Assembly (NCBI RefSeq): GCF_001653335.1
Contig: NZ_CP015079.1
Location: 2,418,001 to 2,482,000 of the forward strand
Source: Nocardioides dokdonensis FR1436
GTDB lineage: Bacteria > Actinomycetota > Actinomycetes > Propionibacteriales > Nocardioidaceae
Direction: 5' to 3'
DNA: 64,000 nt
This document shows, one piece after another, positions 1-64,000 of the stretch. The notes beneath the pieces are model-generated. The model searched no databases and was not told the origin of the DNA. It was given only the letters and a program-made list of their open reading frames with translations. Made by a program: the position numbers and the translations under genes. Every line of letters begins with the position of its first letter. The stretch's first letter is position 1.

Positions 1-1
1 G

Positions 2-679
2 ATCACCATCACCCGCAACTGGCTCGACCACGCCGCGGGCTCGGTGCTCGTGGAGTTCGGCCGGACCAAGGTGCTGTGCGCCGCCTCGGCCTCCACCGGC
101 GTGCCGCGCTGGCGCAAGGGCTCCGGGCTGGGCTGGGTCACCGCGGAGTACGCGATGCTCCCGGCCGCGACCAACACCCGCTCGGACCGGGAGTCCGTCA
201 AGGGCCGCATCGGAGGTCGCACCCACGAGATCAGCCGGCTCATCGGCCGCTCGCTGCGCGCGGTGGTCGACTACGAGGCGCTGGGGGAGAACACCATCCA
301 GCTCGACTGCGACGTGCTCCAGGCCGACGGCGGCACCCGCACCGCCGCGATCACCGGCGCCTACGTGGCCCTCGCCGACGCGGTCGCGCACCTGCGCTCC
401 ACCGGGGCGATCAAGGGCGAGCCGCTCACGGGGTCGGTGGCCGCGGTCTCGGTCGGCATCATCGACGGCATCCCGCGCCTGGACCTGCCCTACGTCGAGG
501 ACGTGCGCGCCGAGACCGACATGAACGTCGTGATGACGGGCACCGGCTCGTTCATCGAGGTGCAGGGCACCGCCGAGGGGGCCGCCTTCGACCGCGCCGA
601 GCTCGATGCCCTGCTCGACCTCGCCGGCAAGGGCTGCGTCGACCTGACCCGGATGCAGGCCGAGGCCCTGGCTCGATGA
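2..679 (+). CDS. rph: Ribonuclease PH, 3' part of gene
   Basis: This phosphorolytic 3'-5' exoribonuclease trims tRNA 3' ends. The window opens inside the gene, so the first residues are missing; the remaining 225 codons are intact. Family landmarks are visible: [10 protein letters not shown] near the start, the [14 protein letters not shown] segment, the [19 protein letters not shown] basic stretch, [20 protein letters not shown], and [20 protein letters not shown]. These belong to the RNase PH hexamer core. The stop overlaps the rdgB start by ATGA (676-679), so the two are translationally coupled. rph next to the ITP/XTP pyrophosphatase gene is a common bacterial arrangement. Confidence 0.96.
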
Positions 680-1326
680 GCCGCTCGACTGACGGGGGCG
701 GCGAGACCCGGCAGGTCGTCCTCGCCTCCCGCAACGCCAAGAAGGTCGCGGAGATGCAGCGGATCCTGCGCGAGCACGCTCCGGACCTCGAGGTCGTCGG
801 CCTCGACGACGTGGCGGCGTACGACGAGCCGGTCGAGGACCAGCCCACCTTCGCCGGCAACGCGCTGCTCAAGGCGCACGCAGGGCACGCGGCCACCGGC
901 CTGCCGACGCTGGCCGACGACTCCGGCCTGTGCGTCGACGCGCTCAACGGCATGCCCGGCGTGCTCTCCGCACGGTGGTCCGGCCGGGCGAAGGACGACG
1001 CGGCGAACAACGCGCTGCTGCTCGCCCAGCTCCACGACGTGCCCGAGGTGCGCCGGGGCGCGCACTTCGCCTGCGCGGTCGCCTTCGTGCACGGCGACGG
1101 GGAGCTGGTCGTCGAGGGGCGGATGGACGGCACCGTGATCCGTGAGGTGCGTGGCGAGGGCGGGTTCGGCTACGACGGGCTCTTCGTCGCCGACGAGCAC
1201 TCCGAGCCCGAGCGCACCAGCGCCGAGCTCGAGCCGGCGGAGAAGGACCGGCTCTCCCACCGTGGTCGGGCGCTGCGCGAGATGGCTCCACTGGTCGCCG
1301 CGGCGCTGGCCGACGAGCCGGCCTGA
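676..1326 (+). CDS. rdgB: RdgB/HAM1-family XTP/dITP diphosphatase
   Basis: The 216-residue protein belongs to the nucleotide-sanitising pyrophosphatases that hydrolyse dITP, XTP and ITP to monophosphates. Visible signatures are [13 protein letters not shown] near the N-terminus (substrate phosphate binding), [10 protein letters not shown], the [22 protein letters not shown] core, and [11 protein letters not shown] followed by SHRGRAL near the C-terminus. Length is normal for the family. The ATG at 676 overlaps the rph stop, which fixes the start by coupling; a longer in-frame extension upstream is only the rph gene read in another frame. Confidence 0.95.
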
Positions 1327-1362
1327 CGACGCGGAGCGACCCGACGCCCTAGGATCACCGCC

Positions 1363-1944
1363 GTGAACCGTCACTTCCTGCTGCGCCGCTCCATCGCCCG
1401 TGTGCTGCTGCGACTGGTGCGCTGGCGCACCGTGGGGGAGGTGCCGCGCAAGGGCGTGCTCGTGGGTGCGCCGCACACCTCCAACTGGGACTGGGTGCTG
1501 ACCCTCCTGCTGGCCTGGGACAACAGCGTCACGATCCGGCTGCTGGTGAAGCAGGAGTTCTTCAAGGGCCCGGTGGGCTGGTTCCTGCGCGTCACGGGCT
1601 CGGTGCCGCTGGACCGGGCCAACCCCGGCGCCACCATCCGCCAGCTCATCGCCGACTCCAAGACCGACGAGACGTTCCTGCTCGGGCTCGCCGCCGAGGG
1701 CACCCGCAGCAAGAGCGAGTACTGGAAGTCCGGCTTCTACCGGATCTCCCAGCAGACCGGCCTGCCGGTCACCCTCGCCTTCGTCGACAAGCCCACGCGA
1801 CGCGTCGGCTGGGGGCCCACGTTCGCGCTCACCGGCGACGTCTCGGCCGACATGGATCGCATCCGCGAGTTCTTCGCGGACAAGACGGGCCTGCGCCCCG
1901 AGCTCACCACCACCCCCCGCCTCAAGGAGGAGGGCCCGGCCTGA
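1363..1944 (+). CDS. PlsC-like 1-acyl-glycerol-3-phosphate acyltransferase family protein
   Basis: The 193-residue protein has the acyltransferase HX4D motif (His38-Asp43, HTSNWD) and a second block AAEGTRSKSEYWKSGFY that corresponds to the phosphate-binding EGTR motif. Such proteins acylate lysophosphatidate or related lipids at the inner membrane face. It is shorter than classical PlsC (about 240 aa), so the acceptor cannot be named. The GTG start has a TAGGAT hexamer at 1350-1355, seven bases upstream, which suggests a leaderless transcript. The gene is followed by inverted-repeat element A. Confidence 0.8.
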   Translation: MNRHFLLRRSIARVLLRLVRWRTVGEVPRKGVLVGAPHTSNWDWVLTLLLAWDNSVTIRLLVKQEFFKGPVGWFLRVTGSVPLDRANPGATIRQLIADSKTDETFLLGLAAEGTRSKSEYWKSGFYRISQQTGLPVTLAFVDKPTRRVGWGPTFALTGDVSADMDRIREFFADKTGLRPELTTTPRLKEEGPA

Positions 1945-1947
1945 CCG

Positions 1948-2074
1948 ACGAGCGGTCACTTCTGCACCACCCAGCAGTCAGTTCTGCACCTGGGGGCGGC
2001 CCGGCGTGGGCCGCAAGTGACCTCTCGATGGTGCAGAAGTGACCGGTCGATGGTGCAGAAGTGACTGCTCGTGC
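1948..2074. repeat. Interspersed inverted repeat, element A
   Basis: Two forward 22-bp units (1950-1971, 1972-1993) face two clear reverse units (2049-2070, 2027-2048) plus a third degraded reverse unit (about 2014-2026). The shared core is GTCACTTCTGCACC preceded by GAGCR. The same units recur at 44.8 kb and at 54.3/54.7 kb. The element lies between the 3' end of the acyltransferase gene (+) and the 3' end of tRNA-Leu (-). A transcript from either side could fold into a long hairpin, so a bidirectional terminator role is plausible. The function is inferred; the repeat itself is seen directly. Confidence 0.88.
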
Positions 2075-2079
2075 GTGGG

Positions 2080-2161
2080 TGCCGGAGGCGGGACTCGAAC
2101 CCGCACGCCCATGGGGCACAGGTACCTAAAACCTGCGTGTCTGCCGTTCCACCACTCCGGC
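2080..2161 (-). tRNA. tRNA-Leu (anticodon UAG)
   Basis: Read on the minus strand, a 7-bp acceptor stem GCCGGAG/CTCCGGC closes a class II tRNA with a long variable arm. The anticodon stem CAGGT/ACCTG holds the loop TTTAGGT, giving anticodon TAG, which reads CUN leucine codons. The T-loop GTTCGAGTC is standard. The discriminator is A; CCA is not fully encoded. Element A lies directly beyond the 3' end. Confidence 0.95.
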
Positions 2162-2183
2162 TGCAGGTGGGAGTCTAGGAGCG

Positions 2184-3032
2184 ATGACACGCTCACGCCC
2201 GGTGGGTCCGGCACTCGCCCTCGCGCTCGCGCTGGTCGTGCTGGGCGCGGCCTGCGGCGCTGAGCCGCGCCCCGACGCGGTGGGCGCCGGGATCGACGCC
2301 GAGCTGCGCCAGTCCTCGCTCGACGCCGCTCGCGGGCAGATGCAGGTGTGGGTCGCGAACGACACCGGGGCCGCGCAGGTCCCGACCTCGGTGCGCTACC
2401 TCGACGACCGGCTGGCCGGGCCGCTGGAGGGTGACCGGCTGCGGCCGATGGCCGCCGGGGCGCAGATCGGGTTCGGCCTGCCCCTGCCATTACGCCCGCC
2501 CTGTGGTGCGGAACCGGCGCCGCGGGGCGCCCAGCGCGTGGAGGTGCGCACCGACGAGGGCGACACCTGGCGCAGCGCCGTGGCGGACGAGACCGACGTC
2601 CTGGGGCGCTACCTGGCCTCCCGCTGCCTGGAGCTGGCGGTGGCGGAGGTGGCCGGGCTGCGGTGGCTGCCGGTGCGCCACGACGGACGGCGGGGCAGCA
2701 CCGGCACCCTGACCCTGGCCGTGCGCCCGACGGGGGAGCCCGGCCACGTGCTGTTCCTCGACACCGTCAGCGGTACGCCGCTCCTGGGCGCGGCCGGGGC
2801 GGCCCACTGGTCGCCGGGGGTCCGGGTGCGCAGCGACGGGGAGCCGCTGCTGGTCCCGCTGGAGGCCCGGGCGGCCCGCTGCGACGACCACGTGTTCATG
2901 GAGGGCGGGGGCTCGACCGCGTTCCGTGTCGGGCTGCGGCTCGACGACCGTGGAGGTCAGCTGCTGGTGCGCATGGGCGAGCGCGCCACCGCCTCGGCCG
3001 TGGCCTTCGTGCGCGACAGCTGCGGCCTGTGA
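2184..3032 (+). CDS. Putative lipoprotein, unknown function
   Basis: The 282-residue protein begins with a short basic stretch, a hydrophobic segment of about 18 residues and a lipobox VLGAAC, so it is probably a diacylglyceryl-anchored surface lipoprotein cleaved before Cys24. The rest (no clear domain recognised) contains several Cys residues (about four after the lipobox) that could form disulfides outside the cell. The downstream GNAT gene overlaps the stop by GTGA (3029-3032), so both are probably co-translated. The start ATG follows tRNA-Leu (opposite strand) by 22 bases. Confidence 0.75.
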   Translation: MTRSRPVGPALALALALVVLGAACGAEPRPDAVGAGIDAELRQSSLDAARGQMQVWVANDTGAAQVPTSVRYLDDRLAGPLEGDRLRPMAAGAQIGFGLPLPLRPPCGAEPAPRGAQRVEVRTDEGDTWRSAVADETDVLGRYLASRCLELAVAEVAGLRWLPVRHDGRRGSTGTLTLAVRPTGEPGHVLFLDTVSGTPLLGAAGAAHWSPGVRVRSDGEPLLVPLEARAARCDDHVFMEGGGSTAFRVGLRLDDRGGQLLVRMGERATASAVAFVRDSCGL

Positions 3033-3592
3033 GCGCGCCGGTCGGCAAGACGCCGGAGCAGTGGGAGGGCGCCGGGGTGCGGCTGCGCGCGTTCGTGCGC
3101 GCCGACGAGACCGACCTGGTGGCGGCCTTCGCCGACGCCGCGATCACGACCTGGAACCCCGGGCCGCCGGAGGGGCCGACGGCCTTCGTGGCCGAGCGCA
3201 ACGACTGGAGCACCGGCACCCACGCGTCGTGGGCGGTCGCTGCCCCCGCTCCCGGTGGCGAGCCCGGCCGGCTGCTCGGATCGGTGTCGCTGCACAAGAT
3301 CGACCTCACGCAGGGCGACGCCGAGATCGGCTACTGGGTGGCGCCGTGGGCCCGCGGCCGCGGGGTGGGTGCCGCGGCGGCCGCGGCAGCGGCGGCGTAC
3401 GGCTTCGCCCGTCTGGGGCTGCACCGGGTCCACCTGTTCCACGCCGTGGAGAACCACGCCTCGTGCGCGGTGGCGACCCGCGCGGGGTTCCTGCTCGAGG
3501 GCACCCTGCGCCAGTCCTTCCGCTACCCCGACGGGCACCGCCACGACGAGCACCTGCACGCCCGGCTGGTCACCGACCCGCTCAGTCGCTGA
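3029..3592 (+). CDS. GNAT-family N-acetyltransferase (RimJ/RimL type)
   Basis: The 187-residue protein carries the acetyl-CoA binding pattern WARGRGVGAAAAAAAA (motif A, R-x-x-G-x-G/A) preceded by DAEIGYWVAPW, and a C-terminal LGLHRVHLFHAVENHASCAVATRAGF segment typical of RimJ/RimL-like transferases that modify alpha- or side-chain amines of proteins or small molecules. The acceptor is unknown. GTG start overlaps the lipoprotein stop (GTGA). The 3' end overlaps the convergent peroxiredoxin gene by 11 bp. Confidence 0.85.
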   Translation: MSAPVGKTPEQWEGAGVRLRAFVRADETDLVAAFADAAITTWNPGPPEGPTAFVAERNDWSTGTHASWAVAAPAPGGEPGRLLGSVSLHKIDLTQGDAEIGYWVAPWARGRGVGAAAAAAAAAYGFARLGLHRVHLFHAVENHASCAVATRAGFLLEGTLRQSFRYPDGHRHDEHLHARLVTDPLSR

Positions 3593-4070
3593 GCCCGAGG
3601 TCGCGGCGCAGCTTGGCGACGTGCCCGGTGGCCTTGACGTTGTACTGCGCCACCTCGATGGCGCCCTGCTCGTCGACGACGAAGGTCGAGCGGATCACGC
3701 CCTGCACGACCTTGCCGTACATCTTCTTCTCGCCGAACGCGCCCCAGGCCGTCAGCACCGACCGGTCGGGGTCGGAGAGCAGCCGGATCCCCAGCGCCTC
3801 CTCGTCGCGGAACTTCGCGAGCTTCTCGGGCTTGTCGGGGGAGATGCCGAGCACCTCGTAGCCCTCGGTGCGGAAGGCGTCCTGGGTCGCGGTGAAGTCA
3901 CAGGCCTGCTTGGTGCACCCCGGGGTCAGCGCGGCGGGGTAGAAGTAGACGACCACCTTGCGACCGCGCAGCGCCGAGAGGGTGACCTGGGCGCCGGTGT
4001 CGTCGGTGAGGGTGAAGTCGGGGGCCTGGTCACCGGGAACCAGGCGCGGGGCGGGCGTCGTGGTGGTCAT
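3582..4070 (-). CDS. bcp: Thioredoxin-dependent thiol peroxidase (BCP/PrxQ)
   Basis: The 162-residue protein reduces hydrogen peroxide and organic hydroperoxides. The peroxidatic Cys52 lies in PAALTPGCTKQACDF, and the resolving Cys57 five residues later is the PrxQ/BCP arrangement. The thioredoxin fold elements VVVYFYP and GVIRSTFVVD are present, with family-typical length. The ATG is preceded by GGAGGA on the minus strand. It diverges from the nickel/cobalt transporter operon; the Nur-like box lies in the shared intergenic region, but whether it affects this gene cannot be told. Confidence 0.93.
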   Translation of the reverse strand: MTTTTPAPRLVPGDQAPDFTLTDDTGAQVTLSALRGRKVVVYFYPAALTPGCTKQACDFTATQDAFRTEGYEVLGISPDKPEKLAKFRDEEALGIRLLSDPDRSVLTAWGAFGEKKMYGKVVQGVIRSTFVVDEQGAIEVAQYNVKATGHVAKLRRDLGLSD

Positions 4071-4102
4071 CGGGTCCTCCTGCGGGCAATCCGGATGGCG
4101 GC

Positions 4103-4133
4103 TTGTTGCGAACAACTTGCAACAACGTATTCT
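4103..4133 (+). promoter_or_regulatory. Nur-type operator overlapping the cbiM promoter
   Basis: A near-perfect inverted repeat TTGTTGCGA-ACAAC-TTGCAACAA spans 4103-4125. It contains TTGCGA-N5-TTGCAA (4106-4122), which fits the actinobacterial nickel regulator Nur consensus tTGCaa-N5-ttGCAA with one mismatch. A plausible promoter overlaps it: -35 TTGCGA (4106-4111), 16-bp spacer, -10 TATTCT (4128-4133). Binding there would block RNA polymerase when nickel is plentiful. Sequence match is direct; the regulator identity is inferred, and no nur gene lies in the window. Confidence 0.7.
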
Positions 4134-4170
4134 GGGCGAGGATGTCGCACCGGCGTCCAACCTAGCCTCA

Positions 4171-4218
4171 CCCAGACCTGCCCCCAGACCTGCCCCGAGA
4201 CCTGCCCCGAGACCTGCC
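4171..4218 (+). repeat. Four 12-bp tandem repeats in the cbiM leader
   Basis: Four head-to-tail copies with the pattern CCNAGACCTGCC (two CCCAGACCTGCC, two CCGAGACCTGCC) end 11 bases before the cbiM ATG and abut its AGGAG ribosome binding site (4220-4224). If transcription starts near 4140, they lie within the 5' leader. Function unknown; copy number could vary by slippage. Confidence 0.85.
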
Positions 4219-4229
4219 CAGGAGCGGCC

Positions 4230-4928
4230 ATGCACGTGCCCGACGGGTTCTTCGACGCCCCCACCTCCATCGCCACCGGCGTCGTCGCCGTGGCCGCGAT
4301 CGGGGTGTCGCTGCGCGGCGCCCGGCGCGAGCTCGACGACCGCACCGCACCGATGGCCGGGCTGGTGGCCGCCTTCGTGTTCGCCGCGCAGATGCTGAAC
4401 TTCCCCGTCGGTGCCGGCACCAGCGGGCACCTGATGGGCGGCGCCGTCGCCGCGGTGCTGGTGGGGCCGTGGACCGCCGTGCTGGCCACCAGCGTCGTGT
4501 TCGTGGTGCAGACCCTGATGTTCGCCGACGGCGGCATCACCGCGATCGGCACCAACGTCGTCGTGATGGGCGTGGCCACCGTGGTCGTCGGGTACGGCGT
4601 CTTCCGCGGCCTGCAGGCCGTGCTGCCCAAGAAGCTCGCGCTGGTCCCGGTCCTGGCGGGGATCGGGGCCTTCGTCTCCGTGCCCGCCGCGTCGCTGCTG
4701 TTCGTGGCGCTGTACGCCGTCGGCGGCGCCGCGCCGGTGCCGATCGACACCCTCACCACCGCCATGGTCGGCGTGCACACGCTCATCGGGGTCGGGGAGG
4801 GGCTGATCACCGCCCTGGCGGTGGCCGGCATCATCGCCGTGCGCCCCGACCTGGTCCGCGGGGCCCGTCGGGTGCTGGAGGAGCGTCCGCTCGAGATCCG
4901 CACCGCACGTCCGGAGGTCCCCGCATGA
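4230..4928 (+). CDS. cbiM: CbiM/NikM-type substrate-binding membrane component of a nickel/cobalt ECF transporter
   Basis: The 232-residue polytopic membrane protein starts MHVPDGFF; in this family the amino group and His2 bind the metal ion. Further landmarks are FAAQMLNFPVGAGTSGHLMG and the MFADGGITAIGTNV loop. It is the S component, working with the PDGLE protein, CbiQ and CbiO encoded next. Start: AGGAG lies five bases before the ATG. The upstream Nur-like box argues for nickel rather than cobalt as substrate (inference). The 3' end overlaps the next gene by ATGA. Confidence 0.93.
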   Translation: MHVPDGFFDAPTSIATGVVAVAAIGVSLRGARRELDDRTAPMAGLVAAFVFAAQMLNFPVGAGTSGHLMGGAVAAVLVGPWTAVLATSVVFVVQTLMFADGGITAIGTNVVVMGVATVVVGYGVFRGLQAVLPKKLALVPVLAGIGAFVSVPAASLLFVALYAVGGAAPVPIDTLTTAMVGVHTLIGVGEGLITALAVAGIIAVRPDLVRGARRVLEERPLEIRTARPEVPA

Positions 4929-5287
4929 GCGCGCCCACCCGCAAGGTCAGCACCCGGGTCGTCCTGGTCGGTGTCCTCCTGGTCTCCCTCGTGCTGGCCG
5001 GCGTGATCAGCTTCTACGCGGCCAGCAGCCCCGACGGCCTGGAGACGGTCGCCCAGGAGCACGGCTTCGCCGACGCCGAGCAGGACCACGGCGCCGCGGA
5101 CGGCCCCTTCGCGGGCTACGACAGCGGCTTCGTCGACAGCGACCGCCTCGGCGGCGGGCTCGCCGGCGTCGCCGGTGTGCTCGTGGTCCTCGTGCTGGGC
5201 ACCGCCGTAGCCTACGGCGTACGCCGCCGCCCGCGGGCGACCGAGGCCGACGACAGCGTGGACACCCCCACGAGCACCGGGTCCTGA
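4925..5287 (+). CDS. PDGLE-domain protein (CbiN/NikN-like accessory subunit)
   Basis: The 120-residue protein has an N-terminal transmembrane helix, then the signature SPDGLETVAQEHGFAD, a short extracytoplasmic acidic/Gly stretch (GFAD-AEQDHG), and a second transmembrane helix before a basic RRRPR tail. PDGLE proteins are small accessory components of nickel/cobalt CbiM-type transporters and help metal loading. ATG overlaps the cbiM stop (4925-4928), and cbiQ follows after one base. Confidence 0.88.
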   Translation: MSAPTRKVSTRVVLVGVLLVSLVLAGVISFYAASSPDGLETVAQEHGFADAEQDHGAADGPFAGYDSGFVDSDRLGGGLAGVAGVLVVLVLGTAVAYGVRRRPRATEADDSVDTPTSTGS

Positions 5288-5288
5288 G

Positions 5289-5972
5289 GTGGGTGCCGGG
5301 CACGGGCACCGCCTGCACTACCACGCCCACTCGGCGCTGCACCGCGCCCCGGCGCACCTGAAGGTGCTGGGCCTGCTGGGGTTCATGCTCGTCGTCGTGG
5401 CCACCCCCGACGACTGGTTCGCCGCCTTCGGCGCCTACCTGCTGGTGCTGCTGGGCGTCGTCGCGCTCTCCCGCGTGCCGCCCACCTACCTGCTCAAGCG
5501 GATGGTGGTCGAGGTGCCGTTCGTGGTCTTCGCGCTGGTGCTGCCCTTCGTCGCGTACGGCGAGCAGGTGCAGGTGCTGGGCGTCGGCCTGAGCCGACCC
5601 GGGCTGCTCGCCGCGTGGGGCATCCTGGCCACCGCCACGCTCGGCGTGCTGGCCTCGCTGACGCTGGCGGCCACCACCGAGCCGCAGGACCTGCTGGCCG
5701 GGCTCCAGCGGCTGCGGGTGCCGCACCTGCTGGTGCAGATCATGTCGTTCATGGTCCGCTACCTCGACGTCGTCACCGGTGAGATGCGCCGGATGCGCGT
5801 GGCCCGGGAGTCCCGCGGCTTCCGCGCCCGCGACCCCCGCCAGTGGCCGGTGATCGCCCGCTCGACCGGCGCCCTGTTCATCCGCTCCTACGAGCGCGGC
5901 GAGCGGGTGCACCTCGCGATGCTCTCGCGCGGCTACACCGGCACCATGCCCGAGCCCGAGGCGCACCGGTGA
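5289..5972 (+). CDS. cbiQ: CbiQ/EcfT-type transmembrane component of the nickel/cobalt transporter
   Basis: This 227-residue integral membrane protein is the T component that couples ATP hydrolysis to the S component. The two coupling motifs are visible: ARESRGF (about residue 180) and MLSRGYTG near the C-terminus, each containing the A/S-R-G triplet that contacts the ATPase. The His-rich N-terminus (GAGHGHRLHYHAHSALHR) may bind metal. GTG start one base after the previous stop; the stop overlaps cbiO by GTGA. Confidence 0.92.
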   Translation: MGAGHGHRLHYHAHSALHRAPAHLKVLGLLGFMLVVVATPDDWFAAFGAYLLVLLGVVALSRVPPTYLLKRMVVEVPFVVFALVLPFVAYGEQVQVLGVGLSRPGLLAAWGILATATLGVLASLTLAATTEPQDLLAGLQRLRVPHLLVQIMSFMVRYLDVVTGEMRRMRVARESRGFRARDPRQWPVIARSTGALFIRSYERGERVHLAMLSRGYTGTMPEPEAHR

Positions 5973-6787
5973 GCCTCGGACGCGTGCACCCGACCGAGCC
6001 GCCGGTCCTGGACGTGCGGGGACTGGCCTACGCCTACCCCGACGGTCACCAGGCGCTCTACGGGGTGGACCTGCGGGTGCGCCGCGGCGAGCGGGTCGCG
6101 CTGCTGGGGCCGAACGGAGCCGGCAAGACCACGCTGGTGCTGCACCTCAACGGCATCCTCGCCGCCGGAGCCGGCTCGGTCGAGGTCGGCGGGCTCGGGG
6201 TCGGCAAGGAGACCCTGCAGGAGGTGCGCCGCCGCGTCGGCATCGTCTTCCAGGACCCCGACGACCAGCTGTTCATGGGCAGCGTGCGCGCCGACGTGGC
6301 CTTCGGCCCGCACAACCTCGGACTGCGCGGAGCGGCGCTGGAGCGTCGGGTGATGGACGCGCTCGAGCAGGTGCAGATGGCGGCGTACGCCGACCGGCCG
6401 CCGCACCACCTGTCCTTCGGGCAGCGCCGGCGCGTGGCGGTCGCGACGGTGCTGGCCATGGAGCCGGAGGTGCTGGTCCTCGACGAGCCGTCCTCCAACC
6501 TCGACCCGGCCTCGCGCCGCGAGCTGGCCGACGTGCTGCGCTCGCTGGACGTGACGGTGCTGATGGTCACCCACGACCTGCCCTACGCCCTCGAGCTGTG
6601 CCCGCGCTCGGTGGTCCTGCACGAGGGCCAGGTCGTCGCCGACGGTGCGACCTACGACGTGCTCACCGACGACGCCCTGATGCGGGCGCACCGCCTCGAG
6701 CTGCCCTTCGGCTTCGACCCCCGCACGGTGGGTCCCCCACCGGGGGGCCCGCGGGGTGGTGGCGGTGTTGATAGCGTGACGCCGTGA
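5969..6787 (+). CDS. cbiO: CbiO-type ATP-binding protein of the nickel/cobalt transporter
   Basis: The 272-residue ABC ATPase has all expected motifs in order: Walker A GPNGAGKTT, Q-loop FQDPDDQLF, signature LSFGQRRR, Walker B VLVLDEPSSNLDP and the H-loop MVTHD. DPDDQ in the Q-loop region is typical of ECF/CbiO ATPases. A Gly/Pro-rich tail follows the core domain. The GTG start overlaps the cbiQ stop, and the stop overlaps the DUF3618 gene start (GTGA, 6784-6787). The operon reads cbiM-PDGLE-cbiQ-cbiO. Confidence 0.95.
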   Translation: MSLGRVHPTEPPVLDVRGLAYAYPDGHQALYGVDLRVRRGERVALLGPNGAGKTTLVLHLNGILAAGAGSVEVGGLGVGKETLQEVRRRVGIVFQDPDDQLFMGSVRADVAFGPHNLGLRGAALERRVMDALEQVQMAAYADRPPHHLSFGQRRRVAVATVLAMEPEVLVLDEPSSNLDPASRRELADVLRSLDVTVLMVTHDLPYALELCPRSVVLHEGQVVADGATYDVLTDDALMRAHRLELPFGFDPRTVGPPPGGPRGGGGVDSVTP

Positions 6788-7032
6788 CCACGGACCCCAG
6801 CGCCCTCGAGCGTGAGATCGAGGAGACCCGCGAGCGACTGGCGGGCACCATCGACCAGCTGCTGCACCGGGCGAGCCCCAAGACGATCGTCGGCCGCGAG
6901 ATCTGGACCATCAAGGCCCACTACGTCGACCCGGCGACCGGGCAGCCCCGCACGGACAACATCTTGAAGACCGTCGGCGCCGTCGTCGGCGTGGTCGTGG
7001 CCTTCGTCGCGGTCCGCAAGATCACGTCCTGA
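6784..7032 (+). CDS. DUF3618-type small membrane protein
   Basis: The 82-residue protein starts with the charged helix LEREIEETRERLAGTIDQLL typical of DUF3618 and ends with one transmembrane helix (TVGAVVGVVVAFVAV) and a basic tail. In other actinobacteria such proteins accompany phage-holin-like membrane proteins; no role is established. GTG overlaps the cbiO stop, so it may be translated from the transporter mRNA, but a TAGCGT hexamer at 6772-6777, six bases before the GTG, could also give a leaderless transcript of its own. Confidence 0.82.
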   Translation: MTTDPSALEREIEETRERLAGTIDQLLHRASPKTIVGREIWTIKAHYVDPATGQPRTDNILKTVGAVVGVVVAFVAVRKITS

Positions 7033-7046
7033 GTGCGCGCAGCGCG

Positions 7047-7370
7047 ATGAGCGACAAGATCCCGATCAAGATGTTGCACGACCGGGTGCTCGTCGAGCTC
7101 GACACCGAGGCCGGTGAACGCCGCTCCTCGGGAGGCATCGTCATCCCGGCGACCGCCGCCATGGGCGCGCAGCGCCTCGCCTGGGCCCGCGTGGTGGCCG
7201 TCGGTCCGCACGCCCGCGCCGTCGAGCAGGGCGACCGGGTGCTGTTCGGGCCCGAGGACAAGGCCGAGGTCGAGGTGCAGGGCGAGACCTACGTCGTGAT
7301 GCGCGAACGAGACGTGCACGCGGTGGCCGCCGAGCGGGTCGGGGACCAGGCCACCGGTCTGTACCTGTGA
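7047..7370 (+). CDS. GroES-family (Cpn10) co-chaperonin-like protein, orphan
   Basis: The 107-residue protein follows the Cpn10 pattern: KMLHDRVLVEL at the start, a mobile-loop region RRSSGGIVIPATA, VVAVGPH, GDRVLFG and a C-terminal GETYVVMRERDVHAV. It is slightly longer than standard GroES and no groEL lies nearby, so it is probably a second, divergent copy. It starts 14 bases after the DUF3618 stop, in the same direction as the nickel transporter operon. Confidence 0.82.
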   Translation: MSDKIPIKMLHDRVLVELDTEAGERRSSGGIVIPATAAMGAQRLAWARVVAVGPHARAVEQGDRVLFGPEDKAEVEVQGETYVVMRERDVHAVAAERVGDQATGLYL

Positions 7371-7473
7371 GGTGGCACACCCGGCCGCCCCGCCCACGTA
7401 GGCTGGGCACCGACCTCCGACGTTCCCCTGCCCGCCCGGGGCAGGAAGCCGCAGGAGCGAGAGGTGGGCGCCC

Positions 7474-7713
7474 GTGCGGACCCCAGGACGAAGCGAGCCG
7501 CTGACGGTGCTGCGTGAGCGCGTCCGCGTGGCGCGTGACGAGGTCGCCCTGCGCCGCCAGGACCCCGGACGCCGCGACGACCTGGGTCGGGCCCAGCTCG
7601 AGCTGCGCCGTGCGCTGGAGGCGCTGGTCGTCGAGCTCGAGGACCGCCGGCTCCCGGTGCCCTACGCCCTGCACGCCGAGCTGCGCCTGCACCAGGACAT
7701 CGACCCGCGCTGA
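7474..7713 (+). CDS. Small hypothetical protein
   Basis: The 79-residue, strongly charged protein is rich in Arg, Glu and Leu (TVLRERVRVARDEVALRR, LELRRALEALVVELEDRR) and probably forms a helical coiled coil. No family recognised. GTG start with a purine-rich stretch GGAGCGAGAGG upstream. A TAGGCT hexamer at 7399-7404 and a hairpin with 7-bp arms CCTGCCC/GGGCAGG (7427-7445) lie in the leader, so it could have its own promoter; the hairpin could instead terminate the GroES-like gene. Codon use looks coding (GC-rich third positions). Confidence 0.55.
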   Translation: MRTPGRSEPLTVLRERVRVARDEVALRRQDPGRRDDLGRAQLELRRALEALVVELEDRRLPVPYALHAELRLHQDIDPR

Positions 7714-7752
7714 CAGGGCGTAACGCAGGTCACTCGCCGCCGTTGGGCAGGC

Positions 7753-10170
7753 ATGGTCAGCACTCGCCCCACCCGAGCGGTCATCGCGCTCGCCGCCACC
7801 CTCCTCGCGCCCCTGGGCGCCGTCACCCTGGCGGGAGCAGCAGCGCAGCCGCCGAGCACGCCGCGAGCCGAGCCCGCTGGCATGCGCGCGGAGATCACCT
7901 GGACCACGCACGGCATCCCGCACATCGAGGCCCGCGACTTCACCTCGCTGGGCCTGGGCAGCGGGTACGCCGCCACGGAGATGTCGGCGTGCACCCTCTT
8001 CGACACCCTGATCACCGGGCGGGGTGAGCGCTCGCGCTGGTTCGGCCCCGAGGAGCGCTACAACGACCAGGTCACCCTGGACGCCACCAACCTGCAGGTC
8101 GACACCCTGGTCACCGACCTGCACGACCGCAAGGTCGTCGAGACGCTGCTCGCCGACGAGGTCCGCGGCCCCGGTCGCCAGGCCCGCGCCCTGGTCAAGG
8201 GCTACGTGGCGGGCGTCAACGAGTGGGTGCGCGACCACGACGTGCGCGACCCCGCCTGCCGGGGCGCCGCCTACCTGCGCCCCGACGTCACCGCCCTCGA
8301 CCTCTGGTACGGCGTCTACCTGGCCAACCTGCTCGCCTCCACCGGCGTCTTCGTGCCGCAGATCGCCGACGCGTCCCCGCCGAGCCCGGACGACCCCGGC
8401 CTGCCCTCGCTCCCGGTCCGCGCCTCCCAGGTCGACCAGGACGCGCTCCTGCGCGCCCTGGGGCGGGACCCCGACGCGCCCTTCGGCTCGAACGCCACCG
8501 CGGCCGGCGCCGACGCGACCTCGACCGGCCGCGGGATGCTGCTGGGCAACCCGCACTTCCCGTGGCGCGGTCGCTACCACTTCACCCAGCAGCACCTGAC
8601 GATCCCGGGACGCTACGACGTGGCCGGCGCGTCCCTGGTCGGGTCGCCGGCGGTCAACATCGGGTTCAACAAGGACGTGGCCTGGAGCCACACCGTCTCG
8701 ACCGCCTACCGGTTCACGCCCTACGAGTACCGCCTCGTCGGCCCCACGACGTACCTCACCGACGCCGGCCCGGCCACGCTCGAACGACGCGAGGTCGAGG
8801 TCCGGGTGCGGGGTGAGGACGGCCGGCTCAGCACGGTCACCGAGGACCTCTACCGCACGCCCGAGGGGTACGTCGTCGACTCGCCGGACACCCTGATGCC
8901 GTGGAGCCCGGCGTCGGTGTGGGCGATCCGGGACGCCAACGCCGAGCACCTGCGCACCATCGACACCTTCCTCGACATGGGCAAGGCCACCGGGGTCCGC
9001 GACCTCCTGCGGCGCCAGGACGCCGGCAGCGGGATGCCGTGGGTGAACACCACCGCCGCCGACCGCGAGGGCAAGGTGCTCTACGCCGACCACTCGGTGG
9101 TGCCGAACGTGCCGGACGCGCTGGCCCAGCGCTGCCTGACCCCGGTCGGGCGGGTCCTCGAGCAGGTCGCGGGGCTCCCGGGCCTCGACGGCACCCGGGC
9201 CGGCTCGTCGTGCGCCTGGGGCGAGGACGCCGACGCCCAGCGCCCCGGCATCTTCGGGCCGGGGAACCTGCCCTCGGTGGTGCGCGAGGACTGGGTGATG
9301 AACGCCAACGACTCCTACTGGCTGCCGAACCCGGAGGCGCGCCTGGAGGGGTACGCCGCGATCATCGGGTGCGAGCGCTGCGAGCGGACCATGCGCACCC
9401 GGGTGGTGTCGCACTACGTCATGGACCGGCTCGCCTCCGGCCGCAAGGAGACCCCGCGCAGCTTCCGTGGTCACCAGTACGCCAACCGCGTGATGGCGGC
9501 GGAGGTGATGCGTGCCGACGGCGCCCTCGACGACGTGTGCGAGCAGACCGGCGAACGCGAGGCCTGTGCCGCGCTGGCGGCCTGGGACGGCCGCTCCGAC
9601 AAGGGATCGCGAGGCGTGCACCTCTTCGAGGCGTTCGTCGCCCGGTTGCCGAGCGCGCCGTTGGACCTGGTCGAGACCGTGTGGCGCACCCCGTTCGACC
9701 CGGAGCAGCCGCTGACCACCCCGCGCGACCTGAACACCGACAACCCGCAGGTCGTCGAGGCGATGCAGGCGGCCATCGACGCGGTGCGCGACGCGGGGGT
9801 GCCCTTCGACGCCCGCTGGGGCAGCCTCCAGGTCGCGGGGGACCGAGGCGCTCGCCCCTACGGCCTCGGCGGCGGGACGGGTGACTCGGTGGGCAACGCG
9901 AACGCCCTGGCCTCGCGCTGGGTGCGCGACCACGCCGACCGGTACCGCCCGATCACCTACGGCTCCTCGCACATCCAGGCGATCAGCTACCGCGGGCGAC
10001 GCGGGGTGGATGCTCGCACGATCCTGACCTACGGGCAGTCCGAGGACCCCCGCTCGCCGTTCTCGCGGGACCAGACCCGGATGTTCTCGAACGAGCAGTG
10101 GGTGCGCTTCGCGTGGACCGACGCCCAGATCCGCAAGGACCGGGTCCGTCAGCAGGTGGTCACCCGCTGA
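7753..10170 (+). CDS. Secreted penicillin-acylase-family hydrolase (PvdQ/AHL-acylase type)
   Basis: The 805-residue protein has a signal peptide (about 30 residues) and is an Ntn hydrolase precursor that should self-cleave into alpha and beta chains. The nucleophile is Ser246 in FGSNATA. Downstream, NPHFPWRGRYHFTQQHLTIPG and AWSHTVSTAYRFTPYEY match the PvdQ/aculeacin-acylase branch, which removes long acyl chains from acyl-homoserine lactones, lipopeptides or siderophore precursors. C-terminal IQAISYRG and LTYGQSEDP blocks are also typical. It stands alone between opposite-strand genes, so the substrate cannot be inferred from context. Confidence 0.88.
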   Translation: MVSTRPTRAVIALAATLLAPLGAVTLAGAAAQPPSTPRAEPAGMRAEITWTTHGIPHIEARDFTSLGLGSGYAATEMSACTLFDTLITGRGERSRWFGPEERYNDQVTLDATNLQVDTLVTDLHDRKVVETLLADEVRGPGRQARALVKGYVAGVNEWVRDHDVRDPACRGAAYLRPDVTALDLWYGVYLANLLASTGVFVPQIADASPPSPDDPGLPSLPVRASQVDQDALLRALGRDPDAPFGSNATAAGADATSTGRGMLLGNPHFPWRGRYHFTQQHLTIPGRYDVAGASLVGSPAVNIGFNKDVAWSHTVSTAYRFTPYEYRLVGPTTYLTDAGPATLERREVEVRVRGEDGRLSTVTEDLYRTPEGYVVDSPDTLMPWSPASVWAIRDANAEHLRTIDTFLDMGKATGVRDLLRRQDAGSGMPWVNTTAADREGKVLYADHSVVPNVPDALAQRCLTPVGRVLEQVAGLPGLDGTRAGSSCAWGEDADAQRPGIFGPGNLPSVVREDWVMNANDSYWLPNPEARLEGYAAIIGCERCERTMRTRVVSHYVMDRLASGRKETPRSFRGHQYANRVMAAEVMRADGALDDVCEQTGEREACAALAAWDGRSDKGSRGVHLFEAFVARLPSAPLDLVETVWRTPFDPEQPLTTPRDLNTDNPQVVEAMQAAIDAVRDAGVPFDARWGSLQVAGDRGARPYGLGGGTGDSVGNANALASRWVRDHADRYRPITYGSSHIQAISYRGRRGVDARTILTYGQSEDPRSPFSRDQTRMFSNEQWVRFAWTDAQIRKDRVRQQVVTR

Positions 10171-10211
10171 CGGACCCGGTCCGTGAGGTCATGAGGTCGG
10201 TGCGGCCCTGA

Positions 10212-11501
10212 TCAGCGACGCACCTTGACCTTGAGGACGCCGCTGACGGCGCCGGTGACCGACTCCGAGCCGTGGACCACCAGGCGGTAGCGGGAGGTGC
10301 CCTTGCGGCGCTCCTTCGGGAAGCTCACGAGCACCCGTCCGCTGTCGGCCGGCAGGGTCGCCTTCGTCGTCCAGTCACCCTTGCCGAGCCGCTGCAGCTC
10401 CACGGAGGACAGGCCGGGCTGGTCCACGGTCACCATGTCGGTGGCGACGCTCTGGCCGCGGCGCAGCTTGACCTTCGCGTCGTCGAAGTCCGCGATGGCG
10501 GTCACGGCGCGGGGCACGTCGAGCGTGTCGGCGTCACCGTCGGTCTCGAGCAGGCAGCGCAGGCCCTTCTCCCAGTGGTAGTTGGTGCCCGCGACCTGGA
10601 TCCACTCGACGGTGTAGTCGGTGGTCCCGGCGGGCCAGTTGCGGTGCTGGGAGTAGGGGAACGCCCGTGTGCCGGACCAGGTGCCCTCGTTGTTGTGGTA
10701 GTTCAGCGTCACCTGGCCACGGGGAGTCATCAGGCGGATGTTGATGTCGTTGGCCTGGCCCTCGGGCAGGTCGCCCGGGTAGGCGACGACGAGGCCGGCA
10801 CACGTCGGGTCGGCGTACTTCCAGTTCCAGTCGAACGAGCCGCCCGGGTTGGTCGGCGGGTTCGGCGGGAACGTCGGCGGGGGCGTGGGCTCCGGGGTGG
10901 GCGTGGGAGTCGGGGTCGGCGTCGGGGTCGGCGTGGGGGTGGGCGTCGGAGTCGGGGTCGGCGTGGGCTCCGGGGTGGGCGTGGGAGTCGGCGTCGGCGT
11001 CGGCGTGGGCGTCGGAGTCGGGGTCGGAGTCGGCGTCGGCGTGGGGGTCGGAGTCGGGGTCGGCGTCGGAGTCGGGGTGGGCGGCGGCGTGGGCGTCGAC
11101 GGGGCACTCACCCAGGAGTACGAGTAGTGCGAGATCTCTTTGCCGGAGGTGTGGGAAATCGGGTACTGAGCCGTCGGGGTGTCGAGCGTGACGTACTGCG
11201 GGCCGTTGCCCTGCTGAACGCTGCCAGCCTTTACGCAGTACTCCGAGATCAGCATGCCGTCGGGTGCCGTGAGCGTGATGCTCTGCACCTTGCCGCTGAC
11301 GTCGATCTTCTTGGACCTGAGGTCCTGGCAGACCTGGTCCTTGTCGTCATCGTTGCCCTTCGCGACCGCGGTGCCGGCACCGCCGACCACCCCGAGGACC
11401 CCGACGGCCAGCAGCGAGCCGAGGGCGGTGACGGCGGTGGCGCGGCGGCGGCGTCGGACGGACGGGGTGGCCGCGCTGGGCGCGGCGAGCTCGATCTGCA
11501 C
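10212..11501 (-). CDS. Secreted two-domain protein with long Pro-Thr repeat linker
   Basis: The 429-residue protein has a basic start (VRRRRRATA), a signal helix ending AGTAVAKG, a first domain of about 100 residues containing two Cys, then a low-complexity linker of about 75 residues made almost entirely of PT with a few EPTP breaks, and a C-terminal region of about 190 residues with two Cys. It ends in beta-rich sequence resembling extracellular adhesin or binding modules (not identified). No LPXTG sorting signal. GTG start with GAGGAG on the minus strand six bases before. The convergent acylase ends 41 bases away. An 11-bp repeat array lies upstream. Confidence 0.72.
   Translation of the reverse strand: MQIELAAPSAATPSVRRRRRATAVTALGSLLAVGVLGVVGGAGTAVAKGNDDDKDQVCQDLRSKKIDVSGKVQSITLTAPDGMLISEYCVKAGSVQQGNGPQYVTLDTPTAQYPISHTSGKEISHYSYSWVSAPSTPTPPPTPTPTPTPTPTPTPTPTPTPTPTPTPTPTPTPTPTPEPTPTPTPTPTPTPTPTPTPTPTPTPEPTPPPTFPPNPPTNPGGSFDWNWKYADPTCAGLVVAYPGDLPEGQANDINIRLMTPRGQVTLNYHNNEGTWSGTRAFPYSQHRNWPAGTTDYTVEWIQVAGTNYHWEKGLRCLLETDGDADTLDVPRAVTAIADFDDAKVKLRRGQSVATDMVTVDQPGLSSVELQRLGKGDWTTKATLPADSGRVLVSFPKERRKGTSRYRLVVHGSESVTGAVSGVLKVKVRR
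10877..11100 (-). repeat. Simple-sequence DNA coding the Pro-Thr linker
   Basis: On the plus strand this is a run of hexamers close to GTCGGN and GTGGGN (GGGGTC, GGCGTC, GGCGTG), i.e. CCNACN codon pairs for Pro-Thr on the coding strand. The purity of the array suggests that repeat number changes by slippage or recombination and would vary between strains. Confidence 0.85.
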
Positions 11502-11561
11502 GGGAGACTCCTCGTTCTGGAAGGCGATGACAGCAGCCTGGCACGCGGATCCGGCCCGGGA

Positions 11562-11615
11562 GCGGGCCTTGTGGAGACCTTGCGGACCTCCGGGCAGACC
11601 TTGAGGATTCCTTGC
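11562..11615 (-). promoter_or_regulatory. Array of five 11-bp direct repeats upstream of the PT-rich protein gene
   Basis: Read on the minus strand, five consecutive units follow each other: GCAAGGAATCC, TCAAGGTCTGC, CCGGAGGTCC (10 bp), GCAAGGTCTCC, ACAAGGCCCGC. Four share CAAGG at helical (11-bp) phase. Such phased direct repeats are typical of OmpR/PhoP-class response regulator sites. They end about 60 bases before the GTG at 11501, a good place for an activator. Regulator unknown. Confidence 0.55.
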
Positions 11616-11644
11616 AGAAACACCCGCGACCGGCAGGCGACCGC

Positions 11645-13108
11645 CTAGCGCGCGGGCGCCGACGGCAGGTAGCCGAGCTCCGCGTTGTCGGCATCGGCCC
11701 AGGACCCCGCGGTGCCCTGCTCGTGCAGGTCCGGGATGCGCGAGGCAGCGAGCGCAGCCAGCACCATCGCGCCACCGAGCACCAGGAAGCCGAGGGTGTA
11801 GGCGCGCTCGGTGGGGTACCCCGACGCCAGCACGTCGGCGGTGAGGATGCCGGCCATCACCGCGGAGCCGATCGCTCCGCCGATCGTGCGGATGTTGGCG
11901 TTCATGCCGCTGGCGACACCGGTCTGGTGGGCGGGCACGGAGGCGATGACGACCCCGGCGAGCGACGAGAACACGAAGCCGGAGCTGAGGCCCTGGACCG
12001 TGGTGGCCAGGTAGAGCTGCCAGGTGTGGTCGTGGAAGAGGGCCACCGAGCAGAACGCGACCGTGTTGCCCAGGGTGCCGGCGACGATCACGGTCCGCGC
12101 ACCCATCCGGCGCACGAGCCGCGCGGTGACGAAGCCGACGGCGAAGCTGGCGACCGCGGACGGCAGCAGCAGCTGCGCCGACTCGCTGATCGAGGCGCCG
12201 AAGCCGTAGCCGGTCGCGGTGGGGGTCTGCAGGAACTGGGGCAGGAACCCGAAGGAGGCGAACATCCCGAAGCCGACGAACGCCGCGACGGCGTTGGCGG
12301 TCCAGATGCCGCGCTGGCGCATCATCGTCATGTCGATCAGGGGCACCGGCACGCGGGTCTCGACGACCACCCACGCGACCAGGAGCACCACGGCGGCCAC
12401 GAGCAGGGCCGGGACGCGCGCGGACGTCCAGCCCCACACGTTGCCCTGGCTGACCCCGAGGAGCAGGCAGACCAGCCAACCGGCCAGGAGCAGGGCGGGC
12501 AGGACCGGCAGGCGTCCGGGGGTGCGCACCGGTGACTCCGGCACGAGCAGCAGGGCGCCGACCGCGGCCAGGGCGGTCGCGATCATGGGCAGCCAGAACA
12601 GCCAGCTGTAGCCCAGGGAGTCCACGACCGGTCCGGCGACGACGATGCCGACACCGAAGCCCACCGCGGTGAGCGAGGCCATCACGCTCAGGGCGCCGTT
12701 GACGCGGGTGTCGCTGAACTCGTCACGGATGATGCCGAAGGCCAGCGGCAGCACGCCGCCGCCGACGCCCTGCACCGCGCGGGCCACGATCAGCCACCCG
12801 ATCGTCGGGGCCAGCGCAGCCAGGGCCGAGCCCAGGGTCAGCACGGCCAACGTGATGACCAGCATCCTGCGCTTGCCGATCGCGTCGCCCAGGCGGCCGA
12901 TCAGGGGAGTGGCGATGGAGGCCGAGAGGAGGTAGCCGGTCAGCACCCAGGTGACGGTGGCCTGGTCGGTCTCGTACTGCACCTGCACCTGCGCGAGGAC
13001 CGGGATGATCAACGACTGGAGCATCACGAACGACGAGACCGCGACCGCCAGCACCGCGAAGGTGACGCGTTCGCCGCCGCGCGCACGCGGGGTCGTGCTC
13101 CTGAGCAC
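11645..13108 (-). CDS. MFS transporter, DHA2 (14-TM drug exporter) type
   Basis: The 487-residue multi-spanning protein exports small molecules with proton antiport. The loop motif GRLGDAIGKRRM after the second helix (motif A) and AVQGVGGGVLPLAFGIIRDEF (motif C-like region) mark the EmrB/QacA branch. The GTG at 13106-13108 is chosen because GAGGAG lies five bases upstream on the minus strand; an upstream extension has no such signal. Two inverted repeats lie in the promoter region (13130-13163), indicating local repression, but no regulator gene is adjacent. Substrate unknown. Confidence 0.9.
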   Translation of the reverse strand: MLRSTTPRARGGERVTFAVLAVAVSSFVMLQSLIIPVLAQVQVQYETDQATVTWVLTGYLLSASIATPLIGRLGDAIGKRRMLVITLAVLTLGSALAALAPTIGWLIVARAVQGVGGGVLPLAFGIIRDEFSDTRVNGALSVMASLTAVGFGVGIVVAGPVVDSLGYSWLFWLPMIATALAAVGALLLVPESPVRTPGRLPVLPALLLAGWLVCLLLGVSQGNVWGWTSARVPALLVAAVVLLVAWVVVETRVPVPLIDMTMMRQRGIWTANAVAAFVGFGMFASFGFLPQFLQTPTATGYGFGASISESAQLLLPSAVASFAVGFVTARLVRRMGARTVIVAGTLGNTVAFCSVALFHDHTWQLYLATTVQGLSSGFVFSSLAGVVIASVPAHQTGVASGMNANIRTIGGAIGSAVMAGILTADVLASGYPTERAYTLGFLVLGGAMVLAALAASRIPDLHEQGTAGSWADADNAELGYLPSAPAR

Positions 13109-13129
13109 CCGGACTCCTCGTTCGGCAGA

Positions 13130-13163
13130 TGGTTGTGCCTGACAACCAAGCACTCGGTGAGTG
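13130..13163. promoter_or_regulatory. Two operator-like palindromes upstream of the MFS gene
   Basis: TGGTTGT-GCCTG-ACAACCA (13130-13148) has perfect 7-bp arms with a 5-bp spacer; CACTC-GGT-GAGTG (13151-13163) follows directly. They lie 22-55 bases before the MFS start codon. This is the spacing of a TetR or MarR family operator for drug-export genes. Which protein binds is unknown. Confidence 0.6.
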
Positions 13164-13193
13164 TAGTGCGTGCTCCCGGGCCGGTGTCGCCGG

Positions 13194-13553
13194 TCAGTCC
13201 CGCCGGTCGATCAGCAGCGCGGCGATGTTGAGCGCGCCCCACCCCAGCGTCACGCCCATCACCTTGCGGCGTACGTCGCCCTCGGTGCGCAGGGCCAGCA
13301 GTGCGCAGTCGCCGAGGTCCATCGCGATGCGCATGCGCATGGCGGCCCTGACCACCGCGGGGGAGCCGAACATGCCCGCGCTGCTGATGGCGAGGTCGCG
13401 CACGCCGTAGGCCTGGGCGAGCAGGCGGTAGCCGTCGCGGTCCCCGCGCGCGGAGCCGAGCGCGTCGGGCAGGTGGTCGGGCTGGACGAGGGCGAAGACG
13501 CCGTACGACGCGGTGGCGGCGGACAGGGCACGGGAGAGCTTCATGGTGGCCAT
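13194..13553 (-). CDS. Small membrane protein, DUF4267-like
   Basis: The 119-residue hydrophobic protein has about three to four predicted membrane helices. The pattern FALVQPDHLPDALG, LLAQAYGVRDLAISSAGMFG and a C-terminal GWGALNIAALL resembles DUF4267 proteins of unknown function; the assignment is by pattern only. ATG at 13551-13553. It lies 35 bases before the FAD oxidoreductase gene stop and precedes the MFS gene, all on the minus strand, so it may be co-transcribed with the oxidoreductase upstream. Confidence 0.6.
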   Translation of the reverse strand: MATMKLSRALSAATASYGVFALVQPDHLPDALGSARGDRDGYRLLAQAYGVRDLAISSAGMFGSPAVVRAAMRMRIAMDLGDCALLALRTEGDVRRKVMGVTLGWGALNIAALLIDRRD

Positions 13554-13588
13554 GACTGCGACGGTAGGTCGTGCGGGACGCCCCGCCA

Positions 13589-15178
13589 TCACCCTCGGCG
13601 CAGGCGGGCGTGCAGCATCGCGGCGCGGGCGGCGTTGGCGCCGGGCGCGCCGTGGACGCCGCCGCCGGGGTGCGCCGAGCTGGACCCGAGGTAGAGCCCG
13701 CCGATGCCCGTCTCGGCGCGCCCCAGCCCGGGGACCGGGCGCAGCACCAGCATCTGGTGCAGCTGGGAGGTGCCGCCGTTGACGGCGCCACCGATGAGGC
13801 TGGCGTTGCGCTCCTGGAGCTCGCGCGGGCCGAGCACCCGACGCGACAGCACCCGCGAGCCGAAACCGGGCGCCAGCCGCTCGATCCGGTCCTGCATGCG
13901 GTCGCCGAACCGCTCGACGTCGTCGTGGTCCCAGACGCCACGGACCGGACCGTCCTCGACGCCGTCGCGCGCGCTGCCCTGGGGCACGTGCGTGTAGGCC
14001 CACAGCGACTCGGTGCCGGCCGGGCTCCGGGTGGGGTCGGTGGTGGTCATCTGCCCGGCGAGCATGAACGGGTGGGCCGGGACCGTGCCTGCGGCCACGT
14101 CGGCCAGCGAGCGCTGCATCTCGGCCAGCGAGTCGCCCACGTGGAAGGAGCCGGGTGCGACCGCGGGTGCGGCGGCCCACGGGATCGGCCCCGACAGGGC
14201 CCAGTCGACCTTGACGGTGGCGGGGTCGAGCTCGAAGGAGGCCATCCCGCGTCGCACCCGGGTCGGCAGGTGCTCGGACGCCACGAGGCGCCCGAAGAGC
14301 AGCGGTGCGCTCACGTCGGCCACGACCGCGCGGCCGGCGGCGTACCGCTCGCCGTCGCGGGTGCGCACGGCGACGGCACGACCGCGGTCGATCTCCACCG
14401 CGCTGACCTCGGTGCCGAGCTCGATCCGTCCGCCCCGGCTCTCGAGCCGCCGCGCCATCGCCTCGGTGAGGCGTCCGGCGCCGCCCTCGGGGACCGGGAA
14501 GCCGACCGTCTGGGCCAGCATCGTCATGATCAGCCCGAAGACCCCCGAACCGGTGGCGTCGAGCGGGATGTCCGCGTGCCCGGCGCTGCCGGCGATCAGC
14601 GTGCGTGCGTCGCGGCCGCCGAAGCGGTGCGCGCCGAAGCTCGCCGCCGGGGTGAGCAGCTCGCGGACCAGGTGCAGCCCACCGGCCCGGGGCAGCCGGG
14701 TCAGCAGCCGGGCACCGCCCCGCACCGGCGGGAACGGGCTCAGCAGCGCACTCAGCAGCGGTTCGCCGATCCGGTCCCAGGTGCGGCACAGCTCGAGCCA
14801 CGCCTCGCCGTCGCCGGCGTGCTCCCCGTCGAGCCCCGCGGCGGTGTCGTGCCGGTCGGGGTGCAGCAGTGCCCAGCTGCCGTCGGGGAAGGGGTGGCCC
14901 AGGGGTGCCGGCGGGTGCTGCCAGCGCAACCCGTGCTGCTCCAGGTCCAGGTCGCGGATGACGGGGGAGGCCGCAGCGAAGGGGTAGAAGGCGCTGAACG
15001 TGTCGTGGACGAAGCCGGGGTGCACGTCGGTGTCGCTGCGGACCGCGCCGCCGACCTGCTCCTGCTGCTCGAGGACCAGCACCGACCAGCCGGCGTCGGC
15101 CAACAGGTTGGCGGCCACGAGGCCGTTGTGCCCGGCCCCGATGACGACGGCGTCGTGGTCGCTCCTCGCAGTGCTCAC
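13589..15178 (-). CDS. NAD(P)/FAD-dependent oxidoreductase, PYROXD2/phytoene-desaturase-like (first copy)
   Basis: The 529-residue protein has an N-terminal dinucleotide-binding fold VVIGAGHNGLVAANLLADAG and a C-terminal FAD-contact segment GIGGLYLGSSSAHPGGGVHG, both typical of the CrtI/PYROXD2 superfamily. Members oxidise or isomerise polyenes or unknown substrates. No phytoene synthase or other carotenoid gene is present, so carotenoid synthesis is not supported. GTG start chosen because the FAD motif then begins near residue 10; longer reading upstream runs into the kinase gene. A paralogue lies at 16.7-18.3 kb. Confidence 0.88.
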   Translation of the reverse strand: MSTARSDHDAVVIGAGHNGLVAANLLADAGWSVLVLEQQEQVGGAVRSDTDVHPGFVHDTFSAFYPFAAASPVIRDLDLEQHGLRWQHPPAPLGHPFPDGSWALLHPDRHDTAAGLDGEHAGDGEAWLELCRTWDRIGEPLLSALLSPFPPVRGGARLLTRLPRAGGLHLVRELLTPAASFGAHRFGGRDARTLIAGSAGHADIPLDATGSGVFGLIMTMLAQTVGFPVPEGGAGRLTEAMARRLESRGGRIELGTEVSAVEIDRGRAVAVRTRDGERYAAGRAVVADVSAPLLFGRLVASEHLPTRVRRGMASFELDPATVKVDWALSGPIPWAAAPAVAPGSFHVGDSLAEMQRSLADVAAGTVPAHPFMLAGQMTTTDPTRSPAGTESLWAYTHVPQGSARDGVEDGPVRGVWDHDDVERFGDRMQDRIERLAPGFGSRVLSRRVLGPRELQERNASLIGGAVNGGTSQLHQMLVLRPVPGLGRAETGIGGLYLGSSSAHPGGGVHGAPGANAARAAMLHARLRRG

Positions 15179-15212
15179 CCGGCCACGGTGCCAGCCGGGT
15201 GGTCGCGGAGCC

Positions 15213-16433
15213 TCACCCGGCGGGCAGCTCGAACCACAGGGCGGCACCGGCGCCCTCGGGGAGGTCCTCGGTGCCGCAGTCGCCCCCGTGCGCGTGCACG
15301 ACCCGGGCCACGGTGGCCAGCCCGATGCCGTGGCCCTGGGCATGGCCGGTGCGGGTGAAGAGGTCGAAGACGCGTGAGCGGTGCCCGGCAGGGATGCCCA
15401 CGCCGGCGTCGCGCACCGTGACCCGGACCCGGTCCCCGCGGCGCTCCGCGCGCACCGCCACCTCGGGTGGCTGGCCCGGTCGGGCGAACTTGCGGGCGTT
15501 GTGGAGCAGGTTCTGCAGGACCAGCGTGAGCTGGGTGGGGTCCCCGACCACGGGCGGCAGCTCCCCGAGGTCGACGGTGCCGCCGACCTGGTCCCACTGC
15601 TCGGCCTCGTCCGCCAGCAGCTGCTCGGTGAGCGCCCGCAGGTCGACGGTCTCGTGACCGGGCGCCTCGCGGCCCAGGTCGTGCAGGCGCAGCGTGCCCT
15701 CGACCATCCCGCGCATCCGCTCCACGGACCTGGTGGCCATCGCGAGCACGGAGGCGCGGGTGGTGCTGTCGAGTTCCTCGCCCTGGAGCACCCCCAGGCT
15801 CATCATCAGCGTGGCCAGGGGGGACTGCAGGTCGTGGCTGACCTGCGCGGCGATCGCCAGCACGTCGGCGGTGGGTGCGGGCATCGGCGCCAGGCGACGC
15901 AGCCGCAGCTCCAGGATGCGGTTGGCGGCGACCGCGAGCGTGGCCACGACGCGGCGCTGGGCGTCGTCGAGCCGGCGGGGGCTCAGCCCGAACAGGCAGA
16001 AGCGACCGGTCTCCTCGCCGGTCGACGTGCTCAGCGGGAACGAGGCGTAGAAGCGCACCGACGCCAGCTCGCCGGTCACGAAGGGGGAGTCGGTGAAGCG
16101 GGGGTCGAGCAGCGTGTCGGGCACCTCGAAGAGCTCGCCGTGTCCCCACGCCTGCCGGCACATCGCGGCGGCGTACGGCGTGGAGAACGGCTCGATGCCC
16201 ACCGCGACGGGGTAGTGGAAGTCGTCGCCGTCGGCCACGGTGACCGCTGCCACCTCGACGTCGAGCAGGTCGGCGGCGAGGGCGAGCAGGTCCCTCAGGT
16301 CGGTGTCGCGCACGGTCGACAGCGCCGTCATCGTGCGTCCCGAGCTCTCGGGATCCACGTCCGGCCGCGACGTCACCGCCTCGCTCTCACGCGTCAACGG
16401 GCCCTCCCTGCCCCGGGCCGCCCCGTCCCTCAT
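15213..16433 (-). CDS. Soluble sensor histidine kinase with N-terminal GAF domain
   Basis: The 406-residue protein has no membrane helix. A GAF-type sensor domain occupies about residues 35-180. The phosphoacceptor His200 lies in AAQVSHDLQSPLATLM, followed by the N box (LLHNARKFA), G1 (VRDAGVGIP), F (VFDLFTR) and G2 (GHGIGLA) motifs of a HATPase domain. It probably phosphorylates a response regulator in answer to a cytoplasmic signal; no receiver gene is adjacent. The oxidoreductase gene begins 34 bases downstream on the same strand. Confidence 0.9.
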   Translation of the reverse strand: MRDGAARGREGPLTRESEAVTSRPDVDPESSGRTMTALSTVRDTDLRDLLALAADLLDVEVAAVTVADGDDFHYPVAVGIEPFSTPYAAAMCRQAWGHGELFEVPDTLLDPRFTDSPFVTGELASVRFYASFPLSTSTGEETGRFCLFGLSPRRLDDAQRRVVATLAVAANRILELRLRRLAPMPAPTADVLAIAAQVSHDLQSPLATLMMSLGVLQGEELDSTTRASVLAMATRSVERMRGMVEGTLRLHDLGREAPGHETVDLRALTEQLLADEAEQWDQVGGTVDLGELPPVVGDPTQLTLVLQNLLHNARKFARPGQPPEVAVRAERRGDRVRVTVRDAGVGIPAGHRSRVFDLFTRTGHAQGHGIGLATVARVVHAHGGDCGTEDLPEGAGAALWFELPAG

Positions 16434-16523
16434 CGCAGGTGGCTCGTGACCGAGGCTACGCGGTGCGGACCGCCGGCGTCCCGTGTCGGCCGGGACAGAG
16501 CTGGATCGCCCCGGGAAAGCAGT

Positions 16524-16558
16524 CGAGGCCCACCCGGATCTCTCCGTGGTGGGCCTCG
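16524..16558. terminator. Hairpin downstream of tRNA-Lys
   Basis: CGAGGCCCACC (16524-16534) pairs with GGTGGGCCTCG (16548-16558); the loop folds further as CGGA-TCTC-TCCG with one bulged T. The stem reaches 15 bp. It begins 16 bases past the 3' end of tRNA-Lys on the minus strand. No U-tract follows, as usual for GC-rich actinobacteria. Confidence 0.75.
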
Positions 16559-16573
16559 GCCGGTCGAGCGCGG

Positions 16574-16646
<73 letters not shown>

Positions 16647-16714
16647 GTGGTGAAGCGAGAAGAACGCTACCAGTGGGAGGCGGGGAGTCGAAATCGAGGG
16701 GGCTGGAGCCCCGG

Positions 16715-18295
16715 TCAGCGGCTCTCGAGGACCGCGTGCGCCGCGTGGTGACCGCCCAGGCCGGACACGGCACCGCCCCTGCGGCTGCCCGAACCGCAGA
16801 GCAGCACCTGGTCGACACCGGTGGCGACGCCCCAGCGCTGTGCAGGGGTGTCGAGGCGCGCCCGCTGCGGGGCCCAGGGCCAGTCCAGGTCCCCGTGGAA
16901 GATGTGCCCTCCGGGCATCGCCAGGTCGGCCTCGATGTCCTGGGGGATCTTGGCCTCGATGCAGGGGTTGCCCTCGGCGTCGCGGGCGACGACCGACGAG
17001 ATCGGCTCGACGAGGTGCTCGTCGAGCGCGGCGAGGGCCCGCTGCACCGCGAGCTGCTTGGTCACCTCGGTGTCCTGCTCGAAGAGCGTGGCCGGGGTGT
17101 GCAGCCCGAAGTAGGTCATCGTGTGCATCCCGGGCGCGGCCGAGCCGAGGATCGAGGGGTCACTGAGGGAGTGGCAGTAGACCTCGCCGGGCATCTGCGT
17201 CGGCACCCGGCCGGCCGCGGCGTCGGCGTAGGCGCGCTCGACCTGGGAGTAGTCCTCGGCGAGGTGCAGGGTGCCGGCGAAGGCCTCCGCCGGGTCGACG
17301 CCGGAGCGCAGCCGGGGCAGCCGGTCGAGCAGCAGGTTGATCTTGAGCTGGGCGCCCACCGGCTTGGAGGCCGGGTCCGCGGGCTCGCCGAGCAGGATGC
17401 GCAGCACCCAGGGCGCCACGTTGGCCAGGACCGTGGTCGCGGTGATCGTGCGGGCGCCCGCCGAGGTGTGCACGTCGATCTCCGCCGGGTCGTCCCCGCC
17501 GGGTCGGATGGCCGAGACGCCGGCGGAGGTGACCAGCTCCGCGCCGGCGCGGAGCGCGGCCGTGGCCAGGGCGTCGCTCACCGAGCCCATGCCGCCCACC
17601 GGCACCCGCCACTCGCCCGTCCCGTTGCCGATCAGGTGGTAGAGGAAGCACCGGTTCTGGACCAGCGACGGGTCGTGCAGCGAGGCGAAGGTGCCGATCA
17701 GGGCGTCGGTGCCGACGACCCCGCGCACCGTGTCGTCGGCGAAGCGGCGCTCGATGGCCTCGGCGAGCGGACGCTCGACGACGTCACGCCAGGTCGTGGC
17801 GTCGACCTGGGCGCGCACGTCGCGCTCGTGCGGCAGCGGCGCGAGCAGCGTGGGCGCCAGGACCTGCGCCAGCCGTCCGACCCCGGCGTAGAAGTCGGTC
17901 CACGCGGCGTACTCGTCGTCGCCGCCCGTGAGGTCGCGGAAGGACCGCGCCGTCTCGTCGCCCTCGGGGCGCTGCACCAGCAGGCCGCCGGGGACGCCGT
18001 CGCGCAGCGTCGGGGTGTACGACGCGGTGCTGCGCGAGGTGAGCCGCACGTCGAGGTCGAGGTCGCTGATCAGCTGGTCGGGCATCACCGAGACCAGGTA
18101 GGAGTAGCGCGAGAGGCGCACGTCGTGACCGCTGAAGGCGGGTGCGGAGACCGCTGCGCCACCGGTGTGGTCCAGCCGCTCGAGCACCGCGACGGAGAGT
18201 CCGGCGCGAGCGAGGTAGGCGGCCGCGGTGAGGCCGTTGTGGCCACCGCCGACCACGGCGACGTCGTAGTGGGTGCGCGAGGGTGCCGAGCTCAT
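16715..18295 (-). CDS. NAD(P)/FAD-dependent oxidoreductase, PYROXD2/phytoene-desaturase-like (second copy)
   Basis: The 526-residue protein has the N-terminal FAD fold VAVVGGGHNGLTAAAYLARAG followed by VLERLDHTGGAAVS, and a C-terminal VLLCGSGSRRGGAVSGLGGHHAAHAVL. It is a paralogue of the copy at 13.6-15.2 kb but clearly diverged; the two may act on related substrates. TAGGTT (complement of 18302-18307) lies six bases before the ATG, suggesting a leaderless transcript. The divergent kinase gene begins 160 bases away. Confidence 0.9.
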   Translation of the reverse strand: MSSAPSRTHYDVAVVGGGHNGLTAAAYLARAGLSVAVLERLDHTGGAAVSAPAFSGHDVRLSRYSYLVSVMPDQLISDLDLDVRLTSRSTASYTPTLRDGVPGGLLVQRPEGDETARSFRDLTGGDDEYAAWTDFYAGVGRLAQVLAPTLLAPLPHERDVRAQVDATTWRDVVERPLAEAIERRFADDTVRGVVGTDALIGTFASLHDPSLVQNRCFLYHLIGNGTGEWRVPVGGMGSVSDALATAALRAGAELVTSAGVSAIRPGGDDPAEIDVHTSAGARTITATTVLANVAPWVLRILLGEPADPASKPVGAQLKINLLLDRLPRLRSGVDPAEAFAGTLHLAEDYSQVERAYADAAAGRVPTQMPGEVYCHSLSDPSILGSAAPGMHTMTYFGLHTPATLFEQDTEVTKQLAVQRALAALDEHLVEPISSVVARDAEGNPCIEAKIPQDIEADLAMPGGHIFHGDLDWPWAPQRARLDTPAQRWGVATGVDQVLLCGSGSRRGGAVSGLGGHHAAHAVLESR

Positions 18296-18455
18296 CGGGC
18301 CAACCTAGACGAGCGGTCGCACCGCTTCGTCCACCCGTGCCGAAGGTGAAGTCTTGGGCCCCGCGACCAGCCAGCGGTGCGGGAAGTCCACGCGCTGCCC
18401 ACCGAGATGTCACGATGCTGGCGCCCGGACCGCGGGCTGCAGCGGAAGGGGCACC

Positions 18456-20468
18456 GTGTCGACTGACTGGGTGAGGTCGTGGCAGCTGCGCGCCGCGGGC
18501 CTGCTCGTGCTGATGGTGGTCCTCGGGGCGCTCACGGTCCGGTCCGCGCCCCTCGCCGGGCACGTGGTCGGCAGCTGGCCGGTCGGGCTGGCCACCGGGC
18601 TCGTCGTGCTGGCGCCGCGACGGGCAGCGCCGCTGATGCTGGGGCTGGTGCTGCTGGCCGCGCTGCTCTCCCTCTCCCTGACCGACCGCCCTGTCGGGGT
18701 GGTGGTCGGCTACTCCCTGACGATCGTGCTCGAGACCGCGCTAGTCGCCCGGCTCCTGCTGGGGGGCAGGGAAGGTCGCTGGCGACTGCGCCGGGACGCG
18801 GACCTGCGTCGCTACCTGGCCGCCTGCGCGATCGGCGGTGTGGTGGCGACCCTCGGCGGCGCCGTGACCTCGGTGCTGACCGGCCTCGGGGAGCCGTGGT
18901 TCGTCGCGCTGACGCTCGGCACCGCGCACCTGGCCTCCCAGCTGGTGCTCACCCCGCTCTGGGCGAGGCTGCCCTCCCACGGCACCCTGGCCCGGCGACC
19001 CGAGCGGATGCTGCAGTGGGGCGCCGTGGCAGTGGTCACGCCGGCCGTCTTCGCCCCCGAGCTCTCGCTGCCGCTGGTGTTCCTGGTGATCCCGCTGCTG
19101 GCCTGGAGCGCCCTGCGGACCAGCCCGGCCCAGGCGCTGGCGCAGATGGTCGCGGTGCTGGCCTTCGCCGTCGCGATGACGACGTTCGGCCGGGGGCCCT
19201 TCGCGTTCCTGCCCGGTCTGCTCGAGATGGAGCACGACGTGCGCGGCGTCCTCACCGCGGCGTACGCCGCCTCGTGCGCCCTGATCGTGGTGCCGCTGCT
19301 GCTGCGGGTGGGGGAGAGCATCGAGGCGGCCCGGGCCGCCTCGGCCGAGCGCGACACCCTCGACCGCATCGTGCGCAGCGCCACGGGGACCGCGATCGTC
19401 GGCACCGACGACCAGGGACGGGTCACCCTGTTCAACCCCGGCGCCGAGCGGCTGCTCGGCTACACGGCCGCCGAGGTCGTGGGGGAGACCACCCGCGTCT
19501 TCCACACCGCGGAGCAGATCGCGGCCAAGGCGGAGGAGCTCGGCGTCGAGCCCCGCTTCTCCGAGGTGGTGCGGCGGATGGCCGAGCCCGACATGGCCGG
19601 CGAGGACATGGGCTTCGTCCGCAAGGACGGGGCGGTGCGGACCCACTCGATGACCCTGGGTCGCATCACCGACGACGCGGGTCGGGTGCTGGGCTACGTG
19701 AGCACCTCGGAGGACGTCACCGAGCGGGTGCACACCGAGGAGGCGCTGCGCGAGGCGTTGGCGCGGATGCAGGAGGTCGACGCGGTCAAGGACGCCTTCG
19801 TCTCCAGCGTCAGCCACGAGCTGCGCACGCCCATCACGAGCATCCAGGGCTACCTGGAGATGCTCGAGGACGGTTCGTTCGGCCAGCTCAGCACGGCCCA
19901 GAAGTCGGCCGTCGCCCGGGTCGCGGGCAACAGCGAGCGCCTGCTCATCCTGATCGACGACCTGCTGACCCTCTCGCGGGTGCAGGAGGACGGGCTGGGG
20001 CTCAGCGACAAGGTGGTGGACCTGTGCGAGGTGGTCGCCACCGGGTGTGCGGTCGTGGCGCCGGGCGGCGAGCGGTCCCGGGTGGTGCTCACGGTCGACG
20101 TGCCGGCGCACCCGGTGCCGTGCCTGGGCAACCGCGAGATGCTGGAGCGGGTGGTGATCAACCTCGTCGGCAACGCGATCAAGTTCACGCCGGCGGGTGG
20201 CCACGTCGACGTCGCGCTGACCAGCGCGGCGGAGGGCTCGACGATCACCGTGACCGACACCGGCATCGGCATCCCGCCCGAGGAGCAGGCGCGGCTCTTC
20301 ACGCGCTTCTTCCGCTCCTCCCTGGCGCAGGCCCAGGCGATCCCGGGCAGCGGGCTGGGGCTCTCGATCGCCTACTCCGTGGTCGCCCAGCACGGCGGGA
20401 CGATGCGTGCGGAGTCCGCCCCCGGGCAGGGCACGACCTTCTTCGTCGACCTGCCGCCGCTGCCGTGA
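18456..20468 (+). CDS. Membrane sensor histidine kinase with MASE1-like and PAS domains
   Basis: The 670-residue protein has an N-terminal hydrophobic region of about 280 residues with eight or so membrane helices resembling MASE1, then a PAS domain (about 310-420; TAIVGTDDQGRVTLFNPGAERLLGY), a HisKA domain with His454 in SSVSHELRTPITSIQGY, and a HATPase with NLVGNAIKF, VTDTGIGIP and GSGLGLSIAYSV. The GTG at 18456 is preferred because GAAGGGG lies five bases upstream. It probably senses a membrane-associated or ligand signal; no response regulator is adjacent. Confidence 0.9.
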   Translation: MSTDWVRSWQLRAAGLLVLMVVLGALTVRSAPLAGHVVGSWPVGLATGLVVLAPRRAAPLMLGLVLLAALLSLSLTDRPVGVVVGYSLTIVLETALVARLLLGGREGRWRLRRDADLRRYLAACAIGGVVATLGGAVTSVLTGLGEPWFVALTLGTAHLASQLVLTPLWARLPSHGTLARRPERMLQWGAVAVVTPAVFAPELSLPLVFLVIPLLAWSALRTSPAQALAQMVAVLAFAVAMTTFGRGPFAFLPGLLEMEHDVRGVLTAAYAASCALIVVPLLLRVGESIEAARAASAERDTLDRIVRSATGTAIVGTDDQGRVTLFNPGAERLLGYTAAEVVGETTRVFHTAEQIAAKAEELGVEPRFSEVVRRMAEPDMAGEDMGFVRKDGAVRTHSMTLGRITDDAGRVLGYVSTSEDVTERVHTEEALREALARMQEVDAVKDAFVSSVSHELRTPITSIQGYLEMLEDGSFGQLSTAQKSAVARVAGNSERLLILIDDLLTLSRVQEDGLGLSDKVVDLCEVVATGCAVVAPGGERSRVVLTVDVPAHPVPCLGNREMLERVVINLVGNAIKFTPAGGHVDVALTSAAEGSTITVTDTGIGIPPEEQARLFTRFFRSSLAQAQAIPGSGLGLSIAYSVVAQHGGTMRAESAPGQGTTFFVDLPPLP

Positions 20469-20568
20469 CCACCCTGCCGGAACAACAAGGATTCAACTAC
20501 CGTTGGGACGAGTGCCCGGCCGGTCCGCGTCGGGTCTGACCGATCCTCCGTGAAGCGAGGTGGGCTCC

Positions 20569-21516
20569 GTGCCCGCGATCACCGTCGACGACCTGACCGT
20601 GCTGTCCCGGGTGCGCGCCCCCGGCCTGGGTGACCAGCCGCGACCCGTGCGCCAGGTGACGACCGCCCCCGAGGGCCACGAGGGGGAGGGCTTCCCCGTG
20701 CGCCGCGCGTTCGCGGGCATCGACATGGCCCTGCTCGACCCGTTCATCATGATGGACCAGATGGGCGAGGTGGACTACGCGCCGGGGGAGCCGAAGGGCA
20801 CCGCCTGGCACCCGCACCGCGGCTTCGAGACCGTCACCTACATGATCGACGGCGTCTTCGACCACCGCGACTCCCACGGGGGCGGCGGCTCGATCACCAA
20901 CGGCGACACGCAGTGGATGACCGCCGGTTCCGGACTGCTGCACATCGAGACCCCGCCCGAGTGGCTGGTGACCTCCGGTGGGCTCTTCCACGGCATCCAG
21001 CTGTGGGTGAACCTGCCCCGGGACACCAAGATGACCGACCCGCGCTACCAGGACATCCGCTCCGGTGAGGTGCGCCTGCTGACCAGCGCCGACGCGGGTG
21101 CGCTGGTCCGGGTCATCGCCGGCACCGTGGACGGCCATGCCGGGCCCGGGTCGACGTACACGCCGATGAGCCTGGTGCACGCGACCATCGAGCCGGGGGC
21201 CCGCCTCGACCTCCCGTGGGAGGTCGAGCACAACGCGCTGGTCTACGTCCTGTCCGGCCAGGGGACCGTCGGTGTCGAGGGACGCCCGCTGCGCACCGGC
21301 CAGACCGCCGTGCTCGGCGCCGGCGACTACCTCACGGTCGCGGCCGACGCCCGCCAGGACAGCCGGACCCCGGCCCTGGACGTGGTGGTGCTGGGCGGCC
21401 GGCCGATCCGCGAGGCCGTGGCCTGGGCGGGCCCGTTCGTGATGAACACCCGCGCCGAGGTGATGGAGGCCTACCAGGACTTCCAGCAGGGCCGGTTCGG
21501 CCACATCCCGGCCTGA
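20569..21516 (+). CDS. Pirin-family bicupin protein
   Basis: The protein (315 residues from this start) has the N-terminal pirin block HPHRGFETVTYMIDGVFDH with His81 and His83 as metal ligands, then DSHGGGGSITNGDTQWMTAGSG. A C-terminal pirin domain follows (HNALVYVLSGQGTVG). Bacterial pirins bind Fe and act as quercetinase-like dioxygenases or bind pyruvate dehydrogenase. GTG 20569 lies eight bases after GAGG; GTG 20560 would add three residues. The last 34 bases are duplicated 197 bp downstream (see repeat). Confidence 0.9.
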   Translation: MPAITVDDLTVLSRVRAPGLGDQPRPVRQVTTAPEGHEGEGFPVRRAFAGIDMALLDPFIMMDQMGEVDYAPGEPKGTAWHPHRGFETVTYMIDGVFDHRDSHGGGGSITNGDTQWMTAGSGLLHIETPPEWLVTSGGLFHGIQLWVNLPRDTKMTDPRYQDIRSGEVRLLTSADAGALVRVIAGTVDGHAGPGSTYTPMSLVHATIEPGARLDLPWEVEHNALVYVLSGQGTVGVEGRPLRTGQTAVLGAGDYLTVAADARQDSRTPALDVVVLGGRPIREAVAWAGPFVMNTRAEVMEAYQDFQQGRFGHIPA

Positions 21517-21714
21517 GGGGTGGATGACGCTGAGCTCACCATCCGTCAGATCGCTGGGGCGGCTTCGACGGAGTACGCCGCAGACGAGGTCAGCCAAGGG
21601 GCCATCGCCGCCGCACTCAACCGGCGCGGTGTCGACGGCATCGAGGTCGTGGCGGGCAGCTCACCTGTCCGGGCCAGGCGCAGCAGGGCGGGTTGGGGCA
21701 CATCCCGGCCTGAG
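21484..21714 (+). repeat. Direct repeat of the pirin gene 3' end flanking a 163-bp insert
   Basis: The last 33 bases of pirin plus one (21484-21517) recur at 21681-21714 with 31 of 34 identities, and the second copy again encodes QQG-x-x-GHIPA-stop, out of frame with the first. Between them (21518-21680) is GC-rich sequence with an open frame that begins VDDAELTIRQIAGAAS and has no family I recognise. This looks like the scar of an insertion or of a deleted second pirin gene. Confidence 0.8.
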
Positions 21715-21734
21715 CGCACGCCGCGGCCGCGCCG

Positions 21735-22460
21735 CTAGGACGTGTCGGGGGCCAGGGCCGCGTCCAGCTGTGCGCGGCTCCACCGGTCGGCACCGGGGCA
21801 GCCGCTCAGGTAGGCGGCCTGCCGGTCCGGGGGATGCCCGGCCGTCTCGGCGAGCCCGGCGCCGATGGTGCGCAGGTACGCAGCCGTCGGGGCCGTGACC
21901 CGGGCCTGGGCCAGGGAGAAGGGGGCCGTGAACGTGACCACGGGCAGGCCATCGAGGTCTCCCAGATGGACGAGGGTCTCGTAGGCGCCCTGCCCCATCC
22001 CGGCCCGGCCATCGCGGACCGCCTCGGCCACCGGCACGGGCGCCGCAGCCGAGGCGTGCCGGCCGTTCTCCTGCGCGACCACCTGCGCGAGCTGGTCGGT
22101 GCTGATCCGGTACGCCCGCAGCCACGCATAGGCTCCCGGCGCAGTGACGTCGGTGTCGAGGAACGCGACCCCGCCGCCCCACACCGCTGAGGTCAACGCG
22201 AAGTGGACCCGGCTGCCGGGGAGCGCGAACGCCACGTCGCCGTCCGGGACGGAGGTGTCGTCGCTGCCGGAGTAGGTACGTGCTGAGCCGGGTGGGGTGC
22301 CGCCGTGCAGGTAGGTCAGGAAGCGATCACGGCAGAGGTTCGACCCGTACGCGGCGTACCAGATCCGTCCCGGCGCGACGCGGTCCGGGACCCGGGTGGA
22401 GCGGTCCAGCGCGACCCGGGCCGGGCGCGCAGCCTGCGGGGCAGCGGTGGGCTTCGCCAT
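21735..22460 (-). CDS. Gamma-glutamylcyclotransferase-like protein
   Basis: The 241-residue protein contains YAAYGSNL near residue 32, the substrate-loop signature of the GGCT/AIG2/ChaC fold, followed by RAYRIS and a Gly-rich GQGAYETLV segment. GGCT-like enzymes cyclise gamma-glutamyl amines to 5-oxoproline; the exact substrate is unknown. The ATG (22458-22460) follows a GGAAGAG stretch; a larger open frame upstream merely reads through tRNA-His. The gene ends 20 bases past the pirin 3' scar, convergent with pirin. Confidence 0.75.
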   Translation of the reverse strand: MAKPTAAPQAARPARVALDRSTRVPDRVAPGRIWYAAYGSNLCRDRFLTYLHGGTPPGSARTYSGSDDTSVPDGDVAFALPGSRVHFALTSAVWGGGVAFLDTDVTAPGAYAWLRAYRISTDQLAQVVAQENGRHASAAAPVPVAEAVRDGRAGMGQGAYETLVHLGDLDGLPVVTFTAPFSLAQARVTAPTAAYLRTIGAGLAETAGHPPDRQAAYLSGCPGADRWSRAQLDAALAPDTS

Positions 22461-22625
22461 CTCCGACTCTTCCCGACAGCGAACTGTCCGCGTCCGGGTC
22501 CCCGTCGTGGACAGGGCGGACGGGATCGTCGACGAGCCGGCGGGACGCTGGCACCACTCGCGCGGGCGGTGCGAGCACCTCCAGGAACCGACCGTACCAG
22601 CGCCTGTGGACGGCCCGGGACGGGT

Positions 22626-22662
22626 CGAGCCCCTGACCGCGTCTCCGCAGGTCAGGGGCTCG
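22626..22662. terminator. Hairpin downstream of tRNA-His
   Basis: Perfect 13-bp arms CGAGCCCCTGACC (22626-22638) and GGTCAGGGGCTCG (22650-22662), with an inner GCG-TCTC-CGC and one bulged A. It lies eight bases past the 3' CCA of tRNA-His on the minus strand. The TCTC loop and single bulge match the design of the tRNA-Lys hairpin. Confidence 0.8.
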
Positions 22663-22669
22663 ATACCAC

Positions 22670-22746
22670 TGGGGTGAGTAACGGGACTTGAACCCGCGAC
22701 ATCCGCCACCACAAGGCGGCGCTCTACCAGCTGAGCTATACCCACC
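22670..22746 (-). tRNA. tRNA-His (anticodon GUG)
   Basis: The minus strand reads GGTGGGTATAGCTCAGC at the 5' end with the His-specific extra G-1 opposite C73; the acceptor GTGGGTA pairs with TACTCAC (one G-U). Anticodon loop CTTGTGG gives GTG. The 3' CCA is encoded (22670-22672). Confidence 0.95.
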
Positions 22747-22784
22747 GTGGGCCCGGCGTTCCTGCCGGACCGTCGAGAATCGTA

Positions 22785-23432
22785 CTAGATCGTCGCGGCG
22801 CTGCCTGCATCGGGAGCATCCGCGGCCAGACCGGTGATCGAGCCGCCGTGGCGGGCCGCGATCTCCCTGGCGGTGGCGCTGTCGGGTCCGGGCGGTGCCA
22901 CGAAGACGGCCTCGCGGTAGTAGCGCAGCTCCTCGATGCTCTCCTGGATGTCGGCGAGGGCTCGGTGGTTGCCGCGCTTGTCGGGAGCGGCGAAGTAGGC
23001 GCGGGGGTACCAGCGGCGGGAGAGCTCCTTGATCGAGGAGACGTCGACGATGCGGTAGTGCAGGAACGACTCGAGGGTCGTCATGTCGCGGGCGAGGAAC
23101 GCCCGGTCGGTGGCCACAGTGTTGCCGGCCAGCGGTGGACGGCTGCCGTCGGGGCAGTGCTCCTTGATGTGGGCCAGGACCCGCTCCTCGGCCTCGGCCA
23201 GGCTCACGCCGTGGTCGAGCTCGACCAGCAGCCCGGACTTCTCGTGCATCTCGCGGACGAACGGGATCATCTGCTCCAGCGCCTCGGCCGGGGGCTTGAT
23301 GATGATGTCGATGCCCTCGCCGAGCACGTTCAGGTCGAAGTCGGTGACCAAGGCGGCGACCTCGATCAGGGCGTCGGCGCCCAGGTCGAGGCCGGTCATC
23401 TCGCAGTCGATCCACACCAGTCGGTCACTCAT
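22785..23432 (-). CDS. orn: Oligoribonuclease (DEDDh 3'-5' exonuclease)
   Basis: The 215-residue protein degrades 2-5 nt RNAs, including pGpG from c-di-GMP turnover. DEDDh residues are visible: [22 protein letters not shown] (first Asp and Glu), the [12 protein letters not shown] region, and [18 protein letters not shown] (His and final Asp). [18 protein letters not shown] is typical of actinobacterial Orn. The C-terminus has about 15 extra residues over E. coli Orn. TAGGGT on the minus strand (23441-23446) lies eight bases before the ATG, suggesting leaderless transcription. Confidence 0.95.
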
Positions 23433-23503
23433 GGGCCACCACCCTACGCGGGGCCGGCCCCCTCTCTCAGGGGGTCCTCAGCCCGGTCTCCTACCCTCAG
23501 GGC

Positions 23504-24019
23504 GTGAGCAGCGCGGTCAAGGAGTGGATCGGCCTCCTCGCGCGCCTGCTCACCGGCGGCGTCTGGATAGCGGCGGGCGCGGTCAAGCTGCCCGCCCCCC
23601 ACGAGTCCGTGGCGGCCGTGCGGGCCTACGACCTGCTGCCCGAGGTCGTGGTGCCCACCGTGGGCCAGCTGCTGCCCGTGCTCGAGGTGGTCATCGGCCT
23701 CGCGCTGGTCCTCGGCGTGCTCACCCGCGGCGCGTCCGTGGTCTCCGCGGTGCTGTTCGCGGCGTTCATCATCGCCATCGCGTCGGTGTGGGCGCGGGGC
23801 ATGACCATCGACTGCGGCTGCTTCGGCGGCGGCGGGGCCGACCCGGACGCCGCGTCGCAGTACCCGTGGGAGATCGCCCGGGACGCCGGCCTGCTGCTGG
23901 CCTCGGCGTACCTCGTCGCGCTGCCACGCACGCGCCTGGCCCTCGACAACCTCCTCTTCCAGCGGCGTACGCCGCTCCCGCTCGACCTGACCGACCCCAT
24001 CCCCGAGGGAGAACGATGA
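23504..24019 (+). CDS. MauE/DoxX-family redox-associated membrane protein
   Basis: The 171-residue protein has about four membrane helices and the loop DCGCFGGGG, a Cys-x-Cys pair typical of the MauE branch of DoxX proteins. These work with periplasmic thiol-disulfide proteins; the directly coupled DsbA-like gene supports that. GTG start six bases after TACCCT (23492-23497), a likely leaderless transcript. The stop overlaps the next gene (ATGA, 24016-24019). Confidence 0.85.
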   Translation: MSSAVKEWIGLLARLLTGGVWIAAGAVKLPAPHESVAAVRAYDLLPEVVVPTVGQLLPVLEVVIGLALVLGVLTRGASVVSAVLFAAFIIAIASVWARGMTIDCGCFGGGGADPDAASQYPWEIARDAGLLLASAYLVALPRTRLALDNLLFQRRTPLPLDLTDPIPEGER

Positions 24020-24750
24020 GCAGCAACAAGTCCAACGCGGCCGACCGCACCGCCCGCGCCCAGCAGGCCCGTGCCGAGCAGGAGCGTGCCGAGCGCCGTC
24101 GCCGGCTGCTGTCCATCGGCGGCGTCGTGCTCGCCATGGTGCTCATCATCGGCGTCGGGTTCGTGATCCAGCGCTCGCGCGACACCAGCTCCGACGTCGC
24201 TGCCCCGGCCGCAGGTCAGGGCGAGTACGGCGTGACGATCGGCGCGGCGGACGCACCGCACGACATCGTGGTCTACGAGGACTTCCTCTGCCCGTTCTGC
24301 GGTGCCCTCGAGGAGGTCTCCACCGACGACCTGGCGCGGCTCGCCGACGAGGGGAAGGTGACCGTCGAGTACCGGCCCTTCAACCTGCTCTCGCGCATCG
24401 GCGACTACTCCGCCCGCGCCACGAACGCCTTCGCGGTCGTGCTCGAGGAGTCCGGCCCCGAGACGGCCAAGGCCTTCCACGACCTGCTGTTCGAGAACCA
24501 GCCCTCCGAGAGCGGCCCCTTCCCCTCCGACGCCGACCTGGTCGCCCTGGCCGTCGAGGCCGGCGCCGAGGAGAGCGACGTCGCTGACGGCATCGAGTCC
24601 GGCGCCCGCATGGACTGGGTCGAGGAAGCCACCCGGGCCGCCCAGGACGCCGGCGTGCAGGGCACCCCGACGGTGCTGCTCGACGGCGAGGTCGTCAACG
24701 GCGGCTCGGTCGAGGAGATCGCCGATGCGCTGGTGGCCGGGGTCGAGTGA
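24016..24750 (+). CDS. Membrane-anchored DsbA-type thiol-disulfide oxidoreductase
   Basis: The 244-residue protein begins with a charged, Arg/Glu/Ala-rich cytoplasmic coil (ARAQQARAEQERAERRRR), one membrane helix (about 35-55), then an extracytoplasmic thioredoxin-4/DsbA domain with the CXXC site Cys92-Pro-Phe-Cys95 (FLCPFCGA). The cis-Pro region is GVQGTPTVLLDGE. It probably forms or isomerises disulfides in exported proteins, with MauE as membrane redox partner. ATG overlaps the mauE-like stop. Confidence 0.9.
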   Translation: MSSNKSNAADRTARAQQARAEQERAERRRRLLSIGGVVLAMVLIIGVGFVIQRSRDTSSDVAAPAAGQGEYGVTIGAADAPHDIVVYEDFLCPFCGALEEVSTDDLARLADEGKVTVEYRPFNLLSRIGDYSARATNAFAVVLEESGPETAKAFHDLLFENQPSESGPFPSDADLVALAVEAGAEESDVADGIESGARMDWVEEATRAAQDAGVQGTPTVLLDGEVVNGGSVEEIADALVAGVE

Positions 24751-24764
24751 GTAGGTTCGGTGCG

Positions 24765-25805
24765 ATGAGCACCGAGCACCCTCACGCACTGGACTCCTTC
24801 ATCGCCGGCCTGCCCAAGGCCGAGCTGCACGTGCACCACGTCGGCTCGGCCTCGCCGCAGATCGTCTCCGAGCTCGCCACCCGGCACCCGGGCGTCGTGC
24901 CGAGCGATCTCGAGGAGCTGCAGCGGTTCTTCGAGTTCCGCGACTTCGCCCACTTCATCGAGGTCTACCTCGCCGTGGTCGACCTGGTCCGGACCCCGGA
25001 GGACATCCGCTACCTGACCTACGAGGTGGCTCGCGAGATGGCCACGTCGCAGCGGGTGCGCTACGCCGAGCTCACGTGCACGCCGTACACCTCGGTGCGC
25101 CCGCACGAGGACGGTGTCGGGATGCCGATCGAGGCGTACTCGGAGGCGATCGAGGACGCTCGGGTCGCGGCCGAGCGGGACTTCGGCCTGGTCCTGCGCT
25201 GGATCTACGACATCCCCGGCGAGGCCGGGCTGCCGGCGGCCGAGAAGACGCTGGAGTACGCCCTCGAGCACCGCACCGACGCCCTGGTCGGCTTCGGTCT
25301 CGGCGGTCCCGAGGTGGGCGTGCCGCGCCCGCAGTTCCAGCCGTACTTCGACGCCGCGCGGTCAGCCGGCCTGCGCAGCGTCCCGCACGCGGGGGAGACC
25401 ACCGGGCCGCAGACGGTCTGGGACGCCCTGCACCTGCTGGGGGCCGAGCGGATCGGGCACGGCACGTCGGCGGCGCAGGACCCCGAGCTGCTGGCCCACC
25501 TGGCGAGCACCGGGATCGCGCTGGAGGTCTGTCCGTCCTCCAACGTGGCCACCCGTGCCGTCGCCTCGCTCGCGGAGCACCCGATGAGCCTGTTCCGCGA
25601 CGCCGGCGTGACGGTGACGGTGCACTCGGACGACCCGCCCATGTTCGGCACCACGCTCAACCGCGAGTACGGCATCGCCGCGGACCTGCTCGACCTGGAC
25701 CAGGACGGGGTGCGCGACCTGGCCCGGGCGTCGGTGCACGCGTCGTTCGCCCCGGACGACGTGCGTGCCCGGCTGCTCGGCGAGATCGACGCTCACACGG
25801 TCTGA
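24765..25805 (+). CDS. add: Adenosine deaminase family protein
   Basis: The 346-residue amidohydrolase converts adenosine to inosine. Metal and catalytic residues fit: His22 and His24 in AELHVHHVGS (the HxH motif; the fourth residue is His rather than the usual Leu), His208 and Glu211 in PHAGETTGP, the ERIGHGTSAAQDP block, and Asp289-Asp290 in HSDDPPMFGT. The HVHHVGS variant occurs in some actinobacterial relatives, so the exact nucleoside is less certain. ATG 24765 is preferred over GTG 24747 because TAGGTT (24752-24757) lies seven bases upstream. The 3' end overlaps the convergent PIG-L gene by 13 bp. Confidence 0.88.
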   Translation: MSTEHPHALDSFIAGLPKAELHVHHVGSASPQIVSELATRHPGVVPSDLEELQRFFEFRDFAHFIEVYLAVVDLVRTPEDIRYLTYEVAREMATSQRVRYAELTCTPYTSVRPHEDGVGMPIEAYSEAIEDARVAAERDFGLVLRWIYDIPGEAGLPAAEKTLEYALEHRTDALVGFGLGGPEVGVPRPQFQPYFDAARSAGLRSVPHAGETTGPQTVWDALHLLGAERIGHGTSAAQDPELLAHLASTGIALEVCPSSNVATRAVASLAEHPMSLFRDAGVTVTVHSDDPPMFGTTLNREYGIAADLLDLDQDGVRDLARASVHASFAPDDVRARLLGEIDAHTV

Positions 25806-26572
25806 CGCAGGTCGTCCTCGTCGCTGAGCCCGCCACCGTCCGGACCGGCCGGGACCGCGGTCACCACCAGGTGCTCCACGGGGATGGTGAAGTGCGCCAG
25901 CATCGGTCCGCTCAGTGCCGGCGGGTCCTCGGGGGAGAGGGCACGCACCTGGGTGACGTGCGCGCGGATCGCTGCGAGCTTGGTGTCCAGCACGTCCTCG
26001 GGCAGGTCGACGCGCACCATCTCGTCCCACGGCGCCTCCTCCGGGGTGCGCAGGCGCCACATGACCAGGGGGTACTCGACGAGGCGGGCGCCGGTCAGGG
26101 TCGCCACCTCGGCCGCGGCCCGGCCGGCGGCGTCGTGGTCGGGGTGGCCGTCGTGGCGCCACGGTGCGACCAGCAGGGTGTGGCTGCCGTCGCCGACGAT
26201 GTCCGTCAGGGCGGTCACCATCTGGTCCTCGACCTCCGCGGCGCCGCCGTCGGGCGCGCCGAGGAACACCACCGGGGCGCCGGGAGCCAGCAGCGCGACC
26301 GCGGCCTCCATCTCGGCGAGCCGCTCGGTGGCCAGCGCCTGGCGACTGATCTCCCGACCGGGCGGGTGCGAGGCCTCGCCGGCGGTGAGCAGGACGACGT
26401 ACACGTCGATCCCCGCGCGGTGGGCGGTCGTGATCAGCCCGCCGACGCCGAGGCTCTCGTCGTCGGGGTGCGCCGACACGACGACGAGCCTGCGGATGCG
26501 GGCCTTGCCCGTCCCCAGGTCGAGCGGAGGCACCTGGCCCCACGCAGGATGCTGCTGCCACTTCTCCGGCAA
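25793..26572 (-). CDS. PIG-L family (GlcNAc/mycothiol-type) deacetylase
   Basis: The 259-residue protein has the zinc-binding motif AHPDDE (residues 34-39) and the second ligand region HDGHPDHDAAG (about 140-152). Family members remove acetyl groups from GlcNAc-type amides or cleave mycothiol conjugates (MshB/Mca), but length and flanks do not decide which. The only well-placed start is TTG (26570-26572), preceded by AGAGGGGA six bases away; no ATG or GTG fits as well. Its promoter region lies between tRNA-Arg and this start and contains an AT-rich patch (GATAAGTATC, about 26646-26655). Confidence 0.85.
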   Translation of the reverse strand: MPEKWQQHPAWGQVPPLDLGTGKARIRRLVVVSAHPDDESLGVGGLITTAHRAGIDVYVVLLTAGEASHPPGREISRQALATERLAEMEAAVALLAPGAPVVFLGAPDGGAAEVEDQMVTALTDIVGDGSHTLLVAPWRHDGHPDHDAAGRAAAEVATLTGARLVEYPLVMWRLRTPEEAPWDEMVRVDLPEDVLDTKLAAIRAHVTQVRALSPEDPPALSGPMLAHFTIPVEHLVVTAVPAGPDGGGLSDEDDLRQTV

Positions 26573-26704
26573 GGTCGTTCCCCTCTGACCGACCGCTGCT
26601 GCCGGCGGTCCTGCCCGGCGGCGACGGAGGTCGCATCAGGTAAAGGATAAGTATCCCCCGTGGGGAGGCACTTCCCCCACCCGGGTGACACGATCCCCAG
26701 CATG

Positions 26705-26725
26705 GGTCAGGCCTGAGGCCCGACC
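26705..26725. terminator. Hairpin downstream of tRNA-Arg
   Basis: GGTC-A-GGCC / GGCC-C-GACC with a TGA loop (one A/C mismatch in the stem). It lies 22 bases past the 3' end of tRNA-Arg on the minus strand. Weaker than the tRNA-Lys and tRNA-His hairpins. Confidence 0.5.
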
Positions 26726-26746
26726 GACCACGCGGTGCAGCAGGAG

Positions 26747-26820
26747 CGCCCCCGGCAGGACTCGAACCTGCGACCGGCGGATTAGAAGGCCGCTGCTCTA
26801 TCCAGCTGAGCTACGGGGGC
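26747..26820 (-). tRNA. tRNA-Arg (anticodon UCU)
   Basis: The minus strand reads GCCCCCGTAGCTCAGCTGG at the 5' end; the acceptor pairs GCCCCCG with CGGGGGC, discriminator G. Anticodon loop CTTCTAA gives TCT, reading AGA, a rare codon in this GC-rich genome. CCA is not encoded. Confidence 0.95.
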
Positions 26821-27131
26821 GGGGGACCGGAAGCCACAGTCGGAAGCACAGGGACGACCCCGGTGCAGTTCGACGGCATGCTGCCGACCCGGACGCCAGT
26901 ATGCCGTAGCGGGTCATCGCGATGCTCCGGGGTGGAGTCGGCTCCCACCGGGCTGAGGTCCACGGACCGGACTCTCCCACCCGATCTCCGGCTGCTGCGT
27001 GCTGCTCGGGTCCGGCGTGACCGTGGTGGTCGGGGCCGGGGTGCTGCTGTGCGCGCACGCGTCGCCGGACCGTGCGCCGGGGCGTCCGGCTGGAAGCCGC
27101 CGAGGCGGGTAAAGCCGGTTACGCTGCGGGC
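26821..27131. other. 311-bp stretch between tRNA-Arg and the receiver gene
   Basis: I see no convincing gene. A possible 37-codon frame starts at GTG 26999 and ends TAA 27110-27112; it would encode a short hydrophobic segment (VTVVVGAGVLLCAHAS) followed by basic residues, but lacks a good ribosome binding site. TACGCT (27120-27125) is the likely -10 for the receiver gene. Confidence 0.5.
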
Positions 27132-27560
27132 GTGGACGACTCGGCGGGACCTTCTTCCGCCGTCACGCCTCCCGATCAGAGCGGCGTACGCCGGCTGCGG
27201 CTCCTGGTGGTCGACGACCAGGAGGACATCCGCGAGATCATGGTCCGGATGGTCGCGCGCCTGGGACACGAGGCGGTCGAGGCCGAGGACGGCCAGCACG
27301 CCGTGGAGGCGCTCTCGGCGGACCGGTTCGACGTGATGCTGCTGGACCTCTCGATGCCGCGGATGACCGGCGAGGAGGTCGTCCGGTGGCTCCGCGACCA
27401 TCCAGAGGTCGCCCCGGACCTGCGCATCGTCGTGGTCAGCGCCTGGGCCGGGGACAAGCGTCCGGCGCTGCACGAGCTGGGTGTGGACGCCGTCCTGCCC
27501 AAGCCGTTCCGCAAGCAGCAGCTCGTCGACCTGCTCGACGAGCTGTCGACCAGGACCTGA
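27132..27560 (+). CDS. Stand-alone response regulator receiver protein
   Basis: The 142-residue protein is a receiver domain without an output domain. Acidic pocket Asp28-Asp29 (LVVDDQED), phosphorylation site Asp72 (MLLDLSMP), Lys near the C-terminus (VLPKPFR) and Ser/Thr switch (VVVSAW) are all present, so it should be phosphorylatable. It could act as a phosphorelay shuttle or by binding a partner; the kinase gene 1.4 kb downstream is the nearest candidate. GTG start supported by TACGCT six bases upstream. Confidence 0.88.
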   Translation: MDDSAGPSSAVTPPDQSGVRRLRLLVVDDQEDIREIMVRMVARLGHEAVEAEDGQHAVEALSADRFDVMLLDLSMPRMTGEEVVRWLRDHPEVAPDLRIVVVSAWAGDKRPALHELGVDAVLPKPFRKQQLVDLLDELSTRT

Positions 27561-27704
27561 GCCTCGCCTCCCGGCTGCACGAATTGCTGGTCGTGGGGTC
27601 GGCCCGGTCCCTAGGATGAGCCCAGCCGTGCCGGGGAGGGTCTGGTCGGCTCGTCGCTGGGTAGGTGCCCGGGGACGTCGGTCTCGTCGAGGGAGGAACA
27701 TTCC

Positions 27705-27779
27705 ATGCTCAAGTTGATCCAGAAGCGCCGTGTCGCTCGCCAGCTCAGCGCCGTCTACGGATGGCGTCCGGGCCGCTGA
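27705..27779 (+). CDS. Putative 24-residue basic peptide
   Basis: ATG at 27705 opens a 25-codon frame encoding MLKLIQKRRVARQLSAVYGW plus RPGR. The Shine-Dalgarno GGGAGGA (27691-27697) seven bases upstream is among the best in the window, and a TAGGAT hexamer (27612-27617) could be the promoter. The peptide has seven Arg/Lys and no acidic residue and may form an amphipathic helix. It precedes the P450 gene by 31 bases. It may be a leader peptide or a small membrane-binding protein; no homologue is known to me. Confidence 0.55.
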   Translation: MLKLIQKRRVARQLSAVYGWRPGR

Positions 27780-27810
27780 CGGTGGCCCGACCATCGAGGA
27801 GCGGACCCGG

Positions 27811-28965
27811 ATGACGGGTCCGTTCCCCAGTCTCGGCACCGAGGCGCCTTCCGGGCGTCTCGGTGCCGTTCTACGTGCGGTGGGTGCCGACGAGCCGGTC
27901 GCGCTGGGGCGGACCGGGCCGTGGCTGGTCACGAGCCCCGCCGACTCCCGGCGCGTGCTCACCGACACCGCGTGCTTCGACTTCCCCCTCGACGTGAGTC
28001 GCCGTGCGGTGCGCCGGGGCGCGGGCCGTGCTGCCGCGTCCGGCCCGCCCACCCCGCACGAGACCTTCGCAGCGTTGGGCCCCGCTGCTGTGGCGGCAGG
28101 CCGCCGGGTCGTCGCCGAGGAGCTCCGGAGCCGCTGCGGCGACCCGGGGACCGTCGTCGAGGCGATGGACCTGCTGCGTGCCCCGGTGGCGCGCTCCACG
28201 GCCGCGGCGGCGCTGCCGGACCTCGACCCCACGGCCCGCGACGAGATCGCCGACCTCGTGCTGTCGTGGGTCGACGCCCTGGGCCCCGTCATCGCCCACC
28301 GTCGCAACCCCGCGCGGTTCTCCCGCGTACGGCGCCGCGAGTCCGTGGCACGTCGACGTCTGGAGCAGCGGCTCACGGACGCCGGCGAGCAGCACCCCGC
28401 CAGGATCGCGACCTACCTGGCCGCCGGCACGCAGGTGCCGATCGCGGCCGGGGCGTGGCTGCTGGTCGCGCTGGCGGCCCATCCCGGCGTGGCCACCGAC
28501 CTGCGTGCGGGGGAGACCGAACCCCTCGCCGCCGTCTGGGAGACCCTGCGGCTCACGCCGCCGACGTGGGTGACCGGGCGCGTGAGCGCGGCGCCGGTGG
28601 AGCTGGGCAGCACCCGGTTGCCGGCCCAGGCAGTGACCCTCGTGAGTCCGCTGCTCCTCGGGCGTCGCGCCGAGCTCGTCCCGGGGCCGGAGCACGGTGA
28701 GGCCGATCGCGGCGTCTTCAGCCCGCGCCGCTGGACGGGTGTCGCGATGAGACCGGGGGCCTGGCTGCCGTTCGGTGCCGGGCCGCACGCGTGCCCGGGG
28801 CGTAACCTGGGCCTGGCACAGCTTCTCGAAGTGGTCGCCTGGGCGGGTCGGCACGACCTGGAGCCCGGCGCGGTCGCCCGGGTGGACCAGAGCCGCGGCA
28901 TCTTCCCCGCCCCTTCCACACTGGTCGTGCACCCCAGGCACCCCGACAGGAGCAGCAGTGACTGA
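27811..28965 (+). CDS. Cytochrome P450 with atypical I-helix
   Basis: From ATG 27811 (GAGGAG nine bases upstream) the protein is 384 residues, slightly short for a bacterial P450. The heme loop FGAGPHACPGRNLG places the axial thiolate at Cys328, and WETLRL gives the ExxR pair Glu244/Arg247. In the I-helix, the usual AGxE/DT is replaced by A205-G-T-Q-V-P210, so the acid-alcohol pair needed for normal O2 activation is missing. Substrate unknown. The sensor kinase GTG overlaps its last codons by 8 nt, so the two are translationally coupled. GTG 27730 is an alternative but poorly supported start. Confidence 0.85.
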   Translation: MTGPFPSLGTEAPSGRLGAVLRAVGADEPVALGRTGPWLVTSPADSRRVLTDTACFDFPLDVSRRAVRRGAGRAAASGPPTPHETFAALGPAAVAAGRRVVAEELRSRCGDPGTVVEAMDLLRAPVARSTAAAALPDLDPTARDEIADLVLSWVDALGPVIAHRRNPARFSRVRRRESVARRRLEQRLTDAGEQHPARIATYLAAGTQVPIAAGAWLLVALAAHPGVATDLRAGETEPLAAVWETLRLTPPTWVTGRVSAAPVELGSTRLPAQAVTLVSPLLLGRRAELVPGPEHGEADRGVFSPRRWTGVAMRPGAWLPFGAGPHACPGRNLGLAQLLEVVAWAGRHDLEPGAVARVDQSRGIFPAPSTLVVHPRHPDRSSSD

Positions 28966-30298
28966 GCCCGGCCCCCTCCAGGTCCTCGGGGACGAGGCCC
29001 AGCCCACGGCCGCGGCCACGCGGCTCGCGCAGGCGATCCTGCAGGGCGCGCTCAGTGGCGCGGAGGCGGTCGAGGCCATCGCTGACATGTTCCTGCCGCA
29101 CCCGCGCGTCGATGCCGTGACGGTGGCGCTGACGACGTACGAGCCGGAGAGCAAGGACGGGTGGATCGAGCTGGGGCAGCGCGCGTGGCTGCGCGAGTGG
29201 GTCAGCCCCGGGAGCCTCGTGTCGGTGGTGCCGGACGGCGACGCCGGGCCCGAGGCCGCGCTGACCATGCCGTGGATGTCGCCGCGCACCCGCGAGGGCG
29301 TCGTCGTCATCACCGACGTCGAGCTGCTGCCCCCGGAGGCGGCGCAGGACCGCCGCGAGATGCTCGCCTGCGGGGTCCGCAGCCTGGTCAGCTCCTCCCA
29401 GGTCAACGATGGCGTCATGTTCGGCAGCATCTCGCTGCTGAGCGCGACGGGCGGTCCGTGGCCGGACGGCGACATCGCCGACCTCACCCTGCTCGCGGCA
29501 GCCCTGCGGTCCCGGCTCCAGGTCCTCGCGACCCGGCACTCGCTGGCGGACGCGATCGCGCGCGGCGACCAGGCCAGCGCCGTCCAGCAGCAGTTCTTCG
29601 CCGCCACCGGCCACGAGCTGCGCACCCCGATCAGCGCGATCCTCGGCTACGCCGAGGTGCTGCAGTCCGACGCCGAGGACCTGGCCGGGGTCACCGATCC
29701 CGAGCAGCTGGCGCGCTTCGTGGCCGGCGTGCACCGCGACACCGGGATCATCGTCGGCGCCGGCGAGCAGCTGCTCGCGATCGTGGAGGAGCTGCTGAGC
29801 ACCGCCCGGGTCCTCGGGGACGCGCCCCGCGAGCCGGTGGTGGTCGCCGAGGCGGTCCAGGACGTCGTGCACTGGGTGCGCACCCCGGCGGCCACGGCGC
29901 AGGTGGACGTGACCGCGTCGGTGCCCGCGGACCTCGCGGTGCTGGGCACGCCGGCGGGCGTGCGCCAGGTGCTGACCAACCTCGTCGGCAACGCGGTGGC
30001 GCACAACCGTGCCGGCGGCCGGGTCACCGTCTCGGCCACCCCGACGCAGGGCGAGGCCGGTGAGCCCCGGATCCGGATCAGCGTCAAGGACACCGGGCCC
30101 GGGCTGACCCCCCGTCAGCTCAGCCAGGTCTTCGAGCCCTTCGTGCGCTTCGCCGAGCCGGGCGTGCGGGGGACCGGGCTCGGTCTCTCCCTGTCCCGTG
30201 CCGTCGCCGAGCGCGACGGCGGGCTGCTCGGCGTCGAGTCGCGCTCGGGCGAGGGATCGACGTTCTGGTTGGACCTGCCGGCCGCCACCGGGGGCTGA
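28958..30298 (+). CDS. Sensor histidine kinase coupled to the P450
   Basis: The 446-residue protein has no membrane helix; an N-terminal region of about 190 residues (GAF-like) is followed by HisKA with His219 (ATGHELRTPISAILGY) and a HATPase with NLVGNAVAHN, VKDTGPGL, VFEPFVRF and GTGLGLSLS. AGGAG (28948-28952) lies five bases before the GTG, inside the P450 3' end. It could phosphorylate the lone receiver at 27.1 kb (inference). A P450-kinase pair suggests the kinase reports on the P450 substrate or on redox state. Confidence 0.9.
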   Translation: MTEPGPLQVLGDEAQPTAAATRLAQAILQGALSGAEAVEAIADMFLPHPRVDAVTVALTTYEPESKDGWIELGQRAWLREWVSPGSLVSVVPDGDAGPEAALTMPWMSPRTREGVVVITDVELLPPEAAQDRREMLACGVRSLVSSSQVNDGVMFGSISLLSATGGPWPDGDIADLTLLAAALRSRLQVLATRHSLADAIARGDQASAVQQQFFAATGHELRTPISAILGYAEVLQSDAEDLAGVTDPEQLARFVAGVHRDTGIIVGAGEQLLAIVEELLSTARVLGDAPREPVVVAEAVQDVVHWVRTPAATAQVDVTASVPADLAVLGTPAGVRQVLTNLVGNAVAHNRAGGRVTVSATPTQGEAGEPRIRISVKDTGPGLTPRQLSQVFEPFVRFAEPGVRGTGLGLSLSRAVAERDGGLLGVESRSGEGSTFWLDLPAATGG

Positions 30299-30332
30299 GC
30301 CGGCCTCGGAGGGAGCGCCCAGGGGGAGCGGG

Positions 30333-31754
30333 TCAGAGCCGGGCGCCCATCCATGCCTCGACGTCGTCGGCGCTGCGGGGCAGCGCCGCGGAGAGGTTGC
30401 GGTGGCCGTCGCGGGTGACCACGAGGTCGTCCTCGATGCGGATCCCGATGCCGCGCAGCTCCGCAGGGACCAGCAGGTCGTCCTCCTGGAAGTACAGGCC
30501 CGGCTCGACGGTCAGCACCATCCCCTCGGCCAGGGTGCCCTTCGCGTAGGACTCGGGGGCCGCGGCGCCGCAGTCGTGCACGTCCATGCCGAGCATGTGG
30601 CTGGTGCCGTGCAGCGTCCAGCGGGCGTAGACCTTGCTCTCGGGGTCGAGCGCCTGCTCGGCCGGCACCGGCAGCAGACCCATGCCCTCGAGGCCGTGGG
30701 CCAGCACCGTCATCGACGCGGCGTGCACGTCGGCGAAGGGGGTGCCGGGGCGCACCGCCTGGAAGCCGGCCTCCTGGGAGGCGAGGACGAGGTCGTACAG
30801 CTCGCGCTGCAGCGCCGTGTAGCTGCCGTCGACGGGCAGCGTGCGGGTCACGTCGGCGGTGTACAGGTTGTGACCCTCCACCCCCATGTCGAGCAGCACC
30901 AGCTCCCCGGGCGTGATCGCACCGGAGTTCTCGATCCAGTGCAGCGTCGTGGCGTGCTTGCCGCCGCCGACGATCGAGTCGTAGCCGATGTCGTTGCCCA
31001 TCGCGCGGGCCCGGCGGAAGAACGTGCCCTCGATCCAGCGCTCGCCGTACTTGAGCACGTTGGCCCAGTCCGACACGGAGTCCTCGAAGCCCATCGTGGT
31101 GGCGTCGCAGGCGGCCTGCAGCTCGCCGACCTCCCAGTCGTCCTTGACCAGGCGCATCTCGGACACGACCCGCGCCAGCTCGCTGTCGAGGGCCGCGTCG
31201 GCGCTGACGAGACGGTCGACGTGGGCGGAGACCCCGCGGTGCACGCGGGTCTTGTGCTGGACGCCGGACAGGTCGTCGGCGAGCCGGTCGACGTGGCGGA
31301 CCCCGATGCCGAGCGAGGACGAGAGCTCGTGCGCCGAGGGGCGGCGCCCGGCCCACAGCTCGCCGTACTGGCGGTCCCGGAAGAATTCGTCGGTCTCCCG
31401 CGAGGAGCGGGGGCGCGCGTAGAGCACGGCCTCGCCGTCGGTCAGCACCAGCACGGCGTCGGAGGTGAGGTTGCCGGTGAAGTAGGTGTGGGCGGTGTCG
31501 CTGCGGAACCGGTAGTCGGTGTCGTTGGCGCGCACCTTGTAGGTGCCGGCGGGCAGCACCAGCCGCTCGCCGGGGAAGGCCTCGCTCAGGCGCGCCCGGC
31601 GCTGCGCGGCCAGGTCGGCGACGGGGTGGCGGGGCAGGTCGAGCTCGCGGTCGCCCCAGCCCGAGCGCATGAACGTGGAGTACGCCTCCGGCACGGCGGG
31701 GTCGTGCGACTCGGTCTTGGGCTCGGTCGGCGCGGGGACGCTCTGCTCGCTCAT
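30333..31754 (-). CDS. Xaa-Pro aminopeptidase (M24B)
   Basis: The 473-residue enzyme removes N-terminal residues before proline. Dinuclear metal ligands of the pita-bread fold are visible: Asp in VLLDMGVEG, Asp in YTADVTRTLP, His in GTSHMLGMDVHD, Glu in MVLTVEPGLYF and Glu in IGIRIEDDLVV. The N-terminal domain (TYKVRANDTDYRFRSDTAHTYFTG) matches PepP. TACCAT on the minus strand (31761-31766) lies six bases before the ATG, suggesting leaderless transcription. Convergent with the kinase gene, 34 bp gap. Confidence 0.92.
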   Translation of the reverse strand: MSEQSVPAPTEPKTESHDPAVPEAYSTFMRSGWGDRELDLPRHPVADLAAQRRARLSEAFPGERLVLPAGTYKVRANDTDYRFRSDTAHTYFTGNLTSDAVLVLTDGEAVLYARPRSSRETDEFFRDRQYGELWAGRRPSAHELSSSLGIGVRHVDRLADDLSGVQHKTRVHRGVSAHVDRLVSADAALDSELARVVSEMRLVKDDWEVGELQAACDATTMGFEDSVSDWANVLKYGERWIEGTFFRRARAMGNDIGYDSIVGGGKHATTLHWIENSGAITPGELVLLDMGVEGHNLYTADVTRTLPVDGSYTALQRELYDLVLASQEAGFQAVRPGTPFADVHAASMTVLAHGLEGMGLLPVPAEQALDPESKVYARWTLHGTSHMLGMDVHDCGAAAPESYAKGTLAEGMVLTVEPGLYFQEDDLLVPAELRGIGIRIEDDLVVTRDGHRNLSAALPRSADDVEAWMGARL

Positions 31755-31823
31755 CCGGCCATGGTACGTCGCGTGGTCGCGCCGGGACGGCGTGCCGGGT
31801 CGCCTGCCGATAGGGTCACGCGC

Positions 31824-32945
31824 ATGGTGCCGACGCGTCGCGACAACGTCGCCTTCACGGTCGTGGTCACCGCGCTCGTGGTGCTGGGAGCGTTGCCGAT
31901 CCTGCTGGTCATCGCGTTGTCGGGCGGGCCCGACTCGTTGGTCCTGGCCACCGTGCTCGCAGCCCTGCCGGTGGGCCCCCTGGTCGCCTGCTACCTGTGG
32001 CTGGACCGCTACGAGCCCGAGCCACGCTCCCTGCTCCTGCTGGGCCTGCTGTGGGGCGGCTTCGTGGCCACGGCGGCCGCGCTGCTGGTGCAGGGCGTCG
32101 GCGGCCTCGTCGTCGGGGTCACCGAGGCGGCCAGCCTGGCGGTCGTCGCGCCGGTGACCGAGGAGTTCTTCAAGGGCGCGTTCCTGGTCCTGCTGCTGTG
32201 GTGGCGCCGCGCCGAGCTCGACGGCGTCCTCGACGGCATCGTCTACGCCGGCATGGTCGGCATCGGCTTCGCCTTCGTCGAGAACATCCTCTACCTCGCC
32301 GCGGCCTACAACGGGACCGACGGGATGGGCCCCGGCGGCACCGAGGCCCTGACCACGACCTTCGTGCTGCGCTGCCTCTTCAGCCCCTTCGCCCACCCCT
32401 TCTTCACCACGTTCATCGGCATCGGGGTCGGCTTGGCCGTCGGTTCCCGCTCCACCGCGATGCGGGTGCTCGCCCCGCTGGGCGGCTACGTCCTCGCCGT
32501 GCTCGCGCACGGGCTCTGGAACGGGTCGACCATCTACGGCTTCGGCGGCTTCGTCGTCGTCTACGTCGTGCTGATGGCTCCGGCGCTGGTGGCCACGGCG
32601 GTGCTGGCGGTGTGGGCGCGCAGGTCCGAGCGCCGGATGCTGGCCGCCGCCCTCGGCGACGCGGCCCAGCGCGGGCTGCTGCCGGCCACCGACATCGGCT
32701 GGGTCGTCGACCTCGGCGCCCGCCGGAGGGCCCGCAGCCACGCCCGACGGCTCGGTGGCACCGCCGGTGAACGGGCCATGATCGACTACCAGCAGGCCGT
32801 GATCGAGCTCGGGTTCCTGCACCACCGCTACCTCCGCGGCACCCCTCCGCCAGACTTCGCACTCCGAGGACAGGACTACGTCGCCCGCATCCGCGCCGTT
32901 CGTCCTTCCATCGCTTTTCCCGGACAGGTGGTTCCAACCCGATGA
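31824..32945 (+). CDS. PrsW-family intramembrane metalloprotease
   Basis: The 373-residue protein has about eight membrane helices. Catalytic PrsW motifs are present: VTEEFFKG (EExxK), FAFVENILY, HPFFTTFIG and AHGLWNGS. In Bacillus PrsW cleaves an anti-sigma factor; CAAX-like proteases also mature prenylated or other membrane proteins. No sigma/anti-sigma gene is nearby. The last 110 residues are cytoplasmic and basic. TAGGGT (31811-31816) lies seven bases before the ATG. The stop overlaps the GTPase start (ATGA). Confidence 0.9.
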   Translation: MVPTRRDNVAFTVVVTALVVLGALPILLVIALSGGPDSLVLATVLAALPVGPLVACYLWLDRYEPEPRSLLLLGLLWGGFVATAAALLVQGVGGLVVGVTEAASLAVVAPVTEEFFKGAFLVLLLWWRRAELDGVLDGIVYAGMVGIGFAFVENILYLAAAYNGTDGMGPGGTEALTTTFVLRCLFSPFAHPFFTTFIGIGVGLAVGSRSTAMRVLAPLGGYVLAVLAHGLWNGSTIYGFGGFVVVYVVLMAPALVATAVLAVWARRSERRMLAAALGDAAQRGLLPATDIGWVVDLGARRRARSHARRLGGTAGERAMIDYQQAVIELGFLHHRYLRGTPPPDFALRGQDYVARIRAVRPSIAFPGQVVPTR

Positions 32946-34687
32946 CAGCCCGCCCCGACGCCAGTCCCAGCGGAGCCGAGGACGCCCAGATGCTCACCGC
33001 GCTGGTCCGCCTGCGCGGCGCGCTGCAGGGCGCCACCCTCCCTCTGGACCTGCCCGGCGTCGACGAGGTGCGCGCCTCGCACGACGAGATGGTCGCGCAG
33101 CTGGAGGACTACGTCATCCCGCGCGTGATGACCATCGACGCCCCGCTGCTCGCGGTCGTCGGCGGCTCGACCGGCGCCGGCAAGTCCACCCTGGTCAACT
33201 CGCTCGTCGGGCGCCGCGTCACCGAGCCCGGGGTGCTGCGCCCCACCACCCGCTCGCCGGTGCTGGTGCACCACCCCGACGACGGCCACTGGTTCGGCCA
33301 GGACCGGCTCCTGCCCGACCTGCGCCGCGTCGAGCACACCACCAACGACCCGGACGCCCTGCAGCTGGTGGCCTCCGAGACCGTCCCCCAGGGACTGGCC
33401 ATCCTGGACGCCCCCGACGTCGACTCCGTCGAGGAGCGCAACCGCACCCTGGCCGCCCAGCTGCTGGCCGCCGCCGACCTGTGGCTCTTCGTCACCTCCG
33501 CCGCGCGGTACGCCGACCAGGTGCCGTGGGGCTTCCTCAAGCAGGCCGCCGACCGCTCGACCGCGGTCGCGGTGGTCCTCGACCGCACCGCCCCCGAGGC
33601 GGTGCAGACCGTCTCCACCCACCTGGCCCGGATGCTGGCCTCGCGCGGTCTCAAGGACTCCCCGCTCTTCGTCGTCCACGAGGGCCCGGTCGACGCCCAG
33701 GGCCTGCTGCCGGCAGCGCACGTCCAGGACGTGCGCGGCTGGCTGGACTCGCTGGCCCACGACGCCGGCGCCCGCGCCGCGGTGGTCAAGCAGACCCTCG
33801 ACGGCGCGATCCGCAGCATCACCCACCACGTGCACCCGGTCGCCGATGCCGCGGCCGTGCAGCTCGAGACGGCCGCCACCCTGCGCGACGAGGCGGAGCG
33901 GGCCTACGAGCGCGCCGCCGCCGATGCCGTCAAGGCGACCGCGGACGGCACCCTGCTGCGCGGGGAGGTGCTGGCCCGCTGGCAGGAGTTCGTCGGCACC
34001 GGTGAGCTGCTGAAGTCGCTCGAGAACCGGGTCGGCTGGCTGCGCGACCGCGTCGTGAACGCGGTCAAGGGCAAGCCGCAGCAGGCCGAGCGGGTCACCG
34101 TCGCCGTCGAGTCGGGGCTGGAGCTGCTGATCCTGGAGCACGCCGAGCAGGCCGCCGAGCGTGCCGAGGCCGCCTGGCAGCAGCACGCGGCCGGGGTGGG
34201 CCTGCTCGCGCAGGCCGGGCCCGACATCGGTCGCGCCTCGCGCGACCTGCGTCGTCGTGCCGAGCGCGCGGTGCGCGACTGGCAGGGCGACGTCCTCGAG
34301 ATGGTCAAGGCCGAGGGCGCCGACAAGCGCTCGACCGCACGCTTCCTGGCCTTCGGGGTCAACGGCCTCTCGGTGGCCCTGATGGTCGTGGTCTTCACCC
34401 ACACCGCGGGCCTGACCGGGGCCGAGGCGGGCATCGCGGGCGGATCGGCGGCCCTGGGCCAGAAGCTGCTGGAGGCGGTCTTCGGCGACCAGGCCGTGCG
34501 CGGCCTCGCCGACCGGGCCCGCACGATGCTCGAGGAGCGCATCACCGGCCTCTTCGACACCGAGCGCGCCCGCTACACGTCCCTGGTCGACGGGCTCGGC
34601 CTCGTGCCCGGCTCCGCGGAGCAGCTGCGGCAGGCGGCGCGCCGCGTCGACGACGTCCGCTTCGCGGCCGCGCCCCGGCAGGGCTGA
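32942..34687 (+). CDS. Dynamin-like/YfjP-type membrane GTPase, first of pair
   Basis: The 581-residue protein has a P-loop GGSTGAGKS (residues 74-82), a switch/G3 region LAILDAPDVDSVEERN, and a long helical C-terminal part that ends with one or two hydrophobic segments (FLAFGVNGLSVALMVVVF and GGSAALGQ) before a basic tail. Such proteins remodel or guard membranes, e.g. dynamin-like proteins; G4 is not obvious. ATG overlaps the PrsW stop, so PrsW and the GTPase are made together. A second GTPase gene follows after 74 bases. Confidence 0.85.
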   Translation: MTARPDASPSGAEDAQMLTALVRLRGALQGATLPLDLPGVDEVRASHDEMVAQLEDYVIPRVMTIDAPLLAVVGGSTGAGKSTLVNSLVGRRVTEPGVLRPTTRSPVLVHHPDDGHWFGQDRLLPDLRRVEHTTNDPDALQLVASETVPQGLAILDAPDVDSVEERNRTLAAQLLAAADLWLFVTSAARYADQVPWGFLKQAADRSTAVAVVLDRTAPEAVQTVSTHLARMLASRGLKDSPLFVVHEGPVDAQGLLPAAHVQDVRGWLDSLAHDAGARAAVVKQTLDGAIRSITHHVHPVADAAAVQLETAATLRDEAERAYERAAADAVKATADGTLLRGEVLARWQEFVGTGELLKSLENRVGWLRDRVVNAVKGKPQQAERVTVAVESGLELLILEHAEQAAERAEAAWQQHAAGVGLLAQAGPDIGRASRDLRRRAERAVRDWQGDVLEMVKAEGADKRSTARFLAFGVNGLSVALMVVVFTHTAGLTGAEAGIAGGSAALGQKLLEAVFGDQAVRGLADRARTMLEERITGLFDTERARYTSLVDGLGLVPGSAEQLRQAARRVDDVRFAAAPRQG

Positions 34688-34761
34688 GCCCTGCTCGCGA
34701 CCTGGCGCCCGGGGCACCCTAGGGTGTCCTCCAGCACTGACCGCACGCTGAGTGGGAGAAC

Positions 34762-36402
34762 ATGACGTCCTTGCTGGACGGGGCCAAGAAGCTGGTCACC
34801 CGTGGCACCGACACCGGCGCTCGCATCGAGGGGCTGGCCACCGCCGTCGACGCGGCGCGCGGACGGCTCGACGACGACCTCGTCGACGCCGCCGAGTCCG
34901 TCGTCGACCGCGCCACCAGCCGCCTGCGGCTCTCCGCGTCCCACACCGTGGTCGCGATCGCCGGCGCGACCGGCTCCGGGAAGTCCTCCACCTTCAACGC
35001 GCTGACCGGCCTGGAGCTCTCCGCCGTCGGCGTACGCCGCCCGACCACGTCGTGGGCCACGGCGTGCGTCTGGGGCAGCGACGGTGCCGGTGAGCTCCTG
35101 GACTGGCTCGGCATCCCGCCGCGGCACCAGACCACCCGCGACTCGATGCTCGACACCCGTCGGGAGTCCCAGGCGCTCGAGGGCGTCGTGCTCCTCGACC
35201 TGCCCGACCACGACTCGACCGAGGTCTCGCACCACCTCGAGGTCGACCGTCTCGTGGCGCTCGCCGACATGCTCGTGTGGGTCCTCGACCCCCAGAAGTA
35301 CGCCGACGCGGCCATCCACGACCGCTACCTCGCGCCCTTGAAGACCCACGAGGGCGTCATGGTCGTGGTGCTGAACCACATCGACACGGTGGCCCCGGAC
35401 GGCCGGGAGGCGATGGTCGCCGACGTGCGCCGCCTGCTCCAGGCCGACGGTCTCGGGCAGGTGCCGGTGATCGCCGTCAGCGCCCGGGAGGGCATCGGCA
35501 TCGACGCGCTGCGTCGCGAGATCGAGTCGCGGGTCAGCGCCAAGAAGATGACCGCCGCCCGGATCGAGGCCGACGTGCGCGCCGTGGCGGGACGCCTGCA
35601 GGAGGCCGGCGGCGACGCCGCGACCCGCGCACTGTCCGACCAGCGGGTGCGTGCGATGCAGGACGCCTTCGCGGAGGCCGCCGGGGTCCCCACCGTCGTG
35701 GAGGCCGTCGAGCGTTCCACCCGCCTGCGCGCCGGTCGGGCCACCGGGTGGCCCCTGGTCTCGTGGGCCAGCCGGCTGCGTCCCGACCCGCTGAAGAAGC
35801 TCCAGCTCGACCTCGGCTCCTCCACCCGGGCCCTGCGTGGCACGCACGCGGCCGTGCCCGAGACCACGTCGGTGCAGCGCGCCCGCGTCGACTCCGAGGT
35901 CCGGGCGCTGACCGACGAGGCGACCCGCGGGCTCGGTCGGCCCTGGGCCGACGCCGTGCGCCGGGCCTCGGTCGACCGGCTGCCCGAGGTCGGCGACCGC
36001 CTCGACGAGGCCCTGCGGGGCGTGGACCTCCAGGTCGCGCGCATCCCGGTGTGGGCCGGGATCGTCCGGGTGCTGCAGTGGGTCCTGATCGTCACCGCGC
36101 TCGTGGGTGCGGCCTGGACCGCGGCCGCCGGGCTGTCCGGCACCCTCGCCAGCACCCCGAAGGTCGGCGGCGTCGCGCTGCCCCTGGTGATGCTGCTCGG
36201 CGGGGTGGGGCTGGGCATCCTGCTGGCCCTGGTCTGCCGTGGGCTGGTGGCCGGGACGGCGGCCCGGCGCGCCGGGAGCGCCGACTCGCGGCTGCGCGCC
36301 GCGGTCGACAGCGTCGCCCACGACCTCGTCGTCAGCCCCGTGGAGGCCGAGCTCGCGGCCTACACCCGCGCTCGCGCCGGGTTGTCGAAGGCCCTGGCCT
36401 AG
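34762..36402 (+). CDS. Membrane-anchored GTPase (YfjP/Era-like), second of pair
   Basis: The 546-residue protein has P-loop GATGSGKSS (68-76), a G3 block LLDLPDHDSTEV, and LNHIDTV at the G4 position (His in place of the usual Lys of NKxD), then VIAVSAREGIGIDALR resembling G5. The C-terminal half is helical and contains two membrane helices (VLQWVLIVTALVGAAW and LPLVMLLGGVGLGILLALV). It probably works with the GTPase encoded just upstream. ATG preceded by a GTGGGAG stretch. ssb follows downstream. Confidence 0.85.
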   Translation: MTSLLDGAKKLVTRGTDTGARIEGLATAVDAARGRLDDDLVDAAESVVDRATSRLRLSASHTVVAIAGATGSGKSSTFNALTGLELSAVGVRRPTTSWATACVWGSDGAGELLDWLGIPPRHQTTRDSMLDTRRESQALEGVVLLDLPDHDSTEVSHHLEVDRLVALADMLVWVLDPQKYADAAIHDRYLAPLKTHEGVMVVVLNHIDTVAPDGREAMVADVRRLLQADGLGQVPVIAVSAREGIGIDALRREIESRVSAKKMTAARIEADVRAVAGRLQEAGGDAATRALSDQRVRAMQDAFAEAAGVPTVVEAVERSTRLRAGRATGWPLVSWASRLRPDPLKKLQLDLGSSTRALRGTHAAVPETTSVQRARVDSEVRALTDEATRGLGRPWADAVRRASVDRLPEVGDRLDEALRGVDLQVARIPVWAGIVRVLQWVLIVTALVGAAWTAAAGLSGTLASTPKVGGVALPLVMLLGGVGLGILLALVCRGLVAGTAARRAGSADSRLRAAVDSVAHDLVVSPVEAELAAYTRARAGLSKALA

Positions 36403-36579
36403 CACCTGGCACCAGGTCGCTCCGGGCCGCTCCGCGTCCACAGCGACCCGGTGACGCAGCGTCCTGCACCGCCGGCCCGTGCCGGCCCGCGGTCGCGCCG
36501 GCCCGGTCAGAGGGTGGGCTCATCCGGGGACGGCCGTCCCCGGTCGACGGCCCGGCACCCGGGCGAGAGCGGAGGACGC

Positions 36580-36990
36580 ATGCTCAACGAGACGACCGTG
36601 ACGCTGCAGGGCTGGCTGGGCAGCGACGTGACCGTGCGCGAGGCGGCCGGGAACCCGGTGGCCAGCTTCCGGGTGGCCAGCACCCCGCGCCGCTACCACC
36701 GCGGGACGGGGGAGTGGGTGGACGGGGTGACCCAGTGGTACACCGTCAACGCCTGGCGGGCCCTCGCGAGCACCTGCGCCGACTCGCTGAGGCGTGGGGA
36801 CCCGGTCGTGGTCCACGGCCGGCTGCTGCCCCGGGTCTGGGTCAACCAGGCGGGGGTGGAGGTGACCACCGTCGAGGTCGACGCCGTCCTGGTCGGCCAC
36901 GACCTGAGCCGCGGCACCACGGTCTTCACCCGGACCCCGCGCACCGCCGACCGGCCCACCGGTCCCACCACCGACCACGCCGCGGCCTGA
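36580..36990 (+). CDS. ssb: Single-stranded DNA-binding protein (second SSB type)
   Basis: The 136-residue protein has the SSB OB-fold: NETTVTLQGWLGSDV, SFRVASTPRRYHRGTGEWVDG, QWYTVNAWRALASTCADSLRRGDPVVVHGRL. It lacks a long Gly-rich tail and the acidic DDDIPF tip of housekeeping SSB, so it is probably the secondary SSB (SsbB-like) of actinobacteria. GGAGG six bases before the ATG. It is placed downstream of the GTPase pair, same strand, 177-bp gap, so co-transcription is possible but not required. Confidence 0.9.
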   Translation: MLNETTVTLQGWLGSDVTVREAAGNPVASFRVASTPRRYHRGTGEWVDGVTQWYTVNAWRALASTCADSLRRGDPVVVHGRLLPRVWVNQAGVEVTTVEVDAVLVGHDLSRGTTVFTRTPRTADRPTGPTTDHAAA

Positions 36991-37048
36991 CCGTGACGGA
37001 GGGCCCCGATCGAGCCAGGACGCCGCTCAGCAACTAGGCTCGCTGACC

Positions 37049-38731
<1,683 letters not shown>

Positions 38732-38793
38732 CCCGCGACTGGCCCGCAGCTGGGCAGCACCGGCCCGGGACGGGCCCGGGTCCACCCGGGGAG

Positions 38794-39315
38794 CTAGCGG
38801 ATCTCCCTCTCCGGGTGGGCTCCGACCAGGGCGTCCGCGACGGCGTTCATCACCCGACCCATGGCGGCGAAGTCAGCGGGGTCGACGAGGTCGACCAGGT
38901 GGTCGCGCACCCCGTTGACGTGCAGCGGCGCGAGGCGCTCGAGGGTGCTGCGGCCCTGGTCGGTGAGCCGGCACTCGATGCCGCGGCCGTCGTCGGGGGA
39001 GGTGCGGCGCTCCACCAGGCCGGCCCGCTCCATCCGGGCCACGGTGTGGGTGACCCGGCTGCGGCTGTGGGCCAGGGCGTCGGCCAGCTGGGCCATCCGC
39101 AGCGTCCCGTCCCGCTCGGAGAGCCGGACCAGGATCTCGTACTCGGTCAGAGACAGGTCGCACTCGCGGCGCAGGTCGTCGTCGAGGCGGTCCAGGAGCA
39201 GCGTCGACCCCAGCACGAGCGCCCGCCAGGCGCGCTGCTGGTCCGCGTCGAGCCACCGACCCTCGACGGGTGCGGTGGCGGGTGCCGTGGACGCGGAGCT
39301 GGGGGTGCCTGTCAC
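38794..39315 (-). CDS. MarR-family transcriptional regulator
   Basis: The 173-residue winged-helix repressor has ECDLSLTEYEILVRLSE, the recognition helix RMAQLADALAHSRSRVTHTVARME and wing RRTSPDDGRGIECRLTDQGR. Ligand unknown. GTG 39315 is preferred over upstream frames because TAGGCT (complement of 39323-39328) lies seven bases before it. It is convergent with ettA; no efflux gene is adjacent, so the target is likely elsewhere. The terminator of the upstream thiolase gene lies 80 bp upstream. Confidence 0.88.
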   Translation of the reverse strand: MTGTPSSASTAPATAPVEGRWLDADQQRAWRALVLGSTLLLDRLDDDLRRECDLSLTEYEILVRLSERDGTLRMAQLADALAHSRSRVTHTVARMERAGLVERRTSPDDGRGIECRLTDQGRSTLERLAPLHVNGVRDHLVDLVDPADFAAMGRVMNAVADALVGAHPEREIR

Positions 39316-39395
39316 GGCGCAGAGCCTAGTGCGGGCCCGCGCCGCCCTGAACACCCCCCGAGGTCCCGCCGCCCCCGACCCGCCCACAGCGCAGC

Positions 39396-39425
39396 GGACC
39401 CCCCGGCACGGGTGCCGGGGGGTCC
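39396..39425. terminator. Strong hairpin downstream of the thiolase gene
   Basis: GGACCCCCCGGCAC (39396-39409) pairs perfectly with GTGCCGGGGGGTCC (39412-39425). It lies 33-62 bases past the thiolase stop (minus strand). No U-tract. It separates the thiolase from the marR-type gene. Confidence 0.85.
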
Positions 39426-39457
39426 TGAGTGCGTGGTGCTGCGGGGAGCCGATCGGG

Positions 39458-40672
39458 TCAGAGACGCTCGAGGATCAGCGCCATGCCCTGGCCGCCACCG
39501 ACGCACATGGTGATCAGGCCGGTGCTCTTGTCGTGCCAGTCCAGGCTGTTGAGCATGGTGTTCTGCAGGCGGGCGCCGGTCATGCCGAAGGGGTGCCCGA
39601 CGGCGATGGCGCCGCCGTTGACGTTCAGGCGGTCGAGGTCGATGCCCAGGTCCTGGTAGGACGGGACGACCTGCGCGGCGAAGGCCTCGTTGATCTCGAC
39701 CAGGTCGATGTCACCGATGCTCATGCCGGCGTACTTCAGGGCGTTCTTGGTCGCCTCGACCGGGCCCAGGCCCATGATCTCGGGGGACAGCCCGCTCACA
39801 CCGGTGGAGACGATGCGCGCGAGGGGCGTGAGGCCCAGCTCGGCGGCCTTGGTGTCGCTCATGATGACGACCGCGGCGGCACCGTCGTTGAGGGCGCAGC
39901 AGTTGCCGGCGGTCACGACGCCGTCGGGGCGGAAGACCGGCTTGAGGTCCTTGAGGCCGTCGTAGGTGACGCCGGCGCGCGGGCCGTCGTCGGCGGAGAC
40001 CACGGTGCCGTCGGGCAGGGTGATCGGGGTGATCTCCCGGGCCCAGAAGCCGTCGTTGATCGCCTTCTCGGCCAGGTTCTGGCTGCGGACGGCGAACTCG
40101 TCGAGCTCCTTGCGGTCCAGGCCGCGCAGCTTGGCGACGTTCTCGGCGGTCTGGCCCATGGCGATGTAGGCGTCCGGCAGGAGGCCGTCCTCGCGGGGGT
40201 CGTGCCAGCCCTGGCCGCCCTCGGCGGTCTTGGCGGTGCGCGCCTTGGCGTCGTCGAAGAGGTGGTTGTGGGTGTCGGGCCAGTGGTCCGAGGTGCCCTT
40301 GGAGAAGCGGGACACGGTCTCGACGCCCGAGGAGATGAAGATGTCGCCCTCGCCGGCCTTGATGGCGTGGAAGGCCATCCGCGTGGTCTGCACCGAGGAC
40401 GAGCAGTAGCGGGTGATCGTCGCGCCCGGCACGTCGTCCATGCCGTTGAGCACGTTGACGACGCGGGCCATGTTGTTGCCGGACTCGCCACCGGGCAGGC
40501 CGACGCCCATGTAGTGGTCGTCGACGGAGTTCGGGTCGAGCGCGGGGATCTTGTCCAGGGCGGCCTTGATGATGGTCGCGCTCAGGTCGTCGGGGCGCAG
40601 GTCCTTGAGCGAACCCTTGTTGGCCCGCCCGATGGGCGAACGGGCGGTGGAGACGATGACTGCCTCAGGCAT
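39458..40672 (-). CDS. Acetyl-CoA C-acetyltransferase (thiolase)
   Basis: The 404-residue enzyme joins two acetyl-CoA or cleaves 3-ketoacyl-CoA. Nucleophile Cys90 lies in TRYCSSSVQTT; His of AIAVGHPFGMTGAR and the second Cys in TMCVGGGQGMALIL complete the site. MPEAVIVSTARSPIGRA is the canonical N-terminus. Length normal. It is monocistronic on the minus strand, with its own terminator; probable role in fatty acid oxidation or acetoacetyl-CoA formation. The divergent TetR gene is downstream of its start on the same strand. Confidence 0.95.
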   Translation of the reverse strand: MPEAVIVSTARSPIGRANKGSLKDLRPDDLSATIIKAALDKIPALDPNSVDDHYMGVGLPGGESGNNMARVVNVLNGMDDVPGATITRYCSSSVQTTRMAFHAIKAGEGDIFISSGVETVSRFSKGTSDHWPDTHNHLFDDAKARTAKTAEGGQGWHDPREDGLLPDAYIAMGQTAENVAKLRGLDRKELDEFAVRSQNLAEKAINDGFWAREITPITLPDGTVVSADDGPRAGVTYDGLKDLKPVFRPDGVVTAGNCCALNDGAAAVVIMSDTKAAELGLTPLARIVSTGVSGLSPEIMGLGPVEATKNALKYAGMSIGDIDLVEINEAFAAQVVPSYQDLGIDLDRLNVNGGAIAVGHPFGMTGARLQNTMLNSLDWHDKSTGLITMCVGGGQGMALILERL

Positions 40673-40718
40673 GGATGGGAACCGGCTCTCTGGTGGGGAA
40701 CGATGAGTCGGCTGCAGC

Positions 40719-41351
40719 CTAGTCCAGCCGGTGGGTGGGCGGCCTGGGGACCACCGCGTCGAGCAGCAGCCCCAGCCAGCTGGTCAGGGCCCGGTCCCGC
40801 TCGGCCTCGGGGCGGGCCAGGGCGGCCGCCAGGACGCCGTCGAGGGCGGCGACCAGCATCTCTGCCACGGACATGGCCGCGTCGGGGCCCGGGGGAGCAG
40901 CGCCCGGATCCAGGCGGCGTACGACCTGCTCCACGGTCTCGACCAGCGGGATCCGCCACTGCGCCAGGAGGTCGGCGAGCGCCGGGTCGCGCGCAGCGGC
41001 GAGCCCCAGCTCCAGCGAGACGAGGTACACCGTGCGCTCGCGCAGCCAGCGCCCGAACAGCTCGTGCACCATGGCGACGGCCTCGGCCCGGGTGGGGACG
41101 GGCTCGCCCAGCGCCCGGGCCAGGTCCTCGACGTCGGCGGTCAGCTCGGCCACCACCTCCTCGGCGAGCGCCGTGCGCAACGCGTGGCTGGTGCGCAGGT
41201 AGGCCGAGCAGGTGCCGAGGGGCAGCCCGGCCTCGCGGTCGACCGCACGGTGGGTCAGTCCCCGCAGGCCCTCCCGGGCAGCCACGGTCCGGGCGGCGCC
41301 GAGCAGCTCGGCGCGGCGTCCGCCGGCGGGGCGCGGGGGAGTGACGGACAT
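40719..41351 (-). CDS. TetR-family transcriptional regulator
   Basis: The 210-residue repressor has the N-terminal HTH RRAELLGAARTVAAREGLRGLTHRAVDREAGLPLGTCSAYLRTSHAL and a variable ligand domain. It is divergent from the 59-aa membrane protein gene, and the palindrome TTCTACA-AA-TGTAGAA (41409-41424) lies between the two starts, so it probably represses that gene and itself. ATG preceded by GGAGAG. Ligand unknown. Confidence 0.9.
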   Translation of the reverse strand: MSVTPPRPAGGRRAELLGAARTVAAREGLRGLTHRAVDREAGLPLGTCSAYLRTSHALRTALAEEVVAELTADVEDLARALGEPVPTRAEAVAMVHELFGRWLRERTVYLVSLELGLAAARDPALADLLAQWRIPLVETVEQVVRRLDPGAAPPGPDAAMSVAEMLVAALDGVLAAALARPEAERDRALTSWLGLLLDAVVPRPPTHRLD

Positions 41352-41408
41352 CGCTCTCCTGGGGCTGGGGTCCTGGACGTGGCGAGCGTACTGTCGGCAG
41401 CACCGAAG

Positions 41409-41424
41409 TTCTACAAATGTAGAA
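41409..41424. promoter_or_regulatory. TetR-type operator palindrome
   Basis: TTCTACAAATGTAGAA has perfect 7-bp arms around AA. It lies 58 bases upstream of the tetR ATG and ends two bases before the AAGGAGAG ribosome binding site region of the membrane protein gene at 41435. AT content is much higher than in the surroundings. Position and symmetry fit an autoregulated TetR site. Confidence 0.7.
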
Positions 41425-41434
41425 GGAGAGTCCC

Positions 41435-41614
41435 ATGGTCAACCTGACCACCGCCGTCCTCGTCCTGCTCGTCCTCACCGCGGTCGCCGCCGGGCTCGCC
41501 GCCCTGCTGGTCGCCGGCCTGGCGACCACCGCCGTGGCCGCCCACCGGCGCCGGCGCCGGGCCGCCGCGCTCACCATCCCCGCCTACTACCGCGGTCTCG
41601 CCCTGTCGCACTGA
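41435..41614 (+). CDS. 59-residue membrane protein
   Basis: The short protein starts MVNLTTAVLVLLVLTAV, has one long hydrophobic helix (about residues 5-34) followed by AHRRRRRAAALTIPAYYRGL, a positive-inside basic patch. AAGGAGAG lies five bases before the ATG. Under the operator palindrome and divergent to tetR, it is the probable TetR target. Such small membrane proteins can assist transporters or bind phospholipids; no function can be assigned. It is not followed by a transporter gene but by the thioesterase gene. Confidence 0.65.
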   Translation: MVNLTTAVLVLLVLTAVAAGLAALLVAGLATTAVAAHRRRRRAAALTIPAYYRGLALSH

Positions 41615-41651
41615 CGCTGCGGCGAGCGCGACGTCTGACACCATCGCGGGC

Positions 41652-42521
41652 GTGCGACATCGCTACGAGTGCCCACTGCGCTGGGCCGACCTCGACCTCC
41701 TCGGCCACGTGAACAACGTGGTCTACGTCGACTACCTGCAGGAGGCGCGGGTCGACATGCTGCGCCACCACCGTGGCGAGGCCTCCGCCGAAGGACTGGT
41801 CGAGGGCCTCGTCGTGGTGCGCCACGAGGTCTCCTACCTCGCGCCGCTGGTCTTCCGCTTCGCCCCGGTGAGCATCGAGTGCTGGGTCGTGGAGATCCGG
41901 GCCGCCAGCTTCACGATGGGCTACGAGGTCTTCGACGAGCACGAGGACGGCAGCCGCACGGTCTACCTGCGCGCCAGCACCGTGCTCACGCCGTACGTCT
42001 TCACCCACGAGCGCCCGCGCCGCGTCTCCGCCGAGGAGCGCCTGGTGCTCGAGGCGTACCTGGGCACCGAGACGCCGTCGCCCCGGCCGGCGCGCAGCGC
42101 GCCGCACCACGAGGAGCTCGGGCACTACCCGGTGCACGTGCGGTTCAGCGACGTCGACATCTACGGCCACGTCAACAACGTCGTGTACTTCGAGTACATC
42201 CAGGAGGCCCGGATCTCGCTGATGGCCCGGCTGTGGCCGGACCCGAGGGAGGCGAGCGCGGGGAGCATGGTGGTCGCCCGCACCGACGTCGACTACCGGG
42301 TGCCGATCCTGCAGCGCCAGGCGCCGTACGACGCCTGGTCCTGGGTCAGCCACGTGGGCACCACGTCGGCGGTCATCGAGACCGAGATCCTGGACGGAGA
42401 CGTGCTGCTGGCCCGGGCGCGGGTGGTGATGGTCTTCGTCGACGCCGACACCGGGCGCTCGCGCCCGCCGGCACCCGAGCACCGCGACCCGCTGGCCGCG
42501 ATGCTGCAGCGGGCCGGCTGA
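41652..42521 (+). CDS. Tandem hotdog acyl-CoA thioesterase (4HBT-4HBT fusion)
   Basis: The 289-residue protein consists of two 4-hydroxybenzoyl-CoA-thioesterase-type hotdog domains in tandem: RWADLDLLGHVNNVVYVDY (residues about 9-27) and RFSDVDIYGHVNNVVYFEY (about 165-183). Each has the catalytic Asp of the DxDxxGHVNN motif, so both sites could be active and may form an intramolecular dimer. It hydrolyses acyl-CoA, substrate unknown. GTG start with a weak CACCAT hexamer seven bases upstream. Confidence 0.88.
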   Translation: MRHRYECPLRWADLDLLGHVNNVVYVDYLQEARVDMLRHHRGEASAEGLVEGLVVVRHEVSYLAPLVFRFAPVSIECWVVEIRAASFTMGYEVFDEHEDGSRTVYLRASTVLTPYVFTHERPRRVSAEERLVLEAYLGTETPSPRPARSAPHHEELGHYPVHVRFSDVDIYGHVNNVVYFEYIQEARISLMARLWPDPREASAGSMVVARTDVDYRVPILQRQAPYDAWSWVSHVGTTSAVIETEILDGDVLLARARVVMVFVDADTGRSRPPAPEHRDPLAAMLQRAG

Positions 42522-42535
42522 GCCGTGGGCGACGC

Positions 42536-42907
42536 TCAGTCGAGCGTGTTCACCATGAACTGCGCGGCGTGGGTGACGTAGTCGTTGAACGTCTCGCGCT
42601 GCTCCGCGGTCAGCCCGCTCTCCTCCAGGGCGGCCCGGAAGTGCGTGAGCCAGTGGTCGCGCGCCTCCGGGTTGACCGCGAACGGTGCGTGCCGCATCCG
42701 CAGCCGGGGGTGACCGCGCCGGTCGGAGTAGGTCGTGGGCCCGCCCCAGTACTGCATGAGGAACAGCGCGAACCGGTCCTCGGCCGGCGCCAGGTCCTCC
42801 TCGGGGTACATCGGGCGCAGCACCTCGTCGGTGGCCACCCCCTCGTAGAAGCGGTGCACGAGAGCGCGGATCGTCGCCTCGCCGCCGATCTCGTCGTAGA
42901 AGCTCAT
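42536..42907 (-). CDS. glbO: Group II truncated haemoglobin (trHbO)
   Basis: The 123-residue globin has the proximal His in GHPRLRMRHAPFAV and WGGPTTYSDRRG, with the group II Trp at G8 (DHWLTHF). YEGVATDEVLRPMYPEEDLAPAE is typical of mycobacterial GlbO. It binds O2 and related ligands, with likely roles in peroxide or NO handling. ATG overlaps the mscS stop (42904-42907), so the two form an operon on the minus strand. Confidence 0.93.
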   Translation of the reverse strand: MSFYDEIGGEATIRALVHRFYEGVATDEVLRPMYPEEDLAPAEDRFALFLMQYWGGPTTYSDRRGHPRLRMRHAPFAVNPEARDHWLTHFRAALEESGLTAEQRETFNDYVTHAAQFMVNTLD

Positions 42908-43944
42908 CGGTCCATCATCTCGTCGTCCTGCGCAGCAGGGGCGGCCGCGTCCCGCTCGTCGCGGTGCCACACCACCCGCTGGGGGAACGGGATCTCGATC
43001 CCCTCGATGTCGAAGCGGGCCTTGATCCGCTGGCGCATCTCGCGCGCCACGCCCCACTGCAGGCCGGGGGCGGTCTTGAGGGCCACCCGCACCGCGATGC
43101 CGTCGGCGCCGAGGTCCTGCACGCCCCAGACCGAGGGCTCCTCGATGACCTTGCCCTTGAAGTCCTCGTCGTCCCACAGGTCGTGGGCGACGTCCTCGAG
43201 CACCCTTCGGACCTTGACCAGGTCCGCGGAGTAGGAGACGGAGACGTCGAGGACGGTGCGGGCCCAGTTCTGGCTCATGTTGCCCACCCGCACGATCTCG
43301 CCGTTGCGGACGTACCAGACGGTGCCGTTGATGTCGCGCAGCCGGGTGACGCGCAGGCTGACGGCCTCCACGGTGCCGATGGCCTCCCCCAGGTCGATCT
43401 CGTCGCCGACGCCGTACTGGTCCTCGAAGATCATGAAGATGCCGGACAGGAAGTCGGTGACCAGTGACTGGGCGCCGAAGCCGACGGCGAGGCCCACGAT
43501 GCCGGCGCTGGCGATGATCGGGGCGATGTTCACGCCGACCTCGCTCAGCACCATGGTGCCGACGATGGCCAGCACCAGCCCGGTGATGATGCTCTTGAGC
43601 AGGCTGCCCATCGTCTTGGCGCGCTGGACCCGGCGGGTGGCGTTGAGCGAGTCGCGGGCCACCTGGGCCTTGGCGGCGCCACCGCGCCGGAAGCGGGTGA
43701 CGTGGTCGGGCAGCACGCCGTCCTGGGCGCGCGCCACGACCCGGTCCACCACCCGGTGCAGCAGCCAGCGCAGCACCAGGCCGAAGAGGACGAGGCCCAG
43801 CACCGCCAGCGGCTTGCCGATGAGGATGTCGGCGATGTTGGCGAGCTTGTTGCTGCCGGTCCAGTCCTTGACCAGGTTGCAGACCGTCTCGGTGTCTTCG
43901 CAGCGGCCCTTGGTCAGCGAGGTCACGGAAACGAGGGAGAACAT
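42904..43944 (-). CDS. MscS-family mechanosensitive ion channel
   Basis: The 346-residue protein has N-terminal membrane helices (LAVLGLVLFGLVLRWLL; GSLLKSIITGLVLAIVGTMVL), the pore helix NIAPIIASAGIVGLAVGFGAQSLVTDFLSGIFMIFED, and a cytoplasmic vestibule starting QYGVGDEIDLGE. It relieves turgor after osmotic downshock. It is the promoter-proximal gene of mscS-glbO. Confidence 0.93.
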   Translation of the reverse strand: MFSLVSVTSLTKGRCEDTETVCNLVKDWTGSNKLANIADILIGKPLAVLGLVLFGLVLRWLLHRVVDRVVARAQDGVLPDHVTRFRRGGAAKAQVARDSLNATRRVQRAKTMGSLLKSIITGLVLAIVGTMVLSEVGVNIAPIIASAGIVGLAVGFGAQSLVTDFLSGIFMIFEDQYGVGDEIDLGEAIGTVEAVSLRVTRLRDINGTVWYVRNGEIVRVGNMSQNWARTVLDVSVSYSADLVKVRRVLEDVAHDLWDDEDFKGKVIEEPSVWGVQDLGADGIAVRVALKTAPGLQWGVAREMRQRIKARFDIEGIEIPFPQRVVWHRDERDAAAPAAQDDEMMDR

Positions 43945-44068
43945 GCTCGCCAGTCAAACAGGTGCCTGGCCCTACTCCGAACCCTGAGCGTGTCGACCCC
44001 GTCACGTCGGGGAGTCCTCGGCCGGACAGGGTTCGATGCCAGCGCCTGGAGCCGATACGATCGCAGGT

Positions 44069-44443
44069 GTGACCACCCTGATCACCGCCTTCGCCGTCCT
44101 CGCCCGTCGCGCCCGCGTGGCGCTGCTCGCGCTCGGCCTCGCCGGCACGACCGTCCTGCTCGGTGCCGCTCCGGCGGCCGCCGACGTCCCCGTGGGCTGG
44201 TCCGACCCGGCCGACGTCAACCCGCTGATGGCGCTGCTGCTGATCGTCGGGCTCCCGCTGCTCGGGCTGCTCGCGCTCGCCGCGATGATCTACGGGCCGC
44301 CGCTGGCCCGCGGAGAGCGCGTCGCGCCCGGCGCCCCGGCCGTGGCCAACCAGTGGATCGGTGGGCCCCGCCGCAAGACCGGCGAGCTCGCCGGCCCCGA
44401 CACCGAGGAGTCGCAGGCAGGTGGCTCCAGTGCCCGCTGGTGA
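44069..44443 (+). CDS. Membrane protein with signal-like N-terminus, unknown
   Basis: The 124-residue protein has a first hydrophobic segment ending APAAADVP (signal-peptide-like), then a periplasmic loop VPVGWSDPADVN, and a second helix (ALLLIVGLPLLGLLALAAMIY) before a Gly/Pro-rich cytoplasmic tail. TACGAT (44056-44061) lies seven bases before the GTG, suggesting leaderless transcription. It overlaps the DUF5130 gene and both are probably co-expressed. Function unknown. Confidence 0.75.
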   Translation: MTTLITAFAVLARRARVALLALGLAGTTVLLGAAPAAADVPVGWSDPADVNPLMALLLIVGLPLLGLLALAAMIYGPPLARGERVAPGAPAVANQWIGGPRRKTGELAGPDTEESQAGGSSARW

Positions 44444-44816
44444 CCCCTTCACCTCCGCGGACCACGCGGCCCTCGACGCGACCATCCGTCGCGCCGAGCA
44501 GCTGTGCCGCATGGAGTTCTCGGTGTTCGTCGGCAACGCCGAGGGCGACCCGCGCGCGTTCGCCACGAGCCTGCACAACACGCTCGTCGCGCCGGCGCGC
44601 AGCATCCTGATCATGGTCGACCCGACCCGGCGCCTCCTCGAGATCGTCACCGGCGCCTTCGTGCGTCGTACCCTCAGCGACAACCAGGTCGAGCTCGCCG
44701 CGCTGCACATGCAGCAGGACTTCGCCAACGACGACCTCGCCGGCGGGCTGCGCCGCGGCATCGAGATGCTCGCCGAGCACGCCCGCGCCCCCCGCACCCT
44801 GCACGCCAAGGCCTGA
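44421..44816 (+). CDS. DUF5130 (TPM-like) protein
   Basis: The protein (131 residues from GTG 44421, 128 from GTG 44430, which has better AGGTGG spacing) has DPFTSADHAALDATIRRAEQLCRMEFSVFVG and SILIMVDPTRRLLEIVTG, the pattern of actinobacterial DUF5130, related to TPM domains linked to membrane protein quality control. It overlaps the preceding membrane protein gene by 23 bases. Repeat element B begins three bases after its stop. Confidence 0.78.
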   Translation: MAPVPAGDPFTSADHAALDATIRRAEQLCRMEFSVFVGNAEGDPRAFATSLHNTLVAPARSILIMVDPTRRLLEIVTGAFVRRTLSDNQVELAALHMQQDFANDDLAGGLRRGIEMLAEHARAPRTLHAKA

Positions 44817-44819
44817 CGC

Positions 44820-44913
44820 ACGAGCGGTCACTTTCGCACCCTCGAGCAGTCACTTCTGACCGCCGAGAGGTGCCACAAGTGACCTCTCGGTGGTGCAGAA
44901 GTGACTGCTCGTC
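44820..44913. repeat. Interspersed inverted repeat, element B
   Basis: Two forward 22-bp units (44822-44843, 44844-44865), a central palindrome GAGAGGT...ACCTCTC (44865-44888), and one clear reverse unit (44889-44910). The central GAGAGGTCACTTG-type half unit matches the degraded third unit of element A. It fills the whole gap between the convergent DUF5130 and pepN 3' ends, again a terminator-like position. Confidence 0.88.
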
Positions 44914-44915
44914 CC

Positions 44916-47465
44916 TCAGCTGCGGGCGTCGCGCTCCTGGGCGGCCATCGCCCGCAGCGCGTCGGCGCGGCCCTCCTGGACGTAGCGCTGCGCCGCGGCG
45001 GGCGCCTCGGTTCGAGCGAGCCAGGCGTCGACCTTCTCCACCAGCTCCGGCCCTGCGAAGGGGCTGGGGAAGATGTAGTTGAGCACGGTCGAGGCGCGGT
45101 GGGTGCCCAGGTGGTCCCAGAGCGTCTCGGCGGCCTCGAGGTAGCGGTCGACGTACGGCGCCAGGACCTCCTCCTGGCCGTGGCGCATGAACGAGAACAC
45201 GATCGAGCGGGCGGTCTCGTTGGGGACGTCGGTGCGCTCCACCGCCAGCGACCAGGCCTCGACCTTCGCCTCGGCGTCCGGGAGCGCGGCCCGGGCGGCG
45301 GCTGCGTGCTCCTGGCCCGAGATGGTCGCGTCGCCCGCGAGCTCGTCGTCGATGCGCGACCCGGCGCGACCCGCCGCGGCCAGCGAGGTGACCAGGGACC
45401 AGCGCAGGTCCTGGTCGACGGTGAGGCCGTCGATCTCCCACGTGCCGTCGAGCAGCCCGGCCACGTCGTCGAGGGCGCTGTCGCTGTGCGCCGCCCCCGC
45501 GAAGGAGCGCACGAAGGTCAGCTGCTGGTCGCTGCCGGGCTCAGCGGCCAGCGCGAGCTCGCGCAGGCCGCTCTCCCAGCGGGCCTGCAGGGCGGCGCGC
45601 TTGGCCGGGGCGGCGTACGCCGTCGCTGCCGTGGCGGCCGTGCTGGGGATGCGGCTGACGCCCCACGGGTCGGTCTCGGCGCCGATGTTGGCCAGCACCA
45701 GGTCGACGTAGTCGGAGGCCGCCATCTCGGCGTCCCGCGTCATATCCCAGGCCGCGCCCCAGACCAGGGCACGCGCCAGCGAGTCGTCGAGGCGCGAGAG
45801 CCCACCGATCGCGGTGGCCAGCGAGCGCTCGTCGAGCCGGATCTTGGCGTAGGCAAGGTCGTTGTCGTTGAGGAGCAGGAGGTCCGGCTGGGTCTCACCG
45901 ACCAGCTCGGCGATCTCGGTGAGCTCGCCCTCGACGTCGGTCTCGACGTAGCGGGTGCGCACCAGCCGGCCGTCGACGTCGGAGTACATGCCGACGCCGA
46001 TGCGGTGCCGGCGCAGCGTGGGCCAGTCCGGGTGGGCGCTCTGGCGCACCGCGACACGGGTGTAGCGGCCCTCGTCGTCGAGGTCGAACTCGGCGGCGAG
46101 CGTGTTGACGCCCGCGGTCTGCAGCCACTCCTTGGCCCAGCCGGCCAGCTCGCGACCGGAGGACCTCTCCAGGGCGGCGAGCAGGTCGGAGAACTCGGAG
46201 TTGCCGTAGGCGAAGTCCTTGAAGTACTGCTGCAGCCCGCCGAGGAAGTCGTCGAGCCCGACCCAGGCCACCAGCTGCTTGAGCACCGAGGCGCCCTTGG
46301 CGTAGGTGATCATGTCGAAGTTGACCTCGACGGCCTGCAGGTCGACGTTGTCCGCGGCGATCGGGTGGGTGCTGGGGAGCTGGTCGGCGCGGTAGCCGGT
46401 CTGCTTGCGCGCGTTGGCGAAGCCGGTCCAGGAGTCGGTGAACTCCGTGGCCTCGACCTCGGCGTGGTAGCAGGCCCACTCGGCGAACGACTCGTTGAGC
46501 CAGAGGTCGTCCCACCAGCGCATCGTCACCAGGTCGCCGAACCACATGTGCGCCATCTCGTGCAGGATCACCGAGCAGCGGAACTCGTAGAACGAGCGCG
46601 GCTGGCGCGAGCGCGGCAGGTACTCGTCGCGCAGCGTCACGGCGCCGGCGTTCTCCATCGCGCCCATGTTGTACTCCGGCACGTAGAGCTGGTCGTACTT
46701 GCCGAACGGGTAGGGGAAGTCGAAGGCGTCCTCGAAGAACGCGAAGCCCTGGCGGGTGATCTTCAGGAGGTCGTCGAGGTCGCGCTCGAGGTACTCCACC
46801 AGCGACTGGCGGCAGTAGTGGCCCAGCGGGATCGTCCCGTGCGCGCCCTCGTAGGTGTGCTGCACCTCGTGGTACTCGCCGGCGATCAGCGCGGTGATGT
46901 AGGTCGACATCGGCTTGGTGGGCTCGAAGTCCCACACGGCGCGGCCGTCTCCGAGCGGCTCGGGCTGCGGAGTGGGGGAGTTGGAGACGACCTTCCAGTC
47001 CTGCGGGGCCGTGACGCGGAAGGTGAAGACCGACTTGAGGTCGGGCTGCTCGAAGGTGGTGTAGACGCGGCGCGCGTCGGGCACCTCGAACTGCGAGTAG
47101 AGGTAGACCCGGTCGTCGACGGGGTCGACGAAGCGGTGCAGGCCCTCCCCGGTGTGGGAGTAGGTGCAGTCGGCGCGCACCACCAGCGTGTTCTCGGCCT
47201 GTAGGTCCGCCAGCGCGATGCGGCTGTCGGCGTACGCCGTGGCCGGGTCGAGCGGCGTGCCGTTGAGGGTGATCTCGTGCACCGTGGCGTCGACGAGCTC
47301 GGCGAACGTCTCCGCTCCCGGCTGCGTGCAGGTGAAGGAGATCGTGGTCGTGGAGGAGAAGGTCTTCTCGCCCGTCGTGAGGTCCAGGTCGATGGCGTAC
47401 GACGTGACGTCCAGGAGGGCGGCGCGGATGGCGGCCTCGTCCCTGGTCAAGTTGGTTCCAGGCAT
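44916..47465 (-). CDS. pepN: Aminopeptidase N (M1 zinc metallopeptidase)
   Basis: The 849-residue enzyme removes N-terminal residues from peptides. GAMEN (about residue 267) binds the substrate amino terminus and HEMAH with the downstream NESFAEW Glu (about 301-325) forms the HExxH-x18-E zinc site. Length is normal for M1 PepN of actinobacteria. ATG 47465 is favoured; an ATG 14 codons upstream exists. No signal peptide, so the enzyme is cytoplasmic. The convergent neighbour is DUF5130 with element B between. Confidence 0.95.
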   Translation of the reverse strand: MPGTNLTRDEAAIRAALLDVTSYAIDLDLTTGEKTFSSTTTISFTCTQPGAETFAELVDATVHEITLNGTPLDPATAYADSRIALADLQAENTLVVRADCTYSHTGEGLHRFVDPVDDRVYLYSQFEVPDARRVYTTFEQPDLKSVFTFRVTAPQDWKVVSNSPTPQPEPLGDGRAVWDFEPTKPMSTYITALIAGEYHEVQHTYEGAHGTIPLGHYCRQSLVEYLERDLDDLLKITRQGFAFFEDAFDFPYPFGKYDQLYVPEYNMGAMENAGAVTLRDEYLPRSRQPRSFYEFRCSVILHEMAHMWFGDLVTMRWWDDLWLNESFAEWACYHAEVEATEFTDSWTGFANARKQTGYRADQLPSTHPIAADNVDLQAVEVNFDMITYAKGASVLKQLVAWVGLDDFLGGLQQYFKDFAYGNSEFSDLLAALERSSGRELAGWAKEWLQTAGVNTLAAEFDLDDEGRYTRVAVRQSAHPDWPTLRRHRIGVGMYSDVDGRLVRTRYVETDVEGELTEIAELVGETQPDLLLLNDNDLAYAKIRLDERSLATAIGGLSRLDDSLARALVWGAAWDMTRDAEMAASDYVDLVLANIGAETDPWGVSRIPSTAATAATAYAAPAKRAALQARWESGLRELALAAEPGSDQQLTFVRSFAGAAHSDSALDDVAGLLDGTWEIDGLTVDQDLRWSLVTSLAAAGRAGSRIDDELAGDATISGQEHAAAARAALPDAEAKVEAWSLAVERTDVPNETARSIVFSFMRHGQEEVLAPYVDRYLEAAETLWDHLGTHRASTVLNYIFPSPFAGPELVEKVDAWLARTEAPAAAQRYVQEGRADALRAMAAQERDARS

Positions 47466-47573
47466 GACGCAGATCATTGCACCGGCACCCGGAGGACGCC
47501 GCACCAAGTGCCTCCCGAGCGCCGGTGAGGTGCGGATGCGCCGGATGAGCGCTCGTGGGACTCGTGGGACGAA

Positions 47574-47590
47574 AGTGAAAATAATTCACT
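47574..47590. promoter_or_regulatory. AT-rich 17-bp palindrome in the pepN/CHAP divergent region
   Basis: AGTGAAAATAATTCACT: 6-bp arms AGTGAA/TTCACT around AATAA. It lies 44 bases before the CHAP gene start and 109 before pepN. It resembles a CRP-like GTGA...TCAC site but with a 7-bp spacer instead of six, so identity is open. Its low GC content stands out. Confidence 0.5.
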
Positions 47591-47613
47591 CGACCGGCGT
47601 GTCGGTGCTTGAC

Positions 47614-47631
47614 GTGGGGTTTAATCCCCAC
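47614..47631 (+). promoter_or_regulatory. GTGGGG-TTTAAT-CCCCAC palindrome at the CHAP gene start
   Basis: Perfect 6-bp arms enclose TTTAAT (47620-47625), which at 8 bases before GTG 47634 sits where the leaderless -10 hexamers of other genes lie. The palindrome would therefore cover the -10 region and could be an operator or an RNA hairpin at the 5' end. Direct sequence observation; the role is inferred. Confidence 0.5.
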
Positions 47632-47633
47632 TC

Positions 47634-49280
47634 GTGATGATGACTCGGGATGCGCTCTGTGCCACCACGCGCCAGCGCTGCACACAGCTGGTGGGTCTCC
47701 TCGTCGCGCTGGTCGCGGCGCTCGTCGTGCTGCCGGCGGTGCCGGCCCAGGGGTACTCGACCTACCTGTGCACCGGCTACCAGGGCTGCCAGGACAAGGG
47801 CTACTCGCACGCCGGCTACCGCACGGCGGGCCAGCAGATGTGGTGGCGGATGTACGGCGGGCACAACTGCACCAACTACGTGGCCTACCGCCTGGTCCAG
47901 AACGGGATGCCGAACGAGCGCCCCTGGAGCGGCAGCGGCAACGCCACCAACTGGGGCGAGGCGATGTCGCACCTCGTCGACGACCAGCCCGTGGTCGGCG
48001 CCGTCGCGTGGTGGCGTGCGGGCACGCCCGGCGGCGGCTCCGTGGGCCACCTGGCCTACATCGAGGAGGTGGTCTCGCGCGACGAGATCATCGTCTCCGA
48101 GGACTCGTGGGGCGGCGACTTCCACTGGCGGCGCCTCACCAACACCGGCTCCGGCTGGCCGACCGGCTTCATCCACTTCAACGACAAGCAGATCGAGGCC
48201 GAGGAGGCGCCCGTCATCGCCGGGGACGCCGCGGTCGGCGAGACGCTGCGCGCCACCACCGGCAGCTGGAAGCCCGCGGGCACGACCCGCCTGCAGTGGT
48301 ACGCCGGCAACTCGGCCATCGAGGGGGCCGACGGCCAGACCTTCACGCCGACCCCGGCCCAGCGGCGTACGCGGCTCTCGGTGGCGGTCGTGGCCACCAA
48401 GAAGGGCTACGCCGACGGCACGGCGACCTCGCAGCGCACCCGCAAGGTCAAGCCCGGCACCCTCACCACCACCAGCACCCCCGTGGTCAGTGGGACCGCG
48501 CAGGTCGACAAGGTCCTGACGGCGACGAAGGGCAGCTACGCGCCGGCCCCGGCGCGCACGTCCCTGCAGTGGTACGCCGACGGCGAGCCCGTCCCGGAGG
48601 CGACCACCGCCAAGCTGCGCCTCACGCCGGCGCTGGTCGGGGCCACCGTGGAGGTCCGCGAGAAGAGCACCCTCGAGGGCTACCGCGACCGCGTGGTCGC
48701 CGCCGACGCCGGACAGGTCGCGCCGGGCGTCTTCCAGGTCTCCGAGCCGTTCACGGTGGCCGGCAGGCACCGCCTCGGGGTGCGGCTCGAGGTGGCGCCC
48801 GGCACGTTCTCGCCGTCCGCCGACGACGTCACCTACACCTGGCTCCGCGACGGGAAGCCGGTCACCGGCAGCGCCGTCGGTGCCGGCGGGCGTCGCTTCG
48901 CGCTGACCGAGACCGACGTGGGCCGCCGGGTCGCGGTGCGCGTCGAGGTGGCGCGGGCCGGCTACGAGACGCTCACGAGCGAGCTCGGCGCGGAGGGCCC
49001 GGTCACCACCGGCTCCGACCTCGACGTCGTCGCCGAGGGCCGCAGGCGCAAGGTCCTCGTCGACGTCGCCGTCAGCGCGCCCGGGGTCGACGTCCCCGAG
49101 GGGCCGGTGCGGGTGCGGGTCGGCGACCGGGAGGTGGTCGGTGAGCTGAGCGAGGGCACGGTGCGCCTGCGGGTCACGAAGCTGAGCCCCGGCATGCAGC
49201 GCGTCCGGGTCCTCTACGAGGGCACGGAGGTCGTCCGCGGCTCCCGCGAGGTCGTGCGGGTCAGCGTGCCGCGCCGCTGA
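47634..49280 (+). CDS. Secreted CHAP-domain peptidoglycan hydrolase with repeat domains
   Basis: The 548-residue protein has a signal peptide ([22 protein letters not shown]) and a CHAP domain with catalytic Cys79 ([10 protein letters not shown]) and His139 ([10 protein letters not shown]), which cleaves peptide bonds or amides in cell walls. After residue about 190 come at least three Ig/Big-like modules with LQWYA(G/D) repeats ([38 protein letters not shown]), probably wall- or surface-binding. Start may be GTG 47634 or ATG 47637/47640. Confidence 0.88.
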
Positions 49281-49318
49281 GGCGGAATAGCCGGACGCCC
49301 GGCGGGCTTGTCACGTCC

Positions 49319-49921
49319 ATGACCTCCAAAGCCGATTTCTGGTTCGACCCGCTCTGCCCGTTCGCCTGGATCACCTCGCGGTGGATCCTCGAGGCCGAGA
49401 AGGTGCGTGACATCGAGGTCACCTGGCACGTGATGAGCCTGTCCTACCTCAACGAGGGCAAGGACGTGCCCGAGGACTACCGCGAGGCGCTCGTGAAGGG
49501 CTGGGGCCCGGTCCGGGTCGCCATGGCCACCTGGCAGCAGCACGGCCAGGACCAGCTGCTCCCGCTCTACACGGCGATGGGCACCCGCATCCACGACGAC
49601 GGCCGCGGCATCTCCCGCGAGGTGGTCGTCGAGGCGCTGGCCGAGGTGGGCCTGCCCGACTCGCTGATCGACGCCTGGGACGACGCGTCGTACGACGACG
49701 ACGTGAAGACCTCGCACCACGCGGGCATGGACCAGGTCGGCGACGAGGTCGGCACGCCCACCATCGCCATCGACGGCACCGCCTTCTTCGGCCCCGTGCT
49801 GACCTCGATCCCACGCGGCGAGACCGCTGGCAAGGTGTGGGACGGCGCCGTGCTGCTCGCGTCGTACCCCTACTTCTTCGAGCTCAAGCGCTCGCGGTCG
49901 GCACCGCTGGACTTCAGCTAG
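49319..49921 (+). CDS. DsbA-family protein, mycothiol-dependent nitroreductase relative
   Basis: The 200-residue protein follows Rv2466c-like DsbA proteins: [23 protein letters not shown] at the N-terminus and [12 protein letters not shown] (cis-Pro) near the C-terminus. In the Mycobacterium relative the site is Cys-Pro-x-Cys; here it is Cys-Pro-Phe-Ala, so the second Cys is absent and a one-Cys, mycothiol-using mechanism is likely. Start ATG with no strong SD. Overlaps the convergent DUF2254 gene by eight bases. Confidence 0.82.
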
Positions 49922-51194
49922 CCGCTGGGCCCGCGGCGCCGGCGAGCTGGTGCTGCTTGGCCACGATCGTCTGGCGGTGCTCGGGCGAGGCGTCGACCTC
50001 GAGGTCGTCGAGCATCTCGCGCAGCCGCCGCGGCACCTGGATGCTGTCGCGGCCCCAGTGCGCGATCTCGTCGACGGCGAGGTCGAGCAGGGTCGAGAAC
50101 GTCGGTTCCCGGGTGACCACCCGGGGCATGCCCTCGGCGTCGATGTGAACCGGGTAGGGGTCGCGCGCGGTCGACATCCGGTGCAGCAGGTCGTGCAGCT
50201 GGTCCACGACCTGGATCGCGGTCGTCGGGTCGTTGATGCCGGGGGAGAGCGCTCGCTCCGCGATGTCGACCAGGCGCCGCAGCCCGAACGAGATGTCCTG
50301 CTGCAGCGACCGGTCACGGGCGAGGTCGACGTGGCGGTGCAGGGCCTCGTCCCAGCCGGTGGGCGGTCCGGCGCCGTGGACCATCGCGAGCGGCCGGCCC
50401 TCGACGATGAACGTGCCCAGCGGGTGCAGGATCTCGATGCGGGCGTCGTTGCGGACCGCGAGGGTGCGCAGGTCGCCCAGGTCGAGCGCGTCCAGGTAGC
50501 CGCTGCGCGGCGCGACCACGACGTGCTGGTGGCCCAGGTCGGGCAGGTCGGGGCGCCCCTCGGCCCGGCCCTCGTCGGCGCGCTGCGCCCGAGCCAGCAT
50601 GGTGCGCGTCTCCTCCGCGCCCCGGTGGAGCACGTTGGAGACCCCCACCGAGGCGGTGATGTGGTTGATGAAGGCCAGGAACATCGCGACCGCGCCCACC
50701 ACGAACAGGAAGGACAGCGTCACCGCCACCTGGGGGACGGGGTCGCCGCCGATGTCGGCCAGCGAGCGGAGCACGGTGAGGGCGTAGACGAACGAGGCGG
50801 TGAACACGCCCAGCGTGTGCTGGGTGACACGGTCCTCGAGGAAGGTCTGCAGCACGCGCGGGGAGAACTGGCTGCTCGCCAGCTGCAGCACGACCATGGT
50901 GTTGGAGAAGACCAGGCCGGTCACCGAGATCATCGCGCCCGCGATCGTCGAGAGGACGCTGCGCGCGCCCTCCACGTCGCCGGGGAAGAAGTAGGGCAGC
51001 AGCGCGTCCGGCACCAGCCCGTCCACCCGGGGCGCCAGGAGCCCGAGCGTGACGGCGAACAGCGACCACAGCGCCGGGACCACCCAGAACGGCCGCAGCA
51101 TCGTGCGCAGTCGACGCGCGAGGGTGCTCTGTCCACCCGGTTCGACGCTGCTCGTCGCAGGCACGGGGGTGCGGTGCATCGGGGGTGTGCTCAC
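49914..51194 (-). CDS. DUF2254 membrane protein
   Basis: The 426-residue protein has four membrane helices in the first 190 residues ([72 protein letters not shown]) and a large soluble part with [17 protein letters not shown], the DUF2254 signature. Function unknown. TAGGAA on the minus strand (51201-51206) lies six bases before the GTG. Divergent from the amidase gene. Confidence 0.88.
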
Positions 51195-51285
51195 CGGCCA
51201 TTCCTACCGTGCCCGGGGGTGGCTGCGGCCCCCGACAGGCGGGGAAGGCCGGGTCAGCGGATCGACACTGTGGCTGATGTGACGC

Positions 51286-52476
51286 ATGATGTTGGAGATG
51301 TCTAGTCCAGAGATGCAGCGTCGCGCCCTCGTGACGACTGCGGCGGCCCTCGCCGCCGGACCCGCTCTCGGGGTCCTGGCCGGCCCTGCCGCGAGCGCCC
51401 GCGCCGGCGGCGTGGCCTCCCACGAGATCGCCCTGGACGGGCGGCGGCTGGCGTCCAGCGGCCGGGGCCGCTGGGCCACCGGTCGCCTCGACACCGCGGC
51501 GTACCGGATGCTCGCCGCGACGTGGACCGGCCCGGCCCCCACGCTGCGCGTGCGCACCCGCAGCAGCGGGCGCTGGTCCCCGTGGCAGGTGCTGCGGGTC
51601 CTCCACGACGGGCCCGACCGCACCAGTGGCGAGGGCAGCGGCCGCGCGGGCACCGACCCGCTGTGGGTGGCGGAGTCCGACGCCGTCGAGGTCGTCGTGG
51701 TCGGCCGCCGCCCCGACGACCTGCGCCTGGTGCTGATCCACCCCGGGAAGCGGGGCGAGGACGAGCGCGCCACCGGGTCGATCCCGGCGGGACGGGCGTT
51801 CGCCGAGGACGACAGCGGCGAGGTCGACGAGACCGGGAGCGGCCGGAAGCGGGCGCGACGCTCACCCCGGCCGCGGCTGCTGAGCCGCGGGGACTGGGGC
51901 GCCGACGAGTCCTGGCGCGACGGCAGGCCCGTCATGTGCCGCACCATCCAGCAGGTCCACGTGCACCACACCGCCAGCGGCAACGACTACAGCCGCGGCG
52001 ACGTCGCCGGGATGATCCGCGGGATGTACCGCTACCACACGCAGTCGTTGGGCTGGTCCGACATCGGCTACAACTTCCTCGTCGACAAGTTCGGCCGCAC
52101 CTGGGTCGGCCGCGCCGGCGGTCCTGGTCGGCCCGTGCGGGGCGCGCACACGTTGGGCTTCAACAACACCTCGATGGGCGTCGCGGTCATCGGCAACTTC
52201 GAGAGCGGGAAGGTGACCCCGCGCACCGTGACGGCGCTGGTGAAGCTGGCGGCCTGGAAGCTCGACAAGTACGGCCGCCGTCCCTCCGGCAAGGTCCGGG
52301 TCTACTCGACGGGCAGCGACAGGTACTCCAAGGGCTGGGTGCGGCTGCGCGTGATCGACGGGCACCGTGACACCAACGACACCGCGTGCCCCGGCCAGGC
52401 GCTCTACGCCAAGCTCCCGACCATCCGACGCCGCACCCGCAAGCGGGCCAAGAAGTACGGCGGCACCGGCCGCTGA
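51286..52476 (+). CDS. Exported N-acetylmuramoyl-L-alanine amidase (amidase_2/PGRP domain)
   Basis: The 396-residue protein starts with a Tat-like signal (QRRALVTTAAALAAGPALG) and a beta-rich region of about 140 residues, then a zinc amidase_2 domain: zinc ligands near His227/His228 (VHVHHTAS), His360 (IDGHRDTND) and Cys368 (ACPGQ), with YHTQSLGWSDIGYNFLVDKFG. It cuts the bond between MurNAc and L-Ala. ATG 51286, 51289 or 51298 are all possible; GGAG abuts 51298. metG begins 35 bases downstream under its own promoter. Confidence 0.87.
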   Translation: MMLEMSSPEMQRRALVTTAAALAAGPALGVLAGPAASARAGGVASHEIALDGRRLASSGRGRWATGRLDTAAYRMLAATWTGPAPTLRVRTRSSGRWSPWQVLRVLHDGPDRTSGEGSGRAGTDPLWVAESDAVEVVVVGRRPDDLRLVLIHPGKRGEDERATGSIPAGRAFAEDDSGEVDETGSGRKRARRSPRPRLLSRGDWGADESWRDGRPVMCRTIQQVHVHHTASGNDYSRGDVAGMIRGMYRYHTQSLGWSDIGYNFLVDKFGRTWVGRAGGPGRPVRGAHTLGFNNTSMGVAVIGNFESGKVTPRTVTALVKLAAWKLDKYGRRPSGKVRVYSTGSDRYSKGWVRLRVIDGHRDTNDTACPGQALYAKLPTIRRRTRKRAKKYGGTGR

Positions 52477-52510
52477 GGTGACGCCCGGGGGTCACTCCTA
52501 GGATCCCCCC

Positions 52511-54307
52511 ATGAGCAGAGTCCTCTCCGCAGTCGCCTGGCCGTATGCCAACGGTCCGCGCCACATCGGCCACGTGGCCGGTTTCGGCGTGCCCTCCGAC
52601 GTGTTCAGCCGGTACATGCGGATGGCGGGCCACGACGTGCTCATGGTCTCCGGGTCCGACGAGCACGGCACCCCGATCCTGATCGCGGCCGACGAGGCCG
52701 GGGTGAGCCCCCAGGAGCTGGCCGACAAGAACCACCGCATCATCGCCGAGGACCTCGCGGCGCTCGGGTGCACCTACGACCTGTACACCCGCACCACCAC
52801 GCCCAACCACCACGCCGTGGTGCAGGAGCTGTTCACGGGGGTGCACGCCAACGGCTACTTCGTCGAGCAGACCACCCACGGGGCCATCTCGCCCTCCACC
52901 GGACGCACGCTGCCCGACCGCTACATCGAGGGCACCTGCCCGATCTGCGGCGCCGGCGGGGCCCGCGGCGACCAGTGCGACACCTGCGGCAACCAGCTAG
53001 ACCCGGCCGACCTGATCGACCCGGTCTCCAAGATCAACGGCGAGACGCCGGAGTTCATCGAGACCCAGCACTTCTTCCTCGACCTGCCGGCGCTGGCCGA
53101 GGCGCTGGGGGAGTGGCTCGACGAGCGTGAGGCGACCGGGCTGTGGCGGCCCAACGTCATCCGCTTCAGCCAGAACATCCTCAAGGAGATCCGTCCGCGC
53201 GCGATGACGCGCGACATCGACTGGGGCATCGCGGTGCCGCTCGACGGGTGGCGCGAGCAGCCGACGAAGAAGCTCTACGTCTGGTTCGACGCGGTGATCG
53301 GCTACCTCTCCGCCTCCATCGAGTGGGCCCGGCGCACCGGCGACCCGGAGGCCTGGCGCCAGTGGTGGAACGACCCCGAGGCGCTGTCCTACTACTTCAT
53401 GGGCAAGGACAACATCACCTTCCACTCCCAGATCTGGCCGGCCGAGCTGCTGGCCTACTCCGGCAAGGGCGACCGCGGTGGCGAGGTCCACACCTACGGC
53501 GAGCTCAACCTGCCGACCGAGGTGGTCTCCTCGGAGTTCCTGACCATGGAGGGGAAGAAGTTCTCCTCCTCCAAGAAGGTCGTCATCTACGTCCGCGACC
53601 TGCTCAGCCGCTACCAGCCCGACGCGTTCCGCTTCTTCGTCGCCTCCGCGGGGCCGGAGAACCAGGACTCCGACTTCACCTGGGCCGAGTTCGTGCGCCG
53701 CACCAACGACGAGCTGGTCGCGGGCTGGGGCAACCTGGTCAACCGCACCGCGACGCTGATCGCCAAGAACTTCGGTGAGCTCCCGGCCGCCGGGGCGCTG
53801 GAGCCCCAGGACGAGGAGGTGCTGGCCGCCGCCGAGGCCGCGTTCGGCACCGTGGGCGACCTGATCGCCCGGCACCGCCAGAAGGCGGCCATCTCGGAGG
53901 CCATGCGCGTCGTCGGCCTCGTGAACAAGTACGTCTCCGACTCCGAGCCGTGGAAGCTCAAGGGCGACGACCAGCGCGAGCGGCTCGCCACGATCCTGCA
54001 CGTGGTCGCCCAGTGCGTGGCCGACCTCAACCTCGTCCTCGCCCCGTTCCTGCCGTTCTCCGCCAACGCGGTGGACCGGGCCCTGGGCGGCACGGGCGAG
54101 ATCGCCCCGATGCCGCGCATCGAGGAGGTCGAGGACCTCGACGGCGGCCCCGGCTACCCGGTCATCACCGGCGACTACACCACCGCGCCGTCCTGGCAGC
54201 GGCACCCGATCGTCGTCGGCACCCCCGTCGGCAAGCCGACCCCTGTCTTCACCAAGCTCGACCCCGAGGTCGCCGAGGAGGAGGTCGCCCGGCTGGCCGA
54301 CGCCTGA
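52511..54307 (+). CDS. metG: Methionyl-tRNA synthetase
   Basis: The 598-residue class I synthetase has HIGH at residues 18-21, the KMSKS-equivalent KFSSSK at 350-355, and the zinc knuckle Cys143-x2-Cys146 and Cys156-x2-Cys159 typical of MetG1. The C-terminal dimer/tRNA-binding extension of E. coli is missing; the end is acidic. TAGGAT (52499-52504) lies six bases before the ATG, i.e. leaderless. Repeat element C begins eight bases after the stop. Confidence 0.97.
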
Positions 54308-54314
54308 GCCGGCC

Positions 54315-54367
54315 GAGCAGTCACTTCTGCACCATCGAGCGGTCGCTCTTGCACCACCGACAGGTCA
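54315..54367. repeat. Interspersed repeat, half-element C (forward units)
   Basis: Two forward 22-bp units (54315-54336, 54337-54358) and the start of a third that contains the stop codon of the DUF2568 gene. Together with half-element D (54724-54767, reverse units) it forms an inverted pair around that gene. It lies between the convergent metG and DUF2568 3' ends. Confidence 0.85.
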
Positions 54368-54733
54368 GAGCCGCTCCTGCTGCCGACGTACGTCGGGGTG
54401 CCGCGCCGCGACGTGGACGACGACCACCAGGATGGCGAGCGTGCCGCCGGCCACGGGGTGGCTGGTGAGCACCAGCGCGACCACGGCGCCCGTGAAGACC
54501 AGCGTCTTGACGGCGGGGGTGAGCACGGCGCCGCGCCACCGCGCGCGGGGCGAGGCCGTCAGCGCCCACAGCGTGACGACGAGCAGCGGGAGTGCCCACA
54601 CCCACAGCCAGCCCGGGGACAGCGCCCAGCCGAGCACGGCGTACGCCGCCCAGGCGAGCAGCTCGACGACGAAGAGGAGCGCCAGCACCGACCAGGCCAT
54701 CAGCACAGTCTGCGCCCCGTGACCAAGGTGCAT
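54365..54733 (-). CDS. DUF2568 (YrdB-like) small membrane protein, bracketed by repeats
   Basis: The 122-residue protein has four membrane helices (VLALLFVVELLAWAAYAVLG; WVWALPLLVVTLWAL; TLVFTGAVVALVL; GTLAILVVVVHVAA) and the SPRARWRG loop, resembling DUF2568. Function unknown. The first ATG lies inside half-element D, and no Shine-Dalgarno precedes it; an ATG at 54698-54700 gives a 111-residue version. The stop codon lies in half-element C. The gene thus occupies the interior of one split repeat element, unlike elements A and B, which carry only spacer. Confidence 0.65.
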   Translation of the reverse strand: MHLGHGAQTVLMAWSVLALLFVVELLAWAAYAVLGWALSPGWLWVWALPLLVVTLWALTASPRARWRGAVLTPAVKTLVFTGAVVALVLTSHPVAGGTLAILVVVVHVAARHPDVRRQQERL

Positions 54734-54767
54734 AACTGACTGGTCGGTGGTTCAGAAGTGACTGCTC
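54724..54767. repeat. Interspersed repeat, half-element D (reverse units)
   Basis: Two reverse 22-bp units (54746-54767, 54724-54745). Its complement reads GAGCAGTCACTTCTGAACC then GACCAGTCAGTTATGCACC, clearly the same family as A-C. It lies between divergent 5' ends (DUF2568 and the esterase), unlike the other copies, so it may influence promoters here. Confidence 0.82.
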
Positions 54768-54784
54768 GGCAGTAGGTTGCGGGC

Positions 54785-55669
54785 GTGCTCTACCCACAGT
54801 CCCGCCGTTCGCTCGAGGCCGCGGCGCTGACCCCGAAGGTCTTCGACGCCGACTTCGACATCGCCGAGTCGCGCCGCCAGGCACGTGACCTCGCCGCCGG
54901 CCAGCCCCGCGAGGACGTCGAGCAGGTCCTCGACCTCGACGCCGACGGGGTGCGCTGCCGCCTGTACCGGCCGCACGACGCCCGCGAGGGGGTGCTGGTG
55001 CACCTGCACGGGGGCGGCTTCGTCTTCCACGACATCGACGTCCACGACGCCGCGGCCCGCCGGCTGGCCAACCGCAGCGAGGTGGCGGTGCTCAGCGTCG
55101 ACTACCGCCGCCCGCCCGAGCACCGCTTCCCGGCAGCGCCCGACGACGTCGACACCGTGCTGCGCTGGCTGGGCCGCGAGGGCGCGTCGTACGACCTCGG
55201 CGGTCCGCTCTACGCGCACGGCGACAGCGCGGGCGGCAACCTCGCGCTGGTCGCCGCGCTGCGCCACCCCGGCCGCTTCCGGGCGCTCGCGCTGGTCTAC
55301 CCGTTCCTGGACCCCGAGGCCGGCTTCGAGAGCTACCGCACGGCCGCGGACGGCTTCGACCCGCGGGAGGCCGCGTGGTACTGGCAGCAGTACGCCGCCA
55401 CCGCGGACGACCTCCAGCACCCCGACCTCGCGCCGCTGCGCTCGGACCGGCTGTGGACGCTGCCGCCGACCCTGGTCACCACCGCCGAGCACGACCCGCT
55501 CCGCGACGAGGGTGAGCACCTCGCCGCGCTGCTGGCCGACGCCGGCGTCGCGGTCGTCGGGACCCGCTACCTCGGGCAGCTGCACGGCTTCTGGCGGCAC
55601 CCGGAGGTCTTCGACGCCGCGGAGCCGATGACCCGTCAGGTGGCGGCCTTCCTGGCCATGTACCCCTGA
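54785..55669 (+). CDS. HSL-family carboxylesterase (alpha/beta hydrolase)
   Basis: The 294-residue enzyme has the oxyanion-hole motif HGGG (His75-Gly78), nucleophile Ser148 in GDSAGGN, acid in AEHDPLRDEG and base His in QLHGFWR. It hydrolyses short to medium acyl esters; substrate unknown. TAGGTT (54773-54778) lies six bases before the GTG. It lies next to half-element D. Confidence 0.9.
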   Translation: MLYPQSRRSLEAAALTPKVFDADFDIAESRRQARDLAAGQPREDVEQVLDLDADGVRCRLYRPHDAREGVLVHLHGGGFVFHDIDVHDAAARRLANRSEVAVLSVDYRRPPEHRFPAAPDDVDTVLRWLGREGASYDLGGPLYAHGDSAGGNLALVAALRHPGRFRALALVYPFLDPEAGFESYRTAADGFDPREAAWYWQQYAATADDLQHPDLAPLRSDRLWTLPPTLVTTAEHDPLRDEGEHLAALLADAGVAVVGTRYLGQLHGFWRHPEVFDAAEPMTRQVAAFLAMYP

Positions 55670-55706
55670 GCACGCCCGGGTCCCGGGTTCTGGGAGGATC
55701 GCCCCC

Positions 55707-56228
55707 ATGCGCGTGCACCTCGGTTCCGACCATGCCGGACTCGACCTCAAGGCCCACCTCGTCGAGTGGCTCGGCGAGCACGGGTACGAGGCCGTCGACC
55801 ACGGCCCCTTCGTCTACGACGCCGTCGACGACTACCCCGTCTTCTGCCTGCGCGCCGCCGAGGCCGTGGCCCGCGAGCGCGCCGCCGGGCAGGACTCCAT
55901 GGGCGTGGTGATCGGCGGGTCCGGCAACGGCGAGCAGATGGCGGCCAACAAGGTCACCGGCATCCGCTGCGCCCTCGCGTGGTCGGAGGAGACCGCGAAG
56001 CTGGCCCGCGACCACAACGACGCCCAGATGGTCTCGGTCGGCGGTCGGATGCACAGCCTCGAGGACATGACCCGCTTCGTCGAGGTCTTCCTGGCCGAGC
56101 CCTTCAGCGGTGACGAGCGGCACGTGCGCCGCATCGGCCAGCTCACGTCGTACGACGAGACGTCGGTGCTGCCGCCGCTGCCGGCCTCGGCCCAGGGGCT
56201 GGGCCCCGACGCGGGGCTCGATGCCTGA
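55707..56228 (+). CDS. rpiB: Ribose-5-phosphate isomerase B
   Basis: The 173-residue enzyme interconverts ribose-5-P and ribulose-5-P. MRVHLGSDHAGLDLK is the phosphate-binding start; GGSGNGEQMAANK carries the Glu catalytic base as in mycobacterial RpiB (instead of the Cys of E. coli). About 15 extra C-terminal residues. GAGGAT seven bases upstream of the ATG. The nei gene overlaps its end by eight bases. Confidence 0.95.
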   Translation: MRVHLGSDHAGLDLKAHLVEWLGEHGYEAVDHGPFVYDAVDDYPVFCLRAAEAVARERAAGQDSMGVVIGGSGNGEQMAANKVTGIRCALAWSEETAKLARDHNDAQMVSVGGRMHSLEDMTRFVEVFLAEPFSGDERHVRRIGQLTSYDETSVLPPLPASAQGLGPDAGLDA

Positions 56229-57069
56229 GGGGCACACCCTCCACCGGCTCGCCGGCCACCTCGACGACGCGTTCGCGGGCCGCCGGCTCGAGGTGTCCAG
56301 CCCCCAGGGTCGCTTCGCCGGGTCCGCGGCCCAGCTCGACGGGCAGCCCCTCGAGCACGCCGAGGCCTGGGGCAAGCACCTCTTCCTCGACTTCCCCGGG
56401 GAGCGGTACGTCCACGTGCACCTCGGCCTCTACGGCAGGTTCGACGTGCACGCCGACGCCGAGGACGTGCCCGCACCCGTCGGCCAGGTCCGCCTGCGCC
56501 TGAGCGCCGCCGACGCCCGCGGTCGTGCGTACGCCGATCTGCGCGGGGCCACCGCGTGCGAGCTGCTGACCGGGCCCCAGCGCGACCAGGTCGTCGCCCG
56601 GCTGGGACCGGATCCGCTGCGGGCCGACGCCGACCCCGACCGCGCCTGGGCGCGCATCAGCCGCAGCCGGACCTCCATCGGCGCCCTGCTGATGGACCAG
56701 TCGGTGCTGGCCGGCGTCGGCAACGTCTACCGCGCCGAGCTCCTCTTCCGGCACCGCCTCGACCCGCAGCGCCCGGGCCGGACCCTGCGGGTCGGTCAGT
56801 GGCGCGCCATGTGGGACGACCTGGTCGAGCTGATGGCCGAGGGGGTGCGCACCGGTCGCATCGACACCGTGCGTCCCGAGCACACCCCGGAGGCGATGGG
56901 TCGGGCGCCGCGTCGCGACGACCACGGGGGAGAGGTCTACGTCTACCGCCGCCACGCCCAGCCGTGCCTGGTCTGCGGTCGAGCGGTGCGCACCACCGAG
57001 ATGGCCGGGCGCAACCTCTTCTGGTGCAGCCGATGCCAACCCGCCTTCCGGTCGCGAGCCCTACGATGA
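56221..57069 (+). CDS. nei: Fpg/Nei-family DNA glycosylase (endonuclease VIII type)
   Basis: The 282-residue glycosylase/AP lyase begins MPEGHTLHRLA; mature Pro2 is the Schiff-base nucleophile and Glu3 assists. PEGHT rather than PELPE marks the Nei branch. The H2TH motif lies around MDQSVLAGVGNVYRAELLFRH, and the C-terminal zinc finger is CLVCGRAV...WCSRCQPAF. It repairs oxidised pyrimidines. ATG overlaps rpiB by eight bases, as in many actinobacteria. Confidence 0.93.
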   Translation: MPEGHTLHRLAGHLDDAFAGRRLEVSSPQGRFAGSAAQLDGQPLEHAEAWGKHLFLDFPGERYVHVHLGLYGRFDVHADAEDVPAPVGQVRLRLSAADARGRAYADLRGATACELLTGPQRDQVVARLGPDPLRADADPDRAWARISRSRTSIGALLMDQSVLAGVGNVYRAELLFRHRLDPQRPGRTLRVGQWRAMWDDLVELMAEGVRTGRIDTVRPEHTPEAMGRAPRRDDHGGEVYVYRRHAQPCLVCGRAVRTTEMAGRNLFWCSRCQPAFRSRALR

Positions 57070-57094
57070 GCCTGCCTCGAGGGAAGGGTTGGCG

Positions 57095-58198
57095 ATGAGC
57101 GCGGTGTTCGACCACTCCGAGCCGGGTACGGCGTCGGCGACCGTCGAGCGGCTGCGGCTGGCCTGGCGGCGCGGGCGCATCGGTCAGTTCCGCACCGCCG
57201 CCCTGCTGTGCCTGCTCGCCCTCGCGCTCGTGGTCGGGGTGGCGCTGGTGCCCGAGGTCTTCCCCATCACGTCCCTGATGGTGCCGCTGCTGCTCGGGAG
57301 CCTGGTGCTCAACCCGCGCCAGCTGCCGTGGTTCGTGGGCTGGATCGTCGTGATGGCCGCCATCACGCTGGCTCTCCAGGAGGAGCGCACCGGGCGGCTG
57401 GTGGCGGCCGGCGTGATCGAGCTCCTGATGGCCGCGATCGTCCTGGCCACGGCCTTCCGGCGCGGGCGCCTGGGCGTGGCGGGCAACACCGGCGAGTCGA
57501 TGTTCGTGGACCTGCGCGACCGGCTGCTCAACCAGGGCGGCATCCCGGACCTGCCCGCCGGGTGGCACGTCGAGGCCGCGCTGCACTCGGCCTCCGGCAC
57601 CCCGTTCGCCGGCGACTTCCTGGTCGCGACGATCCTCGACGACGACACCCGCCTCGAGGTCGTCGTCGTCGACGTGTCGGGCAAGGGCGACGCGGCCGGC
57701 ACCCGTGCCCTGCTGCTCTCCGGTGCGTTCGGCGGCATGCTCGGCGCCCTGGCTCCCGAGGACTTCCTGGGGGCCGCCAACGACTACCTGATGCGCCAGG
57801 GGTGGGACGAGGGCTTCGCCACCGCGGTGCACCTCTCCCTCGACCTGCGCAGCGGCGCCTTCCAGGTGCGCAGCGCCGGTCACCCGCCGGCGGTGCAGCG
57901 CCACGCCGGGTCGGGGCGCTGGGCGGTGCTGCCCAGCGCGGGCCCGGTGCTCGGCCTGCTCGACCGCGCCGACTTCGAGGTCGCCTGCGGGGCGCTGGAC
58001 CACGGCGACGCCGTGCTGCTCTACACCGACGGCATGGTCGAGCGCCCGCGCCGCGACATCGAGATGGGCCTGGACCGGATGCTCGGCCAGGCCGAGACCC
58101 TGCTGCACGGCAGCTTCGTCGGCTCCGCCGACCGCCTCGTCGAGGCGCTCGGTTCGCGTGACGACGACCGCGCCATGGTGGTGGTCCACCGCCGCTGA
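57095..58198 (+). CDS. SpoIIE/PP2C-type membrane protein phosphatase
   Basis: The 367-residue protein has four or so membrane helices in the first 120 residues, then a SpoIIE-type PP2C domain: GTPFAGDFLVATI, VVVVDVSGKGDAAG (metal Asp), SAGHPPAVQRH, LLYTDGMVERPRR. It dephosphorylates Ser/Thr proteins, often anti-sigma antagonists, but no partner gene is near. ATG 57095 chosen because GGGAAGGG lies seven bases upstream; a TACGAT hexamer lies at 57061-57066. Confidence 0.9.
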   Translation: MSAVFDHSEPGTASATVERLRLAWRRGRIGQFRTAALLCLLALALVVGVALVPEVFPITSLMVPLLLGSLVLNPRQLPWFVGWIVVMAAITLALQEERTGRLVAAGVIELLMAAIVLATAFRRGRLGVAGNTGESMFVDLRDRLLNQGGIPDLPAGWHVEAALHSASGTPFAGDFLVATILDDDTRLEVVVVDVSGKGDAAGTRALLLSGAFGGMLGALAPEDFLGAANDYLMRQGWDEGFATAVHLSLDLRSGAFQVRSAGHPPAVQRHAGSGRWAVLPSAGPVLGLLDRADFEVACGALDHGDAVLLYTDGMVERPRRDIEMGLDRMLGQAETLLHGSFVGSADRLVEALGSRDDDRAMVVVHRR

Positions 58199-58334
58199 GG
58201 GCGGTCCGACCCGCGGCGCCGGTTGTGGCTGCGCAGGCCCGGTGTGGCACGATTCAGGGGTCCAGGGGAGCCGCCACCTGCGCGCCCGCCGTGACCACGG
58301 TCCGGGGGTACACGGGGGCGGAGCCCCTGTGCGT

Positions 58335-58408
58335 GCGGATGTAGCTCAATGGTAGAGCCCCAGTCTTCCAAACTGGCTACGCGGGTTCGATTCCCGTCAT
58401 CCGCTCCA
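58335..58408 (+). tRNA. tRNA-Gly (anticodon UCC)
   Basis: GCGGATGTAGCTCAATGG at the 5' end, acceptor GCGGATG/CATCCGC, anticodon loop CTTCCAA gives TCC (reads GGA/GGG). T-loop GGTTCGATTCC. The CCA is encoded (58406-58408). Part of a tRNA-Gly/tRNA-Pro/tig unit. Confidence 0.95.
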
Positions 58409-58455
58409 GGGAGTCCTCGGCGGCGTCGCGACGCGAGCCGGAGGGGACGCTTTGG

Positions 58456-58528
58456 CGGGGCGTAGCGTAGTGGCTAGCGCGCCTGCTTTGGGAGCAGGAG
58501 ACCGCAGGTTCGAGTCCTGTCGCCCCGA
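58456..58528 (+). tRNA. tRNA-Pro (anticodon UGG)
   Basis: CGGGGCGTAGCGTAGTGG at the 5' end, acceptor CGGGGCG/CGCCCCG, anticodon loop TTTGGGA gives TGG (reads CCN). GGTTCGAGTCC T-arm, discriminator A. It follows tRNA-Gly by 47 bases and precedes tig by 45. Confidence 0.95.
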
Positions 58529-58573
58529 CGTACCAGTGCCGGAAACAATCACCGAACCATGAGGAGACACCCT

Positions 58574-60013
58574 GTGAAGAGCGCCGTCGAGACCTTGAGC
58601 CCGACCCGGGCCAAGCTGACCGTCGAGGTGCCCTTCGAGGAGCTCAAGCCGAGCCTCGACGCGGCGTACAAGGCCATCGCCCAGCAGATCAACGTCCCCG
58701 GCTTCCGCCGCGGCAAGGTCCCGCCGGGCGTCATCGACCGTCAGGTCGGGCGAGGCGCCGTCCTCGACCAGGCCATCAACGACGCGCTTCCCAAGAAGTA
58801 CGTCGAGGCCCTGCAGGAGAACTCCCTCGAGCCCCTGGCCCAGCCCGAGATCGAGGTGACGAAGCTCGAGGACAACGAGCTCATCGAGTTCACCGCCGAG
58901 GTCGACGTCAAGCCGCAGATCGACCTGCCGGCCTACGAGGGCCTCGAGGCCCAGGTCGAGGACATCGAGATCAGCGACGAGGACGTCGACGAGCAGGTCG
59001 CGGCGCTGCGTGAGCGCTTCGGCACCCTGGCCGACGTCGAGCGCGCTGCTGCCGAGGGCGACTTCGTCGTGCTCGACCTGAAGGCCATGAAGGACGGCGA
59101 GGTGCTCGAGGGCGCCGAGGTCACCGGCATGAGCTACCAGGTCGGCAAGGGCGGCATGATCGACGGCCTCGACGAGGCCCTCGTGGGCATGTCGGCCGGC
59201 GACGAGAAGACCTTCACCTCCAGCCTCGTCGGCGGCGACCTCGTCGGCGAAGAGGTCGAGGTGGCCGTCTCGGTCAGCCAGGTCCAGGAGCAGGAGCTCC
59301 CCGAGCTCGACGACGAGTTCGCGCAGCTGGCCTCGGAGTTCGACACCTCCGACGAGCTCGTGGCCGACGTCCGCAAGCGCCTGGGCAACGGCAAGCGCCT
59401 CGAGCAGGCCGCCGAGGCCCGCGACGCGGTGCTGGAGGCCCTCCTCGAGAAGGTCACCGTCCCGCTGCCGGAGTCGATGGTCACCGACGAGCTCAACGCT
59501 CGCCGCCAGAACATCGAGCAGCAGCTGGTGATGGCCGGCATCTCGATGGAGAAGTACCTCGAGGACGAGGAGCAGACCCAGGAGGAGTTCGAGTCCGAGC
59601 TCGACCGCCGGGTCCGCGACGCCGTCGCCGCGCAGTTCCTGCTCGACGAGATCGCGAAGAAGGAGGAGCTCGGCGTCGACCAGCAGGAGCTCTCCCAGCA
59701 CCTGATCCGTCGCGCCCAGCAGTCCGGCCAGGACCCGCAGGAGTTCGCGAACCACATGTTCGAGCACAACCACATCCCGGACCTCGTCCAGGAGATCCTG
59801 CGCGGCAAGGCGCTGGCCGTGCTCGTCGAGTCCGCGACCGTCAAGGACGCCTCCGGCGAGGTGCTCGAGCTGAAGAACCTGCAGCCCGACGGCACCATCA
59901 TGGAGACCCCGGCCGAGGACAGCACCGAGGAGCCCGCCGACGAGGCGCCTTCCGAGGACGCCGCCGAGGACAGCACCGAGGACAGCACCGAGGACGCGGC
60001 CGACAAGGCCTGA
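58574..60013 (+). CDS. tig: Trigger factor
   Basis: The 479-residue ribosome-associated chaperone and prolyl isomerase starts MKSAVETLSPTRAKLTVEV; the ribosome-binding signature PGFRRGKVP is at about residue 45-53. The PPIase (FKBP) domain follows around residues 150-240 and the C-terminal chaperone arms thereafter. The tail is strongly acidic with EDSTE repeats. GTG 58574 is used because GAGGAG (58561-58566) lies seven bases upstream; an earlier ATG overlaps that SD. A perfect 15-bp terminator follows. Confidence 0.97.
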   Translation: MKSAVETLSPTRAKLTVEVPFEELKPSLDAAYKAIAQQINVPGFRRGKVPPGVIDRQVGRGAVLDQAINDALPKKYVEALQENSLEPLAQPEIEVTKLEDNELIEFTAEVDVKPQIDLPAYEGLEAQVEDIEISDEDVDEQVAALRERFGTLADVERAAAEGDFVVLDLKAMKDGEVLEGAEVTGMSYQVGKGGMIDGLDEALVGMSAGDEKTFTSSLVGGDLVGEEVEVAVSVSQVQEQELPELDDEFAQLASEFDTSDELVADVRKRLGNGKRLEQAAEARDAVLEALLEKVTVPLPESMVTDELNARRQNIEQQLVMAGISMEKYLEDEEQTQEEFESELDRRVRDAVAAQFLLDEIAKKEELGVDQQELSQHLIRRAQQSGQDPQEFANHMFEHNHIPDLVQEILRGKALAVLVESATVKDASGEVLELKNLQPDGTIMETPAEDSTEEPADEAPSEDAAEDSTEDSTEDAADKA

Positions 60014-60035
60014 GCCACCTCGGCACCGCAGCACC

Positions 60036-60068
60036 GACGACCCGCCCGAGCACCTCGGGCGGGTCGTC
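60036..60068 (+). terminator. Perfect 15-bp hairpin terminator after tig
   Basis: GACGACCCGCCCGAG (60036-60050) pairs with CTCGGGCGGGTCGTC (60054-60068), loop CAC. It begins 23 bases past the tig stop. No U-tract, as usual here. It separates tig from the lipase-like gene. Confidence 0.88.
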
Positions 60069-60084
60069 CGCGTTGCACCGGCCT

Positions 60085-60110
60085 GTCGAGTGCACACTCG
60101 TTCACTCGAC
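60085..60110 (+). promoter_or_regulatory. Nested palindromes upstream of the lipase-like gene
   Basis: GTCGAGTG (60085-60092) and CACTCGAC (60103-60110) form 8-bp arms; inside, CGAGTG-CA-CACTCG (60087-60100) is a second palindrome. Both lie just upstream of TAGGAT (60114-60119), the probable -10, so they cover the -35 region and may be an operator. Confidence 0.5.
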
Positions 60111-60126
60111 CTCTAGGATGGCGCTC

Positions 60127-61314
60127 ATGTCCACCGCCGCCGCACCCAGCGGGCCCTCGCTCCTCGACGCCGCCTCGCTGGCCTGCGAGGTGGCCGACGG
60201 CCTGGTCCTGCGCAGCGTCCGCGACACCCACACCGCGTGGCTCGACCGCGTGCACGGCATCGGACGCCGCATCACGGGGCGCGGTCCGGGCCCCGTCGAG
60301 CAGCTGCACCGCGGCCTCTCCGGCGCCGTGTACGGCGGCCTGGGCCTGGGTCTGCGGGCCGCCTCCCGGGGACTCGACGTCGCGGCCGCCAGCGGCGCCG
60401 GGCCGCGACTGGAGGACTCCCCGCGCGGACGCTTCGTCAGCTCGGCGGTCAACGGACTCATCGGTGACCGGCTCGCCCAGGACCGGCCGCGGATGGCGAT
60501 CACCACGGCGGTGCGCCACGAGGGTCGCGACGTCCGACCCGACGCCGACGGCCTCGCCCGGGCCTTCCCGGACGCGACCGGGCGGCTGCTGGTGCTCCTG
60601 CCGGGCCTGTGCGAGAACGAGTCCTACTGGGAGCGGCACCGCGAGCGCACCGGGACGACGTACGCCGAGGACCTCGCCGGCCGCGGCTGGACCCCGGTCC
60701 ACCTGCGCGCCAACACCGGGCTCCCGCTGCGCCAGAACGGGGTCGCGGTGACCTCGTTGCTCCAGCAGGTCGTGGACCACTGGCCGGTCGGGGTCACCCG
60801 CATCGCGCTGGTCGGGCACTCGATGGGCGGCCTGGTGCTCCGGGCGGCCGGTGCGGTCGCCGCCGAGCCGGGCGGGGCGAGCGCGTCCTGGACCCGGCTC
60901 GTCAGCGACGTCGTCACGCTGGGCACGCCGCACCTGGGCGCGCCCGTCGCGTGGGGGATCGGCCAGAGCAGCAGGGGCCTGTCGCGGCTGCCCGAGACCG
61001 CGGCGTTCGGCCGGCTCCTGGACTGGCGCTCGGTGGGGGTGCACGACCTGGTGGCCGGGCTGGCCGAGGACGTCCCCCCGCTGCCGCACGCGCGCTACCG
61101 GCTGGTGGCCGCCACGCTCAGCGAGGACGAGCGGCACCCGGTGGGACAGGTCGTCGGCGACCTCCTGGTCCGTCCGCGCTCGGCGTACGGACGGGACCGG
61201 GCGGGGCGCACGCTGTTCCCCGGCGCCACGGTGCTGCACGTGGGCCGCAGTGACCACTTCGGCCTGCTCAACCACCCCGAGGTGCTCGCGGGGCTGCGGG
61301 AGTGGCTGGCCTGA
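60127..61314 (+). CDS. Lipase-like alpha/beta hydrolase (PGAP1/lipase class)
   Basis: The 395-residue protein has GHSMGGLV around the nucleophilic Ser, TLGTPHLGAPV after it (typical of lipase/PGAP1-like hydrolases), an Asp candidate further on and SDHFGLLN with the catalytic His. The N-terminal 130 residues are helical and unrecognised. No signal peptide. It probably hydrolyses esters. TAGGAT lies seven bases before the ATG. Confidence 0.82.
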   Translation: MSTAAAPSGPSLLDAASLACEVADGLVLRSVRDTHTAWLDRVHGIGRRITGRGPGPVEQLHRGLSGAVYGGLGLGLRAASRGLDVAAASGAGPRLEDSPRGRFVSSAVNGLIGDRLAQDRPRMAITTAVRHEGRDVRPDADGLARAFPDATGRLLVLLPGLCENESYWERHRERTGTTYAEDLAGRGWTPVHLRANTGLPLRQNGVAVTSLLQQVVDHWPVGVTRIALVGHSMGGLVLRAAGAVAAEPGGASASWTRLVSDVVTLGTPHLGAPVAWGIGQSSRGLSRLPETAAFGRLLDWRSVGVHDLVAGLAEDVPPLPHARYRLVAATLSEDERHPVGQVVGDLLVRPRSAYGRDRAGRTLFPGATVLHVGRSDHFGLLNHPEVLAGLREWLA

Positions 61315-61337
61315 TCCCGGAGGGGCCCGATGAAATC

Positions 61338-61351
61338 CGCTGTCGGCGAAC
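61338..61351. promoter_or_regulatory. ClgR-type operator upstream of clpP1
   Basis: On the minus strand the site reads GTTCGC-CGACA-GCG, matching the actinobacterial ClgR recognition pattern GTTCGC-N5-GCG exactly. It lies about 39-52 bases upstream of the probable clpP1 -10 TAGTGT (61390-61395), the expected place for an activator. The clgR gene itself is not in the window. Confidence 0.72.
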
Positions 61352-61402
61352 AGTGCCGGGTTGCCCGTGGAAGTGTCGGTCCTTCGGGCTAGTGTCGGCG
61401 AC

Positions 61403-62056
61403 GTGAACCAGAACTCCAGCTCCGAAGGCCGCGACACCGCCTCCGACCAGAGAATGGGTGGGGGCGCCGGGCTCAACGTGCTCGACGACCACATCTACCA
61501 GCGTCTGCTCCGGGAACGGATCATCTTCCTCGGCTCCGAGGTGCGCGACCAGAACGCGAACGCGATCTGCGCGCAGCTGCTGCTGCTGTCCGCCGAGGAC
61601 CCCGAGGCCGACATCTTCCTGCACATCAACTCACCCGGTGGCTCCGTGGATGCCGGCATGGCCATCTACGACACCATGAACTACATCCCCAACGACGTGG
61701 CGACCGTCGGCATGGGCCTGGCCGCCTCCATGGGCCAGTTCCTGCTGTGTGCCGGCACCAAGGGCAAGCGCTACGCCCTGCCGCACGCGCGGATCATGAT
61801 GCACCAGCCCTCCTCGGGCATGGGTGGCTCCGCCTCCGACATCAAGATCCAGGCCCAGCAGTCGCTGCACATCAAGAAGGTGCTGCTCGACCTCATCGCC
61901 GAGCACACCGGACAGCCCATCGAGCAGGTCGTCGCCGACGCCGACCGCGACCGGTGGTTCACCGCCGACCAGGCCAAGGAGTACGGCCTGGTCGACCAGG
62001 TCGTCAAGAGCGCTCGCGACGCGGCCGACGAGGGCCGCCCGGCCCACACCAAGTGA
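61403..62056 (+). CDS. clpP1: ATP-dependent Clp protease proteolytic subunit 1
   Basis: The 217-residue serine protease subunit has nucleophile Ser109 (GLAASMGQF) and catalytic His134 (MMHQPSSGM); Asp follows near [25 protein letters not shown] is the family hallmark. Together with ClpP2 it should form the mixed ClpP1P2 tetradecamer of actinobacteria. GTG with TAGTGT seven bases upstream and a ClgR-type box further up. clpP2 starts 14 bases after the stop. Confidence 0.96.
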
Positions 62057-62070
62057 CGGGAGCACCGGAC

Positions 62071-62676
62071 ATGAACTACTACATCCCGCAGTGGGAGGAG
62101 CGCACGTCCTACGGCGTGCGCCGGATCGACCCCTACGCCAAGCTCTTCGAAGAGCGCATCATCTACCTGGGCACGCCGATCTCCGACGACGTCGCGAACG
62201 CCGTGATCGCCCAGCTGCTCTGCCTGCAGTCGATGAACCCCGAGCAGGAGATCAGCATCTACATCAACAGCCCCGGTGGTTCCTTCACCGCGCTGACGGC
62301 GATCTACGACACGATGAACTTCATCAAGCCCGACGTGCGCACGGTCTGCCTGGGCCAGGCGGCCTCCGCCGCCGCGATCCTGCTGGCCGCCGGCACGCCC
62401 GGCAAGCGGATGGCGCTGCCCAACAGCCGGATCCTCATCCACCAGCCCTACACCGAGGGCACCTTCGGCCAGACCTCGGACATCGAGATCCAGGCCAACG
62501 AGATCCTCCGGATGCGCGAGCTGCTCGAGAAGATGATCAGCGACCACTCCGGCCGTGCGGTCGAGGAGGTCAGCCGCGACATCGAGCGCGACAAGATCCT
62601 CACCGCCCAGGCTGCGGTGGAGTACGGGCTGATCGACTCGGTCCTGGAGTCCCTGAAGGCACCGGCCCTCACCTGA
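62071..62676 (+). CDS. clpP2: ATP-dependent Clp protease proteolytic subunit 2
   Basis: The 201-residue subunit has Ser99 (GQAASAAAIL) and His124 (LIHQPYTEG). SIYINSPGGSFTALTAIYDTMNFI is typical of ClpP2. GGGAG eight bases before the ATG. It is transcribed with clpP1 and partners ClpX or ClpC for protein turnover. Confidence 0.96.
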   Translation: MNYYIPQWEERTSYGVRRIDPYAKLFEERIIYLGTPISDDVANAVIAQLLCLQSMNPEQEISIYINSPGGSFTALTAIYDTMNFIKPDVRTVCLGQAASAAAILLAAGTPGKRMALPNSRILIHQPYTEGTFGQTSDIEIQANEILRMRELLEKMISDHSGRAVEEVSRDIERDKILTAQAAVEYGLIDSVLESLKAPALT

Positions 62677-62690
62677 GGGCCGACAAGGCG

Positions 62691-62738
62691 AGGTATCTCC
62701 CCGTGTCTGCCCCCGAGAGGGCGGTCCGGGGAGTACCT
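62691..62738 (+). other. Stem-loop between clpP2 and clpX
   Basis: AGGTATCTCCCCG (62691-62703) pairs with CGGGGAGTACCT (62727-62738), 12 bp with one bulged T; the loop holds a smaller GCCC/GGGC hairpin. It lies 14 bases past the clpP2 stop and 73 before clpX. It may be an attenuator, a processing site or a terminator that lets clpX be set separately. Confidence 0.6.
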
Positions 62739-62811
62739 TCGTCCAGATCGGTACAACGAGCACGACCCCGGGCGTCCCCCACGCCTGAGATGACTGAGGA
62801 GGGTGACCCCG

Positions 62812-64000
<1,189 letters not shown>

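Follow-up and report, generated by a model that had tools for sequence, protein, structure and literature searches.

A conserved receiver, short peptide, cytochrome P450 and histidine kinase cassette in Nocardioides: a candidate RiPP system with its own two-component pair

The order receiver, 24-aa open reading frame (ORF), cytochrome P450 and histidine kinase is a conserved cassette of the genus Nocardioides. It was analysed in Nocardioides dokdonensis FR1436 (GCF_001653335.1, contig NZ_CP015079.1), in a stretch of 64,000 nt of the forward strand (2,418,001-2,482,000), referred to here as the window. On the evidence of its sequence the reading that best fits the 24-aa ORF is that of a RiPP precursor, with the P450 predicted to crosslink a Tyr-x-Trp motif within it. 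We see about an even chance that the four genes form a RiPP cassette restricted to this genus and equipped with a two-component system of its own, made up of a precursor, a crosslinking P450 and a kinase reading the peptide.

The four genes were confirmed by coordinates and domains, all on the + strand and in a row, as an earlier note on this DNA had described. The lone receiver domain, which carries no output domain (27132..27560; Pfam Response_reg, 3.9e-23; D72 and K124), is followed by the predicted precursor MLKLIQKRRVARQLSAVYGWRPGR (27705..27779), with an ATG start and a predicted crosslink between Tyr18 and Trp20. The excellent ribosome binding site (RBS) noted for this tiny basic ORF was found as AGGGAGG (27690..27696), 9-15 nt upstream of the ATG, and an RBS-like purine-rich stretch also precedes the precursor in relatives. 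The P450 (27811..28965; Pfam p450, 1.9e-12; ExxR and heme-Cys loop), the predicted Tyr-x-Trp crosslinking enzyme, has the RBS GAGGAG (27796..27801) and lies 31 nt behind the precursor ORF; in most loci 20-69 nt separate the stop of the precursor ORF from the aligned P450 region. The soluble histidine kinase (28958..30298; HATPase_c, 2.1e-23; HisKA, 4e-11), with a cassette-specific sensor at its N-terminus, indeed starts within the P450 3' end, at a GTG and with an 8-nt overlap, GTGACTGA.

Conservation of this order was analysed in relatives. All 26 relatives in the genus for which a P450 ortholog was found have the small ORF before it and the kinase behind it, and the receiver stood in front in 25 of them, the 26th being interrupted by a contig end. 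A further 57 loci, many of which come from genomes already counted, agree: the ORF and the kinase are present in 57/57 and the receiver in 56/57, the one without it being again the locus at that contig end. Altogether 84 loci (the window, 26, 37 and 20) were collapsed on an identical 600-nt P450 stretch to 55 non-redundant ones, so that the 27-locus, 57-locus and 55-locus sets overlap. P450 and kinase overlap by 4 nt in 37 of the 55 and by 8 nt in 2, and the coupling proposed from the window is thereby conserved in most loci (39/55). The four-gene order, which the earlier note proposed to check across the Nocardioidaceae, held within the genus Nocardioides, 1 of the 26 genera of the family sample, and no matches outside this genus were obtained at the thresholds used.

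A 24-31 aa ORF ending in Y-x-W was found before the P450 in 55/55 non-redundant loci (YxWRP in 48), a count whose search pattern required Y.W. The motif was also present in 27/27 of the first loci and, under the wider pattern [YFWH].[YFWH] with only ATG starts printed, in 57/57 further loci, partly from the same genomes. As a control, none of 597 flanking ATG ORFs of 20-34 aa carried Y.W in its last 14 residues. Y18 and W20 were the sole invariant positions among 29 aligned peptides, which came from 27 loci and included three copies from N. currus, the shorter L054 start being left out. The 55 loci encode 52 distinct peptides with eight different residues at x and nine before the Tyr; Arg directly follows the Trp in 54/55, and Pro is mostly next. 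The part before the Tyr is basic in 55/55 (net charge +2 to +6), and in N. currus the precursor occurs as overlapping tandem copies. A co-conserved short ORF beside a P450 and an aromatic pair at fixed spacing, the broad features of P450-crosslinked RiPPs, were thus both found. The invariant Y-x-W family, which the earlier note had not seen, changes the meaning of the cluster, since the P450 then most likely acts on the peptide.

In the P450s, ExxR and LAAGxQVP (LAAGTQVP in the window) were kept in 55/55, with Gln-Val at the usual acid-alcohol positions of the I-helix in all of them, and the CPG loop of the heme Cys was recognised by pattern in 52 and by eye in the other 3. The P450 alignment held 26/27 sequences, L049 being left out, and an AlphaFold model of the window protein (pLDDT 85.6) has the P450 fold. 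A match to the NCBIfam ApyO model was rejected as evidence for a RiPP P450, being far below the cut-off and non-discriminating in a control, in which nine of nine other tested P450 ORFs of the genome also matched, two of them scoring 137 and 144 bits against 76. Fold comparison was likewise undiscriminating for singling out RiPP P450s: P450Blt ranked 9th in Foldseek, with scores close together, and was not among the 50 VIA matches listed for the cassette P450 model.

The kinase consists of an N-terminal GAF-like sensor followed by HisKA and HATPase_c. The Pfam GAF score of the sensor was below the cut-off (17.8 against 22.4 bits), and a region of about residues 11-190 was confidently modelled by structure prediction. 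Membrane-helix-like stretches were absent (hydropathy maximum 1.31 in the window kinase); the maxima stayed below 1.6 in 25/27 kinases and reached 1.6 and 1.92 in the remaining two. H219, N345, D378, G380, G405, G407 and G409 are invariant in 27 kinases (the alignment holds 18/27 sequences), and the phospho-Asp D72 and K124 are invariant in the 25 aligned receivers of 26, L059 being left out because its upstream extension contains a stop codon. An intact kinase phosphorylation core is therefore combined with a receiver phospho-Asp, and no DNA-binding domain was detected in the receiver by a Pfam scan.

A transcript start near 27612-27617, suggested by the earlier note, was not borne out, with no promoter-like site there in the scan and no clear shared -10 by eye in the alignment. 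The consensus scan detected no sigma-70-type promoter-like site in 26850-30450, and terminator-like sites were likewise missing from this region of the window. By contrast, a candidate -10 hexamer of a leaderless-type promoter, TACGCT (27120..27125, +), lies 6 nt upstream of the receiver start, and TANNNT is found 4-8 nt upstream of a possible receiver start in 36/54 loci. With this candidate promoter before the receiver, kinase and receiver may share a transcript with the rest of the cassette. A -35-like TTG stretch was also seen, by eye, in many of the TANNNT loci.

The distribution of the kinase sensor followed that of the P450. The sensor domain was matched in 30 of 118 Nocardioides genomes, all 30 P450-positive (this search listed all matches and part of the match-free genomes), all 27 P450 carriers (the window and the 26 relatives) possess it, and in the class sample the 7 genomes out of 296 with the sensor are also the 7 with the P450. 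Receiver homologs of at least 52% identity were also present in three of 98 genomes where the P450 search detected no ortholog (G018, G036 and G004). Only two of the three are clear cases, because in G004, a genome 85% complete, the contig breaks off immediately after the receiver. No cassette parts were found within the stretches fetched around an orphan kinase paralog in G088 (L160) or around receiver paralogs in G018, G036, G046, G019, G053 and G093.

The following sequence of events is proposed. The strong constraint on the 24-aa ORF suggests a precursor with the basic leader MLKLIQKRRVARQLSAV and a Y-G-W-R-P-G-R end. The P450 would bind this precursor and oxidatively join Tyr18 and Trp20 (i to i+2) with the loss of two hydrogens, giving a three-residue cyclophane linked C-C or C-N. 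Any leader trimming would be carried out by general peptidases, which are proposed because no exporter or peptidase kept with the cassette was found in the flanks or the nine neighbouring window ORFs. In the least certain step, the soluble sensor of the kinase would read the crosslinked peptide, or crosslinked against uncrosslinked peptide, inside the cell, and the kinase, whose synthesis would be tied to that of the P450 through coupled translation, would in turn control how far the lone receiver beside it is phosphorylated. Since the receiver has no DNA-binding domain, its output would pass through a protein partner. The evidence for this step is co-occurrence, and the kinase could sense another cue. 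More specifically, and rather doubtfully, the crosslinked Tyr-x-Trp peptide may stay intracellular as a dedicated ligand or bound aromatic cofactor of the soluble kinase, a gene-encoded, oxidatively matured messenger whose maker and sensor are translationally coupled; the gene set hints that stitched peptides of this kind can serve as signals. The suggestion of the earlier note that a signalling system senses or makes a small molecule fits in so far as it is tied to a made molecule, given the conserved unit, the coupling and the restriction of the sensor to P450 carriers, and its interpretation as a whole is partly supported.

The conserved ORF and its Y-x-W are also compatible with the same RiPP cassette in which the kinase and the receiver only regulate production or answer another cue and the peptide acts elsewhere, e.g. 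extracellularly. This has a real, if lesser, probability: regulators commonly adjoin biosynthetic genes, and the candidate promoter would allow the pair to be co-transcribed with the cassette. It fits less well with a receiver devoid of a DNA-binding domain, with the lack of a co-conserved exporter or peptidase in the regions searched, and with a sensor found only in P450-bearing genomes, a restriction that an all-purpose regulator would not need. A far less probable role for the 24-aa ORF is that of an attenuator-type upstream ORF, or another function, before a P450 acting on an unrelated small molecule. Its short distance to the P450, 31 nt in the window, and a hairpin upstream of the ORF in some relatives (the best stem there in the window has 4 pairs) would agree with this, but no terminator-like site was detected in the window region, and fixed Y and W amid variable neighbours, a basic part before the Tyr in 55/55 and tandem ORF copies in one species argue against it.

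It is also improbable, though slightly less so, that the P450 serves the kinase chiefly as an accessory protein, a role proposed for CvnE, with the 24-aa peptide as an uncrosslinked small protein ligand or bridge. The fixed gene order and the P450-kinase coupling are consistent with such a role, and in the accessible text of PMC13343842 conservon P450s adjoin kinases without extracytoplasmic sensors and a CvnE11-CvnA11 contact is predicted. However, the heme-binding loop is kept in 55/55 P450s, and a strict Tyr and Trp at i and i+2 beside a heme enzyme is a known pattern of crosslinking substrates. As far as the accessible parts of PMC13343842 and PMC8510531 describe them, the Streptomyces conservons link a kinase with a P450 (CvnE) or, in others, with the GAF protein CvnF; they share with the cassette the P450 adjoining a kinase, so that the coupling that the earlier note considered unusual has a precedent. 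By contrast, the cassette kinase has its own N-terminal domain and is accompanied by a receiver and a precursor peptide. The cassette was not assigned to the conservons, as no roadblock protein, CvnC or CvnD-type small GTPase was detected by Pfam in the nine neighbouring window ORFs.

Concerning the RiPP part, P450s joining Tyr(i) and Trp(i+2) are known, with C3-C5 bonds as in pseudosporamide or C6-N1 bonds, in the accessible text of PMC11002830. These systems resemble the cassette in having the precursor beside the P450 and a presumed crosslink pair of Tyr and Trp at i and i+2; as far as that text goes, the cassette differs in the Arg (54/55) and mostly Pro after the Trp, in a LAAGxQVP P450 group found only in one genus, and in a dedicated kinase and lone receiver, and its crosslink is predicted. 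The biarylitides, according to the accessible part of PMC13417212, are also small clusters in which a P450 links aromatics i and i+2, with Trp second in MKYLW and MKYIW, and multiple precursors or multi-copy precursor genes are reported there for these and other RiPPs. Whereas the precursors of the cassette have 24-31 aa, biarylitides derive from pentapeptides (search range 5-8 aa), and membership was rejected. The atropopeptides share the two-gene core of short precursor (10-40 aa) and P450 without a dedicated protease in the characterised cases, with a KSLK leader and an xWxxxx core (PMC11450843); KSLK was found in 0/55 cassette leaders, and this class was rejected as well. In the aminopyruvatide system the P450 ApyO crosslinks Y-L-Y and needs Arg/Lys before the motif; two precursors with YLW occur there, as in the cassette type, but the precursor has 66 aa and other maturation enzymes take part (PMC13192836).

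Thus, P450-crosslinked RiPPs, Tyr-x-Trp links and conservon P450s beside kinases are already known. The literature searched, which covers subscription papers thinly, yielded no P450-RiPP cassette that carries its own kinase and lone receiver, and the words Nocardioides, histidine kinase and two-component had no match in the accessible text of PMC13417212 or in PMC11450843; the family may already figure in P450-RiPP mining work as an uncharacterised group. The cassette offers a candidate P450 group for Tyr-x-Trp macrocyclisation, with natural peptides providing eight middle residues. Moreover, its own kinase sensor and receiver make the signalling hypothesis directly testable in soil bacteria that are harmless, with 52 distinct natural peptides to pair with sensors. 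If the peptide were the ligand of the kinase, it would be a bacterial signal of a new type and would assign a function to a P450-RiPP.

Finally, the surroundings and divergence of the cassette were analysed. Flanks of about 5 kb per locus, some shortened by contig ends, revealed at least two chromosomal settings, with flank ORFs common to up to 36/55 loci and the aminopeptidase-P setting of the window in a smaller group; as no flank ORF was present in all loci, no further cassette gene is proposed. The precursor peptides gave no general sign of purifying selection, with free change outside Y and W (in 89 pairs, 480 codon differences were non-synonymous and 319 synonymous). At a mean corrected distance of 0.63, compared with 0.08 for RpoB, the P450 is fast-evolving, yet it retains LAAGxQVP. 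In 25 genomes, leaving out G093 (RpoB fragment only) and G021 (no receiver on its P450 contig), the distances of the cassette proteins tracked RpoB (raw r 0.80 to 0.92), and horizontal transfer of the unit is accordingly not claimed. The P450, kinase and receiver distances also correlated with each other once RpoB was accounted for (partial r 0.48 to 0.67), which may partly reflect shared descent.

The four-gene cassette, which lies in a single-contig genome of 4.38 Mb, is real and conserved: a P450-RiPP variant that includes its own two-component system, undescribed as far as our searches reach. As the earlier note had described, a lone receiver (27132-27560, plus strand), a 24-aa ORF (27705-27779, plus), a cytochrome P450 (27811-28965, plus) and a histidine kinase (28958-30298, plus) follow one another on one strand, and the kinase start lies in the P450 3' end. 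This start is a GTG preceded by AGGAG in the last P450 codons. Among 55 loci, the two genes share 4 nt in 37 cases and 8 nt in two. The surrounding genes are ordinary. Upstream are a tRNA-Arg (26746-26820, minus strand) and, by a Pfam scan of the window neighbours, an adenosine deaminase and members of the PIG-L and MauE families; downstream, an aminopeptidase P is encoded on the opposite strand. The chromosomal setting varies between groups. Two adjoining large GTPases are encoded in the window (32942-34687 and 34762-36402); the 32942-34687 protein matches dynamin above the cut-off, and the two may form a bacterial dynamin pair.

An ORF of 24-31 aa ending in Y-x-W precedes the P450 in 27/27 loci, the window included, and has a purine-rich site ahead of it in those with upstream sequence covered. 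Tyr18 and Trp20 were the sole invariant positions in an alignment of 29 peptides, in which Arg9 and Arg21 were conserved at 90% or more. A small ORF with the motif was also found in 57/57 further loci (37 named and 20 from relatives' genomes), many of them from the same genomes, using a pattern that also permitted F, W and H at both aromatic places. Among 55 non-redundant loci with 52 distinct peptides, all had Y-x-W; x was any of eight residues and the position before Tyr any of nine, and Arg followed Trp in 54 (Arg-Pro in 48). As a control, 597 ATG-initiated ORFs of 20-34 aa from the regions flanking these loci were examined, and none had Y.W near the end. In one relative, G021, the precursor occurs as tandem copies with 4-nt overlaps, three of them on the P450-bearing contig and more on a second contig that stops directly after the receiver. 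Outside Y and W the peptides vary freely. The family has the look of a RiPP precursor, and the RiPP reading is, taken alone, highly probable. The G021 array is split over two contig ends (L055:12-276 and L161:1-260), one copy contains N, and the assembly seems to break within the repeat. A hairpin of 7-9 pairs, with stems differing in sequence, was observed about 25-30 nt ahead of the precursor ATG in seven loci (L047, L056, L059, L062, L064, L125, and L126) and may serve in processing or control; the window has no long stem there.

Full-length P450 orthologs (50-58% identity) were detected in 26 of 97 other genus genomes searched, with a sharp gap between orthologs (E 1e-82) and the next matches (E 1e-17). 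ExxR and the I-helix stretch LAAG-x-Q-V-P were present in 55/55 loci. A pattern search found the heme-Cys loop in 52, and it was recognised by eye in the remaining three. The Gln and Val align with Glu and Thr of CYP175A1, and we infer that such an I-helix would suit radical coupling better than oxygen insertion. The AlphaFold model has the P450 fold (pLDDT 85.6). Sequence and fold tools showed no special kinship to known RiPP P450s. A match to ApyO was discarded as a sign of a RiPP P450, since each of nine further P450 ORFs of the same genome that were tested also gave it, two with higher scores. In L045, L050, L053, L061, and L063, the searched stretch between precursor and conserved region held no ATG, GTG or TTG in the P450 frame, and the candidate starts include a CTG that shares bases with the precursor stop (CTGA); therefore, an unusual or later P450 start is possible in these five loci.

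All 27 carriers of the P450 ortholog had a match to the kinase sensor (query: first 200 residues, alignment A4; 118 genus genomes searched) and, among the matches listed, 30/30 genomes with the sensor also carried the P450, known for three (G166, G229, and G271) from the family-sample search. No clear membrane helix was found in the kinases (maximum hydropathy 1.31 for the kinase of the window, below 1.6 in 25/27), and their catalytic motifs are conserved. Two P450 carriers have additional kinases: G071 (L056) has a second one in tandem behind the first, and G088 (L160) has an orphan paralog, 38% identical, some 38 kb away from the cassette. In the receiver, the phosphorylation residues are intact and an output domain is absent. 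It differs from the kinase sensor in occurring outside P450 carriers, with homologs of at least 52% identity in three of the 98 genomes searched in which no P450 ortholog was found (the G004 homolog, at a contig end, is an uncertain case).

The proposed mechanism would start with ribosomal synthesis of the basic 24-mer, in which the P450 would join Tyr18 to Trp20. The kinase, produced in step with the P450, may then read the product and set receiver phosphorylation. That the kinase senses the product is a tentative proposal, plausible and slightly short of probable. The genes and their order, the overlapping starts, the invariant Tyr and Trp and the joint occurrence of P450 and kinase sensor are observed, while the crosslink, the binding, the signalling direction and the output are predicted.

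P450s linking Tyr(i) with Trp(i+2) are described in PMC11002830. Biarylitide precursors are pentapeptides according to PMC13417212, whereas the cassette precursors have 24-31 aa. Atropopeptides need a KSLK leader (PMC11450843), but none of 55 cassette leaders has KSLK. PMC13192836 and PMC10929621 report, respectively, that ApyO tolerates Tyr/Trp variants and requires a basic residue ahead of the motif, and the I-helix residues of P450Blt. In Streptomyces conservons a P450 likewise adjoins a kinase (PMC13343842 and PMC8510531); none of the conservon core partners (roadblock, CvnC, small GTPase CvnD) was found among nine window neighbours of the cassette scanned with Pfam. No P450-RiPP cassette with its own kinase and receiver was found in the literature covered, which mostly leaves out subscription journals.

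Conservation across Nocardioidaceae, the check attached to the module in the earlier note, was found within the genus (ORF and P450 in 27/27 loci); at the thresholds used, no P450 match lay in another genus of the samples. The overlapping family, order and class samples gave P450 matches in 39/245 genomes (1/26 genera, E 1e-40), 21/196 (1/29, E 1e-25) and 7/296 (1/114, E 1e-25), the kinase sensor being in the same seven genomes of the class sample. Of the 37 named loci, 36 are from Nocardioides and one is from an unclassified Actinomycetota MAG. In 25 genomes the P450, kinase and receiver distances tracked RpoB (r 0.80-0.92) and correlated with each other beyond it (partial r 0.48, 0.67, and 0.48; permutation p ~0.0005), a pattern consistent with largely vertical inheritance and numerous losses.

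A TANNNT hexamer sits 4-8 nt ahead of a possible receiver start in 36/54 loci (candidate TACGCT, 27120-27125, in the window), which suggests a leaderless transcript beginning with the receiver. A consensus scan of the window region revealed no sigma-70-type or terminator-like site. Additionally, L162-L168 contain lone receivers that are paralogs of the cassette receiver with 52-59% identity to it, with no cassette parts beside them within the stretches covered (L164 stops directly after the receiver). The partners of these paralogs could reveal the output of the cassette receiver.
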